This document shows positions 1-64,000 of a stretch of DNA of 64,000 nt, piece after piece. Origin of the DNA: Winogradskyella epiphytica (lineage in GTDB: Bacteria; Bacteroidota; Bacteroidia; Flavobacteriales; Flavobacteriaceae); the NCBI RefSeq assembly GCF_003217215.1, contig NZ_QJTD01000002.1, positions 384,654-448,653 of the forward strand, read 5' to 3'. The notes beneath the pieces were generated by a model, which had not been told where the DNA came from, did no database searches, and saw nothing but the letters and a program-made list of their open reading frames with translations. Each line of letters starts with the position of its first letter. Within the stretch, counting starts at the first letter, position 1. The position numbers and the translations under genes were made by a program.

Positions 1-127
<127 letters not shown>

Positions 128-148
128 TTAAATTTTATTATTTTTATT

Positions 149-1135
149 TTATGTTGACATAATATCAGAAACTCTTAAAAGTTCCTTATTTATTTTTGAT
201 TTTCCTTTCACCGCTTGATCAAAAGGCGTTAAATCCATGACATCATTTTTTATACCTACCATGTAGTTACTCTTTCCTTCTAATAAGCTTTCTACAGCTT
301 TTACTCCCATTCTACTTGCAAGAACACGATCAAAGCAAGACGGAGGACCACCACGTTGCATATGTCCTAAAACAGAAACTCGCACTTCATATTCTGTCAT
401 ATTTTCTTCAACATAATCCTTAAGCTCAAAAACATTTTTACCTATTTTATCACCTTCAGCCACAACGACAATACTTGAGGATTTACCGGATTGTTTACTT
501 CGCCTTAACGACTCTAAAAGTCGCTCTAATCCTAAATCTTCTTCAGGTATTAAAATCTCCTCAGCTCCTGCTCCAATTCCAACATTTAAAGCTATATGAC
601 CAGCATCGCGCCCCATAACCTCCACAAAGAATAGTCTGTTATGTGAACTTGCTGTATCTCTAATTTTATCTATAACTTCTACAACCGTATTTAAAGCGGT
701 ATCATAGCCTAAGGTATGAGACGTCCCAAAGATGTCATTATCTATTGTACCTGGTATTCCCATAACTGGGAAATTATATTCTTCATTAAAAACCATAGAT
801 CCGGTAAAACTACCGTCACCTCCAATAACCACCAAGGCTTCAATACCCGCTTTTATCAGGTTGTCATGGGCTAGTTGCCTTCCTTCTTTAGTTCTAAACG
901 TTTTGGAACGTGCAGACTTTAACATAGTTCCACCTTTATTAATAAGTCCTTTAACACTACGTGGTCCCATTTCTACAAAGTCACCATCAATTATGCCTTC
1001 GTAGCCTCTATATATTCCGTAACACTTAATATTATGATAGGCGCAAGTTCTAACAACAGATCTTATTGCTGCATTCATTCCAGGCGCATCACCTCCAGAT
1101 GTTAATACACCTATTTTTTTAATTGTACGTTGCAT
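149..1135 (-). CDS. pfkA: 6-phosphofructokinase, ATP-dependent type
   Basis: A 328-residue protein of the usual bacterial PfkA length, which phosphorylates fructose 6-phosphate to fructose 1,6-bisphosphate in the cytosol. Visible motifs are the nucleotide loop GGDAPGMNAAIR (residues 14-25), GGDGS (105-109) and the catalytic PGTIDND (128-134). The second Gly of GGDGS favours ATP over pyrophosphate, because PPi-dependent enzymes usually carry GGDDT there (family knowledge). It lies just upstream of gap on the same strand, which suggests co-expression of two glycolytic steps. Translation starts at an ATG. No clear Bacteroidota -7 box is visible in the 136 bases upstream. Confidence 0.97.
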   Translation of the reverse strand: MQRTIKKIGVLTSGGDAPGMNAAIRSVVRTCAYHNIKCYGIYRGYEGIIDGDFVEMGPRSVKGLINKGGTMLKSARSKTFRTKEGRQLAHDNLIKAGIEALVVIGGDGSFTGSMVFNEEYNFPVMGIPGTIDNDIFGTSHTLGYDTALNTVVEVIDKIRDTASSHNRLFFVEVMGRDAGHIALNVGIGAGAEEILIPEEDLGLERLLESLRRSKQSGKSSSIVVVAEGDKIGKNVFELKDYVEENMTEYEVRVSVLGHMQRGGPPSCFDRVLASRMGVKAVESLLEGKSNYMVGIKNDVMDLTPFDQAVKGKSKINKELLRVSDIMST

Positions 1136-1271
1136 TTAAAAATTATTTATAAGTAAATTTAAGAAACAATAGAGAGAATTAAATGACTATTGTCATAAAA
1201 TACATACCTATAAATAATTTCAAACGTTTTCGTTAATAAGTATTTTTTGAAATGGGAAGAATATTGAGTTT

Positions 1272-4200
1272 TTAAGACTTATTTTCTGTCTTTTCTTCCT
1301 TAATTGTGATGAATTCCGGTAAAAACCCGTCGGCTTTACCTTTTCGCTTTTCATCTTTTTTCTCTTCCTTTTTATCTGTTCTGTTCTTACCTGAAAAGAT
1401 AATTCGAAGTAATTCTTTAAACGAGTCAAATTCTACATTATAAGATAAACCTACACCTTGTGTATAACCTATCTCTTCACCAAAATTTCTAATTCTATTT
1501 TCTCTATTAAAAACCTTAGCACGTAAAGTACCATCTTCATTTAAAAGTAAATCAATTTGAACGTCACCACTTATAACTGTTTGACTAGCACTTCCAAACG
1601 GCACTCCCACCTTTCCGTTAACTAGTACTCGATCGCTTATTTTAGTTTGAAGTGTAACACCTACCTTATTATTTGTTTGTAGCTCTGGAGTATCTTGACC
1701 TATTTCAAAATCGAAACCAACATCTAAATTTCCATCACTTGATCCAAACAAATTATTTACAATTCCGGTGAGTCGCTCAGAGATAGTACCTGTAAAATTC
1801 GCACCTCTCACCCCGTTTGAAAAACCTCCAGTCGCTAAGAAAATCAAAGCTTGGTTGTTTCGTTCGTCTCTTGAAGACAGCCTATAATCTAACTCCGATT
1901 TCACAGTAGAACTTACATTAGGAAATCTGAAATCAAATTGCGGATCCGGTTGCTCTAATTGACCTGTAAGATGTATCTCCACCTCCACATCGATACTTTG
2001 GTTAATCGGATTATCCAAAAGTACTGAAGGGTTAGCACTGCCTTCATAAACCGCTTTAAGGTTTAACTCTGCTGCTAAGGGATCTCCTTCCCAAACAATA
2101 TTCCCACCTTGCTCAACTTTAAATTTCTTTTCTACAATTCCACCGTACTTAAAATTATAATAACCTTCGTACACGGCAAAATCGCCCCACATATTAAAAG
2201 TACCGTTGGTATTAATTAAAAAATTAAGGGTCCCTTCTCCTCGTCCTCTTATTGTACTACCTGCCTCTTTGTCTATTACAATTTCAATAGTCGCATTTTG
2301 GTTCACATTTAAATCAAAATCTAAAACCAAGCCTTTAACTTCTATAATTTCTGTAATCTCACCATTGATTCTTGCTGCTTTTTCTTCAGGAGTTAAAAAG
2401 TGAATATAGGAGTTATCACCAAAACTTTCTGAATCGTTTAACGGAATGAAAAATTCCGTACCTGATTCCGTTCTTCCATTCTTTACTTGAATTACTAACT
2501 GGTCTGTTGGTCCTTTAATCTCGGCAGTTCCAGAAATAAAGCCTGTACCATAATACAATTCATCTTCAGATTCTTCAGTATTTAAAACAAGCAATCTATC
2601 TGTGTTTAATATTAGACCTAATTTCCAATCTGAGAAATTATTGTGTTCAATAAAACCATTCAGACTTCCTTTGGAAAAATATTTGGAATCTGTCATGGTA
2701 ACATCATTGAATATAAATTGCTGTCCCTTTAAGGTTACTTTAGAATCAAAGTCGAAGCCATAATCGACATTGAGATACGGAATAGACAGTCCTGCTCTAT
2801 CTAATAACAGCTCTCCATCTATACTTGGTTTTCGCAAACTCCCTGATACCTTCGCATTACCAGATACTAAACCTCTAATATTACTAATCACGCCTTCACC
2901 TAGAGGGTTGAGCGGGTCTAGTAAAAACTCTTCAAACGAAACATCTAAATCTATGGTTGGGTTTTCTTCGCCAACATCAATATTACCTTTAGCATCAAGG
3001 GACTTTAAATTATCATTAATTAAAGTAACATCAACATCATAATTGGTGATAGAGTTATTCCCTTCGATTTTTGCTTTAAGGTTACCTAAATCAAAATCGT
3101 TCACAAAAAGACCACTGATTTCTACATCAGATTTTGGTAAATAAACTCCATTAGCCTGAACAATATCTAACTTTCCATTCACCAAGCCTTGCAAAGCCAA
3201 ACTGTCTATTCTAGGGGTAATCTTAACTAATTGAACATCTTTAAAGTCGACATTAAAATCTTTATTTAACGAGTCTGAAACTTGTCCAGAAACTAAGATA
3301 GATTCATCGCCTTGAGTTATATTAATTGGGGAAATATCGAAGGTTTCGAACTTTCTATCAAATCGGACTTTATTTAATGTATCCTTTTGTTCATTAAGTA
3401 GCCAATCGAAACCTTTAAACTTTACATCAGATTTCCTAAATCCAAGTACCGATTTATTTGTTTCGTCAATGGTATAAAATAAATTAAGGTCGAAATTATC
3501 GCTATTATTCTTACCGCCTTTAAATTCGGTTTTAAATAACAGGGTATCCCGCTTGGTCACATTAATTAAACTAAACTGAGAGACATTATAAACTCCTGTT
3601 TTAAGGCTGTCAATTTCAATATAGGTATTATATAAAGGATTACTGTTGTCTACAGTTAAGTTGATATTGTTAGCAAAATAATCTCTGAATTTTATTTCAG
3701 GAGAATTAAAAGTGAGATCAAATCCTTTTTCATCAGTTTCAATTCTACCTTCTATAAAGGTGTTTTTCCCTAAGGTTAAATCCTTAAAAAACACGGCTGC
3801 TATTTTAGAGTAAATATTGAATTTAAAATTTAAATACTGTCCTTCATCTACGACATTAGGTAAGTAATTGGTATAAATACTCCCAACCGAGTTTTCCACC
3901 AAGCCTATAATATCCTTAATTCTGAACTTGCCTGTAACATGTCCATTAATAATATCTGGAGAGTTTATAGTAATAGTTCTCTCTTCATTCTCGAAGGAAG
4001 AAACAATTTCAAAATCCTCAAATCCATAGTTTCCGTCTTGATTCTTATATGTGGTGTTTTTTATATTAATTTCTCCAACCGCATTATCTAAGGTAGAACC
4101 TGTAGCATCCATTGTTACCAACCCTCTAAATTCTGAAATACTATCTCTACTAACAAAATTCAAACGATTAAGGTTGGCATAACCTACGTTGGCTTGGAAA

Positions 4201-5684
4201 TTGAATTTTTTTATGGCTTCAGAAAAATCAACTAAGCCATTAAAATCGAGCTGTAAGTTAAGATCTTCAACACTAAGAATTCCATTAAAAATTTTATTTC
4301 CTAAATCTCCAGACAATTCAATATCTCTATAGGTATAACCATTGTAACCCAAAGTAAATATATCACCTCGAACATCTGTCCTTAAGTTATCAATAGTGAA
4401 ACCTTTTCCATCTACATCTAAATTCAATGAGGTTCGTTGCACCAAAGGATCATTGAGCAACTTCCCAATATCAAACTTGTCTAAAACAATATTCCCAATA
4501 TAGTTGGCATTATCAATATCATCGATATTAGTGATTTCTAAGTCTGAATTAATCAAACCTAAATCTGTATCAATTTTAATATTGGCTTCAACGCGTTTGG
4601 TTGTAATAAACGAATTTCCCTGTATATTGAAATTACCAACTTTAGAAATTACGGTTGGTATAGATTTTCCTAAAATTCTTGGTAATAGAGCTGTTAAATC
4701 ATTATAGTTTGAAGCTAAATTTTGAAAATTACCACGTAAGGCAAAAGTATCATCCTCTTTACTGAATAAATTCTTGAAGGTAATATCGCCAATTATTCTC
4801 GTGTTTCTAGTGGTGCTAATATTTAGATTGGTAGCTTCAAGATTATTTAATGTTCCTGATAAATCGGCATTTAAGCTGGCATGTTGATTCGTACCAAATT
4901 CATCAAAAAACACATTAAGTTCGGTAAGGGAAACGTCTGAATCTCTAAAGCTGGCTTCAATATTTACTTTATCTGTAAAGTCCTTAAGATCTTCTCGTTT
5001 ATAATTAAATCTTAAATCACCTTTTAATTCAGACAGCTCCGTTCTAATATTTAAATCACTAAAAACCATGTACTCTAAAGTGTACTCGAAATTCGCCATT
5101 AAATTTTTCACGGCAATCCCTCGACTATCAACAAAACTAAATTTATTGATTCGTGTACTTACTTCTGGGCCATTAATTAAAAAGTTCGTGATATTGGTTT
5201 TTAATTCCGTAAACTCAAATATTTTAGGCGTATCTAAGTTATCATCAATCATCCTGAACTTTCCATTTTCAATAGAAACGTCGCTTGAAGAAAATAAAAA
5301 TTCGCTTGGTCCAACTCTCGGATTGTCATCATCGAATTTAGCAACAAAAACATCTAAGTTCGTATCTTCTTCTCCTTCATAGGTTCTTAGATTAAAAATA
5401 GCATCTTGAATATCTATATCTCCAAAATTCAGCTTGCTATTAACAAGGTTTTTAAAACTGACAATAGAGCTATTTAACTTCCCGATACTTATCAAAGTAT
5501 CTTTTTTATAATCTCTAATTAATATGCCTTTTAGCTCAATATCACCATTAAGTTGAAGTCCTATACGACCAATATTAATATTAGTTTTAAAATCGTCGTT
5601 TATTCTATCTGTCGCATACCTTCCTAACTGGGTTTGTACCGCAGGTATAGAAAGTACCAAAAACAAAATGAAAAATAATAGCAA
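1272..5684 (-). CDS. tamB: TamB-like translocation and assembly module protein (DUF490), 5' end uncertain
   Basis: A very large protein (about 1470 residues) with one N-terminal hydrophobic segment, long repetitive beta-rich sequence of the AsmA/TamB type, and a C-terminal TamB domain in roughly the last 400 residues. TamB-like proteins are anchored in the inner membrane, span the periplasm and act with an outer-membrane BamA-family partner in envelope assembly or lipid transport (family knowledge). No ATG exists for the N-terminus. The frame is open back to a TAA at 5742-5744 and the coordinate given uses the TTG at 5682-5684. That start would drop a basic stretch (KRILKILGK) that normally precedes the membrane anchor. 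An ATA at 5736-5738 would include it, so the true start is probably upstream of 5684. The gene is divergent from tsaD. Confidence 0.88.
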   Translation of the reverse strand: MLLFFILFLVLSIPAVQTQLGRYATDRINDDFKTNINIGRIGLQLNGDIELKGILIRDYKKDTLISIGKLNSSIVSFKNLVNSKLNFGDIDIQDAIFNLRTYEGEEDTNLDVFVAKFDDDNPRVGPSEFLFSSSDVSIENGKFRMIDDNLDTPKIFEFTELKTNITNFLINGPEVSTRINKFSFVDSRGIAVKNLMANFEYTLEYMVFSDLNIRTELSELKGDLRFNYKREDLKDFTDKVNIEASFRDSDVSLTELNVFFDEFGTNQHASLNADLSGTLNNLEATNLNISTTRNTRIIGDITFKNLFSKEDDTFALRGNFQNLASNYNDLTALLPRILGKSIPTVISKVGNFNIQGNSFITTKRVEANIKIDTDLGLINSDLEITNIDDIDNANYIGNIVLDKFDIGKLLNDPLVQRTSLNLDVDGKGFTIDNLRTDVRGDIFTLGYNGYTYRDIELSGDLGNKIFNGILSVEDLNLQLDFNGLVDFSEAIKKFNFQANVGYANLNRLNFVSRDSISEFRGLVTMDATGSTLDNAVGEINIKNTTYKNQDGNYGFEDFEIVSSFENEERTITINSPDIINGHVTGKFRIKDIIGLVENSVGSIYTNYLPNVVDEGQYLNFKFNIYSKIAAVFFKDLTLGKNTFIEGRIETDEKGFDLTFNSPEIKFRDYFANNINLTVDNSNPLYNTYIEIDSLKTGVYNVSQFSLINVTKRDTLLFKTEFKGGKNNSDNFDLNLFYTIDETNKSVLGFRKSDVKFKGFDWLLNEQKDTLNKVRFDRKFETFDISPINITQGDESILVSGQVSDSLNKDFNVDFKDVQLVKITPRIDSLALQGLVNGKLDIVQANGVYLPKSDVEISGLFVNDFDLGNLKAKIEGNNSITNYDVDVTLINDNLKSLDAKGNIDVGEENPTIDLDVSFEEFLLDPLNPLGEGVISNIRGLVSGNAKVSGSLRKPSIDGELLLDRAGLSIPYLNVDYGFDFDSKVTLKGQQFIFNDVTMTDSKYFSKGSLNGFIEHNNFSDWKLGLILNTDRLLVLNTEESEDELYYGTGFISGTAEIKGPTDQLVIQVKNGRTESGTEFFIPLNDSESFGDNSYIHFLTPEEKAARINGEITEIIEVKGLVLDFDLNVNQNATIEIVIDKEAGSTIRGRGEGTLNFLINTNGTFNMWGDFAVYEGYYNFKYGGIVEKKFKVEQGGNIVWEGDPLAAELNLKAVYEGSANPSVLLDNPINQSIDVEVEIHLTGQLEQPDPQFDFRFPNVSSTVKSELDYRLSSRDERNNQALIFLATGGFSNGVRGANFTGTISERLTGIVNNLFGSSDGNLDVGFDFEIGQDTPELQTNNKVGVTLQTKISDRVLVNGKVGVPFGSASQTVISGDVQIDLLLNEDGTLRAKVFNRENRIRNFGEEIGYTQGVGLSYNVEFDSFKELLRIIFSGKNRTDKKEEKKDEKRKGKADGFLPEFITIKEEKTENKS

Positions 5685-5761
5685 TATAATCGCTAGTACT
5701 TTACCTAATATTTTGAGTATCCGTTTGATAGAATTTATGAGTTAAAATGATGAATTCTTAT

Positions 5762-5769
5762 TACCTTTG
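5762..5769 (+). promoter_or_regulatory. Putative Bacteroidota -7 promoter element of tsaD
   Basis: TACCTTTG followed by C matches the TAnnTTTG(C) consensus of the primary sigma factor of Bacteroidota. It would place the transcription start near 5775, about 70 bases before the tsaD ATG. I see no good -33 TTTG at the right distance, so this is only a partial match. Confidence 0.45.
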
Positions 5770-5845
5770 CCCCTACAATACGTTGTATTTTATGGCATTG
5801 GACTATAAGTGGTAAAATTAACAATTATTGTGCCTAATATCGACT

Positions 5846-6868
5846 ATGAAAAAAGAAAATATTTACATCCTCGGCATTGAATCATCTTGCGATGATACTT
5901 CGGCTGCTATACTGTGCAACGACCAAATTTTAAGCAATATTGTGGCGGATCAAAAGATCCATACAGAATATGGTGGTGTCGTCCCAGAATTAGCATCTCG
6001 TGCACATCAGCAAAACATTGTTCCAGTAGTTCACCAAGCAATTGAAAAAGCTGGAATTTCAAAAGAACAGTTAAGTGCTGTTGCTTTTACTCGAGGACCG
6101 GGATTAATGGGCTCATTATTAGTAGGAACGTCTTTCGCTAAATCATTAGCTTATGGTTTAGACATTCCGTTAATTGATGTTAACCATATGCAAGCTCATA
6201 TTTTAGCGCATTTTATCGACGAAAAAGACCATAAAAAACCACCATTCCCTTTCTTGGCTATGACTATTTCTGGTGGTCATACTCAAATTGTGAAAGTCAC
6301 TAATCATTTTAAAATGGAAGTTTTAGGTGAAACGATTGATGATGCCGTTGGTGAAGCCTATGACAAGAGTGGAAAAGTATTAGGTCTGGGTTATCCAGCC
6401 GGTCCTGAAATTGACAGACGTGCACAGCTTGGAGACCCTAAAGCTTATCAATTTACTAAACCAAAAGTCGATGGTTTAAATTTCAGCTTTTCAGGGTTGA
6501 AAACAGCCATTCTTTATTTTGTACAGCGCGAAGTAAAAGCAAATCCGAATTTTGTTGAAGAAAACCTAAATGATATCTGTGCATCTATTCAATACACCAT
6601 TATTGGAATTTTAATGGATAAACTGAAGTTAGCTGTAAAACAAACGGGCATTAAGCATATTGCCATAGGCGGTGGTGTTTCTGCCAATTCAGGAATAAGA
6701 AAAGCATTAAAAGATGCTGAACAAAAGTTTGGTTGGACGACATATATCCCAAAATTTGAATATACGACAGATAATGCTGCCATGATAGCTATTGTTGGTT
6801 ATTTGAAGTATTTAGAAAATGATTTTTCCGATTTCGACGTGATGGCTACAGCAAGATTAAAAATTTAA
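5846..6868 (+). CDS. tsaD: tRNA N6-adenosine threonylcarbamoyltransferase TsaD
   Basis: TsaD transfers the threonylcarbamoyl group to A37 of ANN-decoding tRNAs (t6A), with TsaB and TsaE. The N-terminus reads MKKENIYILGIESSCDDTS, the ASKHA opening of the family, and the metal-binding HMQAH lies at residues 114-118. GGGVSANSG near the C-terminus is the conserved nucleotide-binding loop. The ATG at 5846 gives 340 residues, the normal family length. The frame could extend six codons to a TTG at 5828, but those residues have no family counterpart. No tsaB or tsaE is in the window. The gene is divergent from tamB. Confidence 0.97.
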   Translation: MKKENIYILGIESSCDDTSAAILCNDQILSNIVADQKIHTEYGGVVPELASRAHQQNIVPVVHQAIEKAGISKEQLSAVAFTRGPGLMGSLLVGTSFAKSLAYGLDIPLIDVNHMQAHILAHFIDEKDHKKPPFPFLAMTISGGHTQIVKVTNHFKMEVLGETIDDAVGEAYDKSGKVLGLGYPAGPEIDRRAQLGDPKAYQFTKPKVDGLNFSFSGLKTAILYFVQREVKANPNFVEENLNDICASIQYTIIGILMDKLKLAVKQTGIKHIAIGGGVSANSGIRKALKDAEQKFGWTTYIPKFEYTTDNAAMIAIVGYLKYLENDFSDFDVMATARLKI

Positions 6869-7040
6869 AATTCTCCTAAACAAGAAAGATTGACAACTTT
6901 ATAAACAGAACTCAAATCAGGCTGAAAGTGTATTCGTCTAAGACTTCAAAAAATCTGAATATTCTATTAGACTTTACTTCTATTTTATCTTAAAATTTAG
7001 TTGCTTTGCAAAAGCCCCAAACAAACTAAACTTCTGCCAT

Positions 7041-7670
7041 ATGAAACGGTTTATTATAGTTTTAATTTTCATCCCAATACTCAGTTTTTCTCAAAATAAT
7101 ATTGAAAGACAATTAGATTCAATTAACTCATCAGAGGACGCCTTATCATTTATAAAAAAAAGCAAATACGATGGTCAGGTTTTTACTTTTAATAAAGAAA
7201 AACACAAAACGAGATTAGCAGACGATTTGTTCAAATTGTCTAAAGGGAGTAAAAAAATAATTCGAACAAACTATAACAAAACCTATTATAAAGTATTAGA
7301 TAAGTCGGAGATTACTTATTATAGGTTTGATATTATTGTAATTGACGCCGCTAAAACTTCTGATTTTGCAGCTAAAGCAATTAGAGCTAAAATACTATCC
7401 CAATATAACGAAGGCTACAGGTTTAAAGATTTAGCTAAACACCACTCTACTGGCCCAACGGCTAAAATGAGAGGCGATACAGGATGGATAAAACCTGGTG
7501 ATATTTCTTCCGCATTTGATGAAGCTGCTTTTAATGAAAATCGCGAACTAAACACAATTTTCAGTATAGATGATATTGAAAACAAAAAGTTTTATCTTGC
7601 TATAAAAACTAAAGACAGAACTCCTATTGAGGAAATTACAGTTTTAAAGTTTACTGAGGAAGCCAAATAA
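7041..7670 (+). CDS. Secreted parvulin-like peptidylprolyl isomerase
   Basis: A 209-residue protein with a cleavable signal peptide (MKRFIIVLIFIPILSFSQ, cleavage near residue 18). The C-terminal half (about residues 110-205) resembles a PpiC/parvulin rotamase: AKILSQYNEG..FKDLAKHHSTGPTA, then GDTGWIKPGDISSAFDEAAF, then a hydrophobic strand ending in KTKDRTPIEE. Such proteins help fold periplasmic or outer-membrane proteins. The first 90 residues are lysine-rich and unrecognised. The stop codon overlaps the rsmE start by one base (TAATG), so translation is probably coupled. The fold assignment is inferred from motif layout and catalytic activity is not shown. Confidence 0.75.
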   Translation: MKRFIIVLIFIPILSFSQNNIERQLDSINSSEDALSFIKKSKYDGQVFTFNKEKHKTRLADDLFKLSKGSKKIIRTNYNKTYYKVLDKSEITYYRFDIIVIDAAKTSDFAAKAIRAKILSQYNEGYRFKDLAKHHSTGPTAKMRGDTGWIKPGDISSAFDEAAFNENRELNTIFSIDDIENKKFYLAIKTKDRTPIEEITVLKFTEEAK

Positions 7671-8374
7671 TGCAATTATTCTACAATTCAAATATATCTG
7701 AAGACGATTCCGAATTTAAATTCGACAAAGATGAAAGTCGTCATATTTCTAAGGTTTTACGCAAAAAAGCTGGAGATGTGTTGCACATCACCAATGGCAA
7801 AGGCTGGCTTTTTGAAGGTGAATTAACCATTGCAGACGTAAAGAATTGTGTGGTTTCAATCAAATCAAAAAAAACAAAACCTAAACGAGGATTTAATTTA
7901 CATCTAGCGGTAGCACCAACTAAAATGAACGACCGCTATGAATGGTTTTTAGAAAAAGCCACCGAAATTGGTGTAGAAAGTATCACACCCATTATATGTG
8001 ATCATAGCGAAAGGAAAGTTGTAAAAATAGAACGTTTTGAAAAAATCATTCAGTCTGCAATGAAACAATCCTTACAGTTTTATATGCCACGGTTGAATGA
8101 GCCTGTCCTTTTTAAAGATTTTATGAGTCAAGAGTTTTCAGGACAAACGTTTATTGCGCATTGCGAAGAAACTGATAAAAAGTCCTTAAAATCTCAATTA
8201 AATCCAAAATCAGATTGCACTATATTAATTGGCCCCGAAGGTGATTTTAGCCTTAAAGAAATTGAAATAGCATTGGAACACGGATTTATTCCTGTAACTT
8301 TGGGAGAAACACGATTACGCACAGAAACAGCCGCAATTGCAGCTTGCCATTCTGTTGCGTTTTTAAACGAATAA
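7670..8374 (+). CDS. rsmE: 16S rRNA (uracil-1498-N3)-methyltransferase RsmE
   Basis: A 234-residue SPOUT-class methyltransferase that methylates U1498 in the 30S decoding region with S-adenosylmethionine. An N-terminal PUA-like beta domain (DESRHISKVLRKKAGD, about 21-36) is followed by the knotted SPOUT domain with the family signatures EKATEIGVESITPI (95-108), GPEGDFS (188-194) and LGETRLRTETA (211-221). Length and motifs are canonical. It overlaps the preceding parvulin-like gene by one base and is followed after four bases by the DUF4159 gene, so the three are likely co-transcribed. Confidence 0.96.
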   Translation: MQLFYNSNISEDDSEFKFDKDESRHISKVLRKKAGDVLHITNGKGWLFEGELTIADVKNCVVSIKSKKTKPKRGFNLHLAVAPTKMNDRYEWFLEKATEIGVESITPIICDHSERKVVKIERFEKIIQSAMKQSLQFYMPRLNEPVLFKDFMSQEFSGQTFIAHCEETDKKSLKSQLNPKSDCTILIGPEGDFSLKEIEIALEHGFIPVTLGETRLRTETAAIAACHSVAFLNE

Positions 8375-8378
8375 GCCA

Positions 8379-9020
8379 ATGAAAAATTTATTTTCAATTC
8401 TCTTATTTTTCTTTTCTCTCATTTTATTTTCTCAAGATGTAGCCATCTTAAAATATAAAGGTGGTGGTGATTGGTATAGTAACCCCACGGCTTTACCTAA
8501 TTTGGTAAAATTCTGCAACACCAATATTGACACAAATATTAACGAAAACACTCAGACTGTTGAGGTGGGTAGTATTGACATTTTTCAATATCCTTTTCTA
8601 CATATGACTGGCCACGGGAATGTATTTTTTAGCGACGATGATGCTGAAAACTTACGTAACTATCTGGTATCTGGAGGATTTCTACATATTGATGACAATT
8701 ATGGGATGAAGCCTTATATTACGAAAGAACTAAAAAAAGTATTCCCAAATAGTGAATTGGTTGAACTTCCTAAGAATCATGACATATTCAAAACAGCTTT
8801 TGAATTCCCTAATGGCTTACCAAAAATTCATGAGCACGACGGGAAACCACCACAAGCTTTTGGGATTTTTCACGACAATAGATTAGTGCTTCTTTTTACC
8901 TATGAAAGTGATTTAGGTGATGGTTGGGAAGATCAAGAAGTTCATAACGATCCTGAAGATGTTAGAGAGAAAGCTCTTAAAATGGGAGCGAATATCATAA
9001 AGTATGCTTTTGAGAATTGA
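8379..9020 (+). CDS. DUF4159 domain protein, secreted
   Basis: A 213-residue protein with a signal peptide (MKNLFSILLFFFSLILFSQ). The mature part resembles the DUF4159 family: an ILKYKGGGDWYSNPTALPNL opening, FLHMTGHGNVFF, a GGFLHIDDNYG segment and a C-terminal ALKMGANIIKYAF. The GG-F-H-I-D-D segment and the overall plan recall the glutamine-amidotransferase-like Rossmann folds found in this family in larger membrane proteins. Function is unknown. It follows rsmE by four bases, and that order suggests an operon rather than a functional link. Confidence 0.85.
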   Translation: MKNLFSILLFFFSLILFSQDVAILKYKGGGDWYSNPTALPNLVKFCNTNIDTNINENTQTVEVGSIDIFQYPFLHMTGHGNVFFSDDDAENLRNYLVSGGFLHIDDNYGMKPYITKELKKVFPNSELVELPKNHDIFKTAFEFPNGLPKIHEHDGKPPQAFGIFHDNRLVLLFTYESDLGDGWEDQEVHNDPEDVREKALKMGANIIKYAFEN

Positions 9021-9253
9021 TGGGAGTTGGAAGTTTAAAAGAACTAGATAATTATGAAGGCATATACCTATCAATTTTTGGAAACTTTAAATAATCATAT
9101 ATTATCAACTGAACTATCTAATTTATAAGACGAATACTTAGGTATAGTTATATGTTGTTTAAGTTCGCCTTCATATCATTCTATATTTAACTTTGAAAAC
9201 TCTATTGATTTTTAATTGCTCTCAAAAACATAAATCTTAAATCAAATACTCCC

Positions 9254-9757
9254 TTGCAGCTAAATCACTATAACACCAATTTTAAAAAACAAAAACACCC
9301 TATTACATTGGTTTGTGATAATGTGACTAATGCACCAAACATTGGTAGTTTGTTTAGAATAGCAGACGCCTTCGGTATAGACCAGCTTATTTTCTGCGGT
9401 TCAGATATCCCCTTGGGAAAACGTATGACAAAGACATCACGCTCAACTGAAAAGTACGTAAGTCATAGTGTAAAAGATGATATTGAAACCGTAGTTAAAG
9501 ATTTGAAAGACCAAGGACATTATCTTATCGCTTTAGAAATCACAGAAAACAGTCAACCTCTAACTGAATTTAAATTAACAACAACGCAACCCATTGTTAT
9601 AATTCTTGGTGATGAAAAATTCGGCATTTCCGAAACCATTTTAAAACAAGTCGATGCCATAATTCACATAAATATGTTTGGAAATAATAGCAGCATGAAT
9701 GTTGTGCAAGCCACAGGTATTACCTTATACGAAATAACAAAACAACTGAATAGCTAA
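9254..9757 (+). CDS. SpoU/TrmH-family RNA 2'-O-methyltransferase
   Basis: A 167-residue stand-alone SPOUT methyltransferase. The three SpoU motifs are visible: motif 1 NAPNIGSLFRIADAFG with the catalytic-type Arg35, motif 2 IILGDEKFGIS (116-126) and motif 3 NNSSMNVVQA (144-153). Such enzymes methylate a ribose 2'-OH in tRNA or rRNA, and the target cannot be told from sequence. No ATG is available near the N-terminus. The TTG at 9254 puts the catalytic core at the usual distance from the start, so a TTG start is likely. The gene is preceded by 233 bases without a recognisable gene and followed by an AI-2E-family gene. Confidence 0.9.
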   Translation: MQLNHYNTNFKKQKHPITLVCDNVTNAPNIGSLFRIADAFGIDQLIFCGSDIPLGKRMTKTSRSTEKYVSHSVKDDIETVVKDLKDQGHYLIALEITENSQPLTEFKLTTTQPIVIILGDEKFGISETILKQVDAIIHINMFGNNSSMNVVQATGITLYEITKQLNS

Positions 9758-9815
9758 TTTGCTGCTTCGACTTCCTACAGGGTTTTATTTCAGCATCTTT
9801 AACTATCTTTAACGC

Positions 9816-10904
9816 ATGAATTCAAAAATTATAGCCAACGGCATACTAAGAGCATTAGGTGTTATCCTAGCAACTGCTCTAGTTTTGTTTTTTTTATATA
9901 AAATTCAATCCGTAATTGTATACATCGCTATTGCCGTTGTAATTTCTCTTATAGGAAGACCTATTATCATATTTTTAAAACATCGATTAAAATTCAACAA
10001 TATTGTTGCGGTTATTACAACTATAATACTTCTCTTAGGACTTTTGATAGGCCTCATAGGACTATTTATTCCACTTATTATAGAACAAGGTCATAATTTA
10101 GCCCTTCTCAATATTGAACAATTACAGTCCAATATTGAAAGACTATATGATCAAATTATTACCTATTTTCAAATTAACAATTTCGATGTCGAGCAGTCTA
10201 TTAAAGACTCCAACCTAGTCTCCATGTTAGATTTTGCGATAATTCCTAACTTTTTGAATAGTTTAGTCAGTGGATTAGGTAGTTTCAGTATTGGGTTATT
10301 TTCAGTACTCTTTATTTCTTTCTTTTTCTTGAAAGACAGTAAATTGTTTGAAGAAGGCCTTATGACATTTATCCCAAGCGGAAAGGAAGAACGTTCAAGA
10401 CGCTCAATAAACACAATTAAAGATTTGCTGTCTCGTTACTTTGTGGGACTCATATTTCAAATTTTAATTCTATTTGTAATTTATACGATAGTTCTATTAA
10501 TTTTTGGAATAAATAACGCCATAGTGATTGCTTTTCTATGTGCTCTTCTGAACCTTGTGCCATATATTGGCCCATTAGTGAGCGGTTTTTTAATGCTTTT
10601 ACTAAGTATGTCCAGCAATTTAGGTGAGAGTTTTAGTGAGGTAATTTTACCAAAAACGATGTATGTGATGATTGGTTTTATTTTTGCGCAATTGGTAGAT
10701 AATTTCTTCAGTCAGCCTTTTATATTTTCAAAAAGTGTAAAATCTCATCCACTTGAAATTTTCTTAATTATCATCATTGCAGGAATTCTATTTGGTGTTG
10801 TTGGAATGATTGTGGCCATACCAACTTACACAGCCATAAAGGTAATTCTGAAAGAATTTTTATCGGATTATAATATCGTAAAGAAGTTAACCAAAGGTTT
10901 ATAG
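9816..10904 (+). CDS. AI-2E family membrane transporter-like protein (YdiK/PerM type)
   Basis: A 362-residue integral membrane protein with about eight hydrophobic segments (two at 10-60, one near 68-90, a gap of soluble sequence about 90-150, then several from 150 to the end). The layout and the C-terminal segment LVPYIGPLVSGFLMLLLS match the AI-2E transporter family. Members have been linked to autoinducer export, ion antiport or general permease roles, so the substrate is open. It lies between two methyltransferase genes and is eight bases upstream of the next reading frame. Confidence 0.88.
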   Translation: MNSKIIANGILRALGVILATALVLFFLYKIQSVIVYIAIAVVISLIGRPIIIFLKHRLKFNNIVAVITTIILLLGLLIGLIGLFIPLIIEQGHNLALLNIEQLQSNIERLYDQIITYFQINNFDVEQSIKDSNLVSMLDFAIIPNFLNSLVSGLGSFSIGLFSVLFISFFFLKDSKLFEEGLMTFIPSGKEERSRRSINTIKDLLSRYFVGLIFQILILFVIYTIVLLIFGINNAIVIAFLCALLNLVPYIGPLVSGFLMLLLSMSSNLGESFSEVILPKTMYVMIGFIFAQLVDNFFSQPFIFSKSVKSHPLEIFLIIIIAGILFGVVGMIVAIPTYTAIKVILKEFLSDYNIVKKLTKGL

Positions 10905-10911
10905 TTTTAGT

Positions 10912-12090
10912 TTGAACAAATCATTACTACATACTGAAATTCAAGATTTTATAAATAATAATTTAAAATCAGATCCAGCCTCATTATTGCTAAAAGGTGT
11001 ACCTTTTGATACTGTAGATTCAAAATTAATCATAGAGCAAATTGAAGCCAAAAAGCGATGTCAGAAAAAGTTGCCTACATGGTTTAATTCGGAAAATATT
11101 TACTACCCAAATAAGCTGAACATAGAACAAACGTCTTCCGAAATAACCGCAGACTTTAAGTCGAAATTAATTTCAGGAAACCACATCATTGACCTAACTG
11201 GAGGATTCGGTGTTGACGCCTTTTACTTTTCTAAACGCGTTAAACATGTTACCCATTGTGAAATTAATTCGGAACTATCAGAAATAGTTAGTCATAATTT
11301 TAAAGCTTTAAATGTTTCAAATATCTCCTGCCTTAATGAAAACGGAATTGACGCTTTACAAGATATAAACGAACCTCTAGATTGGATTTATATTGATCCG
11401 TCACGAAGAGACAATTCTAAACAAAAAGTCTTTCTTTTAGCCGACTGCGAACCAAATATTGAAACACATCACGATTTATTATTAAAATACTCTAAAAACG
11501 TGATGATTAAGACATCACCTTTACTTGATATAACAGCCACACTATCCGTTTTACCTCAAGTCAAAGAGATACATATAGTTGCCGTGAATAATGAAGTTAA
11601 AGAGCTACTGTGGATTTTGGAACGTGGTTATATTGACGACACTATTATTAAAACAGTTAATCTTCAAAGTAACAAGTCTCAGCATTTCGAATTTAATTTT
11701 AACCATGAAAGCAAAGTTATTGCTACATTAAAAGAGCCACTCTCCTATTTGTATGAACCAAATTCAGCCATATTAAAATCTGGTGGCTTCAATATGGTAA
11801 GTGACATATTGCATATTGACAAGCTTCACAAACATTCGCACTTATACACATCAGATTATCTTTTAGACTTTCCCGGTCGACGATTTAAAATTGAAAAGCA
11901 GATTCCTTTCAACAAAAAAGCCTTCCTGAAGGAAAACATATCGAAAGCAAATATCACCACAAGAAACTTTCCCCTTTCTGTAAATGACATCAGAAAAAAA
12001 TTAAAGGTAAAAGATGGTGGAGAAATCTACTTGTTCTTTACAACGGATTTCAATGACTCCAAAATAATTATCATTTGTTCGAAAATTTAA
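10912..12090 (+). CDS. Class I SAM-dependent methyltransferase with THUMP-like C-terminal domain
   Basis: A 392-residue protein with a clear SAM-binding motif I, IIDLTGGFGVDAF (92-104), and a post-motif WIYIDPSRRD (158-167). The N-terminal 90 residues are alpha-helical. The C-terminal part (about 310-392) resembles the THUMP-like domain found with this methyltransferase in Bacteroidota. An RNA substrate is likely because of that domain, but it is not proven. No ATG lies near the start. The TTG at 10912 is the only sensible initiation codon and gives MNKSLLHTEIQDF. It sits eight bases after the AI-2E-type gene. Confidence 0.85.
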   Translation: MNKSLLHTEIQDFINNNLKSDPASLLLKGVPFDTVDSKLIIEQIEAKKRCQKKLPTWFNSENIYYPNKLNIEQTSSEITADFKSKLISGNHIIDLTGGFGVDAFYFSKRVKHVTHCEINSELSEIVSHNFKALNVSNISCLNENGIDALQDINEPLDWIYIDPSRRDNSKQKVFLLADCEPNIETHHDLLLKYSKNVMIKTSPLLDITATLSVLPQVKEIHIVAVNNEVKELLWILERGYIDDTIIKTVNLQSNKSQHFEFNFNHESKVIATLKEPLSYLYEPNSAILKSGGFNMVSDILHIDKLHKHSHLYTSDYLLDFPGRRFKIEKQIPFNKKAFLKENISKANITTRNFPLSVNDIRKKLKVKDGGEIYLFFTTDFNDSKIIIICSKI

Positions 12091-12248
12091 TAGTGTTTTT
12101 TTTGATAAATCTGGCAGTCGGATATTAAAACTCTATTTTTTTCATGTAGGAAAATAAAAATTTGATTCTGTATAAGCTTGATAAATATGGGATTAAATAA
12201 TCAATATAAAAAAATCGTGCTTTTTTTATAAAAAACTCATCAAAATTG

Positions 12249-12279
12249 TTGCGTTCTTTAATATGTTGGGTTACATTTG
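12249..12279 (+). promoter_or_regulatory. Promoter of the tRNA cluster (Bacteroidota type)
   Basis: TTG at 12249-12251 and TACATTTG at 12272-12279 are 20 bases apart, fitting the -33/-7 consensus (TTTG and TAnnTTTG). The predicted start near 12285 is about 30 bases before the mature 5' end of tRNA-Ser. No other promoter is evident between the three tRNAs. Confidence 0.65.
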
Positions 12280-12313
12280 CAACCGCAATTTAGAGATTGT
12301 TCTTTAATTTATT

Positions 12314-12397
12314 GGAGAGGTGCCAGAGTGGTAATGGAGCAGATTGCTAATCTGTCGACGGGTAACTGTCGCCAGGGTTCGAGTCCCTGTCTCTCCG
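12314..12397 (+). tRNA. tRNA-Ser (anticodon GCT)
   Basis: The sequence folds into a cloverleaf with a long variable arm, typical of type II tRNA-Ser. The acceptor stem GGAGAGG pairs with TCTCTCC (one G-U). The anticodon loop TTGCTAA reads AGC and AGT codons, and the T-arm holds GGTTCGAGTCC. The discriminator base is G. CCA is not encoded (CAA follows), so it must be added after transcription. Confidence 0.97.
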
Positions 12398-12422
12398 CAA
12401 TTTTTAATGATAACCGATTTTT

Positions 12423-12497
12423 CGGGGTGTAGCGTAGCCCGGTTATCGCGCCGCGTTTGGGACGCGGAGGTCGCAGGTTCGAATCCTGCCACCCCGA
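12423..12497 (+). tRNA. tRNA-Pro (anticodon TGG)
   Basis: A canonical 75-base cloverleaf. It starts with C1, typical of bacterial tRNA-Pro, and the acceptor CGGGGTG pairs with CACCCCG. The anticodon loop TTTGGGA contains TGG, and the T-arm is GCAGGTTCGAATCCTGC. The discriminator is A and CCA is not encoded. It lies 25 bases after tRNA-Ser. Confidence 0.97.
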
Positions 12498-12518
12498 CTT
12501 AAGAGAGTAATCTCTAAT

Positions 12519-12592
<74 letters not shown>

Positions 12593-12593
12593 C

Positions 12594-12627
12594 AAAAAGC
12601 CTAACAGAAATGTTAAGGCTTTTTTGT
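12594..12627 (+). terminator. Intrinsic terminator of the tRNA cluster
   Basis: The inverted repeat AAAAGCCTAACA / TGTTAAGGCTTTT with a GAAA loop is followed by a T-run. It begins two bases after tRNA-Arg and has one unpaired A in the right arm. Confidence 0.9.
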
Positions 12628-12749
12628 TTTATAAAGTTTTAGATTCGGAATACTGAATTCTAATTTATGCTATCAAGATTCGCAAGCGCGTTAATCAAAA
12701 GAATTTATGCAGATTGCATAATCCGTGATGCATAATTAAAATGGAACGA

Positions 12750-14801
12750 CTATTCAGGATACTCTATTCGAAGGTGATAAATATTAGCCAGCTTGCGTTT
12801 AAGAACTTTCTTTATAGATTGAATTTCTTTAAATGTGATATCTGCATTTAAAAACTGACCACTTTCGACTTGCTTGTCAATAATATTTTCAACAAATTCG
12901 TTAATCTTCGTGCTTGTTGGTTCTTTCAGGCTTTTCGACGCCGCTTCAACACTATCGCACATCATAAGAATTGCAGTTTCCTTACTAAAAGGTTTAGGTC
13001 CAGGATAGGAGAAATCTTTTACATCGACCTCTTCTTCCCTAGCCTTCTCTTTCATATAAAAATAATATACCAAACTCGTTCCGTGATGCGTTCTTATAAA
13101 ATCAATAACCCTGTCTGGTAAATTATATTTTTTAGCAATTTCAATACCATCTAAAGTATGCTCTATAATAATTTTCGCAGATTCCTTATACGATAGTTCA
13201 TCATGAGGATTAATTCCAGTGCTTTGATTTTCCGTAAAATAGGTTGGGTTTTTCATTTTACCTATATCATGATATAATGCTCCAACACGTATTAACATAG
13301 CATTTGCTCCTATTTCATTAGCGGAGGCTTCCGCCAAATTAGCGACGTTTAACGAATGGTGAAATGTTCCGGGCGCTCTATTAGCCAATTCTTTTAACAA
13401 CTTAGAATTGGTGTCTGAAAGCTCTAATAACGACACGTCCGATACTAACCCAAATATCTTTTCATAGATATAAATTAAAGGCTGAACGAAAAGTGTAGCC
13501 AAACCACACAATATAAATAAACCAAAAGTTTCAAGTTTCAATCCAGTTAATTGCCCTTCATGAATAACAAAAAATGCAAAGTAGGCAATGATGTAAATAA
13601 AGGTAATCTGTCCGACTGATATAAAAAGATTAGCTCTCTTATATAGTTCTGAAACTGTTAAGATGGTCACCATTCCTGCAATAATCTGAAGGAACATATA
13701 CTCATAGCTATTAGGTACAATAAAACCTAAGAGCAGCACCGTTAAAACATGTGTAAATAAGCCCAACCTTGCATCGAAAAACGCTTTTAAGACTAAAGGC
13801 ATAATACATAATGGTACTACATAAATGTATTGCGAGTTAAAATTTATAACCAATGTGGTTAATAAAACCATTAAGGCAATATTGAAAAATATGAAAGTAA
13901 CTTTAGTATTGTTTAAATATACTTCATGTCTATATTTACTCAAGAATAAGAGCAGCATAAGAAGTGTTAATGCCACTAATAAGGTATAAGCTACGAGTAC
14001 CCAATTGTAGTTAGAGGTATTCCAAATTTGAGATTCATATTCAGATTTTAATGAGCTTAATATATCATACTGATTTTCTTCAATAACTTGACCTTTTGAT
14101 ATGATAAGTTGATCTTTCTCTACACGACCTCGAGTTAACGAAACTCTTGACAATTCTTCTTCTAATGCCTTTTCTGTTAAAGTCTTATTGAGTTTTATAT
14201 TAGGCTGAATCACATCAAAAAAGATAGATACCATTCGTTTTTTCGCATCCACAGATATGGCATTACCTAAATTATTCTCTACATGTTCTCGCAATTTTGT
14301 TAACTCAAATAAATGGCCATATTGTATTTTTTTCTGAACCTTATTAGAATTTGCAAGAATTACTGGTCTATCGTCGGCATAATTGTAATCTAAATTTAAT
14401 ACACCAGCATTATATAGATTATTGATTAGAGCTTCTCCCTTTTTAAATAAGACCGAGTTTTCAATATTAAAATGAGTAGAGTCATTGAATACTTGGTTAA
14501 ACCGCGCTGAATAATCGGTTAGCACAGCTTCTTTAATTCCGGTAGTTACATCAAAATACACAAGGCTATTATTCTCAATTTCAACTTGTTCTTTTTTTAT
14601 TTCTTCTTGAGATTTTTTAATAGCGAAATTAAAAGGAGCATATAAATTTTCAGATTGCCAAGGTTTTCCCTTTTCGAAAGAATATCTGAATTTACCGGTT
14701 TTAGGAAATAAATAAACAATAAACAATGTGGTCACCACGAACAACAAAATCTTGTAGACAAGAGCGTGATTCTTATACCATTTATTTAGGAATACATTCA
14801 T
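12750..14801 (-). CDS. pgpH: 7TM-HD (PgpH-type) membrane HDIG phosphohydrolase, probable c-di-AMP phosphodiesterase
   Basis: The layout is that of the 7TMR-HD family: one N-terminal membrane segment (about residues 15-32), a large extracytoplasmic domain (about 35-250), a block of membrane segments (about 260-445) and a C-terminal HD domain. The HD domain shows the metal-binding signatures HHSLNVANLAEASA and ALYHDIGK plus a later RTHHGTS. In Firmicutes PgpH hydrolyses cyclic di-AMP, and that activity is inferred here from the architecture. The ATG at 14801 gives 683 residues. A TTG two codons upstream is less likely. The gene is divergent from the thiolase gene, and nothing in the 157 bases towards the tRNA terminator is recognisable. 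Confidence 0.88.
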   Translation of the reverse strand: MNVFLNKWYKNHALVYKILLFVVTTLFIVYLFPKTGKFRYSFEKGKPWQSENLYAPFNFAIKKSQEEIKKEQVEIENNSLVYFDVTTGIKEAVLTDYSARFNQVFNDSTHFNIENSVLFKKGEALINNLYNAGVLNLDYNYADDRPVILANSNKVQKKIQYGHLFELTKLREHVENNLGNAISVDAKKRMVSIFFDVIQPNIKLNKTLTEKALEEELSRVSLTRGRVEKDQLIISKGQVIEENQYDILSSLKSEYESQIWNTSNYNWVLVAYTLLVALTLLMLLLFLSKYRHEVYLNNTKVTFIFFNIALMVLLTTLVINFNSQYIYVVPLCIMPLVLKAFFDARLGLFTHVLTVLLLGFIVPNSYEYMFLQIIAGMVTILTVSELYKRANLFISVGQITFIYIIAYFAFFVIHEGQLTGLKLETFGLFILCGLATLFVQPLIYIYEKIFGLVSDVSLLELSDTNSKLLKELANRAPGTFHHSLNVANLAEASANEIGANAMLIRVGALYHDIGKMKNPTYFTENQSTGINPHDELSYKESAKIIIEHTLDGIEIAKKYNLPDRVIDFIRTHHGTSLVYYFYMKEKAREEEVDVKDFSYPGPKPFSKETAILMMCDSVEAASKSLKEPTSTKINEFVENIIDKQVESGQFLNADITFKEIQSIKKVLKRKLANIYHLRIEYPE

Positions 14802-14915
14802 ATACAATCAAATGTAATAAATATTAGAATTTTAGACTGCTAATATCATTAATTCATTCTCAAATCTCTCAAAAAATGTTTAATTTCGCATCTATTAACA
14901 TCAAACAGAAATACA

Positions 14916-16094
14916 ATGAATAAGGACGTCGTTATCGTTTCAGCGGTGAGAACACCAATAGGAAGTTTTTTAGGAAGTTTATCTACAGTACCAGCACCGA
15001 GATTAGGAGCTGCTGCTATCAAAGGAGCTTTAGACAAAATTAATCTGAAACCTGAAATGGTAGACGAAGTAATAATGGGTAATGTTGTACAAGCCGGAAC
15101 AGGGCAAGCACCTGCACGACAAGCTGCAATATATGCTGGATTACCAAACACTGTTCCTTGTACTACGGTTAATAAAGTTTGTGCTTCTGGTATGAAGGCT
15201 GTAATGCAAGCTGCTCAATCGATTCAATTAGGTGATGCAGAAATTATTGTTGCTGGTGGAATGGAAAACATGAGTTTAATTCCACATTACTACCACGCAA
15301 GATCTGCTACTAAATTTGGACCTGCTACTCTAGAAGATGGCATGCAAAAAGACGGTTTAGTTGATGCTTACGATAAAAATGCAATGGGTGTTTGTGCTGA
15401 TGCATGTGCTGCAGAATATAAATTTTCACGTGAAGATCAAGATGCTTTTGCTATTCAATCTTATGAGCGTTCAAAAGCAGCATGGGAAGCAGGTAAATTT
15501 AAAGAAGAAGTTATACCCGTAGAAGTTCCTCAACGTCGTGGAGAACCTGTTGTTGTAGAAACAGATGAAGAATACACCAATGTAAGAATGGATAAAATTC
15601 CTGCTTTGCGTCCTGCATTTACAAAAGACGGTACGGTTACAGCGGCTAACGCATCAACCATTAATGATGGTGCTGCTGCCTTAGTATTAATGAGCAGAGA
15701 AAAAGCAAATGAATTAGGTTTAACACCAATTGCAACTATAAAAGGGTACGCTGATGCGGCGCATGAGCCAGAGTGGTTTACTACTGCTCCTGCTAAAGCC
15801 TTACCAAAAGCATTAGCAAAGGCAAATGTTGAATTAAGCGATGTTGATTTCTTTGAATTTAACGAAGCATTTTCAGTTGTAGGTTTAGCAAATATGAAAC
15901 TATTAGGTTTAAACGATAGCAACGTAAACGTTAACGGTGGAGCTGTTTCTTTAGGTCATCCATTAGGATGTTCTGGCGCAAGAATTCTAGTGACATTAAT
16001 CAATGTTTTAAATCAAAATAATGCTAAATTAGGTGCAGCCGCTATATGTAATGGTGGTGGTGGTGCTTCTGCAATGGTATTAGAACGCGCTTAA
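14916..16094 (+). CDS. Acetyl-CoA C-acetyltransferase (thiolase)
   Basis: A 392-residue biosynthetic-type thiolase that condenses two acetyl-CoA to acetoacetyl-CoA or catalyses the reverse reaction. The nucleophilic Cys89 lies in NKVCASGMKA, His348 in GHPLGCSGAR and the second catalytic Cys378 in CNGGGGASA. NEAF in the FFEFNEAFSV segment is also conserved. All catalytic residues are intact and the length is canonical. An element TAATTTCG (14881-14888) resembles a -7 box 28 bases upstream of the ATG. The NlpC/P60 gene follows after nine bases. Substrate chain length cannot be decided from sequence alone. Confidence 0.95.
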   Translation: MNKDVVIVSAVRTPIGSFLGSLSTVPAPRLGAAAIKGALDKINLKPEMVDEVIMGNVVQAGTGQAPARQAAIYAGLPNTVPCTTVNKVCASGMKAVMQAAQSIQLGDAEIIVAGGMENMSLIPHYYHARSATKFGPATLEDGMQKDGLVDAYDKNAMGVCADACAAEYKFSREDQDAFAIQSYERSKAAWEAGKFKEEVIPVEVPQRRGEPVVVETDEEYTNVRMDKIPALRPAFTKDGTVTAANASTINDGAAALVLMSREKANELGLTPIATIKGYADAAHEPEWFTTAPAKALPKALAKANVELSDVDFFEFNEAFSVVGLANMKLLGLNDSNVNVNGGAVSLGHPLGCSGARILVTLINVLNQNNAKLGAAAICNGGGGASAMVLERA

Positions 16095-16103
16095 CCAAAT
16101 CTT

Positions 16104-16853
16104 ATGCAATACGGCATTTGCAATCTTGGAATTGTACCTATTCGATTAGAACCTAGCGATACTAGCGAAATGGTAACGCAATCTATTTATGGTGATATTT
16201 TTAAGGTACTTGAACAGCGAAAAAAATGGAGTCGTATTCGTTTTGCATTCGATAATTATGAAGGCTGGATAGATAACAAACAGTTTATAGAAATTGAAGA
16301 ATCAGAATATACGGAGCTAGCTTCTGCTGATATTAAACTATCTCAAGATTTAGTTGATTTTGTTTCAGATACTTCAAATAATTTATATCCTATTCCAGCA
16401 GGTTCGGATTTAAATGGTTTAAACCTACTTAATCATCAATTTGATGGAACTGTTTTAACTTCAAAATGCGTTAAAGAGAATCTTGTAAAGACATCATTCT
16501 TATATTTGAATTCTCCATACTTATGGGGAGGAAAAACACCTTTTGGAATCGATTGTTCTGGCTTTACACAGATGGTTTATAAACTCAATGGTTATAAATT
16601 ATTACGAGATGCTTCTCAGCAGGCTACTCAAGGAGAAGCCTTAAGCTTTATTGAAGAAAGTGAACCAGGTGATTTAGCATTTTTTGATAATGATGAAGGT
16701 ACTATTACGCATGTTGGCATAATTATGAAAGATAACTACATTATACATGCCCATGGTAAAGTGAGAATCGATCGGCTTGATCATAGTGGTATTTATAATA
16801 TTGATACCAAAATGCACACCCATAAATTAAGAGTTATTAAAAAGATTATATAA
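16104..16853 (+). CDS. NlpC/P60 (C40) peptidase with N-terminal SH3-like domain
   Basis: A 249-residue predicted cell-wall endopeptidase. The N-terminal part (about 1-65, with KKWSRIRFAFDNYEGWID) looks like a bacterial SH3 domain. The C-terminal part is an NlpC/P60 domain with the triad candidates Cys151 in GIDCSGF, His203 in THVGII and His215 in IIHAHG, and the typical GDLAFFD. Homologues cut gamma-D-Glu-diaminopimelate bonds in peptidoglycan peptides. No signal peptide is visible, so it may act on imported muropeptides in the cytoplasm. It starts nine bases after the thiolase and ends in a strong terminator. Confidence 0.92.
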   Translation: MQYGICNLGIVPIRLEPSDTSEMVTQSIYGDIFKVLEQRKKWSRIRFAFDNYEGWIDNKQFIEIEESEYTELASADIKLSQDLVDFVSDTSNNLYPIPAGSDLNGLNLLNHQFDGTVLTSKCVKENLVKTSFLYLNSPYLWGGKTPFGIDCSGFTQMVYKLNGYKLLRDASQQATQGEALSFIEESEPGDLAFFDNDEGTITHVGIIMKDNYIIHAHGKVRIDRLDHSGIYNIDTKMHTHKLRVIKKII

Positions 16854-16888
16854 AAAAAGCGACTAATTAAATTAGTCGCTTTTTTTTA
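16852..16888. terminator. Bidirectional intrinsic terminator
   Basis: A perfect hairpin of GCGACTAATT and AATTAGTCGC flanked by A-run and T-run lies between the convergent NlpC/P60 and TPR genes. The A and T tracts on both sides allow it to work in both directions. Confidence 0.92.
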
Positions 16889-16910
16889 ATTTTGAATATA
16901 ATCTGCAATA

Positions 16911-18200
16911 TTAGTTACCTTTTGCTGAAGCTTCCATTTCCTCAACTTTAGCTTTCATTGCTTTAAATTTATCCATCTCACCTAATGCACTATAAATGTT
17001 CATTAGTGTTCTCGCTGCATTTACATTAGTCTTCTTTAATTCTAAAGACTTCTCTAAATAAGGAATAGCTGACTTGAACAAATCTATTCGCTTTTCCTTA
17101 AGCTGATCATATTTTCTGTTATCAGCAGCACTAGTTCCTAAACTATTCATCTCTTCTACAATACCAGCCTCACCTTCTAGGATAACAACAGCTAAGTTGT
17201 TATAAGCATCAACATAAGTAGGATCTAGCGAAATAGCTTTCTCATAATATTTTACTGATTCCTCAGAGTTACCTGCTTCCGCAGCTAAAACCCCTAAGTT
17301 ATAAAACAACTCCGGATTGTTAGGGTCTTTTTCTGTAGCTTCCTCCATTAAAACTTTAAACTTTTCTCTATTTCCCATTTGCAAGTAAACATTAGCTTCA
17401 GATAATAATAAACCTAAATCGTCTGGGTTTTCTGCTCTAGCATCTGCCATCGCCCCTAAAGCTTTTTCATTTTCTCCTTGAGATACGTAGATTAAAGCGA
17501 TGTTTTTAACAATCTCTGCTGTTTTTGGCTCACTTCTTTCATCTCTCGGTTTAATATGCGTTTTAAGCGTTTTAACAGAAAAATCTCTACCAGCCTTATC
17601 AGCAAATGATTCCTCCTGACCACTTTCCTTATCAGTAGCATAATAGTTCATTTCTGCTCCTGTGTAACCCATATTTTTCAACTTCAGGTAATAATCTAAA
17701 GCGGTATCATAATCTTGCGCAGTTACTGCAGATGACGCTGCATAGTAAAGATATAATGTATCCTTAGGAGATAATTTATATACTTTATCGAAACCTTTGG
17801 CTGCTAATTTATAATTCTTAGCAGTTAAAGCTTCATTAGCTCTTGTAAGAAACGTATTACTCATATTAGTAGTCATATCATTCGCCTCCTTGGTATACTT
17901 TAATTTACCCATTTTAGATTCAAGCTCTCTCAATTTATCTAAAGTTAAGATTGCTTCATCTATATTAGCGTCTGTACCTTTGCCGTCTGCATAAAGTGCT
18001 TGTGCTTTTACGAAATAGAATTGAGCTTTTTGCTTCTCATCCATATTTCCCATTAGAGCTTCAGCAGCAGAAACTGCCGATTTAGCATCTGCATAATTTG
18101 AATTTTTAAGTGCTTTCTCAACTTCTCTTATCTCTCGTTTTTGCGCGATAGACATAGACGAAACAGCTAAGACTAACACGAGTGTTATCATTTTTTTCAT
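16911..18200 (-). CDS. Secreted tetratricopeptide repeat protein
   Basis: A 429-residue protein with a signal peptide (MKKMITLVLVLAVSSMSIAQ) followed by TPR-like helical repeats. Readable repeat units include ALTAKNYKLAAKGFDKVYKL, NPELFYNLGVLAAEAGN and EESVKYYEKAISLDPTYVDA. TPR proteins of this type act as periplasmic scaffolds, but no partner can be named. It starts 29 bases after gyrA on the same strand, so it probably shares the gyrA transcript. It has no catalytic motif that I can see. Confidence 0.88.
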   Translation of the reverse strand: MKKMITLVLVLAVSSMSIAQKREIREVEKALKNSNYADAKSAVSAAEALMGNMDEKQKAQFYFVKAQALYADGKGTDANIDEAILTLDKLRELESKMGKLKYTKEANDMTTNMSNTFLTRANEALTAKNYKLAAKGFDKVYKLSPKDTLYLYYAASSAVTAQDYDTALDYYLKLKNMGYTGAEMNYYATDKESGQEESFADKAGRDFSVKTLKTHIKPRDERSEPKTAEIVKNIALIYVSQGENEKALGAMADARAENPDDLGLLLSEANVYLQMGNREKFKVLMEEATEKDPNNPELFYNLGVLAAEAGNSEESVKYYEKAISLDPTYVDAYNNLAVVILEGEAGIVEEMNSLGTSAADNRKYDQLKEKRIDLFKSAIPYLEKSLELKKTNVNAARTLMNIYSALGEMDKFKAMKAKVEEMEASAKGN

Positions 18201-18229
18201 CTCGTAATAAATAGTTTTTTTGTTAATTT

Positions 18230-20779
18230 TTAGTTTTCATTGTCTGTATTATCAATAGTCGTGCCACCATCCGCAGTTGTTGAATTATCGTCAGTTTCTG
18301 ATTCTTCAACTTCTTCTTCATCTTTCATTACTTTAGCGACAGCCGCAATAGAGTCATTCCCTTTAAGGTTAATTAACTTTACACCTTGAGTAGCTCTTCC
18401 CATAACTCGTAAGTCTGCAACAGCCATACGTATAGCGACTCCTGATTTGTTTATGATCATTAAATCATCTGTATCCGTAACAGATTTAATAGATACTAAA
18501 TTTCCTGTTTTTTCTGATATAGAGATGGTTTTGACACCTTTTCCACCCCTGTTAGTTATTCTATAAACAGCTTCACCATCTTCTGGATCGTCAATATAGG
18601 TACGTTTACCGTAACCATTTTCTGAAACAACTAATACAGTTTCTTCTTGTGGATTTTCAACAGTAACCATGCCAACTACTTCGTCGTTTGGATTAGCTAA
18701 AGTAATGCCTCTAACACCAGAAGCATTTCTACCCATCGGTCTAGTTTTAGCTTCTTCGAAACGAATTGCTTTACCAGATCTCAGTGCCAACATCACTTGA
18801 CTTTCACCTGTTGTTAATTTTGCTTCTAATAATTCGTCACCTTCTCTAATTGTGATGGCATTAATACCATTAGATCTTGGTCTAGAGTATTGCTCTAAAG
18901 CAGTTTTCTTAACCTGACCTTTTTTAGTAGCCATAATAACATAATGACTATTAATGTACTCTTCATCTTTTAAATCTTGAGTACAGATAAATGCCATTAC
19001 CTTATCATCTTGTTCGATGTTAATAAGGTTTTGAATAGCTCTACCTTTAGATGTTTTAGATCCTTCAGGGATTTCGTAAACTCGCATCCAGAAACATTTT
19101 CCTTTTTGCGTAAAGAATAGCATATATTGGTGATTAGTACCAACAAATAAATGCTCTAAGAAATCTTCATTACGAGTTGTTGACGCTTTCTGTCCAACAC
19201 CTCCTCTATTCTGAGTTTTATACTCGTTTAACGAAGTTCGTTTAATATAACCTGCATGAGAAATAGTAATTACTACTTGCTCATCCGGAATCATATCTTC
19301 GATACTTAAATCTCCACCAGCATATTCAATAATAGAACGACGCTCATCTCCATACTTCTCTTTAACAACTTGAAGTTCTTCTTTAATGATATCCATACGA
19401 CGCTCTTTTCTTGCTAAGATATCTTTCAAGTCAATTATTGTCTTCATGATATCTTCGTATTCAGAACGTAATTTATCTTGCTCAAGACCTGTTAACTGAC
19501 GCAGACGCATCTCAACAATTGCTTTCGCTTGAATTTCTGAAAGTTTAAAGCGCTCAATCAAACTATTTCTTGCTTCTTCAGCATTAGAAGATGCACGAAT
19601 TATTTTAATCACTTCATCAATATTATCTGAAGCAATAATTAAACCTTCTAAGATATGCGCTCGCTCTTCAGCTTTACGCAATTCATAAGTTGTACGTCTA
19701 ACGACAACTTCATGTCTATGTTCTACGAAATAGTGAATTAAATCCTTTAGGTTTAACAATTCTGGACGTCCATTTACAAGTGCAATATTATTTACACTAA
19801 AAGAAGTTTGTAGTCCTGTATATTTAAATAACTTATTAAGTACAATGTTTGGAATAGCATCACGTTTTAATACGTATACTATTCGCATTCCATTTCTATC
19901 CGATTCATCACGAATAGAAGCGATACCATCCATTTTCTTTTCGTTAACTAAATCAGCAGTCTTTTTAATCATGTCTGCTTTGTTAACTAAATATGGAATC
20001 TCAGTAACAATAATACATTCTCTACCTTGTACTTCTTCAATATTTGCTTTAGCACGCATTACAATACGTCCACGTCCCGTATGAAACGCTTCCTTTACAC
20101 CATCGTAACCATAAATGGTTCCTCCTGTTGGAAAATCTGGTGCTTTAATATGCTGCATTAACTCATCGATCTCAATGTCGTTATTATCGATATAAGCAAT
20201 TGTACCATCTACAACTTCTGTCAAGTTGTGTGGTGGCATATTAGTTGCCATACCTACAGCAATACCAGATGCTCCGTTTACTAATAATCCAGGTATACGA
20301 GTTGGCAATACAGTTGGCTCTTCTAACGTATCATCGAAATTTAATTTATGATCTACGGTTTCTTTTTCAATATCTGCCAACATATCTTCAGATATCTTGC
20401 GCATTCTTGCTTCTGTATAACGCATTGCTGCCGGACTATCTCCATCCACAGAACCAAAGTTACCTTGACCATCAACCAACATATAACGTAAACTCCATTC
20501 TTGAGCCATACGTACCATAGCGTCGTATACCGACGTATCACCATGTGGATGATACTTACCTAATACTTCACCGACAATTCTAGCTGATTTCTTGTGTGCT
20601 GAATTTGCCCTAATACCTAACTCATGCATTCCATAAAGAACACGTCTATGAACAGGCTTTAAACCATCTCTTACATCTGGTAAAGCACGTGACACAATGA
20701 CCGACATTGAATAATCAATGTAGGCCGATTTCATTTCATCTTCAATGTTAATTGGAATGAGTTTTTCTCCTTCTGCCAT
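18230..20779 (-). CDS. gyrA: DNA gyrase subunit A
   Basis: An 849-residue subunit of type II topoisomerase that breaks and rejoins DNA to introduce negative supercoils with GyrB. The catalytic Tyr121 is in [10 protein letters not shown]. The C-terminal beta-pinwheel begins after about residue 500 and holds the GyrA-box-like QNRGGVG plus further repeats such as TNRGGKG. The tail is acidic and Thr/Asp/Glu-rich. At the quinolone-determining region the sequence is [11 protein letters not shown], so Thr82 occupies the place of E. coli Ser83 and Asp86 that of Asp87. The gene for the TPR protein follows. Confidence 0.98.
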
Positions 20780-21227
20780 ATATAAAATTAATTAGTTTTT
20801 TTGAAAATTTTCATAACGTGCTAATATAACCAAAATACTACTGTTTTAAGCTAAAAACCTGTGATTTTTGGTAATTTTTATTAACAATAACGGATAGGCT
20901 TTTCGTTAATAAGTATATGCTTATTTTCTTTGAATTGAAATGCTTTTTTAGTCTATTCGTTTCTTTCATTTTATTGAAAACAATTAAATAATTAACATAA
21001 GTCTTATTAAAAGATTGAATTGCGCCGATAATCACCAAAATAAAAAGTGCTATTTTCATGACTAAATGAAAGCAAACCGTAAGTTATACAGCTATTTAGC
21101 TACTAATGAATGTGCGGTCTTATTTCGTTTATTTAAGACACATTTTAAAAATCATAATGTTTAGGTACAGTTTTTGACCTATACTCAATATGTTTTTACT
21201 ATTTTTAAAGCAGAAAGGAATTTAGAT
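20780..21227. other. Intergenic region between divergent gyrA and clpC
   Basis: These 448 bases separate two divergent essential-type genes and should carry both promoters. I see no exact TAnnTTTG box for either gene. On the gyrA side a shorter TATTTTG-like element is near 20830. A 17-base word (TTTTCGTTAATAAGTAT, 20900-20916) also occurs at 1227-1243. A minus-strand reading frame of 73 codons (20838-21059) has a hydrophobic start but no supporting signal. No RNA gene is recognised. Confidence 0.4.
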
Positions 21228-23777
21228 ATGGATGATAATTTTTCACCAAGAGTTAAAGATGTTATTGCTTACAGCAAAGAAGAAGCCTTACGTTTAGGTC
21301 ATGATTTTATTGGAACCGAACATTTAATGTTGGGTCTTTTAAGAGATGGTAACGGTAAAGCTATAGATATTTTAAGTGCATTAGATGTAGATCTTAATCA
21401 CTTAAGACGTAAAGTTGAGATATTAAGTCCAGCAAACCCGAATATTATAACATCTTCTAACGAAAAGAAGAACTTGCACCTAACAAGACAAGCAGAGCGT
21501 GCACTAAAAACAACGTTTTTAGAAGCTAAGTTGTTTCAAAGCACCTCAATCAATACAGCACATTTATTATTGTGCATCTTAAGAAATGAAAATGATCCAA
21601 CAACTAAGCTATTAAATAAGCTTAAAGTGGATTATGATAACGTAAAAGAAGAATTTAAATCTATGATAACTAGCGAAGATGATTATTTAGACACTCCAAA
21701 AGCAGAGTCGTTTTCTGATGATGATATGAATGAAGAGGAAGAAGCTAAGCAGAATCCATTTGGTGGACCATCTGGAAAAACGAACAAAAAGTCAAAAACA
21801 CCGGTTTTAGACAATTTTGGAAGAGACCTAACAGTACTTGCCGAAGAAGGCAAATTAGACCCTGTTGTAGGTAGAGAAAAAGAAATACAACGTGTATCTC
21901 AAATATTAAGTCGAAGAAAGAAAAACAACCCTTTATTAATAGGAGAACCAGGAGTTGGTAAATCTGCTATTGCCGAAGGACTTGCACTACGAATTATTAA
22001 ACGTAAAGTATCTCGCACCTTATTTAACAAGCGTGTGGTAACTTTAGATTTAGCAAGTTTAGTTGCGGGAACCAAATATAGAGGACAGTTTGAAGAGCGA
22101 ATGAAAGCCGTTATGAATGAACTTGAAAAGAATGACGATATTATTCTTTTTATAGATGAAATTCATACCATTGTTGGTGCAGGTGGCGCAACCGGAAGTT
22201 TAGACGCTTCTAATATGTTTAAACCAGCTTTAGCAAGAGGCGAAATACAATGTATTGGCGCCACTACTTTAGATGAATACAGACAGTATATTGAAAAAGA
22301 TGGTGCCTTAGAGCGTCGTTTCCAAAAAGTAATTGTCGAGCCAACCACAGTTGAGGAAACAATTGAAATTCTTAATAATATTAAGGGAAAATACGAAGAG
22401 CATCATAATGTAGATTATACAGATGAAGCGATTGAGGCTTGTGTAAAGCTAACCAATCGTTATATGACTGAGCGTTTCCTTCCAGACAAAGCTATCGATG
22501 CTTTAGATGAAGCTGGTTCTCGTGTACATATCACAAATATTGATGTTCCGAAACAGATTCTAGAGTTAGAGAAAAAACTCGAAGAGGTTAAGGAAACAAA
22601 AAATAGTGTGGTTAAGAAACAGAAATATGAGGAAGCTGCAAAACTTCGAGACGATGAAAAACGTTTAGAAAAAGAATTAGCTACAGCTCAGACAAAATGG
22701 GAAGAAGAAACTAAACAACATAGAGAAGTTGTAACTGAAGATAATGTTGCAGATGTAGTTTCTATGATGACAGGCATTCCTGTTAATAAAATTGCTCAGA
22801 CCGAAATTAATAAATTGGCACAATTACCTGATTTAATTAAAGGTAAAGTTGTAGGTCAAAATCAAGCCGTTGCCAAGGTTGTTAAAGCTATTCAGAGAAA
22901 CAGAGCCGGACTTAAAGACCCTAATAAGCCGATTGGTTCATTTATTTTTTTAGGACAAACTGGTGTTGGTAAAACTCAATTAGCTAAAGTTTTAGCTCGT
23001 GAGTTATTTGATAGTGATGACGCTCTTGTTCGAATAGATATGAGTGAATATATGGAGAAGTTTGCTATTTCTCGTTTAATCGGAGCACCTCCAGGATACG
23101 TTGGATACGAAGAAGGTGGTCAGCTTACCGAAAAAATTAGACGTAAACCATATGCTGTCGTTCTATTAGATGAAATTGAAAAAGCACACCCTGATGTTTT
23201 CAATATGCTACTTCAAGTGTTAGATGATGGCTATTTAACTGATAGTTTAGGGAGAAAAATTGATTTTAGAAATACAATCATAATAATGACCTCAAATATT
23301 GGTGCTAGAAAATTAAAGGATTTTGGTACTGGTGTTGGATTCGGGACTTCTGCAAGAGCAGCGCAAGAGTCAGATTACGCAAAAGGAATTATTGAAAATG
23401 CACTAAAAAAAGCTTTTGCTCCTGAGTTCTTAAACAGAATTGATGACGTCATTGTATTTAACGCTTTAGAAAAAGAAGATATCAATAAGATTATCGATAT
23501 CGAATTGATAAAGCTTATCGATAGAATTAAAGATTTAGGTTACGAGCTTATTCTTTCAGACGAAGCCAAATCTTATATTGCAGAAAAAGGTTTTGATAAG
23601 CAATATGGCGCTAGACCTTTAAACAGAGCTATTCAGAAATATGTAGAAGATGCTCTTGCTGAAGAAATCATCAACTCTAAACTCCATGAAGGTGATACTA
23701 TCACTATGGATTTTGATAAGGAAAAAGATGCATTAAGCATTGAGATTAAATCTTCAAGCGAAACAACAGAGTCATAA
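21228..23777 (+). CDS. clpC: ATP-dependent Clp protease ATP-binding subunit ClpC
   Basis: An 849-residue AAA+ unfoldase that feeds substrates to ClpP. In order: a double Clp N domain (about 5-150), a first AAA domain with Walker [10 protein letters not shown] and Walker B LFIDEIH, a middle region with a UVR-like coiled segment ([20 protein letters not shown]), a second AAA domain with GQTGVGKTQ and [10 protein letters not shown], and a C-terminal D2-small domain. The ATG at 21228 gives [20 protein letters not shown], the usual ClpC start, and has AGAAAGGA ten bases upstream. An upstream TTG-type extension of 18 codons is not family-like. A terminator follows the gene. Confidence 0.97.
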
Positions 23778-23789
23778 ATAAATTTAATA

Positions 23790-23833
23790 AAACAGGAAGC
23801 TTTTTTACTACAAAAGAGCTTCCTGTTTTTTAT
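23790..23833 (+). terminator. Intrinsic terminator after clpC
   Basis: The inverted repeat ACAGGAAGCT / AGCTTCCTGT has a loop of about 15 bases and a long T-run. It sits 13 bases after the clpC stop, so the next small gene probably has its own promoter or depends on read-through. Confidence 0.88.
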
Positions 23834-23858
23834 ACAATTATTTTTAAAACACTTAATC

Positions 23859-24236
23859 ATGAAAGAGGCCCTAACCCTAGACTTTTGTGAACTTAGAATT
23901 TACGACTTCTATGCTATAGTTGTTGTAAATGAAGGTGTGGATGTAACTTACGAGCAAAATAAAGAGCTCTTAGAGCTTAGTGAAACTTATTTCAAAGACA
24001 CACCTTTTGTATACATATCCATCAGAGTAAATTCATATTCTGTAGATCCTAAAGTTTATTATCAGACAGCTCGAGTAGAAACTTTAAAAGGCGTTGCTGT
24101 TGTATCTAATCGATACTTAGCAAAGACAAACGCTCAATTAGAGAAAATGTTTTTCAGTAAACCTTTTGAGATTTTCTCTGAATTGGATGATGCTATTGAA
24201 TGGGCAGATAAGTTGATTAATGGAGACAAAGAGTAG
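23859..24236 (+). CDS. Conserved hypothetical protein, SpoIIAA/STAS-like fold suspected
   Basis: A 125-residue soluble protein with no signal peptide. The pattern of alternating strands and helices (LRIYDFYAIVVVNEGVDVTYEQ, then a hydrophobic YISIRVNSYSVDP, then GVAVVSNRYLAKTNA, then a C-terminal FSELDDAIEWADKLI) resembles small SpoIIAA/STAS-like proteins common in Bacteroidota. This is inferred from the pattern, not from a diagnostic motif. Function is unknown. It lies between the clpC terminator and the 3' end of hutH, which converges on it with 28 bases between stops. Confidence 0.7.
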   Translation: MKEALTLDFCELRIYDFYAIVVVNEGVDVTYEQNKELLELSETYFKDTPFVYISIRVNSYSVDPKVYYQTARVETLKGVAVVSNRYLAKTNAQLEKMFFSKPFEIFSELDDAIEWADKLINGDKE

Positions 24237-24264
24237 TCTCACTAATTAACTTATCCACCTTTTC

Positions 24265-25794
24265 TTATTTTAAATCATAATGATTTAGAAACAATTCCTC
24301 AATCTGTATATCAAAATCCTTTAAAAACTGGATTGAAGCTTCAATAGAGTCATGTAACACCTCATCTACTTTCATAAAAGGTACTTCATCTTTATATTGT
24401 TCTAAAAACGCTTCTAATAATGGAGATGTTTTTAATGGTCTTCTAAATTCTAGTGCTTGTGAAGCATTCATAAGTTCAATCGCAATCACGCGTTCCACAT
24501 TTGTAACCAATGTATAAGCTTGTGTAGCGGCATTAGCTCCCATACTAACATGATCTTCCTGACCATTACTTGAAACTATACTATCTATACTCGCTGGAGT
24601 CGCCATTTGTTTATTGGCACTTACGATACTCGCCGCTGTATACTGCGGAATCATAAAGCCTGAATTTAGTCCTGGATTATCCACCAAAAATGCTGGTAAT
24701 CCTCTTAAACCAGAAACTAATTGAAATATTCTTCTTTCTGAAATATTACCAACTTCAGCCATAGCAATTTTTAAGTAATCCAATGCTAATGCTAGTGGTT
24801 GACCGTGGAAATTCCCTCCCGATATAATTAAGTCTTCTTCATGGAATATATTCGGATTATCAGTTACCGAATTTATTTCAGTTAAAATCACGCTCTCTAC
24901 AAAATCTAATGTGTCTTTCGTAGCGCCATGAACTTGCGGAATACATCGGAAAGAATATGGATCTTGAACATGCTCTTTCTCTTGGGTTATAATTTCACTC
25001 CCATCTAAAAACTCATTAAAGCGCCTCGCTACTTTACGTTGCCCTGGGTGAGGTCTAACCGCATGAACTAAATCGTGAAATGGGTCTATTCTTCCATTAA
25101 ATGCATCTAAAGATATACTCGCTACAAGATCTGCCATATAGGATATCTTATGAGATTTTAGTAAAAGAGATACGCCGTAAGCACTCATAAATTGCGTACC
25201 ATTTAATAAAGCTAAACCTTCTTTTGCTTCAAGTTTAATTGGTTTCCAGTTAAACTCTTTTAAAATTTCAGCTGCATCGTACTCCTTATTATTATGAACC
25301 ACTTTCCCTTTACCTAACAATGGAAGAGCTAAATGTGCTAATGGCGCTAAATCTCCTGAAGCTCCTAAAGAACCTTGTGTGTATACAAAAGGAAATATAT
25401 CATTATTAAAAAATTCAATTAACCGATTTACAGTTTGTAACTGAACACCACTATGACCATAGCTTAGCGACTGAATCTTTAAAAGCAACATCACTTTAAC
25501 CACAGATACTGGCATTCTATCACCAGTTCCACAAGCATGAGACATAACTAAGTTTTCTTGAAGTTGAGATAAATCAGTATTGGAAATCTTAACATTATAT
25601 AATGAACCAAATCCCGTATTAATACCATAAATAGGTTTTTCATTATTAGCTAATTTAGCGTCTAAATAAGTTTTACATTTCTGTATGTTATTTATTGACT
25701 CATCAGATAGTTTAAGCTTCTTATTTTCATAAAAAATCTTATAAATAGTTACGATGTCTAACTCTTCAGATGATATTAAATGGTAATTCTCCAT
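24265..25794 (-). CDS. hutH: Histidine ammonia-lyase
   Basis: A 509-residue lyase that converts L-histidine to urocanate and ammonia, the first step of histidine degradation. The self-processing Ala-Ser-Gly that forms the MIO electrophile is at residues 145-147 in GSLGASGDLAPLAHLALPLLG. YGINTGFGSL (56-65) and GGNFHGQPLA are also typical. The ATG at 25794 gives MENYHLISSEELD, the normal opening. An upstream TTG at 25845 would add 17 unrelated residues. No hutU, hutI or hutG gene is adjacent, so the rest of the pathway must be elsewhere. The aromatic-lyase alternative is less likely given the overall match to HutH. Confidence 0.94.
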   Translation of the reverse strand: MENYHLISSEELDIVTIYKIFYENKKLKLSDESINNIQKCKTYLDAKLANNEKPIYGINTGFGSLYNVKISNTDLSQLQENLVMSHACGTGDRMPVSVVKVMLLLKIQSLSYGHSGVQLQTVNRLIEFFNNDIFPFVYTQGSLGASGDLAPLAHLALPLLGKGKVVHNNKEYDAAEILKEFNWKPIKLEAKEGLALLNGTQFMSAYGVSLLLKSHKISYMADLVASISLDAFNGRIDPFHDLVHAVRPHPGQRKVARRFNEFLDGSEIITQEKEHVQDPYSFRCIPQVHGATKDTLDFVESVILTEINSVTDNPNIFHEEDLIISGGNFHGQPLALALDYLKIAMAEVGNISERRIFQLVSGLRGLPAFLVDNPGLNSGFMIPQYTAASIVSANKQMATPASIDSIVSSNGQEDHVSMGANAATQAYTLVTNVERVIAIELMNASQALEFRRPLKTSPLLEAFLEQYKDEVPFMKVDEVLHDSIEASIQFLKDFDIQIEELFLNHYDLK

Positions 25795-25870
25795 GAGGTC
25801 TAATTTTAATTGTTCAAAAATTGATAATAATTTTGGATTCCACAAGATTTTGTTAATAATTCATTCTGTC

Positions 25871-25900
25871 TTTGAATTTGCTTTTTAATGTTTATTTTTG
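25871..25900 (+). promoter_or_regulatory. Promoter of the TlpA-like lipoprotein gene
   Basis: TTTG (25871-25874), 18 bases, then TATTTTTG (25893-25900) is a close match to the Bacteroidota -33/-7 consensus. Transcription would begin near 25907, which rules out the in-frame codon at 25898 and supports the ATG at 25922. Confidence 0.7.
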
Positions 25901-25921
25901 AGGTTGAACAAAAAATTATTT

Positions 25922-26959
25922 ATGAAACGAATATTAACACTCTGTATTGCTGCAACTATAGTAGCATGCAAAGGAGAACCTAAAGATTACGCTACACTTT
26001 CTGGAAAAATTGAAAATTTTGATGACAGTAAAACAATTACAATTTTCAATGCAAAGACTTATACCAAAATTATTCAACTTAATGACGATGGTACGTTTAA
26101 AGACACCTTAAAGATTGAGGAAGGAAATTACAACTTTCAACACGGACAACAACATGGACGAATTTTCCTAAAAAATGGTGATGATATAACATTCGAAACG
26201 GATTATAAGAATTTTCCAGAATCTATGGTTTTTAAGGGAGAAGGTTCTGATATCAACAACTTATCATTAAAATCTGCTTTAATTTCTAAAGACTTTTTTA
26301 CAGACGAATTAGTTAGCTCTGGATCAAAAGAAGAATTCGACAAAGCTATAGAAGATTACAAATCAGCTTATAATGAATTAAAAAATAAATATAAAAATGT
26401 TGATTCTTCTCATGTTGCTATGATGGATAAAAACATTAATACTACGGTACAGCAATTGACAAACTTTATGTCAAGAAAATTTGCTACACTGTCCGCATTC
26501 CCAAAAGGATCTGCATCTCCTACTTTTGAAAATTATGAAAATTATGCAGGTGGAACTATGTCACTTTCAGATTTCAAAGGAAAATATGTTTATTTTGATA
26601 TTTGGGCCACTTGGTGTGGACCATGTATTAGAGAAATTCCTTTCCTTAAAGAAATTGAAAAAAAATATAAAGGAAAAAATATTGAAATTGTAAGTATCTC
26701 TGTCGACGAAGGAAGAGGTTATAGAGGAGATAAAGCGGCAGCTTACGAAGGATGGAAGAAAATGATTGCCGATAAAGATTTAGGTGGAATTCAACTTATG
26801 GCTGATAACGGCTTTAATTCAGAATTCATTAGAAACTATAAGATCAATGGTATCCCAAGATTTATTTTGGTAGATCCTGATGGAAATATTGTGAGTGCAG
26901 ATGCTCCAAGACCATCAAGCCCTGAATTGGTAAAATTATTCACAGAATTAGGTATTTAA
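25922..26959 (+). CDS. TlpA/thioredoxin-family lipoprotein with N-terminal DUF4369-like domain
   Basis: A 345-residue lipoprotein. Its signal peptide ends in the lipobox IVAC with Cys16 as the lipidation site. The first domain (about 20-195) resembles the DUF4369 region of Bacteroidota thiol oxidoreductases, beginning TLSGKIENFDDSKTITIF. The C-terminal thioredoxin domain has the redox motif WCGPC (Cys232, Cys235) and the cis-proline strand GIPRFILVD. It probably reduces or exchanges disulfides in the periplasm, and its partner is unknown. It is divergent from hutH and followed by a strong terminator shared with the convergent nnr gene. Confidence 0.9.
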   Translation: MKRILTLCIAATIVACKGEPKDYATLSGKIENFDDSKTITIFNAKTYTKIIQLNDDGTFKDTLKIEEGNYNFQHGQQHGRIFLKNGDDITFETDYKNFPESMVFKGEGSDINNLSLKSALISKDFFTDELVSSGSKEEFDKAIEDYKSAYNELKNKYKNVDSSHVAMMDKNINTTVQQLTNFMSRKFATLSAFPKGSASPTFENYENYAGGTMSLSDFKGKYVYFDIWATWCGPCIREIPFLKEIEKKYKGKNIEIVSISVDEGRGYRGDKAAAYEGWKKMIADKDLGGIQLMADNGFNSEFIRNYKINGIPRFILVDPDGNIVSADAPRPSSPELVKLFTELGI

Positions 26960-26974
26960 AAATACTCAACAATA

Positions 26975-27013
26975 AAAAAAGCCTGTCTTATTAGTTTAAG
27001 ACAGGCTTTTTCT
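26975..27013. terminator. Bidirectional intrinsic terminator
   Basis: A perfect stem AAAGCCTGTCTTA / TAAGACAGGCTTT with a six-base loop, A-run before and T-run after, lies between the convergent TlpA-like and nnr genes. Confidence 0.92.
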
Positions 27014-27024
27014 GTTTAAAGAAC

Positions 27025-28578
27025 TTACTTTTTCTGTTCTTCTTCTTGCTGTGGCTGTTCTGGTTGTTTAAACAAATCGATATAAGCTTCACCAATTGTT
27101 TCTATAATATGACTTGCAATTAAGCTTTGATAGCCGTAATCTTCTAAAGAAATATCCGCAGATTTTCCATGAAGATAAACACCAAAAATTGTGGCCGCTA
27201 AGGGCTCATAACCTTGAGCTATTAATCCTGAAATTACACCTGTTAAGACATCTCCACTTCCAGCAGTTGCCATTCCTGGATTTCCGGTTGTATTTACATA
27301 AAGTTTATCGTGATATACGGTTATAGAATGTGCGCCCTTTATCAGCACTATTACATTATATTTTTTGGAAAAGGCTTTTACTTTCTTTAATTTTTCGAAA
27401 TCATCAGACCACTTACCCACCAAACGTTCTAGCTCCTTAGGATGTGGTGTTAGTATTGTCTGAGCCGGGAGTAGCTTGAGTAAACTTTTATTTTCAGCTA
27501 GTAAGTTTAGACCGTCAGCATCAATGACCAATGGTAGTTTATTTGATTTCAAAAACGTTTGGAACGCCTGCATTGTTTTTTCTGAAGTTCCGAGTCCTAC
27601 TCCAATTCCAACAACGCTTGGTTTTATATCAAAATTGATATTTGAAATAAACTTTTCTTCATCATCCGTAATAACCATTACTTCCGGAATGGCTGTTTGT
27701 AAACTGTGGTACCCACATTTAGGAGTGTAAGCGGTTACTAAACCAGCGCCAGAGCTCAATGCTGCTCTACTCGCTAAATTTACAGCTCCTATTTTACCAT
27801 ATGAACCACCAATAATTAAAACATGACCAAACATACCTTTGTGAGAGAATTTTTCTCTTGGCTTATAAAGTGGTATTACTTCAAGCTTAGCAATCAACTC
27901 TGCTTCAGTTTCTGTTTGGATTAAATAGTCTCTATCGATACCAATATCTAATGCTTCCCAATGAGCCGTATACTTAGCGGTGTCTGGTAAAAAGAAAACC
28001 AATTTCGGAGATTGAAAACTTAAGGTATAACTAGCATGTACAACGGCATCCTCATCTTCTACGGGTCTATCTGGGTATAATCCTGAAGGAAGATCAATTG
28101 CTAAGGTAAAGGCTTTCGATTCTCTAAATTTCTGAAATAATTTTTGCACCCATTCATGCGGTGGACGATTAATTCCTATACCAAAAACCGCGTCAACAAT
28201 GATATCTTCTTCACCGATTACTATGTCTTCAAAGTCATTATTACAACTCAACATTTTTGGCCAATCCTTAGAAACATTCTTAATACGATCGTAATTGATT
28301 AAGAAATCCTTTGTTCGCTTGTCACTGCAGTTAACTATGTAGGTAATTACATTATAACCATGAGTGATTAAATGTCTTGCCAACACCAAACCGTCTCCAC
28401 CGTTATTTCCAATTCCGCAAAACACATGAATTGGCACTTGAGCTCCTTGCATTCGTAAATGAATCCAATTGAAAATTTGAGTCCCTGCACGCTCCATTAA
28501 ATCAGTTGATGAGATATTTTGACGTTCAGTGGTTAATTTATCTCCTTCGTAAATTTGTTCTTTAGATAATAATTTCAT
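27025..28578 (-). CDS. nnr: Bifunctional NAD(P)H-hydrate epimerase / ADP-dependent NAD(P)H-hydrate dehydratase
   Basis: A 517-residue fusion that repairs hydrated NADH and NADPH. The N-terminal YjeF_N epimerase domain (about 1-220) shows MERAG, CGIGNNGGDGLVLARHL and DAVFGIG. The C-terminal carbohydrate-kinase-like dehydratase domain shows GSYGKIGA, ILTPHPKE and the ATP/ADP site NPGMATAGSGDVLTG. The ATG at 28578 starts MKLLSKEQIYEGDK, like other members. An ATG six codons upstream (28596) cannot be excluded. The C-terminal tail is unusually rich in Gln and Glu (KQPEQPQQEEEQKK). Confidence 0.95.
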   Translation of the reverse strand: MKLLSKEQIYEGDKLTTERQNISSTDLMERAGTQIFNWIHLRMQGAQVPIHVFCGIGNNGGDGLVLARHLITHGYNVITYIVNCSDKRTKDFLINYDRIKNVSKDWPKMLSCNNDFEDIVIGEEDIIVDAVFGIGINRPPHEWVQKLFQKFRESKAFTLAIDLPSGLYPDRPVEDEDAVVHASYTLSFQSPKLVFFLPDTAKYTAHWEALDIGIDRDYLIQTETEAELIAKLEVIPLYKPREKFSHKGMFGHVLIIGGSYGKIGAVNLASRAALSSGAGLVTAYTPKCGYHSLQTAIPEVMVITDDEEKFISNINFDIKPSVVGIGVGLGTSEKTMQAFQTFLKSNKLPLVIDADGLNLLAENKSLLKLLPAQTILTPHPKELERLVGKWSDDFEKLKKVKAFSKKYNVIVLIKGAHSITVYHDKLYVNTTGNPGMATAGSGDVLTGVISGLIAQGYEPLAATIFGVYLHGKSADISLEDYGYQSLIASHIIETIGEAYIDLFKQPEQPQQEEEQKK

Positions 28579-28812
28579 GTGTTTTTTCTTGTTCATTTTA
28601 TGATATACACGTGGACCATAATTACGGTTAAATATAATTCAGACACATGTAAACAGGTTTAAATTTCACTCTTTATACTCAACTTCAACAACTTAGAATA
28701 TTGAACATCCCAATATAATGTCTAATAAGTTAGAATTAAACAATAAAATAGCCTCTATATAATTAATTCTATAAAAAGCTGCTTTAAGTTTTTTTTTTCG
28801 TTGTAAAAATAA

Positions 28813-28820
28813 TACATTTG
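28813..28820 (+). promoter_or_regulatory. Putative -7 element of the thr operon leader
   Basis: TACATTTG matches TAnnTTTG exactly. The -33 region is a T-run rather than a clear TTTG. The predicted start, about 28825-28828, coincides with the ATG of the leader reading frame, so the transcript could be leaderless or nearly so. Confidence 0.55.
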
Positions 28821-28827
28821 AAAGGTA

Positions 28828-28935
28828 ATGAAGAAAATTAAAGACATATCATTCAACACATCTCATAGTTCTAACTATGCAGTTATGTCTATTATTTTTA
28901 TTTCTACTATGATTACCCCTTGGGGTAATTTATAA
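28828..28935 (+). CDS. thrL: Putative thr operon leader peptide
   Basis: A 35-codon frame ends in TAA at 28933. Its second half is MSIIFISTMITPWGNL. Codons 22-30 (28891-28917) are ATT ATT TTT ATT TCT ACT ATG ATT ACC: four Ile, two Thr and one Met in nine codons. A shorter 16-residue version could start at the internal ATG at 28885. Leader peptides of thr operons in enterobacteria carry Thr and Ile codons that sense charged tRNAs, and Met is a further product of the thrA pathway. It is followed by a terminator-like hairpin at 28991-29028 and then thrA. A palindrome (ATTACCCC-TT-GGGGTAAT, 28912-28929) covers the last sensing codons. Translation is not shown by sequence alone. Confidence 0.65.
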   Translation: MKKIKDISFNTSHSSNYAVMSIIFISTMITPWGNL

Positions 28936-28990
28936 ACTATAATCCGTCCTATTTAGTCTATTCAGACACTTTTACTTTTTTCATTTCCAT

Positions 28991-29028
28991 TTATATGAAA
29001 CATCCATGATGTAGCGTATAATCTTTTT
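28991..29028 (+). terminator. Putative attenuator hairpin upstream of thrA
   Basis: A stem of TTATATG with CGTATAA (one U-G pair), a 2x2 internal loop, then ACATC with GATGT around a CAT loop, is followed by TCTTTTT. It ends 14 bases before the thrA ATG, so termination here would silence the operon. TTTCAT at 28979-28984 can pair with ATGAAA at 28995-29000 inside the left arm, a possible antiterminator. The stem is AU-rich, so stability should be calculated. Confidence 0.6.
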
Positions 29029-29042
29029 AAAACATTTTGAAT

Positions 29043-31517
29043 ATGAGAGTACTTAAGTTTGGTGGAACCTCTATCGGTTCAGCTGATAACATAAATAAAG
29101 TAATTAACATTTTAGATGAAAAATCTAAAAGTGATAATATTGTCGTTGTAGTTTCTGCTGTTGGAGGCATAACCGATAAATTATTAGAAGCAGCAAATTT
29201 AGCCTGCGATAAGAATTTAGACTATAAACCTGCTTATGAGGTTATATGTTTGATTCATAAGACAATCATTGATGAGTTATTTTTAAATTCTGAAAAGAAT
29301 TTAACTATTCAAACGCATTATACACAACTCCACCAAATAGTTTCAGAAAAACTCAGTGAACTAAGTCGTCTTTTAGATGGCATCTATCTTATCAATGAAT
29401 TATCACCTAAAACAAAGGATAAATTATTAAGTTTTGGTGAGGGACTATCTTCAACGATTATCTATCACACCCTCAAATCAAGACAGATTGATGTAAGTTT
29501 TAAAAATTCACAAGATTTAATTGTAACTGATTCTACCTTCAATAATGCAATCGTCAATTTTGGAATTACAGATAAGAATATTAAAACCTACTTTGACTCT
29601 AGTTCAAGTGCTATAGTACTACTTCCCGGTTTTATAGGAAAATCCTTAAGAGGCGAATTTACAACTTTAGGTCGTGGAGGTTCGGACTATACGGCAGCTA
29701 TAATTGCCGCCAATTTAGAAGCAAAAGAATTACAAATATGGACAGATGTAAGCGGCATGTACACCACGAACCCGAAATTGGTTAAACAGGCAGCACCAAT
29801 AGTTCAGCTTTCATATCAAGAAGCTATAGAGCTATCGCATTTTGGTGCTAAAGTATTGTATCCACCTACTGTTCTGCCAGTGCTTAAGAAGAATATTCCG
29901 ATTGTAATTAAAAACACACAAGCACCAAAAGCTATCGGAACAACTATAACCGAAATCGTTGTTCCCAATGGAGGTTCACCTGTTAAAGGCATTAGTAATA
30001 TCGATAAAATTGCTCTATTGACCTTACAGGGTAATGGAATGGTTGGTGTCCCTGGTTTTAGTAAACGTTTATTTGAAATACTTGCTCAAGAAAAAATCAA
30101 CAGTATTTTAATTACACAATCGTCTTCAGAGTATTCCATTTGTTTCGGTATTTTAGAAGAAGATGCGGCTAGAGCAAAAGAAGCTATAGATTTAGTATTT
30201 GAATATGAAATTCAACTTCAAAAAATTGATCCAATTATTATTGAAACTAACTTATCTATCATCGCCGTTGTTGGAGATAAGATGAAAAATCACCAAGGCA
30301 TTAGCGGTAAAATGTTTAGTACCTTAGGAAAAAACAATGTAAATATAAGAGCAATCGCTCAAGGAGCATCCGAGCGAAATATCTCAGCTGTAATTAATAA
30401 AAACGATGTCAAAAAAGCATTAAACTGTTTGCACGAGCAGTTTTTTGAAACTAAAACCAAACAAATGAATTTATTTATTACTGGTGTAGGTAATGTTGGA
30501 GAACGTTTATTAGAGCAAATAAAACAACAAAAAGCCTACGTAAAAGAAAATTTTAAAATCAACTTACGAGTTATTGGCTTATCCAATTCAAGGACCATGG
30601 TTGTTAATGATGATGGCATCAATTTGAAGCATTGGAAAGACGAACTGAAAGATGGTGAGAAAGCAAGTTTAGAAGAATTTTTCGAGCATGCTAAAAACCT
30701 AAACTTAAGAAATTCAGTTTTTATAGACATCACAGCTAACGAAGCCGTCGCAAACAGTTACGCTAACTACCTTAAAGAAAGTATGTCTGTTATAGCTTGT
30801 AATAAAATTGCTTGTTCTGGTGATATCAATTATTATAATGAATTGAAAACATTATCTCGAAAATATAATGCATCATTCTTATTTGAAACCAATGTTGGCG
30901 CCGGCTTACCCATAATAGACACCTTAAATCATTTAATCACTTCCGGAGACAAAATAAACACGATACAGGCTGTTTTATCTGGGAGTCTGAATTTTATTTT
31001 TAATAATTTTAACGCGGATACCACTTTTCATGACGTTGTAAAACAAGCTCAACAAGAAGGTTATACAGAACCAGACCCTCGGATTGATTTAAGCGGAATT
31101 GATGTGGCTCGTAAAATTTTGATATTAGCTCGAGAAAGTGGCAATGCTTTGGAATTATCAGATATTGAAAGTGCATCATTTTTAACACCTAAGGCTAACA
31201 GTTCGGAGTCGGTAGAAGATTTTTTTAAAACATTAATTGAAGATGAAGGCCATTACCAACATTTATTAAAATCCGCTCAAAAATCTCATTGCCAATTAAA
31301 GTTCGTAGCTGAGTTAGATAATGGTAAAGCCAAGGTTGGACTAAAAGAAATCCCAGAAGGGCATCCTTTTTATAATTTAGAAGGAAAAGATAATATAGTT
31401 ATGTTTTACACACAACGTTATTCCGAACAGCCTTTAATTATAAAAGGTGCTGGTGCTGGTGCAGACGTTACTGCCTCTGGCTTGTTTGCCGATATCATTA
31501 GAATCGCTAATAATTAA
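29043..31517 (+). CDS. thrA: Bifunctional aspartate kinase / homoserine dehydrogenase
   Basis: An 824-residue enzyme for the first and third steps from aspartate to threonine. The N-terminal aspartokinase begins MRVLKFGGTSIGSADN and shows FTTLGRGGSDYTAA. Two ACT-type regulatory units follow (GNGMVGVPGFSKRLFEIL and VGDKMKNHQGISGKMFSTLG), which in homologues bind threonine for feedback inhibition. The homoserine dehydrogenase starts at about residue 470 with FITGVGNVGERLLEQI and continues with NVGAGLPIIDTL and GYTEPDPRIDLSG. The ATG at 29043 is the family start, and the TTG two codons upstream is not needed. It is first in thrABC and lies directly after a leader frame and hairpin. Confidence 0.96.
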   Translation: MRVLKFGGTSIGSADNINKVINILDEKSKSDNIVVVVSAVGGITDKLLEAANLACDKNLDYKPAYEVICLIHKTIIDELFLNSEKNLTIQTHYTQLHQIVSEKLSELSRLLDGIYLINELSPKTKDKLLSFGEGLSSTIIYHTLKSRQIDVSFKNSQDLIVTDSTFNNAIVNFGITDKNIKTYFDSSSSAIVLLPGFIGKSLRGEFTTLGRGGSDYTAAIIAANLEAKELQIWTDVSGMYTTNPKLVKQAAPIVQLSYQEAIELSHFGAKVLYPPTVLPVLKKNIPIVIKNTQAPKAIGTTITEIVVPNGGSPVKGISNIDKIALLTLQGNGMVGVPGFSKRLFEILAQEKINSILITQSSSEYSICFGILEEDAARAKEAIDLVFEYEIQLQKIDPIIIETNLSIIAVVGDKMKNHQGISGKMFSTLGKNNVNIRAIAQGASERNISAVINKNDVKKALNCLHEQFFETKTKQMNLFITGVGNVGERLLEQIKQQKAYVKENFKINLRVIGLSNSRTMVVNDDGINLKHWKDELKDGEKASLEEFFEHAKNLNLRNSVFIDITANEAVANSYANYLKESMSVIACNKIACSGDINYYNELKTLSRKYNASFLFETNVGAGLPIIDTLNHLITSGDKINTIQAVLSGSLNFIFNNFNADTTFHDVVKQAQQEGYTEPDPRIDLSGIDVARKILILARESGNALELSDIESASFLTPKANSSESVEDFFKTLIEDEGHYQHLLKSAQKSHCQLKFVAELDNGKAKVGLKEIPEGHPFYNLEGKDNIVMFYTQRYSEQPLIIKGAGAGADVTASGLFADIIRIANN

Positions 31518-31519
31518 TT

Positions 31520-32443
31520 ATGAAAAATGAAATAAAGATTTTCTCACCTGCAACGGTCGCGAATGTCGCCTGTGGTTTTGATGTGCTTGGTTTTTGTTTA
31601 GATTCCATCGGTGATGAAATGATTATTAGGAAAACAGAAGCTCAAGGCCTCAAAATAACAAAAGTAGAAGGTTACGATTTGCCTTATGAAATTGAACAAA
31701 ATGTAGCTGGAGTTTCAGCTCATGCTATGTATACTGCGTTAGAACCAGATTGTGGTTTTGAGATTGAAATCTATAAGAAAATAAAACCAGGAAGTGGCAT
31801 TGGAAGTAGTGCTGCAAGTGCTGCAGGAAGTGTATGGGGAATGAATGAATTACTGGGAAATCCTTTAAATCAAACTCAACTCACCTATTATGCCATGAAA
31901 GGTGAGGCATTAGCTAGTCAGTGTGAACATGCAGACAATTTAGCTCCAGCCATCTTTGGAGGATTCACTTTAGTGAAGTCAATTGACCCATTACATATTT
32001 TACAATTACCTACACCTTCAGAACTCTATGCGACATTAATACATCCGCAAATAGAAGTAAAAACATCAGAGTCAAGAGCAATTCTTCCAAAGGAAATTCC
32101 ATTACAGAATGCTATTTCTCAATGGGCAAATGTTGGTAGTTTAGTTCATGCGCTACATACCGCCGATTATGATTTAATAAAAGAGTCATTGATTGATAGT
32201 GTAGTTGAATCGCACAGAAAAGAATTAATTCCGCATTTTGATGCTGTCAAAACGGCTGCTTTAAACGCTGGAGCATTAGGTTGCGCAATTTCTGGAGCTG
32301 GACCTTCCATATTTGCATTGAGCAAAGGTAAAAAAACTGCGACTGCAGTGGAATCGGCGATGCGAATTGTGTACTCCAATACAGAAATAGAATTTGAAAC
32401 TTATGTTTCCAAAATTAATGTAGAAGGCATATATAAAATATAA
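31520..32443 (+). CDS. thrB: Homoserine kinase
   Basis: A 307-residue GHMP kinase that phosphorylates L-homoserine. The opening IKIFSPATVANVACGFDVLGFCLD and the ATP loop KPGSGIGSSAASAAGS (about 92-107) are diagnostic, as is the late GCAISGAGPSIFALS motif. Length is canonical. The ATG is two bases after the thrA stop, so the two are tightly coupled in the thr operon. A 114-base gap to thrC shows no terminator or clear promoter, so thrC is probably on the same transcript. Confidence 0.96.
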   Translation: MKNEIKIFSPATVANVACGFDVLGFCLDSIGDEMIIRKTEAQGLKITKVEGYDLPYEIEQNVAGVSAHAMYTALEPDCGFEIEIYKKIKPGSGIGSSAASAAGSVWGMNELLGNPLNQTQLTYYAMKGEALASQCEHADNLAPAIFGGFTLVKSIDPLHILQLPTPSELYATLIHPQIEVKTSESRAILPKEIPLQNAISQWANVGSLVHALHTADYDLIKESLIDSVVESHRKELIPHFDAVKTAALNAGALGCAISGAGPSIFALSKGKKTATAVESAMRIVYSNTEIEFETYVSKINVEGIYKI

Positions 32444-32557
32444 ACTGTTACAAAAGTCCGTACAAAGTAAACATAGTGGCTCCCAAAGGTTTCGTGTTTA
32501 AGCACGGAAATTATTTTGATTTAGAATAGTCTCAGTATTTAAAGTATTAAAAAACAT

Positions 32558-33856
32558 ATGAAATATTATAGTTTAAACCGCATAGCGCCTAAGGCAACAT
32601 TTAAAGAGGCTGTTATAAGAGGACTCGCTCCTGATAAGGGGTTATATTTTCCGGAATCTATTACACCTTTAGATGCAAGCTTTTTTGAAACTATTGAAGA
32701 GAAGTCAAATACGGAAATAGCTTTTGAAGCAATAAAACAGTTTGTTGTTCCTGAGATTCCTGAAGACATTCTTAAAAGTATTATTGAGGAGACTTTAAAT
32801 TTTGATTTTCCTGTGGTAGAAATTAATAATAAAGTTTCAGTATTAGAATTGTTTCATGGACCAACGATGGCTTTTAAAGATGTTGGTGCCCGCTTCATGG
32901 CGAGATGCTTAGGCTATTTTAATCAATCAAACACGAAGGATGTCACAGTTTTAGTTGCCACATCAGGTGACACAGGAGGTGCAGTTGCTAATGGTTTTTT
33001 AGGCGTGAAAGGTGTCAATGTAGTTATTCTCTATCCAAGTGGAAAAGTAAGTGATATACAGGAGAAACAATTAACGACACTAGGTCAGAATATCACAGCT
33101 TTAGAAGTTGATGGCGTCTTTGACGATTGTCAAGACATGGTAAAACGTGCATTTTTGGATGAAGATATAACTAGCAAAATACAATTAACTTCGGCTAATT
33201 CTATTAATATAGCACGTTGGTTGCCACAACTATTTTACTTCATGTTTGCATACAAACAATTAAAGTCAACATACAATAGTATTTCTTTCTCTGTTCCAAG
33301 TGGCAATTTTGGAAATATATGCGCTGGCATGGTTGCTCAGAAGTTAGGTTTACCTGTAAAACATTTTATCGCCGCTAACAACGCTAATGATACTGTTGTT
33401 AATTATATGGCTACGCAATCATATAAACCTAAACCATCGGTTTCAACCATTAGTAATGCCATGGATGTTGGAAACCCTAGTAATTTTGTGAGAATATTAG
33501 AATTACATCAGCATAACTTTGAGGCTCTAAAAGGTAATTTTTCATCATTTAGCTTTACAGATGACGACACTAAAACTGCACTATTTGAATTATATAATGA
33601 TTATAATTATGTTGCAGACCCTCACGGGGCCGTTGGTTTTCTAGGTGCTAAATCGTATTTAGAAAATAATGATGGTCATGTCGTATTTTTAGAAACGGCT
33701 CATCCGACCAAATTTTTAGACACCATTAGCAAAGTGATTAAGCGAGATGTACCACTTCCACCCCAAATTTCATCTATAATGGACGGCCAAAAGCAATCCA
33801 TAAAAATAAATTCGTATGGCCATTTAAAAAGCCATCTATTAGAGAGTTATTTTTAA
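32558..33856 (+). CDS. thrC: Threonine synthase
   Basis: A 432-residue PLP enzyme that converts O-phosphohomoserine to threonine. The PLP lysine lies in HGPTMAFKDVGARFMAR (about residues 105-121). VATSGDTGGAVANGFLG binds the phosphate, and SVPSGNFGNICAGMVA is the second conserved loop. The N-terminal MKYYSLNR...ATFKEAVIRGLAPDKGLYFPE segment is typical of the family. It is the third gene of the thr operon. The next gene, a GIY-YIG-like frame, starts 47 bases later without an intervening terminator. Confidence 0.96.
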   Translation: MKYYSLNRIAPKATFKEAVIRGLAPDKGLYFPESITPLDASFFETIEEKSNTEIAFEAIKQFVVPEIPEDILKSIIEETLNFDFPVVEINNKVSVLELFHGPTMAFKDVGARFMARCLGYFNQSNTKDVTVLVATSGDTGGAVANGFLGVKGVNVVILYPSGKVSDIQEKQLTTLGQNITALEVDGVFDDCQDMVKRAFLDEDITSKIQLTSANSINIARWLPQLFYFMFAYKQLKSTYNSISFSVPSGNFGNICAGMVAQKLGLPVKHFIAANNANDTVVNYMATQSYKPKPSVSTISNAMDVGNPSNFVRILELHQHNFEALKGNFSSFSFTDDDTKTALFELYNDYNYVADPHGAVGFLGAKSYLENNDGHVVFLETAHPTKFLDTISKVIKRDVPLPPQISSIMDGQKQSIKINSYGHLKSHLLESYF

Positions 33857-33903
33857 TAATTAATACTGAAATTCAATTTGAGGTATAAAAAGAAGTATTC
33901 ATA

Positions 33904-34254
33904 ATGTCAAAGGTTCAATACACTATATGTGTTATAGAGTTATCGAAACGCGTATTCACAGAAAATGCAAAATTTAGAAACGCCAATCCTCAGTTTAATG
34001 GGGTGTTAGAATGTTTATATGTAGGCATGACTAGTAAATCACCGAAAGAACGATTTTTACAGCATAAATCGGGTTATAGGAATAAAAAAGGTTATAAAAT
34101 ATCTTCAAATATTGTTGAAAAATACGGTACGTATTTACGTCCGAGTTTATATAATCATATTGATCCTTTTTTCAACAGAGCCGAAGCTTTAGTTGCAGAA
34201 GAACAAATTTCTTTAGAATTAAGAAGAGAAGGATACGCCGTTTGGTTTAACTAA
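33904..34254 (+). CDS. Small GIY-YIG-like protein
   Basis: A 116-residue protein with features of the GIY-YIG nuclease fold: a first strand YTICVIELS, then CLYVGMTSKSPKERFLQHKSG (the YVG at 39-41 and Arg50 match the second strand and helix of the fold) and a Glu-rich helix AEALVAEEQ (93-101) that could supply the metal-binding Glu. The classical GIY triplet is replaced by ICV. Function is unknown and nuclease activity is inferred only. It follows thrC by 47 bases, and its last eight bases overlap the 3' end of bshA on the other strand. I see no sign of a homing endonuclease. Confidence 0.7.
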   Translation: MSKVQYTICVIELSKRVFTENAKFRNANPQFNGVLECLYVGMTSKSPKERFLQHKSGYRNKKGYKISSNIVEKYGTYLRPSLYNHIDPFFNRAEALVAEEQISLELRREGYAVWFN

Positions 34255-35386
34255 GCTTTAAAAATTCCTTTAAGGTTTCTTCATAAATCTTTTCATACAT
34301 AGGAACAATGTTGTGTAAGTCAAATTTTTGAGATTGCGATTTTGCATTCGCTTTAAATTGATCCAAAGTGTCCAAATCTGTTAAGATTTTTAGAGCATTC
34401 CTAGACATATCATTAACAGCACCTACATCACTTAAATATCCAGAAAATCCATCTTCATTAACTTCAGACAAACCACCGGAATTAGTAGAAATCACAGGAA
34501 CATTACTAGCCATTGCTTCTAAAGCTGCTAATCCAAAACTTTCAGTTTGTGAGGGTAACAAAAACAAATCACTAAAACATAAAATTCGGTCAATTTCATG
34601 ACTATTTCCAAAGAATACTATGCGATCAGATATTCCTAATTCTTCAGCTAATAATTCGGCCTTCTCCTTTTCTGGACCATCTCCAACCATCATTAATTTG
34701 GCAGGTAGTTCTTTTTGAATATTATAAAATATTGTAATGACATCAGGAATACGTTTCACTTCCCTAAAATTACTTATATGGGTGATGATACGCTCATGAT
34801 CTTCTGCCATCATTCCTCTCTGACAATCCGTATAACTATGGACATGTTTTTCTAAATCGATAAAGTTAGGCACTACATGAATGTCTCTTTTAATATCAAA
34901 TAATCTCATGGTTTCCTTCTTCAAGCTTTCCGAAACTGAAGTTACAGCATTAGATTTATTAATACTAAATGTTACTGCAGGCTTGTAAAACGGATGACTT
35001 CCCACTAAGGTAATATCTGTTCCATGTAAGGTGGTAACGATGGGCACATTAATCCCTTCGTCTTTAAGCATTTGTTGCGCCATATAAGCCGCATAGGCAT
35101 GAGGAATGGCATAATGAACATGTAGCAATTCAATACCATGTAACTTTACCATATCCACTAATTTACTCGATAAGGCGAGCTCATAAGGCTGGTATAGAAA
35201 TAAAGGATATTCTGGAACATGTACTTCATGAAAATGAACGTTGTTACTCAACAATTCTAAACGAACAGGCTGACTATAAGTAATAAAATGAATTTCGTGT
35301 CCTCGTTTTGAAAGCTCTAAGCCCAATTCTGTAGCCACGACGCCACTTCCGCCAAAGGTTGGATAACAAACTATTCCTATTTTCAT
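34247..35386 (-). CDS. bshA: N-acetyl-alpha-D-glucosaminyl L-malate synthase (bacillithiol biosynthesis)
   Basis: A 379-residue GT4-type retaining glycosyltransferase that joins UDP-GlcNAc and L-malate in the first step of bacillithiol synthesis. The opening MKIGIVCYPTFGGSGVVATE is the BshA signature. HVHYAIPHAYAAYMA, TTLHGTDITLVGSHP and the C-terminal ESFGLAALEAMA sugar-nucleotide motif are also visible. This implies that the cell makes bacillithiol as a low-molecular-weight thiol. The bshB and bshC partners are not in the window. It lies 104 bases after the GH3/beta-lactamase gene on the same strand. Confidence 0.95.
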   Translation of the reverse strand: MKIGIVCYPTFGGSGVVATELGLELSKRGHEIHFITYSQPVRLELLSNNVHFHEVHVPEYPLFLYQPYELALSSKLVDMVKLHGIELLHVHYAIPHAYAAYMAQQMLKDEGINVPIVTTLHGTDITLVGSHPFYKPAVTFSINKSNAVTSVSESLKKETMRLFDIKRDIHVVPNFIDLEKHVHSYTDCQRGMMAEDHERIITHISNFREVKRIPDVITIFYNIQKELPAKLMMVGDGPEKEKAELLAEELGISDRIVFFGNSHEIDRILCFSDLFLLPSQTESFGLAALEAMASNVPVISTNSGGLSEVNEDGFSGYLSDVGAVNDMSRNALKILTDLDTLDQFKANAKSQSQKFDLHNIVPMYEKIYEETLKEFLKLS

Positions 35387-35490
35387 CTAAAGTTTTATAT
35401 TTTTTAAAGTCCTTAAAGTTAAGTTTTTTTCAACTGTAGATTTATACTTTAAGTTCTTTTTAACGCGCTCATTACAAGAAACACCTACAA

Positions 35491-38439
35491 TTAATCAATA
35501 ATTGCCTCGTAGATAAGACGTTGTATTTCTGTTCTAATGTTCTCTCTTAATAATAAATTTTTTCCCGCTTCCGGATAAGTTCTGTTCGCCAAAAACACAT
35601 AGACCAATTCTTCTTCGGGATCTGCCCAGGCGTAAGTTCCAGTAAAGCCTGAATGTCCGAAACTGGTCATTGATAAACAGCCACAAGTTGGGCCTTCCTC
35701 ACCCAATTGGGGTTTATCAAAACCTATTCCTCGTCTGTTGTTTTCACTGCAATAATAACAGTAGTTGAACTTATCTACTGTTTCATTTTTAAAGTAGCGC
35801 TTACCGCCGTAGAATCCTTTCTGTAAGTACATCTGCATAATTTTAGCAACATCATTGGCGTTGCTAAATATACCTGCGTGTCCTCCTACTCCATTTTGCA
35901 TTGCAGCTCCCATATCATGAACGTATCCGTGAATTTCATTGTAACGGTAATAATTATCTACTTCAGTAGGAACAATATCTTTTAAACTAAATTTATTTCG
36001 AGGATTGTACGTCGTATAATTCGCTCCTAAAGATTTATAAAACCGATCTTCAACAATTTCATCTAAAGGTTTATCATAAAAATCTTCTAAATACTTTTTT
36101 AGAATATAATACGGCAAGTCGCTGTAACGGTAACGCAGACTTGATAATAATTCGCTATCTCTTATAACTTTCTGAATAGAATCCATATAGTCATTGCGCA
36201 TATAGAGTGTATTCGTCACCTCCACTTCAAATCCTTTGATTGGTGATCTTCTATAGTATTTAGGATCAGGTTTCTTTGTTACAGAATCTAACGTTGCATA
36301 GTAAAATGGTATCCATGGTTTAAGCTGAGCATAATGAGATAGCATTTTTTTTAAGGTTACATTTTTCTTATTCGTTTTTTTATATTCAATAAGTAAGTCT
36401 CCTAGCTTATCATCTAAAGAAACAGAACCTTTTTCCTCGAGTTCCATTAAAACCGGAAGGGTAGCTAATATCTTTGTTAAAGAAGCAACGTCGTAAACAT
36501 CATCAAAATCTACTTTGTTTTTTTTTTCATACGTATGGTATCCAAAGTTCTTATTATAAACAACTTTACCTTGCCGCGCTACTAATAGTTGGATTCCGGG
36601 TGTCATTTTTTTTTCTACTGCATAATTAGCTACAGAATCGATTCGGCTTAACAATTTAGAATCTATTCCAACACGTTCAGGTAGACTATACCCCAAACTC
36701 AATAACGAATTATAGGTTTCTCCAGTTCCGACAGGAAAATAAGGTCCAGCGCTAACTGGAAGCTTACCCTTCGCACCTACTGCTCCAAATATAATTTGAG
36801 CTGACTTTTCTTGAGCAATTTTACTGTTTTGATAACTCATTACAATCGCTTCAATATTTTCAACAGATTGCAAATCGTTTAAAGCGTAAGGTCTCGCAAA
36901 AACATCTAAAATAATAGTATTTGTTCTTGCAATTTCATACAACCAAGCCATTTCTCTTTGAGAGAATTTAAAGCCTTTCCATGGATTGGCATTAGACTTA
37001 TGAAATCCAACAACCACCGTATTATAATTTTGAAGTTTTGCTATGACATCGTCTAGTTTATCTCCTTTTATTTCGTGGACTTTAGTGTATTTTTTTAATT
37101 CATCTAAAAATACAGAACCATCATCATCACCCAAAGACACATAGGCTATTTTCTTAGTTTCTAAGTTTCTAAGTGGTAATAATGAGTTTGTGTTTTTTAC
37201 CACTGTAATAGCATTTTCCATCAACTCTTCGTACAGTAAATCGTCTTTTAACCTATTTAAATCTGACTCTAAATTGGCAATTCCAATTGGTAAATAGTTA
37301 TTCAAACCAACCTTATATTTAGCCATTAAAATTTTCTTCACCGAATGTGCTAAACGATCTTCAGTAATGGTTCCATCATTATAGGCTTCAACAAACCTTG
37401 AAATACCTGTCACTGGGTCTTCAGACATTAACATGACATCATTTCCTGCTAAAAATGCCATTAAATCAATTTCTCCTCCTTTATTTCTACCTTTTGATGT
37501 CGATCCTTTATTTATATAATCTGCAGCACCTTTCATGGTTAAAGCATCCGTAAATATTAAACCATTAAACCCTAAACGTTCCTTTAAAATATCGGTAACA
37601 ATATGTTTAGATAATGAAGAAGGAAATCCATTCCTTTTTTCTAAACTCGGCACATTTAAATGCGCTACCATAACACTAGCTAGACCTTCTTTTATTAGTT
37701 TTTTATACGGATGAAGTTCAATAGAATCAATTCGTTCTGCGCTAAAATTGATAGTTGGTAACATGTGATGAGAGTCTCCCTCTGTATCGCCATGGCCAGG
37801 GAAATGCTTAGCATTAGCTAATGTTCCTGCACTTTGCATACCTCTCATGAAGGCTAAACCTTTAGCAGTCACATTATCTCTATCTTCACCAAAGGAACGG
37901 TTTCCTATTATTGGGTTTTTAGGATTGGTATTAATATCTACAGCTGGTGCAAAATTAAAATGAACTCCTAATCGTTTAGAATGTTCGCCAATATATCTGC
38001 CTGTTTCTTCAACTAATTTATCATTTTGAATTGCTCCAAGTGTCATATTCCAAGGGAAAGCATAAGTAGAGTCTAAACGCATACTCAATCCCCATTCGGC
38101 ATCCATTCCTATTAAAAGTGGAATTTTAGAAGCCGCTTGTAATTCATTATTTAGTTGTGCTTGACGAACTGGTCCTCCATTAGAATAAATTAATCCACCT
38201 ATATGCTGATTTTTAATTAATCGAGCGATACTAGCTTCATGTACCTTACTTTTATTAGAAAACACCTGAACCATGAAAAGTTGTCCAATTCGTTCTTGAA
38301 CTGTCATGGAATTATAAACACTATCCACCCATTTCTGTTGTTGAATTGGATCTTTAGATTGTAATGGATTATCGCCGAGGTTTTGTGCGAAATTTACTTG
38401 AAAACAAGCAAATAGAGATATAAGTAAAAGGTAACGCAT
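35491..38439 (-). CDS. Secreted GH3 glycosidase fused to a beta-lactamase-type serine hydrolase
   Basis: A 982-residue protein with a signal peptide (about 1-19). Residues 40-370 are a NagZ-type glycoside hydrolase family 3 domain with the catalytic loop KHFPGHGDT (211-219), DSH (222-224) and the likely nucleophile Asp298 in FTDALTMKG. Residues about 400-580 resemble the GH3 C-terminal domain. Residues about 595-980 are a class C beta-lactamase-like domain with SLTK (Ser653, Lys656) and a late FGHSGFTG motif. Such fusions are recurrent in Bacteroidota and probably act on muropeptides or amino-sugar conjugates in the periplasm. Both active sites look intact. It is codirectional with bshA. Confidence 0.93.
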   Translation of the reverse strand: MRYLLLISLFACFQVNFAQNLGDNPLQSKDPIQQQKWVDSVYNSMTVQERIGQLFMVQVFSNKSKVHEASIARLIKNQHIGGLIYSNGGPVRQAQLNNELQAASKIPLLIGMDAEWGLSMRLDSTYAFPWNMTLGAIQNDKLVEETGRYIGEHSKRLGVHFNFAPAVDINTNPKNPIIGNRSFGEDRDNVTAKGLAFMRGMQSAGTLANAKHFPGHGDTEGDSHHMLPTINFSAERIDSIELHPYKKLIKEGLASVMVAHLNVPSLEKRNGFPSSLSKHIVTDILKERLGFNGLIFTDALTMKGAADYINKGSTSKGRNKGGEIDLMAFLAGNDVMLMSEDPVTGISRFVEAYNDGTITEDRLAHSVKKILMAKYKVGLNNYLPIGIANLESDLNRLKDDLLYEELMENAITVVKNTNSLLPLRNLETKKIAYVSLGDDDGSVFLDELKKYTKVHEIKGDKLDDVIAKLQNYNTVVVGFHKSNANPWKGFKFSQREMAWLYEIARTNTIILDVFARPYALNDLQSVENIEAIVMSYQNSKIAQEKSAQIIFGAVGAKGKLPVSAGPYFPVGTGETYNSLLSLGYSLPERVGIDSKLLSRIDSVANYAVEKKMTPGIQLLVARQGKVVYNKNFGYHTYEKKNKVDFDDVYDVASLTKILATLPVLMELEEKGSVSLDDKLGDLLIEYKKTNKKNVTLKKMLSHYAQLKPWIPFYYATLDSVTKKPDPKYYRRSPIKGFEVEVTNTLYMRNDYMDSIQKVIRDSELLSSLRYRYSDLPYYILKKYLEDFYDKPLDEIVEDRFYKSLGANYTTYNPRNKFSLKDIVPTEVDNYYRYNEIHGYVHDMGAAMQNGVGGHAGIFSNANDVAKIMQMYLQKGFYGGKRYFKNETVDKFNYCYYCSENNRRGIGFDKPQLGEEGPTCGCLSMTSFGHSGFTGTYAWADPEEELVYVFLANRTYPEAGKNLLLRENIRTEIQRLIYEAIID

Positions 38440-38620
38440 TGGTAATCTTTTATATTTTATAGGTTTAACTCAAGTCTTTAAAAGAAAAATATTCTAAGGC
38501 TATTAGAAATCTACTATAGCTGATACTATGTTAACGATTATTGTGCCAAATTAGCATAATTAAAAGGAAGTAAAAAGACTTTAAGATAGATTTACAATCT
38601 TAAAATCAGTCTCTAATAAT

Positions 38621-39847
38621 TTATTTATGCAGTAAATCAATTTGGCGATCATGATAACCCAATAAGTATAAAACGCCATCTAACCCTATACTTGAAATAG
38701 AGTTTTGAGCGTTATCTTTAACTTTTGGCTTTGCATGAAAAGCAATTCCTAATCCGGCGAGATTTAACATTGGTAAATCATTGGCACCATCGCCAACAGC
38801 AATCGTTTGTCCAATATCAATTTCCATTTTCTCGGCGAGCAATTTTAAATATTCAGCCTTCTTATTCCCATCTACAATTTCACCAATATATCCACCGGTT
38901 AAAACACCGTCTTTGATTTCTAATTGGTTGGCATAGACGTAATCGATATCGAGTTCTTTCTGTAAATATTTTCCAAAATAGGTAAAACCTCCAGATAGAA
39001 TTGCCGTTTTAAATCCGTAATAATGAAGTGTATCAATAAGTCGTTTCGCACCTTTAGTTATTGGTAAATTTACGGCTACATCATGTAAAACATCTTCACT
39101 AAGGCCTTTTAATAGTTTCATCCGTCTTTTAAAACTCTCATTGAAATCTATTTCACCTTGCATAGCAGATTCTGTAATGGCTCTCACTTGGTCTCCTACG
39201 CCTGCCAGTTCCGCTAATTCGTCTATCACTTCGGTTTGAATCAAAGTTGAATCCATATCAAAACAAACTAATCGACGGTTCCTTCTAAATATATTATCAA
39301 CCTGAAAGGCAATATCGAAATCTAATTCACTCGATATCTCCATAAATTTACGAGTAAAATCTACCTTATCACCTATCTTTCCTCTTATAGATAACTGAAT
39401 GGAAGCTCTTGGGTAGTCGTCCTGCTTTACAAGAGATGTACGACCAGTCAAACGTTTTATGGAGTCTATGTTTAAGTTCTTTGCTGAAATGACTTTAGTG
39501 ACTTCAGAAATTTGCTTAGCAGCAAGTTTTTCGCCCATAATGGTTACAATGTAGCGATCTTTCCCTTGCTGATCTACCCATTCCTCATAATCGTCAAGTG
39601 AAATTGGTGAAAATTTAGCCGTAATACCAAGTTCATAAGCTTTGAATAATAAATCCTTTAGAACTGCTGCTGAATCCTTTCCTGACTTAATTTCAAATAA
39701 AATACCTAAAGACAAAGTATCGTGAATATTAGCTTGACCAATGTCTAAAACCTTGGCGTCATATTCCGCGAGAACTCCTGTTAAACTCGATGTTAAACCG
39801 GGTTTATCCTGCCCTGTTATATTTAATAAGAAAATGTCAGTTGCCAC
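38621..39847 (-). CDS. serB: Phosphoserine phosphatase with N-terminal ACT domains
   Basis: A 408-residue enzyme that makes L-serine from O-phosphoserine. Two ACT-like domains fill the first 180 residues (ITGQDKPGLTSSLTGVLAE, then IVTIMGEKLAAKQISEVTKVI). The HAD catalytic domain starts with DMDSTLIQTE (197-206, nucleophile Asp197), then LSGGFTYF, then GDGANDLPML. The ACT domains suggest amino-acid feedback. It is the last gene of a minus-strand series that begins with the MCE gene, and the conserved hypothetical upstream ends 31 bases before it. Confidence 0.96.
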   Translation of the reverse strand: MATDIFLLNITGQDKPGLTSSLTGVLAEYDAKVLDIGQANIHDTLSLGILFEIKSGKDSAAVLKDLLFKAYELGITAKFSPISLDDYEEWVDQQGKDRYIVTIMGEKLAAKQISEVTKVISAKNLNIDSIKRLTGRTSLVKQDDYPRASIQLSIRGKIGDKVDFTRKFMEISSELDFDIAFQVDNIFRRNRRLVCFDMDSTLIQTEVIDELAELAGVGDQVRAITESAMQGEIDFNESFKRRMKLLKGLSEDVLHDVAVNLPITKGAKRLIDTLHYYGFKTAILSGGFTYFGKYLQKELDIDYVYANQLEIKDGVLTGGYIGEIVDGNKKAEYLKLLAEKMEIDIGQTIAVGDGANDLPMLNLAGLGIAFHAKPKVKDNAQNSISSIGLDGVLYLLGYHDRQIDLLHK

Positions 39848-39878
39848 GTTTGTAATGCTTTAAAGAATTATCTGCCTT

Positions 39879-40364
39879 TTATTTGATAAATCTATTGTGC
39901 CAGCTTTCACTTGCCGGTACTTCCCAATTCTCATTAAATTCAGCAATATTTGTCACCAAATTATTAAAGACAATAGTGTTTTTAGAAACCGCTTTTTGTT
40001 TCGCCATTTTTCTAAAATCAACCAAAGATTTATAAGCAATGAATTCGCCTTGTTTGTAAGACACATTCATTTTGTCCATTAAATCAACATTGTATTGTTG
40101 CTCTAATTGTTGAATAAAACTCACTGAAGAATCAATTGAGCATCCTGTGGCATCATTAAAACTCTGATCTAAAGCTAGAACAATAAAGCGTTTATAAACA
40201 ATCTTATAACCCGCTTGAAGATCTTTTCCATGTGCTGTCCAAGATTCAATGAAGGTCTCAAGTTGCCCCTTTAACTGCTCAATTTCTTGATCCGTAAACG
40301 AACGATTCGCTTGGTATATCCAAATACGAGATTCTTCTGGTAATGCATTAAAATCTACTAACAT
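39879..40364 (-). CDS. Conserved hypothetical protein of Bacteroidota
   Basis: A 161-residue soluble protein that starts MLVDFNALPEESRIWIYQAN and contains ESWTAHGKDLQAGYKI and CSIDSSVSFIQQLEQQYNVDL. Similar proteins are often labelled ABC transporter ATPase in databases, but I see no Walker A, signature or Walker B motif, so that name is not supported. Cys, Asp and Ser in GCSIDSSVSF are the most eye-catching residues. It lies 31 bases upstream of serB and 35 bases downstream of the large PH-domain gene, in the same operon-like series. Function is unknown. Confidence 0.8.
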   Translation of the reverse strand: MLVDFNALPEESRIWIYQANRSFTDQEIEQLKGQLETFIESWTAHGKDLQAGYKIVYKRFIVLALDQSFNDATGCSIDSSVSFIQQLEQQYNVDLMDKMNVSYKQGEFIAYKSLVDFRKMAKQKAVSKNTIVFNNLVTNIAEFNENWEVPASESWHNRFIK

Positions 40365-40399
40365 AGTATTCTATTTTTCTAAATAGCAAAAGTACAATA

Positions 40400-41893
40400 T
40401 TACATCCAATCTCTATCTTGAGATTCCACCTTAAATAGGAGGAAATTATAAATGGATAAGGCCTCCGCTTTTGAGACATAAGGGATGGTGACTTTTTTTG
40501 AAGCCGTAGAAATAACCACTGAAGCGATGTGACGACGTTTCTGAAAAAAACTTTGCTTTAATTTGATGCCTTGAATTTTATGAATTTCAAGAATATTGGT
40601 TGTCGTATCTATAACGCCACTTCCAATGGTGATATAATTGTTACTTATCTTGTAATAGGCTTTTTTATAAGCATAGTACACATATAACACTGCTAAAGGA
40701 ACAATTAGCACATTTATCCACCAAAGTTCAGTCCCAAAGATGAAGAACGCCAATCCATTTGTTACTGCTAAAAATAATAACATGTGGTAAGTTGAAATAC
40801 GCATAAAATAAGGTCTAGGCTTAGACAACTCACCTTCCCTATCATAATCGACTAATAATTTATCAATTAAATAGTTGACTTGATCTTTTTCTAAAGCGAC
40901 AATATTGAAGTTTTTTTGCTGCTTTTGATCGGTCATGGCTTGTCTTACGGCTAAGCTATGAAGTCCTAAATATTGTTTCACTCGATTAGTCGTAATTACG
41001 ATATTCTGAATGCGACTTGGTGTTAGACTTAAGGACACTTTATTAAATAAACCTTTATTGATTTCAATAGTTTTTTGATGCTCTACAACCTCTAAATTGA
41101 AATTGATGATGAAAGTTTTTATAATTGAAAACAAAAACGAAACCACTACAAAAACCAACACAATAAGTATGTTAGTAATTAGAAGGTTAATTAACGTCCC
41201 TTCTTCAACTTTCACATAGTCTTTAGCATATTCTATGACTTCTAATTCTTCGAGGTATTGTTGAAATTCTGTATACAGACCAAACCCAAAAGCCAGTATT
41301 AACGTAAAACTTTTGAAGTGATTTTGAGATAGACCTTCTAATAAGAGACGTTTTGGAGTGACCTTAAAGAAAACATCACGTCCATCTGTTACTTCGACAC
41401 TATGCTCATCAACGTTTGCTTTAGTAAATAACTTTTTTTTCAGAAGTAAAGCTGTCGGTTTATCCAAAGCACTAATTTCTATTTCCGCTTTTTTATCACC
41501 CGCAGTTTCTATTTTAACAGAAACCACATCAATCAATTGTTGAAGGAAATTTTGTTTGATATATACATTCTGAATTTTAGATTTCGGAATGATGGTCGTG
41601 TCTTTATTAATGATGCCAGTAGATAAATGAAAATCGTCTTCACTCAAATGAAATTTGAAATTGAGATATTTTAATATGGCTATGATAAATATGACTATTA
41701 AAATTCCTATGAATCCTAACCAAATCATTGTAGGTGTTAAACTTCCAATGGTTTTACCTTTCATCAAAGACAAACCAAATGCAATTAAAAGCACAAAAAA
41801 CTTTTTGAAAAATTTAAAAGCATTAAAAGCGAAAATAATGATAATGCCTTTTGAAGACTGCCGTATAGGTTGCGAAAAATCAGTTACTTCCAT
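40400..41893 (-). CDS. Membrane protein with bacterial PH domains (YdbT-like)
   Basis: A 497-residue membrane protein with several hydrophobic segments (about 20-75, 195-210, 235-260, 360-405 from the ATG). Between them are repeated bPH_2 (DUF304) units, recognisable from pairs such as INKDTTIIPKSKIQNVYIKQN, INKGLFNKVSLSLTPSRIQN and ILEIHKIQGIKLKQSF. The paired small PH gene lies directly upstream, as in Bacillus ydbS-ydbT, where the pair is linked to resistance against an antimicrobial peptide (family knowledge). The ATG at 41893 overlaps the upstream gene by 14 bases. A GTG four codons further up is possible. Function here is unknown. Confidence 0.82.
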   Translation of the reverse strand: MEVTDFSQPIRQSSKGIIIIFAFNAFKFFKKFFVLLIAFGLSLMKGKTIGSLTPTMIWLGFIGILIVIFIIAILKYLNFKFHLSEDDFHLSTGIINKDTTIIPKSKIQNVYIKQNFLQQLIDVVSVKIETAGDKKAEIEISALDKPTALLLKKKLFTKANVDEHSVEVTDGRDVFFKVTPKRLLLEGLSQNHFKSFTLILAFGFGLYTEFQQYLEELEVIEYAKDYVKVEEGTLINLLITNILIVLVFVVVSFLFSIIKTFIINFNLEVVEHQKTIEINKGLFNKVSLSLTPSRIQNIVITTNRVKQYLGLHSLAVRQAMTDQKQQKNFNIVALEKDQVNYLIDKLLVDYDREGELSKPRPYFMRISTYHMLLFLAVTNGLAFFIFGTELWWINVLIVPLAVLYVYYAYKKAYYKISNNYITIGSGVIDTTTNILEIHKIQGIKLKQSFFQKRRHIASVVISTASKKVTIPYVSKAEALSIYNFLLFKVESQDRDWM

Positions 41894-42401
41894 TAATATT
41901 GGCACTAATGATTTCCTTTATTTTTTTAGCTTCAAGATGTGGCAGCCCTTTAATACTTAGGTCGCTTCCGGCTTCACCAGCGGTAAAGAGTTTCAACGTG
42001 GATAATCCAAAATGTCTTGCAAGCCAACTTCTAGATTCTTCAACATGTTGAATTCTAGAAATAGGAACAGCAATAATTGAATGCACAATTAATCCTTTGG
42101 CATATACTACATCGTGCTCTCGAATAGCATATTTTCGTTTTTTAAAAGCTAAATAACTATATATAAAGTTAATGATACAAAACACTATAACAACTAAAAG
42201 GAGATACCAGAAATTAATTATGACATGCTCATCATTTTCTGTAATATATTTTCCAATAAAAACTAAGCTCACCAATAATGCATAAAGCAATAATTGATTA
42301 AGTACAATAATTTTGAAATAGGATTTTGAAATTGGTTTTAAAACAATATCTTCAAGCTGAGGTATGTTTTCCGTTTCTATTTGAAGATTTGTGAAATTCA
42401 T
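41880..42401 (-). CDS. Small membrane protein with a bacterial PH domain (YdbS-like)
   Basis: A 173-residue protein with two adjacent hydrophobic segments (about 30-50 and 60-85) followed by a bPH_2 domain (KRKYAIREHDVVYAKGLIV, then VPISRIQHVEESRSWLARHFGLSTL). It is the small partner of the larger PH-domain protein, whose start overlaps its end by 14 bases, so translational coupling is likely. The two probably form one membrane complex. Neither has a known substrate. It lies 41 bases after the 68-residue membrane protein gene. Confidence 0.85.
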   Translation of the reverse strand: MNFTNLQIETENIPQLEDIVLKPISKSYFKIIVLNQLLLYALLVSLVFIGKYITENDEHVIINFWYLLLVVIVFCIINFIYSYLAFKKRKYAIREHDVVYAKGLIVHSIIAVPISRIQHVEESRSWLARHFGLSTLKLFTAGEAGSDLSIKGLPHLEAKKIKEIISANINGSN

Positions 42402-42442
42402 TATTAAAAAATGATTTGCTGATTATGTGCCGATGTAAAAAA

Positions 42443-42649
42443 CTATTTCTTCTTTTTAGGATTTTTAAAAGAGAATACAACGCTCATCAGAAATCCTAAA
42501 AGCAATGTGTTGATTACGAATTTTGTCAAGGAGAATGGTTCACCAATATAAAGATCATAACCAGCCATTATTATTGCATAAGCTAATCCGCCTATTAAAC
42601 CTGGAATAATCCTTTTTTTCAAAGGGACTTTCTCAATCTCGTTACCCAC
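42443..42649 (-). CDS. Small membrane protein, unknown function
   Basis: A 68-residue protein with two predicted membrane segments (IIPGLIGGLAYAIIMAG and FVINTLLLGFLMSVVFSF) and a lysine-rich C-terminus (KNPKKKK), so both ends probably face the cytoplasm. It starts eleven bases after the CCG-domain Fe-S gene, and its tight spacing and hydrophobic design support a real gene. I know no named family. It may be an accessory subunit of the neighbouring Fe-S complex or the PH-domain pair. Confidence 0.7.
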   Translation of the reverse strand: MGNEIEKVPLKKRIIPGLIGGLAYAIIMAGYDLYIGEPFSLTKFVINTLLLGFLMSVVFSFKNPKKKK

Positions 42650-42660
42650 AACTTTTTGAA

Positions 42661-43443
42661 TTAGGCGTTGGCTATCAATTCAGCGATATCCATTACTGAA
42701 ATTTCAGATTCTTTTTCTTTAAATTTTACACCATCCGTCATCATGGTGTTGCAATAAGGACAACCTGTAGCTATAATTTCTGGTTGTGTTTCTAGTGCGT
42801 CTTCAGTTCTAAGAACGTTAATTTCTTTATTTCCTGGTTCGGCATCTTTAAACATTTGTGCTCCTCCTGCTCCACAACACAAAGCTGTACTTTTATGACG
42901 TTTCATTTCAACCAAAGTCGCATTGGTTTTTTTAAGCACATCTCTAGGCGCTTCATAAACACTATTCGCTCTACCTAAATAACAAGGGTCATGGAAAGTG
43001 ATTCGTTTTCCCTTATAGGTATTACCATCTAAGGTCAAACGACCAGCACTCATAAGTTCTTTAATATATTGTGTATGGTGAATAACATCATAGTTGCCAC
43101 CAAGACCAGGATATTCATTTTTAAGACAGTTAAATGAATGCGGATCACAAGTTACAATACGTTTGATTCCATAGCCATTTAAAACTTCAATATTCATGAC
43201 CGCTTGCATCTGAAATAAGAACTCGTTTCCTGCACGCTTAGCGACATCTCCTGTATTACTCTCTTCTGTTCCTAAAACAGCGAAATCGACATTAGCTTTA
43301 TTTAAGATTTTAACAAAAGCCTTAGTGATTTTTTTTGCTCTATCGTCATAACTACCAGCAGAACCCACCCAAAATAAAATTTCTGGTTGCTTCCCTTCTG
43401 CCATATATTCTGCCATTGTTGGCACTCTTAGTTGCTCGCTCAT
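42661..43443 (-). CDS. CCG-domain Fe-S protein (HdrB/GlpC-like) with altered N-terminal motif
   Basis: A 260-residue protein of the CCG family found in heterodisulfide-reductase-like and lactate or glycerol oxidation complexes. The C-terminal CCG unit is complete: HDPCYLGR (Cys154), LCCGAGGAQ (Cys189, Cys190) and GCPYCNTM (Cys228, Cys231). The N-terminal unit is altered: VGSAGSYDD has Ser where a Cys is expected, ESNTGD has Asn, and TCDPHSFNC lacks the CPHC-type pair, though Cys99 and Cys106 are nearby. One cofactor site may therefore be lost or rearranged. The membrane Fe-S protein encoded upstream is the likely partner. Confidence 0.88.
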   Translation of the reverse strand: MSEQLRVPTMAEYMAEGKQPEILFWVGSAGSYDDRAKKITKAFVKILNKANVDFAVLGTEESNTGDVAKRAGNEFLFQMQAVMNIEVLNGYGIKRIVTCDPHSFNCLKNEYPGLGGNYDVIHHTQYIKELMSAGRLTLDGNTYKGKRITFHDPCYLGRANSVYEAPRDVLKKTNATLVEMKRHKSTALCCGAGGAQMFKDAEPGNKEINVLRTEDALETQPEIIATGCPYCNTMMTDGVKFKEKESEISVMDIAELIANA

Positions 43444-43505
43444 AATTTTTGTATCTGTCTTAATCTAAATTGATTTTTGAAAAAGCTGTTACGTTATTCA
43501 AAACC

Positions 43506-43700
43506 TTATTCCTGATGTTTAAATAGTTTTAATTGAATATAGGTTACCAACGTGAAAAGAGAAATTGCCATAAAGATTCCACTAATAAAACCTATTATAA
43601 AACCAGATTCCATATATAATAGTGAGATCCATATTATACTAGATACTATTCCTATTACTAATCTCTGATTTAAAGTTAGTCGCTCAAAAAACCTATTCAT
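43506..43700 (-). CDS. Small membrane protein, unknown function
   Basis: A 64-residue protein with two closely spaced membrane segments (LVIGIVSSIIWISLLYM and FIIGFISGIFMAISLFTLV) and basic residues at the N-terminus. Its start overlaps the end of the membrane Fe-S gene by eight bases, which favours coupled translation and a real gene. The CCG-domain gene follows after 62 bases. It matches no family I recognise. Context suggests a small subunit or assembly factor of the Fe-S redox complex. Confidence 0.72.
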   Translation of the reverse strand: MNRFFERLTLNQRLVIGIVSSIIWISLLYMESGFIIGFISGIFMAISLFTLVTYIQLKLFKHQE

Positions 43701-45006
43701 CTTTCCAATTTAAACGGTCCATTTGGTTATAAGGCCATGGCGCTCCGTTATTTTCTATGTTGGTCATCATATTGTTCAATTCCATTGGTGCTGCACTTTG
43801 CTCCATTACCAAGAATCTACGCATATCCATAATAATAGATAATGGACTAATACTTACAGGACATTCTTGAACACAAGCATTACATGTGGTACACGCCCAT
43901 AATTCTTCTGCAGTAATATAATCGCCTAACAATTGTTTGCCGTCATCCTTAAATTCGCCGTTATTCGCATCGATGTTCTTACCAACTTCTTCTAGACGAT
44001 CGCGAGTATCCATCATAATCTTACGTGGTGATAATTTCTTACCTGTAAGATTCGCTGGACAAGCCGAGGTACAACGACCACATTCTGTACATGTATAGGC
44101 ATTGAGTAATTGAACCTGTGTAAGATCCATAACGTCGCTCGCACCAAACTTAGCCGGAACTTCTTCCTCTGCGTCTTCAGCAGGTGCAGCAAACGGATCA
44201 GCATCCGGATCCATCATTAATTTCACCTCCTTAGTCACCGCCTCAATATTGTCAAATTTACCCATAGGTTCAACACTTCCAAAATACGTATTAGGAAATG
44301 CTAATAGGATATGTAAATGTTTAGAAAAGTATAAGTAATTTAAGAAAATAAGAATACCAACAATATGTAACCACCAAGCCGAACGCTCAATAATAGCTAA
44401 AGTATCAGGTGTAAAACCTTCAAACCATGGTGCTATAAATTGAGAAATGACGTTACCTGATCCCACTTGTTGAAATGCTGTATCCGTCGCATTCATTACT
44501 AAGAATAAACACATCAATACCACTTCAAAATAAAGGATAATATTACCGTCACTTTTTGGCCATCCCTTCATTTCTGAGCTCAAGAAACGCTTAACCTTAA
44601 TAATATTTCTTCGTAACCAAAAAACAACTACAGCTACTAAAACTAAAACTGCTAAAATTTCAAAAGCGCCTATTAAAAATCCGTATAGTGATGTCGGAAG
44701 AACTTGTTGACCAATACGGTGAGTACCGAAGATACCATCAATGATGATTTCTAAAACTTCCATATTGATTATTATGAATCCCACATAAACCACAACATGT
44801 AAAAATCCAGAAACTGGTCGTCTTACCATTTTACTCTGACCCAATGCAATTTTTACGACATTGTTCCAACGTTGTGATTTGTTGTCACTAGCATCGACTT
44901 CGCGTCCGAGTTTAATATTACGAATTAGCTTTTGTATATTTCTAACGAAATAGCCAATTCCAGCAACTAATAGTATAACAAAAATGATATTTGGTAAATA
45001 TTCCAT
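43693..45006 (-). CDS. Membrane-bound 4Fe-4S dicluster oxidoreductase subunit (HdrE/HdrD-like fusion)
   Basis: A 437-residue protein with about five or six hydrophobic segments in the first 260 residues (one near 1-20, others near 70-95, 105-130, 155-175, 210-230), like a NarI/HdrE quinone-reactive membrane part. A soluble C-terminal half has two [4Fe-4S] motifs, CTECGRCTSACP and CTTCNACVQECP. It would pass electrons between the membrane quinone pool and a soluble donor or acceptor, probably with the CCG protein encoded just downstream. The physiological substrate is not evident. An acidic, alanine-rich linker (about 275-290) separates the halves. It starts 15 bases after the MCE gene. Confidence 0.9.
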   Translation of the reverse strand: MEYLPNIIFVILLVAGIGYFVRNIQKLIRNIKLGREVDASDNKSQRWNNVVKIALGQSKMVRRPVSGFLHVVVYVGFIIINMEVLEIIIDGIFGTHRIGQQVLPTSLYGFLIGAFEILAVLVLVAVVVFWLRRNIIKVKRFLSSEMKGWPKSDGNIILYFEVVLMCLFLVMNATDTAFQQVGSGNVISQFIAPWFEGFTPDTLAIIERSAWWLHIVGILIFLNYLYFSKHLHILLAFPNTYFGSVEPMGKFDNIEAVTKEVKLMMDPDADPFAAPAEDAEEEVPAKFGASDVMDLTQVQLLNAYTCTECGRCTSACPANLTGKKLSPRKIMMDTRDRLEEVGKNIDANNGEFKDDGKQLLGDYITAEELWACTTCNACVQECPVSISPLSIIMDMRRFLVMEQSAAPMELNNMMTNIENNGAPWPYNQMDRLNWKDE

Positions 45007-45021
45007 GGTTGATTAATGGAT

Positions 45022-45969
45022 CTAATTATTATTAATTTGAGCTTCAGTGGGTTCCTCGTAAGGTATTTCTCTTTTAGACAAAATACGTCTGTATCTCGCA
45101 GGATGAAGTTTTATATCTAAAAGTAATAGTTGTAATTCTTTTGATGCATTTTCTAAGTTTTCGTAAAGCGCATCGTCTTTTAAAAGTTTCCCTATTGAAC
45201 CTTCACCTGCAGCAAGTCCTGATGCTAATTGATCAAGTTTAGCAACCATGGCATCTAAATTCTTTACCGTATTAGAAAGATTCGCATCGTTTAAATCTTT
45301 AATAAGAATCGCTAATTCAGAACTAGTCTTATCAAAATTTTCTAGCAGTGAAGCAATTTTTTCATCATTTTGACTAATAAGATTATTCGCCGAAGATGCT
45401 ACATTTTTAAATGACTTTAATGTTGTATTCAATTCTGCGATGGCGTTTTTAAGTCCGTTATCAGATTCATCAACAATTAAGGCGTTTAGATTCGTTATTA
45501 AAGTATCCGAAGATCGAAGCGTTGTACCTAAATCTTCACTAATGCCTGAGAAGTTCTTTTCTAAAGATGAGATCATGCCTGGCTTTACTTCCGATTTTAT
45601 AAAGTCACCTGATTGGGCTATAACTCCGTTATTGGCATCAACGATAGCTAAAGCGTTTCCGCCCATTAAACCATCTTGATATAATCTGACTTTACTGTTT
45701 TTTGAAAATTTAAGTTCCGGAGTTACAGAAAAAGACACTCTAGTTTTACCCGATTCAAAGTCGTACTTAATGTCTTCTATTTTTCCTATCTTATTCCCTT
45801 TAACAGTTACAGGAGACGACATACTTAAAGAATTATAATCAAACTCTGTATAGTAGGTATTAGAACTTGAAAAAAGATCTTCACCTTTTAGATAGGTGAA
45901 TAAATATATAAACAAAGCGATACCAGATAGAACCAATATTGCTGTTTTTACTTCTCTTGAAATTTTCAA
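45022..45969 (-). CDS. MlaD-type MCE domain lipid-transport protein
   Basis: A 315-residue protein with one N-terminal membrane anchor (VKTAILVLSGIALFIYLFTYL) followed by an MCE domain (about 38-115, beginning YYTEFDYNSLSMSSPVTVKGNKIGKI) and a long alpha-helical tail (about 140-290) rich in Asn, Leu and Ser. MCE proteins form hexameric rings that shuttle phospholipids between the membranes of diderm bacteria. The MlaE and MlaF partners are not in the window. It lies 193 bases after the amidase gene and only 15 bases before the Fe-S membrane gene. Confidence 0.92.
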   Translation of the reverse strand: MKISREVKTAILVLSGIALFIYLFTYLKGEDLFSSSNTYYTEFDYNSLSMSSPVTVKGNKIGKIEDIKYDFESGKTRVSFSVTPELKFSKNSKVRLYQDGLMGGNALAIVDANNGVIAQSGDFIKSEVKPGMISSLEKNFSGISEDLGTTLRSSDTLITNLNALIVDESDNGLKNAIAELNTTLKSFKNVASSANNLISQNDEKIASLLENFDKTSSELAILIKDLNDANLSNTVKNLDAMVAKLDQLASGLAAGEGSIGKLLKDDALYENLENASKELQLLLLDIKLHPARYRRILSKREIPYEEPTEAQINNN

Positions 45970-46162
45970 TGGGCTTCTCTTTAGTTTTTCAACAAAATTA
46001 GGGATAAATATATTAATAAAGTTTGTTATTACTCATCATGTTAACGCATTTAGCTGCAAAATTCTCATTTTAATCATTAGCATTTAACATGAGTAAATTA
46101 AAACCAATTGAATTTCAACAGAAAAGCTAAAGTCTATAGACTGAATAAAAATTAGGCTCAAT

Positions 46163-47278
46163 TTAGTTTGGTACTGACTTCAAAGCTTCAGAAACACTAA
46201 TCTTTTTACCTTCTTTATAAGCAACAACAAAAGCTCCTGGAAAACCTTTTGACCTCGCTTTATCCTGTAGTCTTTTTACTTCATTATAATCAGAAGTGCT
46301 TCCGCTAAAATATTTATAGATATTACCAGCTTTCTCTCTTGAAATGTCGGAAAGTCCTTCAAAATTATAAGGCTTAGGATCTAAAGCTCTAGAACTCGCT
46401 GCTATTTGCACTTTAAAAATCACACCTTCTATAAGTTTCGGTGCTTCCTCTTCTTCTAACATCGTTCTTGTGTTAGTTCCTACAATTTTGTTTCCAACAT
46501 TCTGATCGAGTTCTTTTTTATAGTCTAAGACAGCGGTTTTAATAGCCGCAGCCATTTTTGTCTGTCCTGCGCTTGAATTTAAATACTTACCTTCTTCTTT
46601 ATTGGTTAAAAAACCAACTTCTACTAATACACTTGGCATATATGTATTACGAATTACAAGTAAACTAGCTTGCTTCAAACCTCTACTCTTACGTTTTGCT
46701 TTACCGATGAAGTTATCTTCTATTTTTCGAGCTAAAACAATACTTTGTTCAACATATATTTCTTGTTCGATACCAATGGCTATGGTTGACTCTGGAGAAC
46801 TTGGGTCGAAACCAGCATAATTCTCTTCATAATTCTCCTCTAAAAAGATCACTTCGTTCTCACGTTTTGCAACATCGAAATTTCGTCCTGTATTTTTTTC
46901 ACCTAAAACAAAGGTTTCAGTTCCGCTAGCTTGTGAATGATGAGCATTACAATGAATGGAGACAAATAAATCGGCATGTGCTTTATTAGCAATATTAGCA
47001 CGTTCATGTAAAGGAATAAACACATCTGTCTTTCGTGTGTAAATCACTTTTATATCAGGATTCTTTTCAAGCTCCTTTCCTACATCTAAAGTTATATTTA
47101 GTGCAATGTTTTTTTCACTATACCCATTACCAACATTACCAGAATCATGACCTCCATGACCTGCATCTAAAACCACCACAAACTTATCTGATTGGGCTTG
47201 TAATGATGTATTAGATGTTAAATAACCTATAAATAAAAGAGTAAGAAATACTATGAGTGTATTGTGTTTCGTTTGCAT
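46163..47278 (-). CDS. N-acetylmuramoyl-L-alanine amidase with C-terminal SPOR-like domain
   Basis: A 371-residue secreted amidase that cleaves the MurNAc-L-Ala bond of peptidoglycan. A signal peptide covers about residues 1-29. The Amidase_3 domain shows VVLDAGHGGHDSG, ERANIANKAHADLFVSIHCN and PSVLVEVGFLTN with the zinc ligands and catalytic Glu of the family. The last 80 residues (FKVQIAASSRALDPKPYNFEG... to VVAYKEGKKIS) resemble a SPOR domain, which binds denuded septal glycan. It is divergent from the lptD gene. Confidence 0.94.
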   Translation of the reverse strand: MQTKHNTLIVFLTLLFIGYLTSNTSLQAQSDKFVVVLDAGHGGHDSGNVGNGYSEKNIALNITLDVGKELEKNPDIKVIYTRKTDVFIPLHERANIANKAHADLFVSIHCNAHHSQASGTETFVLGEKNTGRNFDVAKRENEVIFLEENYEENYAGFDPSSPESTIAIGIEQEIYVEQSIVLARKIEDNFIGKAKRKSRGLKQASLLVIRNTYMPSVLVEVGFLTNKEEGKYLNSSAGQTKMAAAIKTAVLDYKKELDQNVGNKIVGTNTRTMLEEEEAPKLIEGVIFKVQIAASSRALDPKPYNFEGLSDISREKAGNIYKYFSGSTSDYNEVKRLQDKARSKGFPGAFVVAYKEGKKISVSEALKSVPN

Positions 47279-47386
47279 AAATAAATTAACGGTTTATAAT
47301 CTCGGTTTATTACACATAAGTTTTCGCTAAATTCAGTAATTTTCAACTTTATGATTTTATATAAATTAATCACAAAAAAATATCTG

Positions 47387-47394
47387 TACTTTTG
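47387..47394 (+). promoter_or_regulatory. Putative -7 element of lptD
   Basis: TACTTTTG fits TAnnTTTG. The predicted transcription start is near 47400. The element contains the TTG at 47392, so if it is used that codon cannot begin translation. No clear -33 box is present. Confidence 0.4.
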
Positions 47395-47439
47395 GCGTTT
47401 CAAAAACCGAGCCATACTTTTACAAAAATACATTTAAAA

Positions 47440-50160
47440 GGATTGCGTACAAAAAGCTTACACATACTTTTTACCTTGAGTTTTACAGTGTTTATCAACA
47501 CTTTTAGCTTCGCCCAAGAATTACCTAAAAAGACGGTTTCAATTCCGGCTAAGCAGCTACAAGACTCTACCTCTATTTCAATAGATTCCACACTCAACAA
47601 ACCCTTAAATTCCAAGTTAGTTGATAGCACTCAGCAAGATACGATTGCAAAGAAAGAATTTTTGTCGGGCATCGTAAAGTACAAAGCTAAGGATTACGTT
47701 TCTATAAATCAGAAGAAGCAAAAGATCTATTTATACGACGAAGCAGAGGTTTTATACCAAGACATGGAGGTTAAAGCTGGAATTATTGTTATCGATTATA
47801 GTAAGAATTTAGTCTACGCAGGTCGAATAAAAGACTCTACTGGTTATACACAAAGACCATATTTTAAACAAGGTGCTAATGTTATTGAACCAGATTCTAT
47901 TGTGTTTAATACGGAGACCAAAAAAGCCTTAGTTTTTAATTCTAGAACTGAGCAACAAGGCTTTAAAGTCTATTCTCCGATTACCAAAAAGGAAAACGAC
48001 TCTGTTTACTTCATGAAAAACGGCCGATTTACAACAGCTGAAGATGAAGATGATCCAGAATATCAGTTTGTGACCTCTAAAATGAAAATGGTTCCTAACA
48101 AGAAGGTCATTGTAGGACCTACTTATATGGAAATTTATGGTGTTCCTACACCGATTGCTTTACCATTTGCCTTTTTTCCAATGACTAAAAAGCAAACTTC
48201 TGGTATTATATTCCCATCATTTGGTGAAGACACCGGAAACGACAGAGGATACTTTTTACAAAACGGAGGTTACTATTTTGCTATTAGTGATTATTTAGAC
48301 TTAGCAGCTCTTGGTGATTATTATACCAATGGTAGTTATGGTTTGCGTTTAGAATCCAATTACGCTCTACGTTATAAATATCGAGGTAATCTCAGTTTTA
48401 GATATGAAAACCTATTAAATAGTGAACGAGGCTTCCCCGACTTTAGCAAAAGCACCATTTATAACATAAGATGGTCACACAGTCAAGATGGAAAAGCAAA
48501 TCCAAACTCCAGGTTCTCTGCTTCAGTGAACTTAGGTAGTAGTTCGTATTATCAAGAATCAGTTAACCAATTGAATCAATCGAATTTCTTAAATAACACT
48601 TTAGCTTCTTCCGTATCCTATTCTAAAACTTTTTCAGGAGAACCTCAGGTTAATGTCAGTTTAACAGCCTCTCACAGACAAAACACCAATACTGGTGATA
48701 TAGATTTAACCTTGCCAACCATGCAGGCATCTATGGGACGAATTTATCCGTTCGCTCCTAAAACAGGTACTAAAAAAGGAGCCATACATAATATTAATTT
48801 TCAGGTAAGCTCTAGAGGAGAATACCGAATTCAAACTAATGACTCTGTTTTTGGTAAGGCTGAAATGTTTGACGATGCTATTACTGGAATGAAACACAGT
48901 ATTCCTGTCACAACTAACTTCAAAGTGTTTGATCATTTTAGTGTAAGTGCCAACGCTAATTTTGAAGAAACTTGGACTCTTAAAACTATTCGTCGTTTTT
49001 ATGATCAAGCAGCTGACGAAGTTATTACTATTGACCAAAATGGATTTGACCGTTTTTTAACATACAACGTCGGAGCAAGTATTGGAACTACAATTTATGG
49101 GATGTATGACTTTAAAAAAGAAGGAAAAAATCCAAATATTCAGGCCATACGTCATGTAATGCGACCATCTTTGAGTTATTCTATTAGTCCAGCTTTTGAC
49201 CAGTACTATGAAACGTATGATGTCATTTCTGCCGACGGAACTACTACCGACCAAGTAAAATATACACGTTTTGAAAAGTCTTTATTTGGAAGGCCTGGTG
49301 ATCGTTATTCAAGTAGTGTTGGTATTTCATTAGGAAACAATATTGAAGCTAAAGTTCGCTCTAAAGATTCTACAAATACAGAACCAGAGAAAATTTTCAT
49401 ACTAAACAACCTCAACTTTTCAACATCTTACGATGTTGCTGCAGATTCTTTAAACTGGAGTCCTGTTCGTGTAAGTGGAGGCACGCAGATTTTGAATAAA
49501 AAAATGAGCATTAATTTTGGGATGACCTTGAACCCGTATGCTCTAGATAGTAATAACAATCTTGTTAACGAATTTAATGTGAATAATGGCGGAAGTTTAT
49601 TCAGATTAACCTCAGCTAACATAAATATGAGTTATACCTTATCTAATGAAAGTTTTTCAGGTAAGGAGTCTGCTGAAGACAAGGCTGCCGCACAAGAAGC
49701 TGCAAGATCTGGAGGGCGAACAGATGGTTTATTTGGACGATCTGAAGACTATGCAGATAAACGCCTCTCAGATGACGACAAAAACAAAGAGAAAAACGAA
49801 AATAATGAGTTCTATAATTACAAAATGCCTTGGAACTTAAGGTTGGCTTATGCCGCGAACTACGGAAACACAAGACGAGAAAATAAAATATCATCTCACT
49901 CTTTAATGTTTTCTGGTGATATAGAATTGTCTCCACGTTGGAGTGTTGGTGCTTCCTCTGGTTACGATTTCTTAAATCAAGGATTCACATATACTCAACT
50001 GCGTTTTGAGCGCGATCTATTGAGTTGGCGTATGAACTTCTCTTGGATTCCTTTTAGTGATCGTAGTTCTTGGAATTTCTTTATTGGTATTAAATCTAAC
50101 TTACTTAAAGATTTAAAATACGATAAACGCCGCCAAGCCGATAGACGTGTTGGTAATTAA
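47440..50160 (+). CDS. lptD: LPS-assembly protein LptD, Bacteroidota type
   Basis: A very large outer-membrane protein (about 906 residues) that inserts lipopolysaccharide into the outer leaflet. After a signal peptide (MRTKSLHILFTLSFTVFINTF) comes an OstA/LptA-like periplasmic part (about 65-220) with VKYKAKDYVSINQKKQKIYL. A long C-terminal beta-barrel has many alternating aromatic strands such as GYYFAISDYLDLAALGDYY. A charged segment (about 745-790) includes EDYADKRLSDDDKNKEKNE. No ATG exists: TTG at 47440 starts a good signal peptide, and a TTG at 47392 overlaps a -7-like box. The gene is divergent from the amidase gene. Confidence 0.9.
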   Translation, partial: GLRTKSLHILFTLSFTVFINTFSFAQELPKKTVSIPAKQLQDSTSISIDSTLNKPLNSKLVDSTQQDTIAKKEFLSGIVKYKAKDYVSINQKKQKIYLYDEAEVLYQDMEVKAGIIVIDYSKNLVYAGRIKDSTGYTQRPYFKQGANVIEPDSIVFNTETKKALVFNSRTEQQGFKVYSPITKKENDSVYFMKNGRFTTAEDEDDPEYQFVTSKMKMVPNKKVIVGPTYMEIYGVPTPIALPFAFFPMTKKQTSGIIFPSFGEDTGNDRGYFLQNGGYYFAISDYLDLAALGDYYTNGSYGLRLESNYALRYKYRGNLSFRYENLLNSERGFPDFSKSTIYNIRWSHSQDGKANPNSRFSASVNLGSSSYYQESVNQLNQSNFLNNTLASSVSYSKTFSGEPQVNVSLTASHRQNTNTGDIDLTLPTMQASMGRIYPFAPKTGTKKGAIHNINFQVSSRGEYRIQTNDSVFGKAEMFDDAITGMKHSIPVTTNFKVFDHFSVSANANFEETWTLKTIRRFYDQAADEVITIDQNGFDRFLTYNVGASIGTTIYGMYDFKKEGKNPNIQAIRHVMRPSLSYSISPAFDQYYETYDVISADGTTTDQVKYTRFEKSLFGRPGDRYSSSVGISLGNNIEAKVRSKDSTNTEPEKIFILNNLNFSTSYDVAADSLNWSPVRVSGGTQILNKKMSINFGMTLNPYALDSNNNLVNEFNVNNGGSLFRLTSANINMSYTLSNESFSGKESAEDKAAAQEAARSGGRTDGLFGRSEDYADKRLSDDDKNKEKNENNEFYNYKMPWNLRLAYAANYGNTRRENKISSHSLMFSGDIELSPRWSVGASSGYDFLNQGFTYTQLRFERDLLSWRMNFSWIPFSDRSSWNFFIGIKSNLLKDLKYDKRRQADRRVGN

Positions 50161-50337
50161 GTGAACACAACTTAGGTTGATGTTGTTACAAGCTCTTTTT
50201 ATTCCAATTAAACCTGATTTCACCAACTTTCACACCATTTTTTCTATCACATTTCCATATTAGCTTTAGAAAAAATTACCTTAAATTTGTTTTAATACTA
50301 ATCTTAAATACGACGCCCTTTTCAGTGGGAACTTACT

Positions 50338-50718
50338 ATGAAAAAAATTATAAATACCTCAAAAGCACCTGCTCCAATCGGACCATATAATCAAGCCGTT
50401 TTAGTTGGAAACACCTTATATACTTCTGGACAAATAGCCTTAGACCCTGAAACCATGGAATTGGTTTTAGACGATATTAAAACTGAGACTAAACAAGTCA
50501 TGGAAAATATGAAAGAAGTATTAGCAGCTGCAGATATGACTTTTGAAAATGTAATCAAATCATCAATTTTTATTAGTGATATGCATAACTTCAAACAAAT
50601 TAATGAAGTTTATGGTAAGTATTTCGATGAAGCCACTGCTCCAGCAAGGGAAACTGTAGAAGTCGCAAACCTTCCTAGATTTGTGAATGTTGAAATTAGT
50701 ATGATTGCTGTGAAGTAA
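50338..50718 (+). CDS. ridA: RidA family enamine/imine deaminase
   Basis: A 126-residue protein that hydrolyses reactive enamine/imine intermediates formed by PLP enzymes. Visible signatures are APAPIGPYNQAVLVGNTLYT near the start, VVIKSSIFISDMHNF-like centre (NVIKSSIFISDMHNF) and the C-terminal ARETVEVANLPR followed by VEISMIAVK. The Arg in NLPRFVNVEI matches the substrate-carboxylate Arg. Length is canonical for the trimeric YjgF/RidA family. A TAAATTTG element (50282-50289) about 50 bases upstream could be its -7 box. The neighbours are unrelated. Confidence 0.95.
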   Translation: MKKIINTSKAPAPIGPYNQAVLVGNTLYTSGQIALDPETMELVLDDIKTETKQVMENMKEVLAAADMTFENVIKSSIFISDMHNFKQINEVYGKYFDEATAPARETVEVANLPRFVNVEISMIAVK

Positions 50719-50782
50719 TTGTTAAGTCTTTTTTAATTGTATGAAGAATGATTAATTTCAATTTTTAATCAAACATGTACCA

Positions 50783-51553
50783 TTGAAACTTACAAAGGCA
50801 GAACTCAAAGAATTTCTCGACGAAAAAGTTAATCTCTATAACAATCCAAAGTTTATTGAGAGCGATCCGATACAAATTCCACATAAATTCTCTAAAAAGG
50901 AAGATATAGAAATCGCTGGTTTTTTAACTGCAACCATCGCTTGGGGAAATCGAAAAAGCATTATCAATAATTCTAATAAGATGATGGAGCTATTAGACCA
51001 CGCTCCTTTCGAATTTATTACGCAGCATGAAGAATCTGATTTAGAAAAACTCAGTTCGTTTGTTCACAGGACTTTTAATGGAAATGATTTAATTCAATTT
51101 GTAAAAAGTTTAAATCATATTTATATAAGTCATAATGGTCTGGAGGCTGTGTTCGGAAAATTTGCGGAGCCCGATTCACTTCAACCGAGTATTCATCAGT
51201 TCAAAAAGATATTCTTTGAGATTCCACATTTAAATCGGACACAAAAGCACGTTAGCGATCCTCTTAAAAATTCTGCCGCAAAGAGAATTAACATGTATTT
51301 GCGTTGGATGATAAGAAACGACAATAACGGCGTAGATTTTGGTATATGGAAATCGCTATCGCCATCACAATTAAGCTGCCCATTAGATGTTCACTCTGGA
51401 AACGTCGCTCGAAAGCTCGGCGTACTAAAACGAAAACAAAATGATGGCAAAGCTTTAGCAGAATTAGACAGAGCTTTAAGAGATTTAGACTCAAATGATC
51501 CCGTGAAATATGACTTTGCCTTATTCGGTTTGGGTGTATTTGAAGCTTTCTAA
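50783..51553 (+). CDS. TIGR02757 family protein
   Basis: A 256-residue protein of the uncharacterised TIGR02757 family. It contains KEDIEIAGFLTATIAWGNRKSIINNSNKMM, KHVSDPLKNSAAKRINMYLRWMIR and DVHSGNVARKLGVL. The helix-hairpin-helix-like pattern near LRWMIRNDNNGVDFG and DVHSGNVAR resembles DNA glycosylase-like folds, but this is only a suggestion. No ATG begins the frame, and TTG at 50783 gives MKLTKAELKEFLDEKV. An ATG nearby (50775) is immediately stopped in its own frame. The gene is preceded by ridA and followed by an S10 peptidase gene after 136 bases. Confidence 0.82.
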   Translation: MKLTKAELKEFLDEKVNLYNNPKFIESDPIQIPHKFSKKEDIEIAGFLTATIAWGNRKSIINNSNKMMELLDHAPFEFITQHEESDLEKLSSFVHRTFNGNDLIQFVKSLNHIYISHNGLEAVFGKFAEPDSLQPSIHQFKKIFFEIPHLNRTQKHVSDPLKNSAAKRINMYLRWMIRNDNNGVDFGIWKSLSPSQLSCPLDVHSGNVARKLGVLKRKQNDGKALAELDRALRDLDSNDPVKYDFALFGLGVFEAF

Positions 51554-51689
51554 TTCATTTGGTTATTCATACCTTTACTACTTCAGGGCGTTTTCAACAT
51601 AATTTAATCAAGTTAAAGTTGAAAAAAATGCACTTGAATTATCAATATTTTAAATTTAAATCAACTTCAAACCCACTAAATTTTCTTCA

Positions 51690-53177
51690 ATGAAATTTCA
51701 TTTAACATTACTTCTAACCGCGTGTTTTGCATTTAGTTTTTCTCAAGATTTAAAGATTCCGGTAGACACAACCGTCATCACGAATCATTCGGTTACCATT
51801 AAAGGAAAACAAATTAATTATAAAGCAGAAACTGGGTTTCAACCGGTTTGGGATGATCAAGGAAAAATGATTGCCTCATTGTATTATACCTATTACAAAC
51901 GAACAAATGACTCAAAAGGCAACAACCGACCTATTGTATATTCATTTAATGGCGGGCCAGGTTCAGCGTCGTTATGGATGCATATTGCATATACAGGTCC
52001 CAAAGTTTTGAATATAGATGAAGAAGGTTATCCTATACAACCCTACGGCGTAAAAGACAATCCTAACTCTATTTTAGATGTTGCTGATATTGTTTTTATC
52101 AATCCTGTAAACACTGGATATTCAAGAAAAATCGCTGATAAAGATGGAAAAATGCCAGATGATAAATTATTCTTTGGTATTAATGCAGACATCAAATATC
52201 TCGCAAGTTGGATGAACACGTTTACCACGAGAAAAAACCGTTGGCAATCGCCTAAATACATTATAGGTGAAAGTTACGGAGGAACTCGAGTGATGGGACT
52301 ATCCTTAGAGTTACAAAACAGACAGTGGATGTATTTAAATGGTGTTATTTTAGTTTCACCTGCCGATTATAAAGTGCTTAGAGTTGGCGGCCCTTTAGCC
52401 TCAAGTTTAAATTTACCTTATTATACAGCGGCGGCTTGGTATCATAAGATGCTTCCTTCAACACTTCAAAGCAAAGATTTATTAGACATTTTACCAGAAG
52501 TGGAGCATTTTGCTATTAACGATTTAATGCCTGCAATTGCAAAAGGTGGTTTTATTACAGATTCCGAAAAGCAAGTTATTGCCAAGCAAATGAGTCATTA
52601 TTCAGGATTATCTGAAAAGGTGATTTTACAACAAAACTTAGATGTTCCTAACCGCTTTTTTTGGAAGGAATTGTTACGTGATAAAACCGGCGAAACTGTT
52701 GGTCGTTTAGATTCTAGATATATTGGAATTGATAAGGTTGAAACAGGCACAAGTCCAGATTATAGTGCTGAACTCACTTCATGGTTACATTCCTTTACTC
52801 CGGCGATCAATTATTATATTCAGAATGAATTAGGTTTTAAAACTGATGTAAAGTATAATGTATTTGGAAATACAGGACGCTGGGATAATTCTAACGATAA
52901 TACGCGTGACAACTTACGTCAAGCGATGGCTCAGAATCCTTATTTAAAGGTATTGACCCAATCTGGTTATTATGATGGCGCAACCACTTATTTCGCAGCA
53001 AAGTACACACAATGGCAAGTAGATCCAAGCGGAAAAATGAAAGATCGTTTCTCCTTTAAAGGTTACAGAAGTGGACATATGATGTACCTTAGAAATGAAG
53101 ATTTAATTCAAGCTAATGACGATTTACGTGAGTTTATTGAAAATTCACTTTCAAAAGGAAAATCTGCTAAATATTAA
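51690..53177 (+). CDS. Secreted S10 family serine carboxypeptidase-like peptidase
   Basis: A 495-residue alpha/beta hydrolase with a signal peptide (MKFHLTLLLTACFAFSFSQ). NGGPGSAS (87-94) forms the oxyanion region, and GESYGG holds the nucleophile Ser195. The His of the triad is probably in the C-terminal RSGHMMYLRNEDL, and the Asp lies in the segment near GATTYFAAKY. The family removes C-terminal residues from peptides, mostly at acidic pH. Its place outside the cytoplasm suggests a role in scavenging peptides. A strong hairpin terminator lies just after the gene and is shared with the convergent M61 gene. Confidence 0.92.
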   Translation: MKFHLTLLLTACFAFSFSQDLKIPVDTTVITNHSVTIKGKQINYKAETGFQPVWDDQGKMIASLYYTYYKRTNDSKGNNRPIVYSFNGGPGSASLWMHIAYTGPKVLNIDEEGYPIQPYGVKDNPNSILDVADIVFINPVNTGYSRKIADKDGKMPDDKLFFGINADIKYLASWMNTFTTRKNRWQSPKYIIGESYGGTRVMGLSLELQNRQWMYLNGVILVSPADYKVLRVGGPLASSLNLPYYTAAAWYHKMLPSTLQSKDLLDILPEVEHFAINDLMPAIAKGGFITDSEKQVIAKQMSHYSGLSEKVILQQNLDVPNRFFWKELLRDKTGETVGRLDSRYIGIDKVETGTSPDYSAELTSWLHSFTPAINYYIQNELGFKTDVKYNVFGNTGRWDNSNDNTRDNLRQAMAQNPYLKVLTQSGYYDGATTYFAAKYTQWQVDPSGKMKDRFSFKGYRSGHMMYLRNEDLIQANDDLREFIENSLSKGKSAKY

Positions 53178-53194
53178 ATTGAGTTTTACAATAA

Positions 53195-53233
53195 ACAAAA
53201 AAGCCGATGCTTACAACAGCATCGGCTTTTTTA
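53195..53233. terminator. Bidirectional intrinsic terminator
   Basis: A perfect stem AAAAAAGCCGATGC / GCATCGGCTTTTTT with an eight-base loop lies between the convergent S10 and M61 peptidase genes. Confidence 0.93.
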
Positions 53234-53254
53234 TATAATTGTTTCTTTAGAGAA

Positions 53255-55147
53255 TTAACCTCTTAACCAAGCTTCTCTTAATGCTTTCTGAGCTTCAGTA
53301 GCATTTGAATCTTCTACAATTGATTCGTCTTCCGCATAAGCTTTGGTTAACGTCGTTTTTATAATTACAGGTTCTCCATTACGTTCTAACTCCATCGTGA
53401 TGTCTTTGCCAGCTTGCCATGTGTACATTCCACCAACTACTTGTTGAGCGTTCATAAGTGATAATTCCGTTCCATCAACTTTCTTAATCACATCGCCTGC
53501 TTGAATGCCTTGTGCTTTCCAAAATGAATTATTTAAAGCCATTTCTGAGAAGAAAATTGTACCTTGTTCTTGATTAGCATCAAAAATAATATTCTGTCCG
53601 CCTGCGAAAATATAATTCGTTTCTACTTGCGTTGTTCCTGTTTTTAGACCAACTAATGCTAAAAACTCATTATAATTAATTGGTACATCACCTTCAACAT
53701 GTGTTCTTAAAAACTCTCCTACACTTGGGTAAGTCATTTCCGTTATTTCAGCAATAAGCTTATCGTCTTCAAAAGGTTTATCTTTTCCGTATTTTGCAGA
53801 TAACTCTTTCATTAAAGATAACATACTTCTATGTCCATCGCTTTCAGAACGCATTAATATGTCAATACACATTCCTATTAATGCTCCTTTCATATACACA
53901 TTATAGTAGTTTGAAGCATAAGGTTCGTCTAAGACATTTTCACTCATTATGGTAAAGCTCATCGCATCGTCTAAACGTTGTGACATTAAGATATTAGACA
54001 TCATTGTATTGTAAAAAGTCTCAGCATCAACCAATCCCTCGTACACTTGAAAATGTTGCGCAAAATACTCAGTTACACCTTCGTACATCCACAAATGCTT
54101 AGAAAACGTTGGTTTGTGATAATCGAAATAATGAACATCTTCAGAATGTACAGAAAGCGGCGTTACAATATGGAAAAATTCATGAGCTACGACATCAATA
54201 ATAGATGCAGCCAAACTTTCTTTAGTCGACGATTCTGGTAAAACCACCACAGTTGATGTATGATGTTCTAAAGCTCCCATTCCTTTTGGAGAAGTTTCAC
54301 TTCCATCGGACAAATACAAGTAAATATCATATCGAGGTGTTGTATTAATATCACCTAAATAAGCTTTTTGAGCTTGCATCATTTTGAAGACCGTCTCTTT
54401 CTGACTTGCTGCTGTATGAATTTTGTTAGGTGAATACACACTTAATACTATTTTGATATCACCAACCATAAACTCTTCGACATCTAGGTCGCCATACATC
54501 ATTGGATTGTCTGTAATATCAAAATAACGTTGTGCAAAATAGCTTGTGACCATGGTTTTACCATCTTCACTTATTGTTGTTCCTTCTTCTTCTAATGCCG
54601 AAGTTCTTACGAAATCTGCAGGAGCCGTTATGTCTACCGCATATTGATTATTCTTTAAAGAATCGAAATAGCCAATAAAACCATGAAGATTTAATACGAA
54701 GTTATCTTCTTCAATATTTGTACCTGCAGGCGAAAATGGTCGCTCACCTCCTATGCCACCTTCAGTTTCTATATCAAAAGTATCATTCACATAATATTCC
54801 AATTTATCTAATCGTGTAGCCTCAGAAATCGTCCATGAGTTATCATCTATTTTGGTTACGCTTAATTCGTTCCCTTCATAATCTATAGCTTTAAAATCAT
54901 CGACATATTTTCCAAAGTCACTAATAGAATAGGTTCCTTGTACAACTCTTGGTAATCTATACGTTACTGTTTCACTTGTAAAACGTCCTGGATTTATAAC
55001 AACAGGCACTCTATCATCTACTACTGCTGTTAAATCTAATGCAGTTTCGATAGGATTGCTCACCGCTAAATCATCAACGTTAACCTTTGCAGCTCCACAA
55101 GCTACCAATAGTGTACTTAATCCAAGAATGGCGATAAATTTTCTCAT
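53255..55147 (-). CDS. M61 family (glycyl aminopeptidase-like) lipoprotein with PDZ domain
   Basis: A 630-residue zinc peptidase. The signal peptide ends in LLVAC with Cys17 as lipid site. The N-terminal beta domain (about 30-230) precedes a catalytic domain with HEFFH (322-326), and a later ECVT-like segment (MYEGVTEYFAQHF) provides the third zinc ligand. A PDZ-like domain occupies about residues 515-600 (GIQAGDVIKKVDGTEL). The ATG at 55147 gives the lipoprotein start. An extension to 55237 would begin outside any plausible signal peptide. A -7-like TAGTTTTG is on the minus strand at 55184-55177. It is divergent from the glycosyltransferase gene. Confidence 0.93.
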   Translation of the reverse strand: MRKFIAILGLSTLLVACGAAKVNVDDLAVSNPIETALDLTAVVDDRVPVVINPGRFTSETVTYRLPRVVQGTYSISDFGKYVDDFKAIDYEGNELSVTKIDDNSWTISEATRLDKLEYYVNDTFDIETEGGIGGERPFSPAGTNIEEDNFVLNLHGFIGYFDSLKNNQYAVDITAPADFVRTSALEEEGTTISEDGKTMVTSYFAQRYFDITDNPMMYGDLDVEEFMVGDIKIVLSVYSPNKIHTAASQKETVFKMMQAQKAYLGDINTTPRYDIYLYLSDGSETSPKGMGALEHHTSTVVVLPESSTKESLAASIIDVVAHEFFHIVTPLSVHSEDVHYFDYHKPTFSKHLWMYEGVTEYFAQHFQVYEGLVDAETFYNTMMSNILMSQRLDDAMSFTIMSENVLDEPYASNYYNVYMKGALIGMCIDILMRSESDGHRSMLSLMKELSAKYGKDKPFEDDKLIAEITEMTYPSVGEFLRTHVEGDVPINYNEFLALVGLKTGTTQVETNYIFAGGQNIIFDANQEQGTIFFSEMALNNSFWKAQGIQAGDVIKKVDGTELSLMNAQQVVGGMYTWQAGKDITMELERNGEPVIIKTTLTKAYAEDESIVEDSNATEAQKALREAWLRG

Positions 55148-55176
55148 GTTTAAATGTTTGTTTTTTACTTGACGAA

Positions 55177-55184
55177 CAAAACTA
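55177..55184 (-). promoter_or_regulatory. Putative -7 element of the M61 gene
   Basis: TAGTTTTG on the minus strand matches TAnnTTTG and predicts a start near 55170, about 23 bases before the ATG at 55147. No exact -33 box was found. Confidence 0.45.
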
Positions 55185-55230
55185 CAATCTGTTACTATTA
55201 AATACCTAAAGGTTTTGTTAAATTCGCAGC

Positions 55231-56238
55231 ATGTCAAAAGCCTTAGTAAGCATAATCACACCCTTCAAAAATACAGAAGCCTTTATAGCCGACTGTATGG
55301 AGTCTATTCTCGCGCAAACTCATAGCAATTGGGAAGCTATTTTTATAGATGATTCCTCTAGCGATGATTCTTTTAATATTGTTAAATCTTATGTTGAAAA
55401 GGATGCACGAATTAAACTTTATAAGAACAAAGGTCAAGGTATTATATCAGCACTTCAAACAGCTTATTCGTACAGTAATGGGGAATATATTACGCGTATG
55501 GACAGTGATGATTTAATGGTTTCAAATCGACTTGAAGTAATGCTGAATTCTCTTGAAACTTATGGCAAAAAACACCTTGCAGTCGGCCAAGTAAAGTACT
55601 TTAGAGCCGATGGCGTAAGTGATGGTTATGCCAAATACGAAAAATGGATAAATCGTTTGACTAAAACCGGAGATAACTATTTAGAAATTTATAAAGAATG
55701 TGTAATCCCATCCCCTTGCTGGATGATTCATCGTGATGATTTTGAAGCTTGTGAAGGATTCAGCCCAAACCGTTATCCTGAAGATTACGACCTAACATTC
55801 CGCTTTTATAAAGCAGGATATAAGTGCATTCCTTGCGATACTGTTTTACTTCATTGGAGAGATTACAGCTCGCGTACTTCAAGAACTCATGAGCATTATG
55901 CGCAGAATACTTTTTTAGATCTTAAGGTGCATTATTTTTTAGATTTAAATTACGATTCCTCACGTCCATTAACCATTTGGGGAGCTGGAACAAAAGGAAA
56001 GACAATCGCAAAACTTCTTTTACACGAAGAAATTCCATTTTACTGGATATGCGATAATCCAAAAAAAATAGGAAAACATATATATGGTCAAGAGTTGTTT
56101 AACTTTGATTATTTAGGAGAGTTAAATCAGCCTCAAAGTATAGTCTCTGTAGCCAATGCTGAAGCTCAAAAAGAAATTAAACAGTATTTTGAAACACAAA
56201 ATATGCAATCGATGATTGATTATTTCTTTTTCTGTTAA
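55231..56238 (+). CDS. Family 2 glycosyltransferase with C-terminal Rossmann-like domain
   Basis: A 335-residue protein. The N-terminal GT-A domain has SIITPFKNTEAFIADCMESI, the metal/nucleotide motif DSDD (91-94) and PEDYDL (183-188), typical of GT2 enzymes that add sugars to surface glycans or lipid carriers. From about 245 a second small domain begins with TIWGAGTKGKTIAKLLL, a glycine-rich nucleotide-binding turn, then FYWICDNPKKIGKHIYG. Its function is unknown. The ATG is close to a TTAAATTCGC sequence that could serve as a promoter, so the transcript might be nearly leaderless. No other glycan genes are adjacent. Confidence 0.9.
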   Translation: MSKALVSIITPFKNTEAFIADCMESILAQTHSNWEAIFIDDSSSDDSFNIVKSYVEKDARIKLYKNKGQGIISALQTAYSYSNGEYITRMDSDDLMVSNRLEVMLNSLETYGKKHLAVGQVKYFRADGVSDGYAKYEKWINRLTKTGDNYLEIYKECVIPSPCWMIHRDDFEACEGFSPNRYPEDYDLTFRFYKAGYKCIPCDTVLLHWRDYSSRTSRTHEHYAQNTFLDLKVHYFLDLNYDSSRPLTIWGAGTKGKTIAKLLLHEEIPFYWICDNPKKIGKHIYGQELFNFDYLGELNQPQSIVSVANAEAQKEIKQYFETQNMQSMIDYFFFC

Positions 56239-56424
56239 AATTCTCAAAACCGAAACGAACTAATGACATTGTATTCTATATATTTGAAGCTATTAAGTTT
56301 AATATAGAACCTCATGTCTAATTAAGCGAAGACGAAATGCTTTAATCTTACGAATAAAATGATTTTCGACTTGGCTTAAACGAATATATTCATAAAGTTT
56401 TAAATAATAAACCCAATCACAGCA

Positions 56425-58350
56425 ATGCAGTTTAAACATCCGGAATTTCTTTATGCGCTCTTTTTGCTGGTTATTCCAATTTTAATCCACTTATTTCAAC
56501 TGCGCCGTTTTCAAAAAGTAGAGTTTACAAATGTTAAGTTTTTAAAATCTGTAAAACTTCAAACTCGTAAAAGTTCTCAAATTAAAAAGTGGCTAACGCT
56601 TTTAACGCGAATGCTGTTGTTAGCCTGTGTTATAATTGCTTTTGCTCAACCTTTCATCCCTAAAACTTCAAATTTTAACGAAGCTCAAGAAACGGTTCTT
56701 TATTTAGACAATTCCTTTAGTATGCAAGCGAAAGGCAGCAATGGCACATTGCTAAACGAAGCTATTCAGGACATCATTAACACGTTGCCTGAGGATGAAA
56801 CCATCAGTTTGTTTACAAATGACAAAACCTTTAGAAACTCGACGGTAAAGGCGCTAAAAAATGAACTAATTCAATTATCACATTCACCAACCCAACTCAA
56901 TTACGAGGCTGTTTTTTTAAAGGGAAAACAACTGTTTTCTAATCAAGGCTCCGCTACGCGAAATTTAGTTTTGGTTTCAGATTTTCAACAAAATGAAAGT
57001 CCATTAAATTTTCAGGCAGATAGTACTCTACAACTAAATTTGGTTCAACCGAAATCTTCAATGCTTTCTAATATTAGCATTGATAGTTTATATGTGTCCA
57101 GCTCAACAGCTGAAACCTTAGAGCTTAACGTAAAATTATCAAACCAAGGAGAGCCCATTGAAAATGTTTCTATTTCATTATTTAATAATGATGAATTAGT
57201 AACTAAAAGTGCTATTGATATTGACGAAGAATCGCAAACTACATTTACAATTTCCAGTACTGAGGAGATCAATGGAAAATTAATGATTGATGATGATGGT
57301 TTACAATATGACAACGTTTTTTATTTCAATATTAATTCGAAACCAAATATTAAAGTTCTCGCAATAAATGAACATGCTGATGATTCATATTTAAAACGAA
57401 TCTATACCGAAGATGAATTCGACTATAAAGGTTTTAAACTTAATGAGCTTAATTTTAATTTAATCCCAGAGCAAAATCTCATCATTCTAAATGAATTGGG
57501 TCTTATTACCGACGCTCTAAGAACAGCATTACTTGCATTTAAATCTGATGGAGGTCATATTCTAATAATTCCTTCGAGTCAATCCGATTTAAACACCTAT
57601 AATCGATTATTTCAAGACTTACAATTAAATACTTATACGAATCAAAATACCAATGAAAAACGCGTCACAAGCATTAACTATGAACATCCGCTATTAGAAA
57701 ATGCATTCTATTCTAAAGTGACTAATTTTCAATACCCAAAAGTTACGACGTCCTATCAGTTTTCATCAAATGCGAATGCGGTATTATCTTATGAAGACGG
57801 CTCTCCTTTTATAATAGGAACGGCCAATGTTTACGTGTTTTCTTCAGCTTTAAACTCTGATAATTCCAACTTTAAAAATTCACAACTAATAGTTCCTGTG
57901 CTATATAATATGGGGTTACAAAGTTTAAAGCTTCCTCAATTATATTATACGATTGGGCAACCTAATTCTATTGCCATTCAAACGTCTATTGGTCAAGACG
58001 ATATTTTAACTCTAGATACTGAAGAAACTTCTGTGATACCACTTCAAAAAACATATAGCAAATCTGTGGTTTTAGAAACAAATGATTTTCCTAGCGTTGC
58101 AGGAATACTCAATGTAAAAAACAAAGAAACTGTATTGCAGAATTTAAGTTTTAACTACAATAGATCGGAAAGCAACCTCAAGTATCATGATTTAAGCAGC
58201 TTAAAAAATACGAGTGTAGAATCTAGTTTAGAAACAACTATAAACGCTATAAAAAGTAACACAAATGTTAATGCCTTATGGAAATGGTTTGTTATTTTTG
58301 CACTAGCATTTTTAATAATTGAAATGTTACTCCTAAAATATCTTAAATGA
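56425..58350 (+). CDS. BatA domain protein with VWA-like region
   Basis: A 641-residue membrane protein. The first 30 residues (FLYALFLLVIPILIHLFQLRR) are the first segment of the N-terminal double-membrane BatA domain, and a second segment is near 58-76. A von Willebrand A-like domain begins with LYLDNSFSM, giving DxSxS (Asp95, Ser97, Ser99). A final membrane helix (about 618-638) ends in a short basic tail. BatA-like proteins occur in aerotolerance-type operons of Bacteroidota, and the role of this long form is not settled. Its stop overlaps the dihydroorotase-like start (ATGA). Confidence 0.87.
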   Translation: MQFKHPEFLYALFLLVIPILIHLFQLRRFQKVEFTNVKFLKSVKLQTRKSSQIKKWLTLLTRMLLLACVIIAFAQPFIPKTSNFNEAQETVLYLDNSFSMQAKGSNGTLLNEAIQDIINTLPEDETISLFTNDKTFRNSTVKALKNELIQLSHSPTQLNYEAVFLKGKQLFSNQGSATRNLVLVSDFQQNESPLNFQADSTLQLNLVQPKSSMLSNISIDSLYVSSSTAETLELNVKLSNQGEPIENVSISLFNNDELVTKSAIDIDEESQTTFTISSTEEINGKLMIDDDGLQYDNVFYFNINSKPNIKVLAINEHADDSYLKRIYTEDEFDYKGFKLNELNFNLIPEQNLIILNELGLITDALRTALLAFKSDGGHILIIPSSQSDLNTYNRLFQDLQLNTYTNQNTNEKRVTSINYEHPLLENAFYSKVTNFQYPKVTTSYQFSSNANAVLSYEDGSPFIIGTANVYVFSSALNSDNSNFKNSQLIVPVLYNMGLQSLKLPQLYYTIGQPNSIAIQTSIGQDDILTLDTEETSVIPLQKTYSKSVVLETNDFPSVAGILNVKNKETVLQNLSFNYNRSESNLKYHDLSSLKNTSVESSLETTINAIKSNTNVNALWKWFVIFALAFLIIEMLLLKYLK

Positions 58351-59600
58351 ACGCACTCATAAAATCTGCAACCATAGTTGATTCTAAAAGTGATTTTCAC
58401 AATGAAACGGTTGATATTTTAATTGAAAAAGGTCGTATTTCTAAGATCGCCAAGAACATTCCCAACTCTCAAAATTTTAAAGAAATTAAGTTAGACAATT
58501 TACATGTCTCTCAAGGTTGGTTTGATAGCAGTGTCTCTTTTGGAGAACCTGGATACGAAGAACGCGAAACCATTTCTAACGGTCTAAAAACAGCAGCCTA
58601 TTCTGGTTTTACAGCTGTAGCACTTAATTCTAACTCTAATCCTGTAATTGACAGCTATGCCGATATTACTTTTGTTAAATCTAAAGCTCAAAATAATGGG
58701 GTAAGTCTCTATCCTATTGGCGCTTTAACACACTTAAGTAATGGCGAAGATTTAGCTGAGTTATATGATATGTCTAGCGCAGGTGCTGTGGCGTTTTACG
58801 ATTATCAAAAACCAATTTCGAATCCGAATCTGATGAAAATAGCTTTGCAATATGCAAGTAATTTTGATGGATTGGTTTTTTCGTTTCCACAAGAATCTAA
58901 AATTTCAGGATTGGGTGTAGCTAATGAACATATCAATAGTACCAAACTAGGTTTAAAAGGAAATCCTGCTTTAGCCGAAGAATTACAAGTAGCAAGAGAT
59001 TTATTTTTATTAGAATATACCGAAGGAAAACTACATATTCCAACCATTTCAACAGCAAAGTCTGTAGAGTTAATTAGAGCTGCAAAAGCGAAGAAACTCA
59101 ATGTAACTTGCAGTGTAGCTATTCATAATTTAGTATTTACAGATGATGTTTTACAGGAATTTGATACGAATTATAAAGTGCTACCACCTTTAAGAACAAC
59201 ATCTGATTGTGAGGCTTTAATTGAAGGGTTGAAGGATGGAACTATAGACATGGTAACCACAGATCATAATCCTATCGATATTGAGGGAAAAAAAATAGAA
59301 TTCGATTATGCTAAATACGGGACTATTGGATTGGAATCGGCATTTGGAGCTTTACAAACACTATTTACTACCAAGAAAACCATTAGCCTATTAACTCAAG
59401 GCAAATCACGATTTGGAATTGCAGAATCTTCTATTAATGAAGGTGAAGTAGCAAATTTAAGTTTATTCAATCCAGACTCTAGCTATACGTTTGAAACTGA
59501 ACATATATCATCAAAATCAAAGAATAGTGCCTTTTTAGGAATGACATTAAAAGGTAAAACCTATGGCATTGTAGCTAATAACAAAATTATTTTACGATAA
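58347..59600 (+). CDS. Dihydroorotase homologue lacking the HxHxR metal motif
   Basis: A 417-residue amidohydrolase-fold protein related to dihydroorotase, which closes the pyrimidine ring in UMP synthesis. The overall order of conserved blocks is kept (GEPGYEERETISNGLKTAAYSGFTAV, LTHLSNGEDLAELYDM, TTDHNPIDIEGKK). However, at the site where active enzymes have DxHxHxR the sequence is DSSVSFG, so Ser62, Ser64 and Gly66 replace His, His and Arg. The DHAPH-like block reads DHNPID, and HH of PHH-like blocks reads HN. Catalysis seems unlikely. It may be a non-catalytic partner, as known for one form in Pseudomonas. It overlaps batA by four bases and the next gene by one. Confidence 0.85.
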   Translation: MNALIKSATIVDSKSDFHNETVDILIEKGRISKIAKNIPNSQNFKEIKLDNLHVSQGWFDSSVSFGEPGYEERETISNGLKTAAYSGFTAVALNSNSNPVIDSYADITFVKSKAQNNGVSLYPIGALTHLSNGEDLAELYDMSSAGAVAFYDYQKPISNPNLMKIALQYASNFDGLVFSFPQESKISGLGVANEHINSTKLGLKGNPALAEELQVARDLFLLEYTEGKLHIPTISTAKSVELIRAAKAKKLNVTCSVAIHNLVFTDDVLQEFDTNYKVLPPLRTTSDCEALIEGLKDGTIDMVTTDHNPIDIEGKKIEFDYAKYGTIGLESAFGALQTLFTTKKTISLLTQGKSRFGIAESSINEGEVANLSLFNPDSSYTFETEHISSKSKNSAFLGMTLKGKTYGIVANNKIILR

Positions 59601-59932
59601 TGAATAATAAAACTGTTGAAGAAGGAAAGACTTTAGCCTTAGTCGCTTACTTGACCTTATTAGGAACTTTAATTTCCTTTTTCATGAATCAAGAAAAGCG
59701 TAATCCTTTCACTTCTTTTCATATCAGACAAGGTTTAGGTCTAGGTTTAACTTATATTCTATTAGGTTTTCTCGTAAGCAGTTTTGATAGCTTTGTGATA
59801 AGCATGTCCTTTTGGTTATTTTTTGCCGTCTTATATATTTATGGCATCTTTGGCGCTATCACAGGGAAATTGAATAAAATTCCTTTGCTTGGTGACTTTT
59901 TTCAAAATTTCTTTAAACCTATTGGCCAATAA
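59600..59932 (+). CDS. Small membrane protein, DUF4870-like
   Basis: A 110-residue protein with three hydrophobic segments (LALVAYLTLLGTLISFF, LGLGLTYILLGFLVS and FWLFFAVLYIYGIFGAI) and a conserved-looking NPFTSFHIRQG between the first two, which resembles DUF4870/Tic20-like small membrane proteins. Function is unknown. Its ATG overlaps the stop of the dihydroorotase-like gene (TAATG), and the esterase gene starts two bases after its stop, so it is part of a tight operon. Confidence 0.8.
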   Translation: MNNKTVEEGKTLALVAYLTLLGTLISFFMNQEKRNPFTSFHIRQGLGLGLTYILLGFLVSSFDSFVISMSFWLFFAVLYIYGIFGAITGKLNKIPLLGDFFQNFFKPIGQ

Positions 59933-59934
59933 TT

Positions 59935-60579
59935 ATGTCGAAACTACATTATATCACAAGACCTTCTTCACTAAAGGAAAATGCACCACTACTTATCATG
60001 TGCCATGGATATGGTAGTGATGAAAACGACCTATTTTCTTTTGCTTCAGAATTGCCAGAAGAATTATTTATCGTGTCTTTAAGAGCTCCTTACGCTATGC
60101 AACCTTATGGAAACGCATGGTATGCCATTAATTTTGATGCAGATAAAGGAAAATGGAGTGATAATGAACAAGCGAAACAATCTGTAACGTTAATTTCAGA
60201 CTTTATTGATTACGCTTGTAAAACTTATGATGTAGACTCAAACAATGTGACTCTATTAGGTTTTAGTCAAGGCACAATTTTAAGTTACTCAGTAGCATTA
60301 AATTTTCCATCTAAAGTTAAAAACATCATCGCACTAAGCGGTTATATTAATGAAGACATACTGCCAGAGACGATCGAAAAAGGTGATGTCGCTCATCTTA
60401 ATTTTTTCTGTTCGCATGGTTCTGTAGACCAAGTTATTCCTGTTGATTGGGCAAGGAAAGCGCCTGTGTTTTTAGAAAAATTAGGTATCAATTATAGCTA
60501 TTCAGAATATCCGGTTGGCCATGGTGTTGCACCTCAAAACTTTTATGATTTAAAAACTTGGTTAGAAAGTTATATCTAA
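59935..60579 (+). CDS. Alpha/beta hydrolase, phospholipase/carboxylesterase type
   Basis: A 214-residue esterase of the LysoPLA2/acyl-protein-thioesterase-like family. MCHGYGSDENDL gives the oxyanion region, GFSQG holds the nucleophile Ser111, and the triad Asp and His are in SVDQVIPV and PVGHGVAP. It hydrolyses short acyl esters and probably acts in the cytoplasm, since there is no signal peptide. It ends the operon that begins with batA. Its last four bases overlap the 3' end of the convergent hypothetical gene, leaving no room for a terminator. Confidence 0.92.
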   Translation: MSKLHYITRPSSLKENAPLLIMCHGYGSDENDLFSFASELPEELFIVSLRAPYAMQPYGNAWYAINFDADKGKWSDNEQAKQSVTLISDFIDYACKTYDVDSNNVTLLGFSQGTILSYSVALNFPSKVKNIIALSGYINEDILPETIEKGDVAHLNFFCSHGSVDQVIPVDWARKAPVFLEKLGINYSYSEYPVGHGVAPQNFYDLKTWLESYI

Positions 60580-61082
60580 TTCACATTCGGATATAATAGG
60601 TGTTCCACTAACTTGTAATTAACTTTATTGTCTTTGTCAATGGTGTACATCACAAAAATTTCACCCCAAAACTGACCGTCTGTAAAATTTGCTATTATCC
60701 ATCTGTGATTTAAAACTCGCACTTTATTAATTAAAAGTTTATTATCGGTCATAGATACATAAGGTACTATAGGATGTTCATCGCCTTCATAATTATTCAT
60801 GGCATAAACACCATCAATTACTGCCGGAATTAATTCATCCGTATCGTAACCTCGAGCTTCAAAATAGTTTTGCGCATCTTCATTTCCATCTATGTTGAAA
60901 TAGTTTAATTCAAAGTTTTTATCCTGTAATTCTTTTATAGTCTCTTTAAATTCAGATTTTTGTGATTTTAAAGTCACAATATCTTTTTCGTATAAATCGA
61001 TGATACTTTTTGAATTCACGTATTGAAATATGATTAACAATACTGAAAAAATAAACAAGTATATAAAAATTCTATTCTTCAT
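60576..61082 (-). CDS. Conserved hypothetical membrane-anchored protein
   Basis: A 168-residue protein with one N-terminal membrane segment (IFIYLFIFSVLLIIFQYV), then a short coiled-coil-like stretch (YEKDIVTLKSQKSEFKETIKELQDK) and a compact C-terminal domain with INKVRVLNHRWIIANFTDGQFWGEIFVMY. No catalytic motif is visible. The start is an ATG two bases after the MBL-fold gene on the same strand, so they are co-transcribed. Its own 3' end overlaps the esterase gene by four bases. Function is unknown. Confidence 0.8.
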   Translation of the reverse strand: MKNRIFIYLFIFSVLLIIFQYVNSKSIIDLYEKDIVTLKSQKSEFKETIKELQDKNFELNYFNIDGNEDAQNYFEARGYDTDELIPAVIDGVYAMNNYEGDEHPIVPYVSMTDNKLLINKVRVLNHRWIIANFTDGQFWGEIFVMYTIDKDNKVNYKLVEHLLYPNVN

Positions 61083-61084
61083 AT

Positions 61085-61846
61085 TTATATCGTAATTTGA
61101 AGGTTATCGTAAGCTAAAAAAACGTTTTCTGGTAATTCTTTCTGAACCTCATCATGGAAACCCATATGATGACTAATATGAGTTAAGTAGGCTTGTCTAG
61201 GTTTCACTCTCTCAATGAGTTCTAAAGCTTCCTCTAAATTGAAATGCGCCATATGTGGTTCTTTTCGTAAAGCATTCACCACTAAAACTTCTAAATTGTG
61301 AAGTTTATCAATTTCGGCCTCTTCTATAGTTTTCATATCTGTTAGGTAGGCAAAATCACGAAAACGATATCCAAATACCTGAAGTTTATAATGCCAACCA
61401 TTAATAGGTATAACATTCAAATTTCCAGCTATAAAAGGTTCATTCTTTATTTCGGTCTTAGTAACACTCGGCACTCCAGGGTATTTCTTTCCAGTAGTAA
61501 ATATATAATCGAAACGCCTTTCTAAAGCCTTAAATACGCGTTCATGTGCATACAGAGGAATATCACCTTGTCTAAAGAAAAAAGGCCTTATGTCGTCTAA
61601 TCCCATGGTGTGATCTGCATGTTCATGGGTAAAAATAATACCGTCGATTCTTGAAACTTTTGCGTTCAGCATTTGTTGCCTAAAATCTGGGCCACAATCA
61701 ATGACATAAGTATAATTGTCCCACTCAACAAGAACAGAAACACGAAGTCGTTTATCCTTTTGATTTTCACTTAAACACACAGGGTGATCGCTACCTATTA
61801 TGGGGATGCCCTGCGATGTTCCAGTACCTAAAAATGTAATTTTCAA
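61085..61846 (-). CDS. MBL-fold metallohydrolase, PhnP-like
   Basis: A 253-residue beta-lactamase-fold hydrolase. The metal-binding motif HEHADH is at residues 74-79, with THISHH near the C-terminus and an IDCGPDFRQQML segment. The opening MKITFLGTGTSQGIPIIGSDH matches the PhnP/YcbJ-like family of cyclic phosphodiesterases. The substrate is not known. It is cytoplasmic by prediction. It shares a transcript with the membrane-anchored hypothetical downstream and is divergent from the 484-residue conserved gene. Confidence 0.92.
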   Translation of the reverse strand: MKITFLGTGTSQGIPIIGSDHPVCLSENQKDKRLRVSVLVEWDNYTYVIDCGPDFRQQMLNAKVSRIDGIIFTHEHADHTMGLDDIRPFFFRQGDIPLYAHERVFKALERRFDYIFTTGKKYPGVPSVTKTEIKNEPFIAGNLNVIPINGWHYKLQVFGYRFRDFAYLTDMKTIEEAEIDKLHNLEVLVVNALRKEPHMAHFNLEEALELIERVKPRQAYLTHISHHMGFHDEVQKELPENVFLAYDNLQITI

Positions 61847-61881
61847 TCCTAATGAGTTTGAAACAAAAATAAGGTTATTTT

Positions 61882-61911
61882 TTTGTTTACAATAGTAAAA
61901 GAGTACCTTTG
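61882..61911 (+). promoter_or_regulatory. Strong Bacteroidota promoter of the 484-residue conserved gene
   Basis: TTTG (61882-61885), 18 bases, TACCTTTG (61904-61911) followed by C. Both boxes match the consensus exactly and at the right distance. The predicted start is near 61917, about 20 bases before the ATG at 61937, which excludes initiation at the in-frame TTG at 61883. Confidence 0.8.
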
Positions 61912-61936
61912 CTTTTACGATTCAAACCCAATTTCT

Positions 61937-63391
61937 ATGGAGGATATAACTTACACTGGCGACAGTGATTTCGAAAATATTCCGTCTTTAAAAGACAAGG
62001 CTTTACGTATTAATCTTAATGCCGATATTTATGGTACTTTTTCCGAAATTGGAGCTGGACAAGAAACTGTTCGCCATTTTTTTAGAGCTGGAGGAGCATC
62101 TGGAACTATAGCGAAGGCAATGTCTGCTTACGACAAGGATTTTAGTGACGCCATTTACGGAATTGAAGATGACAAACGATATGTAACGGAAGCAAGACTT
62201 CGTAAGATGTTAAATCACGAAGTGAATTTAATGGAGGAGCGTATTACAAGAGATAAGCATCCTAATAAAATATTTTTCTCTTATGCCAATACTGTGGCGA
62301 CTATTGATTTTGCTAAAAAATACAAAGGTCACGGTTGGGTTGGTATTAAGTATCAAGTTGGACCTAATGAAGAATATAATGAAATTGTTCTACATATCCG
62401 ATTTAAAGAGAACGATGCGCGCTTACAACAAGAAACTCTTGGTAAATTAGGAACTAACTTAATTTATGGTGCTTTTTATAAGTACAATCAACCTCGTAAA
62501 TTACTTCGTTATTTATACGATCATTTAGATAAAGATCAGCTAGAGATTGACACAATAAACTTCTCTGGCCCTGTATTTAAAGATGTTGATAACCGTTTAA
62601 TGAGTTTACAACTTGTAAGGAATGGTATGACTGACGCCGTAATGTTTGCGCCAGATGGAAACAACGTTTTACCTGCTCGTGTACTTTACAAAAAGAATAT
62701 CCTTACCTTAAGAGGTAGCTTTAGGCCAGTAACTAAAGTTAATATGGACATGTTTGAGAAATCTTATGAAATGTTCGTAAAGGAAAATAAGGTAGAAAAA
62801 GATAAAACACAGGTTATTTTCGAAATTACCCTATCTAACCTTAGGGCCGAAGGAGAAATTGACGAACAAGATTTTATGGATCGTGCGAAGCTTCTGTGCT
62901 CTTTGGGACAAACAGTACTAATTTCAAACTTCCAAGAATACTATAAACTGGTAGAGTACTTCTCACAATATACAAGAGCGAGAATGGGCTTAGCCATGGG
63001 CGTTAATAACCTCATTGATATTTTCGACGAGAAATATTATCGTCACTTAAGTGGTGGAATTCTAGAGGCCTTCGGAAAACTGTTCTATAAGGATTTAAGA
63101 GTGTATCTTTATCCAATGGAAAATGATGATGGCAGTATAACTAATAGTGAAAATCTGAAAGTTCACCCTCGTATGAAAGAACTTTATAAGTTCTTTAAAT
63201 ACAATGGAAAAGTTGTAGACATCTCAGACTACGATGCTTCTAACCTATCTGTTTTCTCGAGAACTGTTCTTAAAATGATTGCGAACAATGAACCAGGATG
63301 GGAAAAGATGCTGCCCGAAGGTGTATCTAAACTAATTAAAGAGAAAAGCTTATTCGGATGTGAATCTGAAGAAGTGTTACATAAGAACTAA
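61937..63391 (+). CDS. Conserved Bacteroidota protein of unknown function (484 residues)
   Basis: A soluble 484-residue protein without signal peptide or membrane segment. It starts MEDITYTGDSDFENIPSLKD and carries glycine-rich RAGGASGTIAKAMSAYDKDFSD (split here: RAGGASGTIAKAMSAYD, KDFSDAIYGIEDD), then KHPNKIFFSYANTVATIDFA, then YDHLDKDQLEIDTINFSGP. Database names for similar proteins conflict (I recall nicotinate-nucleotide adenylyltransferase and TonB receptor), and I see no motif for either. It has one of the best promoters in the window, so it is likely well expressed. A terminator follows. I cannot assign a function. Confidence 0.85.
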   Translation: MEDITYTGDSDFENIPSLKDKALRINLNADIYGTFSEIGAGQETVRHFFRAGGASGTIAKAMSAYDKDFSDAIYGIEDDKRYVTEARLRKMLNHEVNLMEERITRDKHPNKIFFSYANTVATIDFAKKYKGHGWVGIKYQVGPNEEYNEIVLHIRFKENDARLQQETLGKLGTNLIYGAFYKYNQPRKLLRYLYDHLDKDQLEIDTINFSGPVFKDVDNRLMSLQLVRNGMTDAVMFAPDGNNVLPARVLYKKNILTLRGSFRPVTKVNMDMFEKSYEMFVKENKVEKDKTQVIFEITLSNLRAEGEIDEQDFMDRAKLLCSLGQTVLISNFQEYYKLVEYFSQYTRARMGLAMGVNNLIDIFDEKYYRHLSGGILEAFGKLFYKDLRVYLYPMENDDGSITNSENLKVHPRMKELYKFFKYNGKVVDISDYDASNLSVFSRTVLKMIANNEPGWEKMLPEGVSKLIKEKSLFGCESEEVLHKN

Positions 63392-63410
63392 GTTTTTACG
63401 ATAACAAATA

Positions 63411-63448
63411 AAAAAGCGACCCTATTAAAAATGAGGTCGCTTTTTTTT
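63411..63448. terminator. Bidirectional intrinsic terminator
   Basis: The stem GCGACC / GGTCGC with an A-run before and an eight-base T-run after lies between the convergent 484-residue gene and bcp. The loop is about 13 bases and partly self-pairing. Confidence 0.85.
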
Positions 63449-63466
63449 ATTTATATCACTTAAATT

Positions 63467-63922
63467 TTAATCTGTTAAGATTTGATCTGTATGCGTTTTA
63501 GTTTTTACTTTAGTAATGACATTCACTAAAACTCCATTTTCATCAATCACAAAGGTTGTTCTGTGAATGCCATCGTATTCTCTTCCCATAAACTTTTTTG
63601 GTCCCCAAACTCCAAATGCTTCTATAACCGACTTGTCTTCGTCAGCTAATAACGGATATTGAAAATCGTATTTATTTTTAAAGTTAGATTGTCTTTTGGC
63701 ACTATCTGCACTTACTCCCAAAATTTCGTAGCCTTGAGCTTTAAATCGCTCGTAATTGTCATTTAAATTACAAGCTTCGGCTGTACAACCTGGTGTACTC
63801 GCTTTTGGGTAAAAGAAAATGACTAATTTTTTGCCTTTATAATCCGATAATGAAATCGTATTTCCTTGTTCATCCTTGGCTGAAAAATCTGGCGCCTTAT
63901 CTCCTACGTTTAAGTGTGTCAT
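63467..63922 (-). CDS. bcp: Thioredoxin-dependent thiol peroxidase (Bcp/PrxQ)
   Basis: A 151-residue peroxiredoxin that reduces hydroperoxides using thioredoxin. FFYPKASTPGCTAEACNLND holds the peroxidatic Cys46 and the resolving Cys51 five residues later, the atypical two-Cys PrxQ pattern. GVWGPKKFMGREYDGIHRTTFVID is also family-typical. It is cytosolic and canonical in length. It is convergent with the 484-residue gene and divergent from nth. Confidence 0.96.
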   Translation of the reverse strand: MTHLNVGDKAPDFSAKDEQGNTISLSDYKGKKLVIFFYPKASTPGCTAEACNLNDNYERFKAQGYEILGVSADSAKRQSNFKNKYDFQYPLLADEDKSVIEAFGVWGPKKFMGREYDGIHRTTFVIDENGVLVNVITKVKTKTHTDQILTD

Positions 63923-63959
63923 AATTGTTTAAATTTGTGTTTCTGTAAAAATACAATGA

Positions 63960-64000
63960 ATGACTAAGCAAGAAAAGGTAGAATTTGTTATAAATACGTT
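63960..64000 (+). CDS. nth: Endonuclease III (partial, N-terminus only)
   Basis: The last 41 bases translate to MTKQEKVEFVINT, which matches the beginning of flavobacterial endonuclease III (DNA glycosylase/AP lyase for oxidised pyrimidines). Only 13 residues are visible, so the assignment rests on this short N-terminus and could be wrong. A TAAATTTG element at 63931-63938 could be its -7 box. It is divergent from bcp. Confidence 0.55.
   Translation, partial: MTKQEKVEFVINT

Follow-up and report, generated by a model that had tools for sequence, protein, structure and literature searches.

A probable threonine/isoleucine leader attenuator without a classical terminator before thrABC in Winogradskyella epiphytica

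Is the region upstream of thrABC in Winogradskyella epiphytica an attenuator, and if so, how is transcription stopped? We addressed this question in a 64,000-nucleotide stretch of contig NZ_QJTD01000002.1 (the window), for which a preliminary description had proposed a leader peptide and a terminator hairpin before this operon. The features listed there are present (-7 box, frame, 55-base gap, hairpin and TCTTTTT), and thrA, thrB and thrC follow the leader in that order (Table 1). Comparison with relatives and predicted folding suggest that the region is probably a ribosome-sensed Thr/Ile leader that attenuates thrABC, with a stopping step other than a classical intrinsic terminator.

Table 1. 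Coordinates within the window of the leader elements and of the operon
Feature	Position	Strand	Remarks
TACATTTG, sigma-A -7 box (TAnnTTTG)	28813..28820	+	sequence, with consensus and placement from PMC9723704
Predicted transcription start, from box placement	28825..28825	+	placement from PMC9723704
Leader peptide ORF, 35 codons, MKKIKDISFNTSHSSNYAVMSIIFISTMITPWGNL	28828..28935	+	
Control codons 22-30 (IIFISTMIT)	28891..28917	+	dN/dS 0.23 over control core; Ile and Thr enriched
Hairpin A (GAUUACCC-CUUG-GGGUAAUU), -8.8 kcal/mol	28911..28930	+	leader stop 28933-28935 just 3'
Pyrimidine box (ATCCGTCC)	28942..28949	+	about 20 nt 3' of hairpin A G-run
Hairpin B (GUCU-AUUC-AGAC), weak, -2.9 kcal/mol	28956..28967	+	+30 from G-run
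Stretch seen in this genome alone: hairpin 28991-29021 and TCTTTTT 29022-29028	28982..29042	+	
thrA, bifunctional aspartate kinase/homoserine dehydrogenase I (AK-HSDH I)	29043..31517	+	
thrB, homoserine kinase	31520..32443	+	
thrC, threonine synthase	32558..33856	+	

The exact -7 box described earlier is present, and a TAnnTTTG box lies shortly 5' of the leader ATG in 31/31 core Winogradskyella loci. This core comprises 31 of the 33 loci formed by the window and L002-L033; L031 is frameshifted, and L027 carries a single N in its hairpin and looks intact by eye. PMC9723704 places the consensus at -12 to -5. Given the start predicted from this placement, the 5' UTR of the leader ORF would be only 3 nt long; the corresponding predicted length is 3 nt in 28 of the 31 core loci and 5-6 nt in three.

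The 35-codon frame is kept in relatives. In all 31 Winogradskyella loci the distance from the ATG to the hairpin is a multiple of three, and alternative frames are open in none of them. The N-terminal half of the leader drifts (dN/dS ~1.1), whereas the Ile/Thr control core is constrained (0.23); these are rough values, calculated from all pairs of the 31 related sequences with single-difference codons only. Judged by such conservation, the leader peptide is real. Its codons 22-30 do contain Ile four times, Thr twice and Met once, as counted previously. Six Ile/Thr within nine codons has a p of ~0.005 among random 34-residue peptides of window composition, and conservation across relatives provides far stronger evidence than this codon composition. 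With the ACC position excluded, control codons were enriched 6.4-fold in Thr and 2.5-fold in Ile in a set of 70 loci (including three from Winogradskyella, L035, L036 and L038), and 4.3-fold in Ile and 2.1-fold in Thr in the 31-locus set. ACC was in frame in 101/101 loci, although the script favoured such frames. No competing ATG-started ORF of at least 15 codons runs over hairpin A in other frames in 87/101 loci, and the leader stop is upstream of, or at most 7 nt from, the G-run end of hairpin A in 94/101.

These 101 loci come from 143 thrA loci that were read: the script found 102 leaders, one false case (L086) was dropped, and the script found none in 41 loci. By script, the leader and hairpin A precede thrA in 34/59 congeneric loci (35 by eye, with L027) and in 67/84 loci outside the genus. 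The expectation that relatives would carry an Ile/Thr-rich leader before thrABC was borne out, with control codons under selection. However, the leader is broken, absent or replaced in 24 of the 59 congeneric loci, which counts against our preferred explanation. L128 and L129 have control codons and hairpin A, but no ATG-started frame. By eye, this leader type extends beyond Flavobacteriaceae to loci of six more families (f2, f5, f18, f22, f23 and f36), with the base composition of hairpin A reversed in the f22 loci.

Hairpin A is located at the last control codon and is conserved across relatives, and two-sided changes were observed in both hairpins A and B. As an inverted repeat at a fixed place downstream of the promoter, hairpin A could also be read as a palindromic DNA operator bound by a repressor, the leader ORF being incidental. 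This is very improbable, since the frame and control codons are conserved in register with hairpin A and hairpin B is also conserved, as a structure. The two-sided counts for hairpin B come from 18/70 loci, picked because they were alignable, and two of the five measures did not exceed shuffled controls (45 and 271 of 500). Hairpin B starts +28 to +33 nt from the G-run in 30/30 and 50/61 loci having a hairpin there. In the phylum sample its start ranges from +21 to +39 and falls within +28 to +33 in only 7/31, which also counts against the preferred explanation. A window-pair scan against mismatched partners, in a 65-locus set (without L082, L158, L149, L073 and L074), gave hairpin B as its best signal (z 3.3), with two signals within the leader ORF close behind (z 3.2 for -75/-35 and z 2.9 for -50/-30, relative to hairpin A); no signal above z 1.8 was seen in the 31-locus set. 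Run against 119 genomes, a model of hairpin A, box and hairpin B (R1) produced 32 matches below E 1e-6, each just upstream of thrA and one per genome. As a test of specificity this is weak, since every one of these matches falls within the window's genus, 12 of the matched genomes had contributed to the model, and the filters were strict. It also gave 14 weak matches (E 5e-4 to 0.05) at non-thrA sites. Comparison and predicted folding together document the frame, the control codons, both hairpins, the box and the spacing.

A strong terminator (dG<=-6 with at least five T in eight nt; the shuffle control keeps base composition only) was detected in 4 of the 101 script-chosen thr leaders versus 26/27 his leaders. 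This is the unbiased comparison, the his leaders having been taken by HisG (30 loci, minus L204, with no start found, and L207 and L209, with no His leader seen). One of the four is the window's own unique hairpin, and the window is counted only through it. Strong terminators were present in 30/30 trp leaders, a circular choice in that these were found via an Rfam model spanning the full leader; the sorting of 33 phylum-sample loci and seven canonical thr leaders, by eye after their 3' parts had been viewed, was circular too. Among the 134 rows of the terminator and hairpin B/box comparisons, L072 and L245 are the same locus. A strong classical terminator is present in the ilv leader of this genome. 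By eye, a leader with a strong terminator was seen upstream of ilvD in 7/22 regions (L325, L328, L331, L336, L338, L340 and L343), and no clear leader in the stretch inspected of the others. Folding gave no antiterminator against the left arm of hairpin B (0.01 versus 0.02 shuffled, 24 Winogradskyella loci); the his control, also a folding prediction only, gave 0.70 versus 0.36 with the arm shuffled (25 loci). Comparison and folding thus indicate that the thr leader of this type is without a classical terminator/antiterminator pair.

We also considered an antiterminator formed by the right arm of hairpin A (GGGG) and the pyrimidine box. It was plausible in some single folds, and was rejected because same-composition shuffled boxes paired at least as well in each of the three sets. 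This control is strict, because many pyrimidine runs are able to pair with GGGG.

Hairpin B and its U-rich tail might act as a weak intrinsic terminator, at low growth temperature or with NusA/NusG, in which case the attenuator would be of the classical kind, its terminator being exceptionally weak. A T-rich stretch (28970-28981) follows hairpin B in the window, and at least five T in the 8 nt after it were found in 23/31 core Winogradskyella loci, with eight T in L016. However, the stem is weak in most Winogradskyella loci (about -3 kcal/mol), such a tail follows the best hairpin in only 7/70 other loci (tail or hairpin is missing in 63), the antiterminator is lacking as described above, and strong terminators are found in the his/ilv leaders of related genomes and in the ilv leader here. 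We regard this reading as rather unlikely, though possible in Winogradskyella.

The terminator proposed in the preliminary description is a different hairpin, at 28991-29021, which begins 55 bases after the leader frame and whose TCTTTTT is separated from the thrA ATG by 14 bases. The segments said to pair, TTTCAT (28979-28984) and ATGAAA (28995-29000), are both present. The hairpin is stable for its composition (-9.4 kcal/mol, 0/200 shuffles equally stable) and has a T5 run, as would be expected of a functional, leader-controlled intrinsic terminator gained in this lineage alone. Against this, no counterpart of the stretch was found in 69 other genomes (one of the comparisons left out those present of L034, L082, L158, L149, L073 and L074), ~75 nt separate the control codons from the hairpin downstream, and the predicted probability of this hairpin is 0.99 with hairpin A free or blocked. 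Such a gain is therefore quite unlikely. Alignment of upstream regions retained the Ile/Thr-rich short frame of the earlier proposal and not its terminator, and the hairpin is, by sequence comparison, an addition specific to this genome.

The missing strong conserved terminator would also fit a leader that acts on translation of thrA or on mRNA decay rather than on transcription. Pairing of the hairpin B tail (+35 from the G-run) with the thrA start showed a slight gain over shuffled sequences (-3.2 versus -1.9 kcal/mol, 29 core loci), and a second ATG follows hairpin A in 26/31 core loci, its frame overlapping thrA by ATGA in 14 and ending otherwise in 12. This second frame is absent in the window; it is not conserved and ends in several frames, and was rejected as part of the element. 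Moreover, the predicted openness of the thrA start is nearly independent of hairpin A, at 0.60 versus 0.59 in 31 loci (changes above 0.1: one up, two down) and 0.49 versus 0.52 in 67 loci (ten up, two down; L149, L158 and L073 left out). Control of translation or decay is accordingly rather unlikely.

In the attenuation mechanism that we favor, the nearly leaderless leader ORF would be translated and thrABC tuned to charged tRNA-Thr and tRNA-Ile. The Ile/Thr control codons lead directly into hairpin A, and the leader stop lies in or just 3' of it. Under Thr or Ile shortage, a ribosome stalled on the control codons would hold hairpin A open, and RNA polymerase would enter thrA. When both are plentiful, the ribosome would finish and depart, hairpin A would form, and transcription would stop within the stretch containing the pyrimidine box and hairpin B, which is rich in C and poor in G. 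We infer that the output is transcription termination requiring a factor, most likely Rho; that Rho alone is this factor is possible but doubtful. The C/G ratio between hairpin A and thrA is 2.0-2.7, compared with 1.1 in 32 5' regions of the window, of which four have a C-G excess at or above the Winogradskyella mean. This excess is 0.09-0.11 before thrA versus 0.03 before hisG. The genome has a Rho gene, with a Rho_N match and a 580-aa open frame. More broadly, we tentatively propose, at somewhat short of even confidence, a second leader-attenuator type widespread in Bacteroidota, with control codons fused to hairpin A, the leader stop inside or beside that hairpin, a pyrimidine box, hairpin B, no intrinsic terminator or antiterminator, and a pause- and Rho-dependent step.

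In enterobacteria, thrL (Rfam Thr_leader, RF00506) carries Thr/Ile control codons before thrABC and senses two aminoacyl-tRNAs. The present leader has the same kind of codons before the same operon and, unlike thrL, is of a type without a strong terminator or antiterminator. Hence the earlier suggestion of enterobacterial logic holds for sensing through Thr/Ile codons and fails for the terminator/antiterminator step. The RF00506 covariance model had no match in the leader, nor did Rfam at gathering score; at E<=5 there was one chance-level match, to a different family. Bacteroid-trp (RF01692) had no match in the window or, with strict filters, in its genome. Eight canonical Bacteroidota thr leaders (L273, L274, L277, L278, L280, L283, L296 and the congener L065) share the gene and the Thr/Ile codons; unlike the present type, they have terminators of -14.5 kcal/mol or better, having been chosen by eye for having one. 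Leaders of his and ilv operons in related genomes, and Bacteroid-trp, likewise place a control-codon peptide before an amino-acid operon, but carry the classical strong terminators counted above. In the Rho-dependent attenuators of mgtA/mgtC and tnaC, the access of Rho depends on whether a short ORF is translated. The thr leader would resemble them only if the Rho reading is right, and signal, peptide and RNA structure differ.

Leader-peptide attenuation in flavobacteria has already been proposed, with pheA and hisG elements among those named in the main text of PMC9723704, where the words "threonine" and "thrA" are absent; the terminator-poor design looks new. Classical his, trp or ilv leaders can occur in the same genomes as this thr leader, allowing a within-genome comparison: this species has a classical ilv leader, and congeners have his and trp leaders, next to a thr leader that is conserved across families and in which no terminator or antiterminator is recognizable. 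If our reading is correct, the textbook switch is not required for Bacteroidota to control amino-acid operons by ribosome sensing, terminator-based surveys overlook such leaders, and Rho gains a testable place in this phylum.

Sensing of Met, raised as a possibility in the preliminary description, was not supported as a general signal by codon counts: across the 70-locus set, with the ACC position excluded, 20/630 control codons were Met (1.4-fold). The figure for the 31 Winogradskyella loci was 30/279 (4.7-fold), 25 of the 30 at one position. The 2004 attenuation survey of Vitreschak et al. reportedly describes attenuators from Bacteroidetes/Chlorobi and, for Pasteurellales, thrA under the control of Met. 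The canonical attenuator of the congener L065 contains several Met codons.

Upstream of thrABC, the window contains the elements listed in the preliminary description: TACATTTG, a 35-codon frame and a hairpin with TCTTTTT, with the counts given there being correct. The window most likely comes from a Winogradskyella species, since its closest ThrA relatives with a name belong to that genus. The regions upstream of thrA were compared for 143 loci: 89 were found by searching genomes of 149 relatives, 53 were taken from 80 loci in named records (the other 27 duplicated loci from the relatives' genomes), and the last was the window. Leaders were recovered from 101 regions by a script searching for frames that start with ATG and end at hairpin A, one false hit being excluded. 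Leaders were found in 31 of the 33 Winogradskyella loci formed by the window and L002-L033, and these 31 are the core loci; the leader of L027 was intact by eye except for one N, and that of L031 was frameshifted. The remaining 70 leaders constitute the 70-locus set; outside the genus, the script found a leader in 67 of 84 loci.

Features of the thr leader, its operon and comparison attenuators (window positions unless a locus is named)
Feature	Position	Context
TACATTTG	28813-28820	upstream of thrA
Leader frame, 35 codons	28828-28935	upstream of thrA
Control codons	28891-28917	run into hairpin A
Hairpin A	28911-28930	end of control codons
Pyrimidine box	28942-28949	between hairpins A and B
Hairpin B	28956-28967	after the box
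thrA, thrB, thrC	29043-33856	consecutive; curated models
ORF, 116 aa	33904-34254	after thrC
Canonical ilv attenuator, leader MNKQVIIIISIISIAIISRCQGMV and strong terminator	L325, 1280-1307 and upstream	before ilvD, window's genome (G000)
Canonical thr attenuator, Ile/Met/Thr-rich leader MRYIINIMTTMITMIP, terminator -14.8 kcal/mol	L065, 400 bp before thrA	same genus

In the core loci, hairpin A follows the leader ATG at one of four distances, every one a multiple of three, and the leader frame was open in 31/31 loci, the other two frames in none. Rough dN/dS values from related pairs of these loci were about 1.14 for the N-terminal region, 0.23 for the control core and 1.23 for the hairpin codons. 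A drifting peptide with a kept frame and kept Ile/Thr codons is the pattern predicted by a ribosome-sensing leader, and the leader peptide is real. When the TAnnTTTG element was placed at -12 to -5, following its position in F. psychrophilum (PMC9723704), the predicted transcription start and the leader ATG were 3 nt apart in 28 of the 31 core loci (5-6 nt in 3), with the start upstream; the corresponding spacing was 12-18 nt in 47 loci of the 70-locus set. Because of the 3-nt spacing, the leader ORF in Winogradskyella would be nearly leaderless.

The 700 control codons of the 70-locus set included 294 Thr, 125 Ile and 20 Met. With the script-favoured ACC position left out and 30 long window frames as background, Thr (224/630) was enriched 6.4-fold, Ile 2.5-fold and Met 1.4-fold in this set; corresponding values in the core loci were 4.3-fold for Ile (95/279), 2.1-fold for Thr (32) and 4.7-fold for Met (30), and Ser and Phe were enriched too. 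Most core-locus Met codons (25 of 30) occupied a single site eight codons upstream of the hairpin, and the window leader has Met at a position that is Ile in 24/31 core loci. These enrichments support sensing of Thr and Ile, as had been proposed, and leave the suggested Met sensing unsupported as a general signal.

Hairpin A begins at an in-frame ACC codon in all 101 loci, partly by construction of the script, and in 87 of them no alternative frame had an ATG ORF of at least 15 codons across the hairpin. An alignment of 28 distinct sequences kept pairing in 82% of the hairpin A pair cells and showed two-sided changes in 12 cells; the covariation score was reached by 9/500 shuffles. In 94/101 loci, the stop codon of the leader precedes the end of the hairpin A G-run or falls no more than 7 nt from it; in the phylum sample (33 leaders recognized by eye) it is within hairpin A in 20 of the 30 loci having a found stop. 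A pyrimidine-rich box (YUYCCG and variants) occurs approximately 16-22 nt past the G-run in most loci. Among loci with a hairpin there, hairpin B starts 28-33 nt past the G-run in 30/30 Winogradskyella loci and 50/61 others; in the phylum sample this holds in only 7/31 (range 21-39). Hairpins at -3 kcal/mol or better were present in 74%, 59% and 82% of core, 70-locus and phylum sequences, compared with 6%, 10% and 37% after shuffling. In 18 aligned hairpin B sequences, 94.4% of cells retain pairing and the covariation score was reached by 0/500 shuffles, with two of five measures not beyond shuffles. In addition, 26/31 core loci carry an ATG 8-18 nt past the hairpin A G-run, and in 14 of these the frame that it opens terminates in an ATGA overlapping thrA; the window lacks this ATG. 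Within the 70-locus leader ORFs, roughly -75 to -30 relative to hairpin A, two pairs of segments showed stronger pairing inside one sequence than across sequences (z 3.2 and 2.9), and another hairpin may lie upstream of the control codons.

We did not find a classical terminator in leaders of this A-box-B type: only 4/101 script-found leaders passed a score for hairpin plus T-tail (dG <= -6 and T >= 5 of 8; one script for all sets), namely 1/31 core loci (the window, via its unique hairpin) and 3/70 others, compared with 26/27 his leaders and 1/101 shuffled thr segments. The phylum sample (2/33), canonical thr leaders with strong terminators (7/7) and trp leaders (30/30) agree with this but offer a less independent comparison, the first two having been sorted by eye and the third found with a model spanning the leader. 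By genome handle, 11 genomes with an A-box-B thr leader also gave a his leader and 18 a trp leader. In Winogradskyella, hairpin B is followed by a T-rich tail, and it is possible that it acts there as a weak intrinsic terminator.

The hairpin regarded as the terminator in the preliminary description is indeed stable for its base composition. However, its region (28982-29042), searched in 70 genomes (43 of the genus), matched only itself and seven short sequences with E above 0.002, and its predicted probability was 0.99 whether hairpin A was free or blocked; therefore, it was not taken as the conserved switch. The leader stop and thrA are 107 nt apart in the window, compared with 57-71 nt in the other core loci.

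Antitermination was assessed by cutting the RNA at the left arm of the terminator or hairpin B and folding it with control codons masked. The arm paired with upstream RNA in his leaders (n=25; 0.70 vs 0.36 arm-shuffled, fold gain 2.4 kcal/mol) and canonical thr leaders (n=5; 0.66 vs 0.54, gain 4.6 kcal/mol). No antiterminator was found in A-box-B leaders, with 0.01 vs 0.02 (24 core loci), 0.37 vs 0.28 (45 loci) and 0.33 vs 0.31 (27 loci), and these foldings gave no energy gain from arm pairing. In longer folds, average hairpin B values with hairpin A free/blocked were 0.91/0.91, 0.86/0.86 and 0.75/0.71 in the three sets; blocking A changed hairpin B by >0.2 in 8/45 loci of the 70-locus set and 9/27 of the phylum set. 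Control of thrA translation by the leader has some support, although folding models do not favor it.

In the simplest reading, hairpin A would be prevented by a stalled ribosome and allowed to form by a finishing one, and hairpin A together with the box would promote RNA polymerase stopping without an intrinsic terminator. Between hairpin A and thrA, C/G was 2.7, 2.4 and 2.0 in the three sets vs 1.1 in 32 window 5′ regions, four of which matched or exceeded the Winogradskyella mean in C-G excess; the ratio was 1.55 where the leader has been lost (seven loci) and 0.88 in a different context (14 loci). Given this high C/G and the Rho gene in the window's genome, Rho would be the obvious candidate for the stopping step. 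Bacteroides Rho has been studied for phase separation (PMC10284900), which has no bearing on the thr leader.

ThrA was detected at E <= 1e-100 in 154 of 198 genomes drawn across the phylum. Upstream regions of 89 loci, picked for spread, were read (L288 failed orientation by script), and 33 had the A-box-B type by eye (families f1, f18, f22, f23, f36 and f5), including L245 (= L072) and L253 (= L080), already counted before; two f2 loci with this leader belong to the 70-locus set. Seven phylum-draw loci were canonical (f17, f18, f29). Among 59 full-length thrA loci of the genus, 35 had the A-box-B leader (31 core, L027 by eye, L035, L036 and L038), three had broken or altered leaders (L031, L034, L037), one was canonical, and 13 had thrA in another context without this leader. 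The other seven (L047-L053) kept the TACATTTG -7 box before thrA and had neither leader peptide nor hairpin A. Searching 119 genomes with a covariance model built on the A-box-B region produced 32 matches at E below 1e-6; every match belonged to this genus and lay close upstream of thrA.

Among the titles listed by literature searches, none dealt with a Bacteroidota thr leader. Vitreschak et al. 2004 reportedly covered Bacteroidetes/Chlorobi. PMC9723704 already describes strong indications of attenuation by leader peptides ahead of amino-acid operons in F. psychrophilum, and thus such attenuation is not new for the family; a hisG 5′ element is also mentioned there. In Flavobacteriales, the regions before hisG (L201-L230) showed His leader peptides, MTFIQLHHHHFHTCTQAS for example, together with strong terminators. 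The ilv leader of the window's genome (MNKQVIIIISIISIAIISRCQGMV) has a clear terminator (-13.4 kcal/mol, seven T). In this 3.38 Mb genome (99.85% complete), neither HisG nor the leader Bacteroid-trp, an Rfam family listed in PMC2864571, was found; each is present in 56/60 searched genomes of the genus. His and Trp auxotrophy is possible, with these two as the only markers. The 116-aa ORF after thrC, which had no NCBIfam match at 1e-10, resembles a GIY-YIG nuclease domain, as judged by eye.
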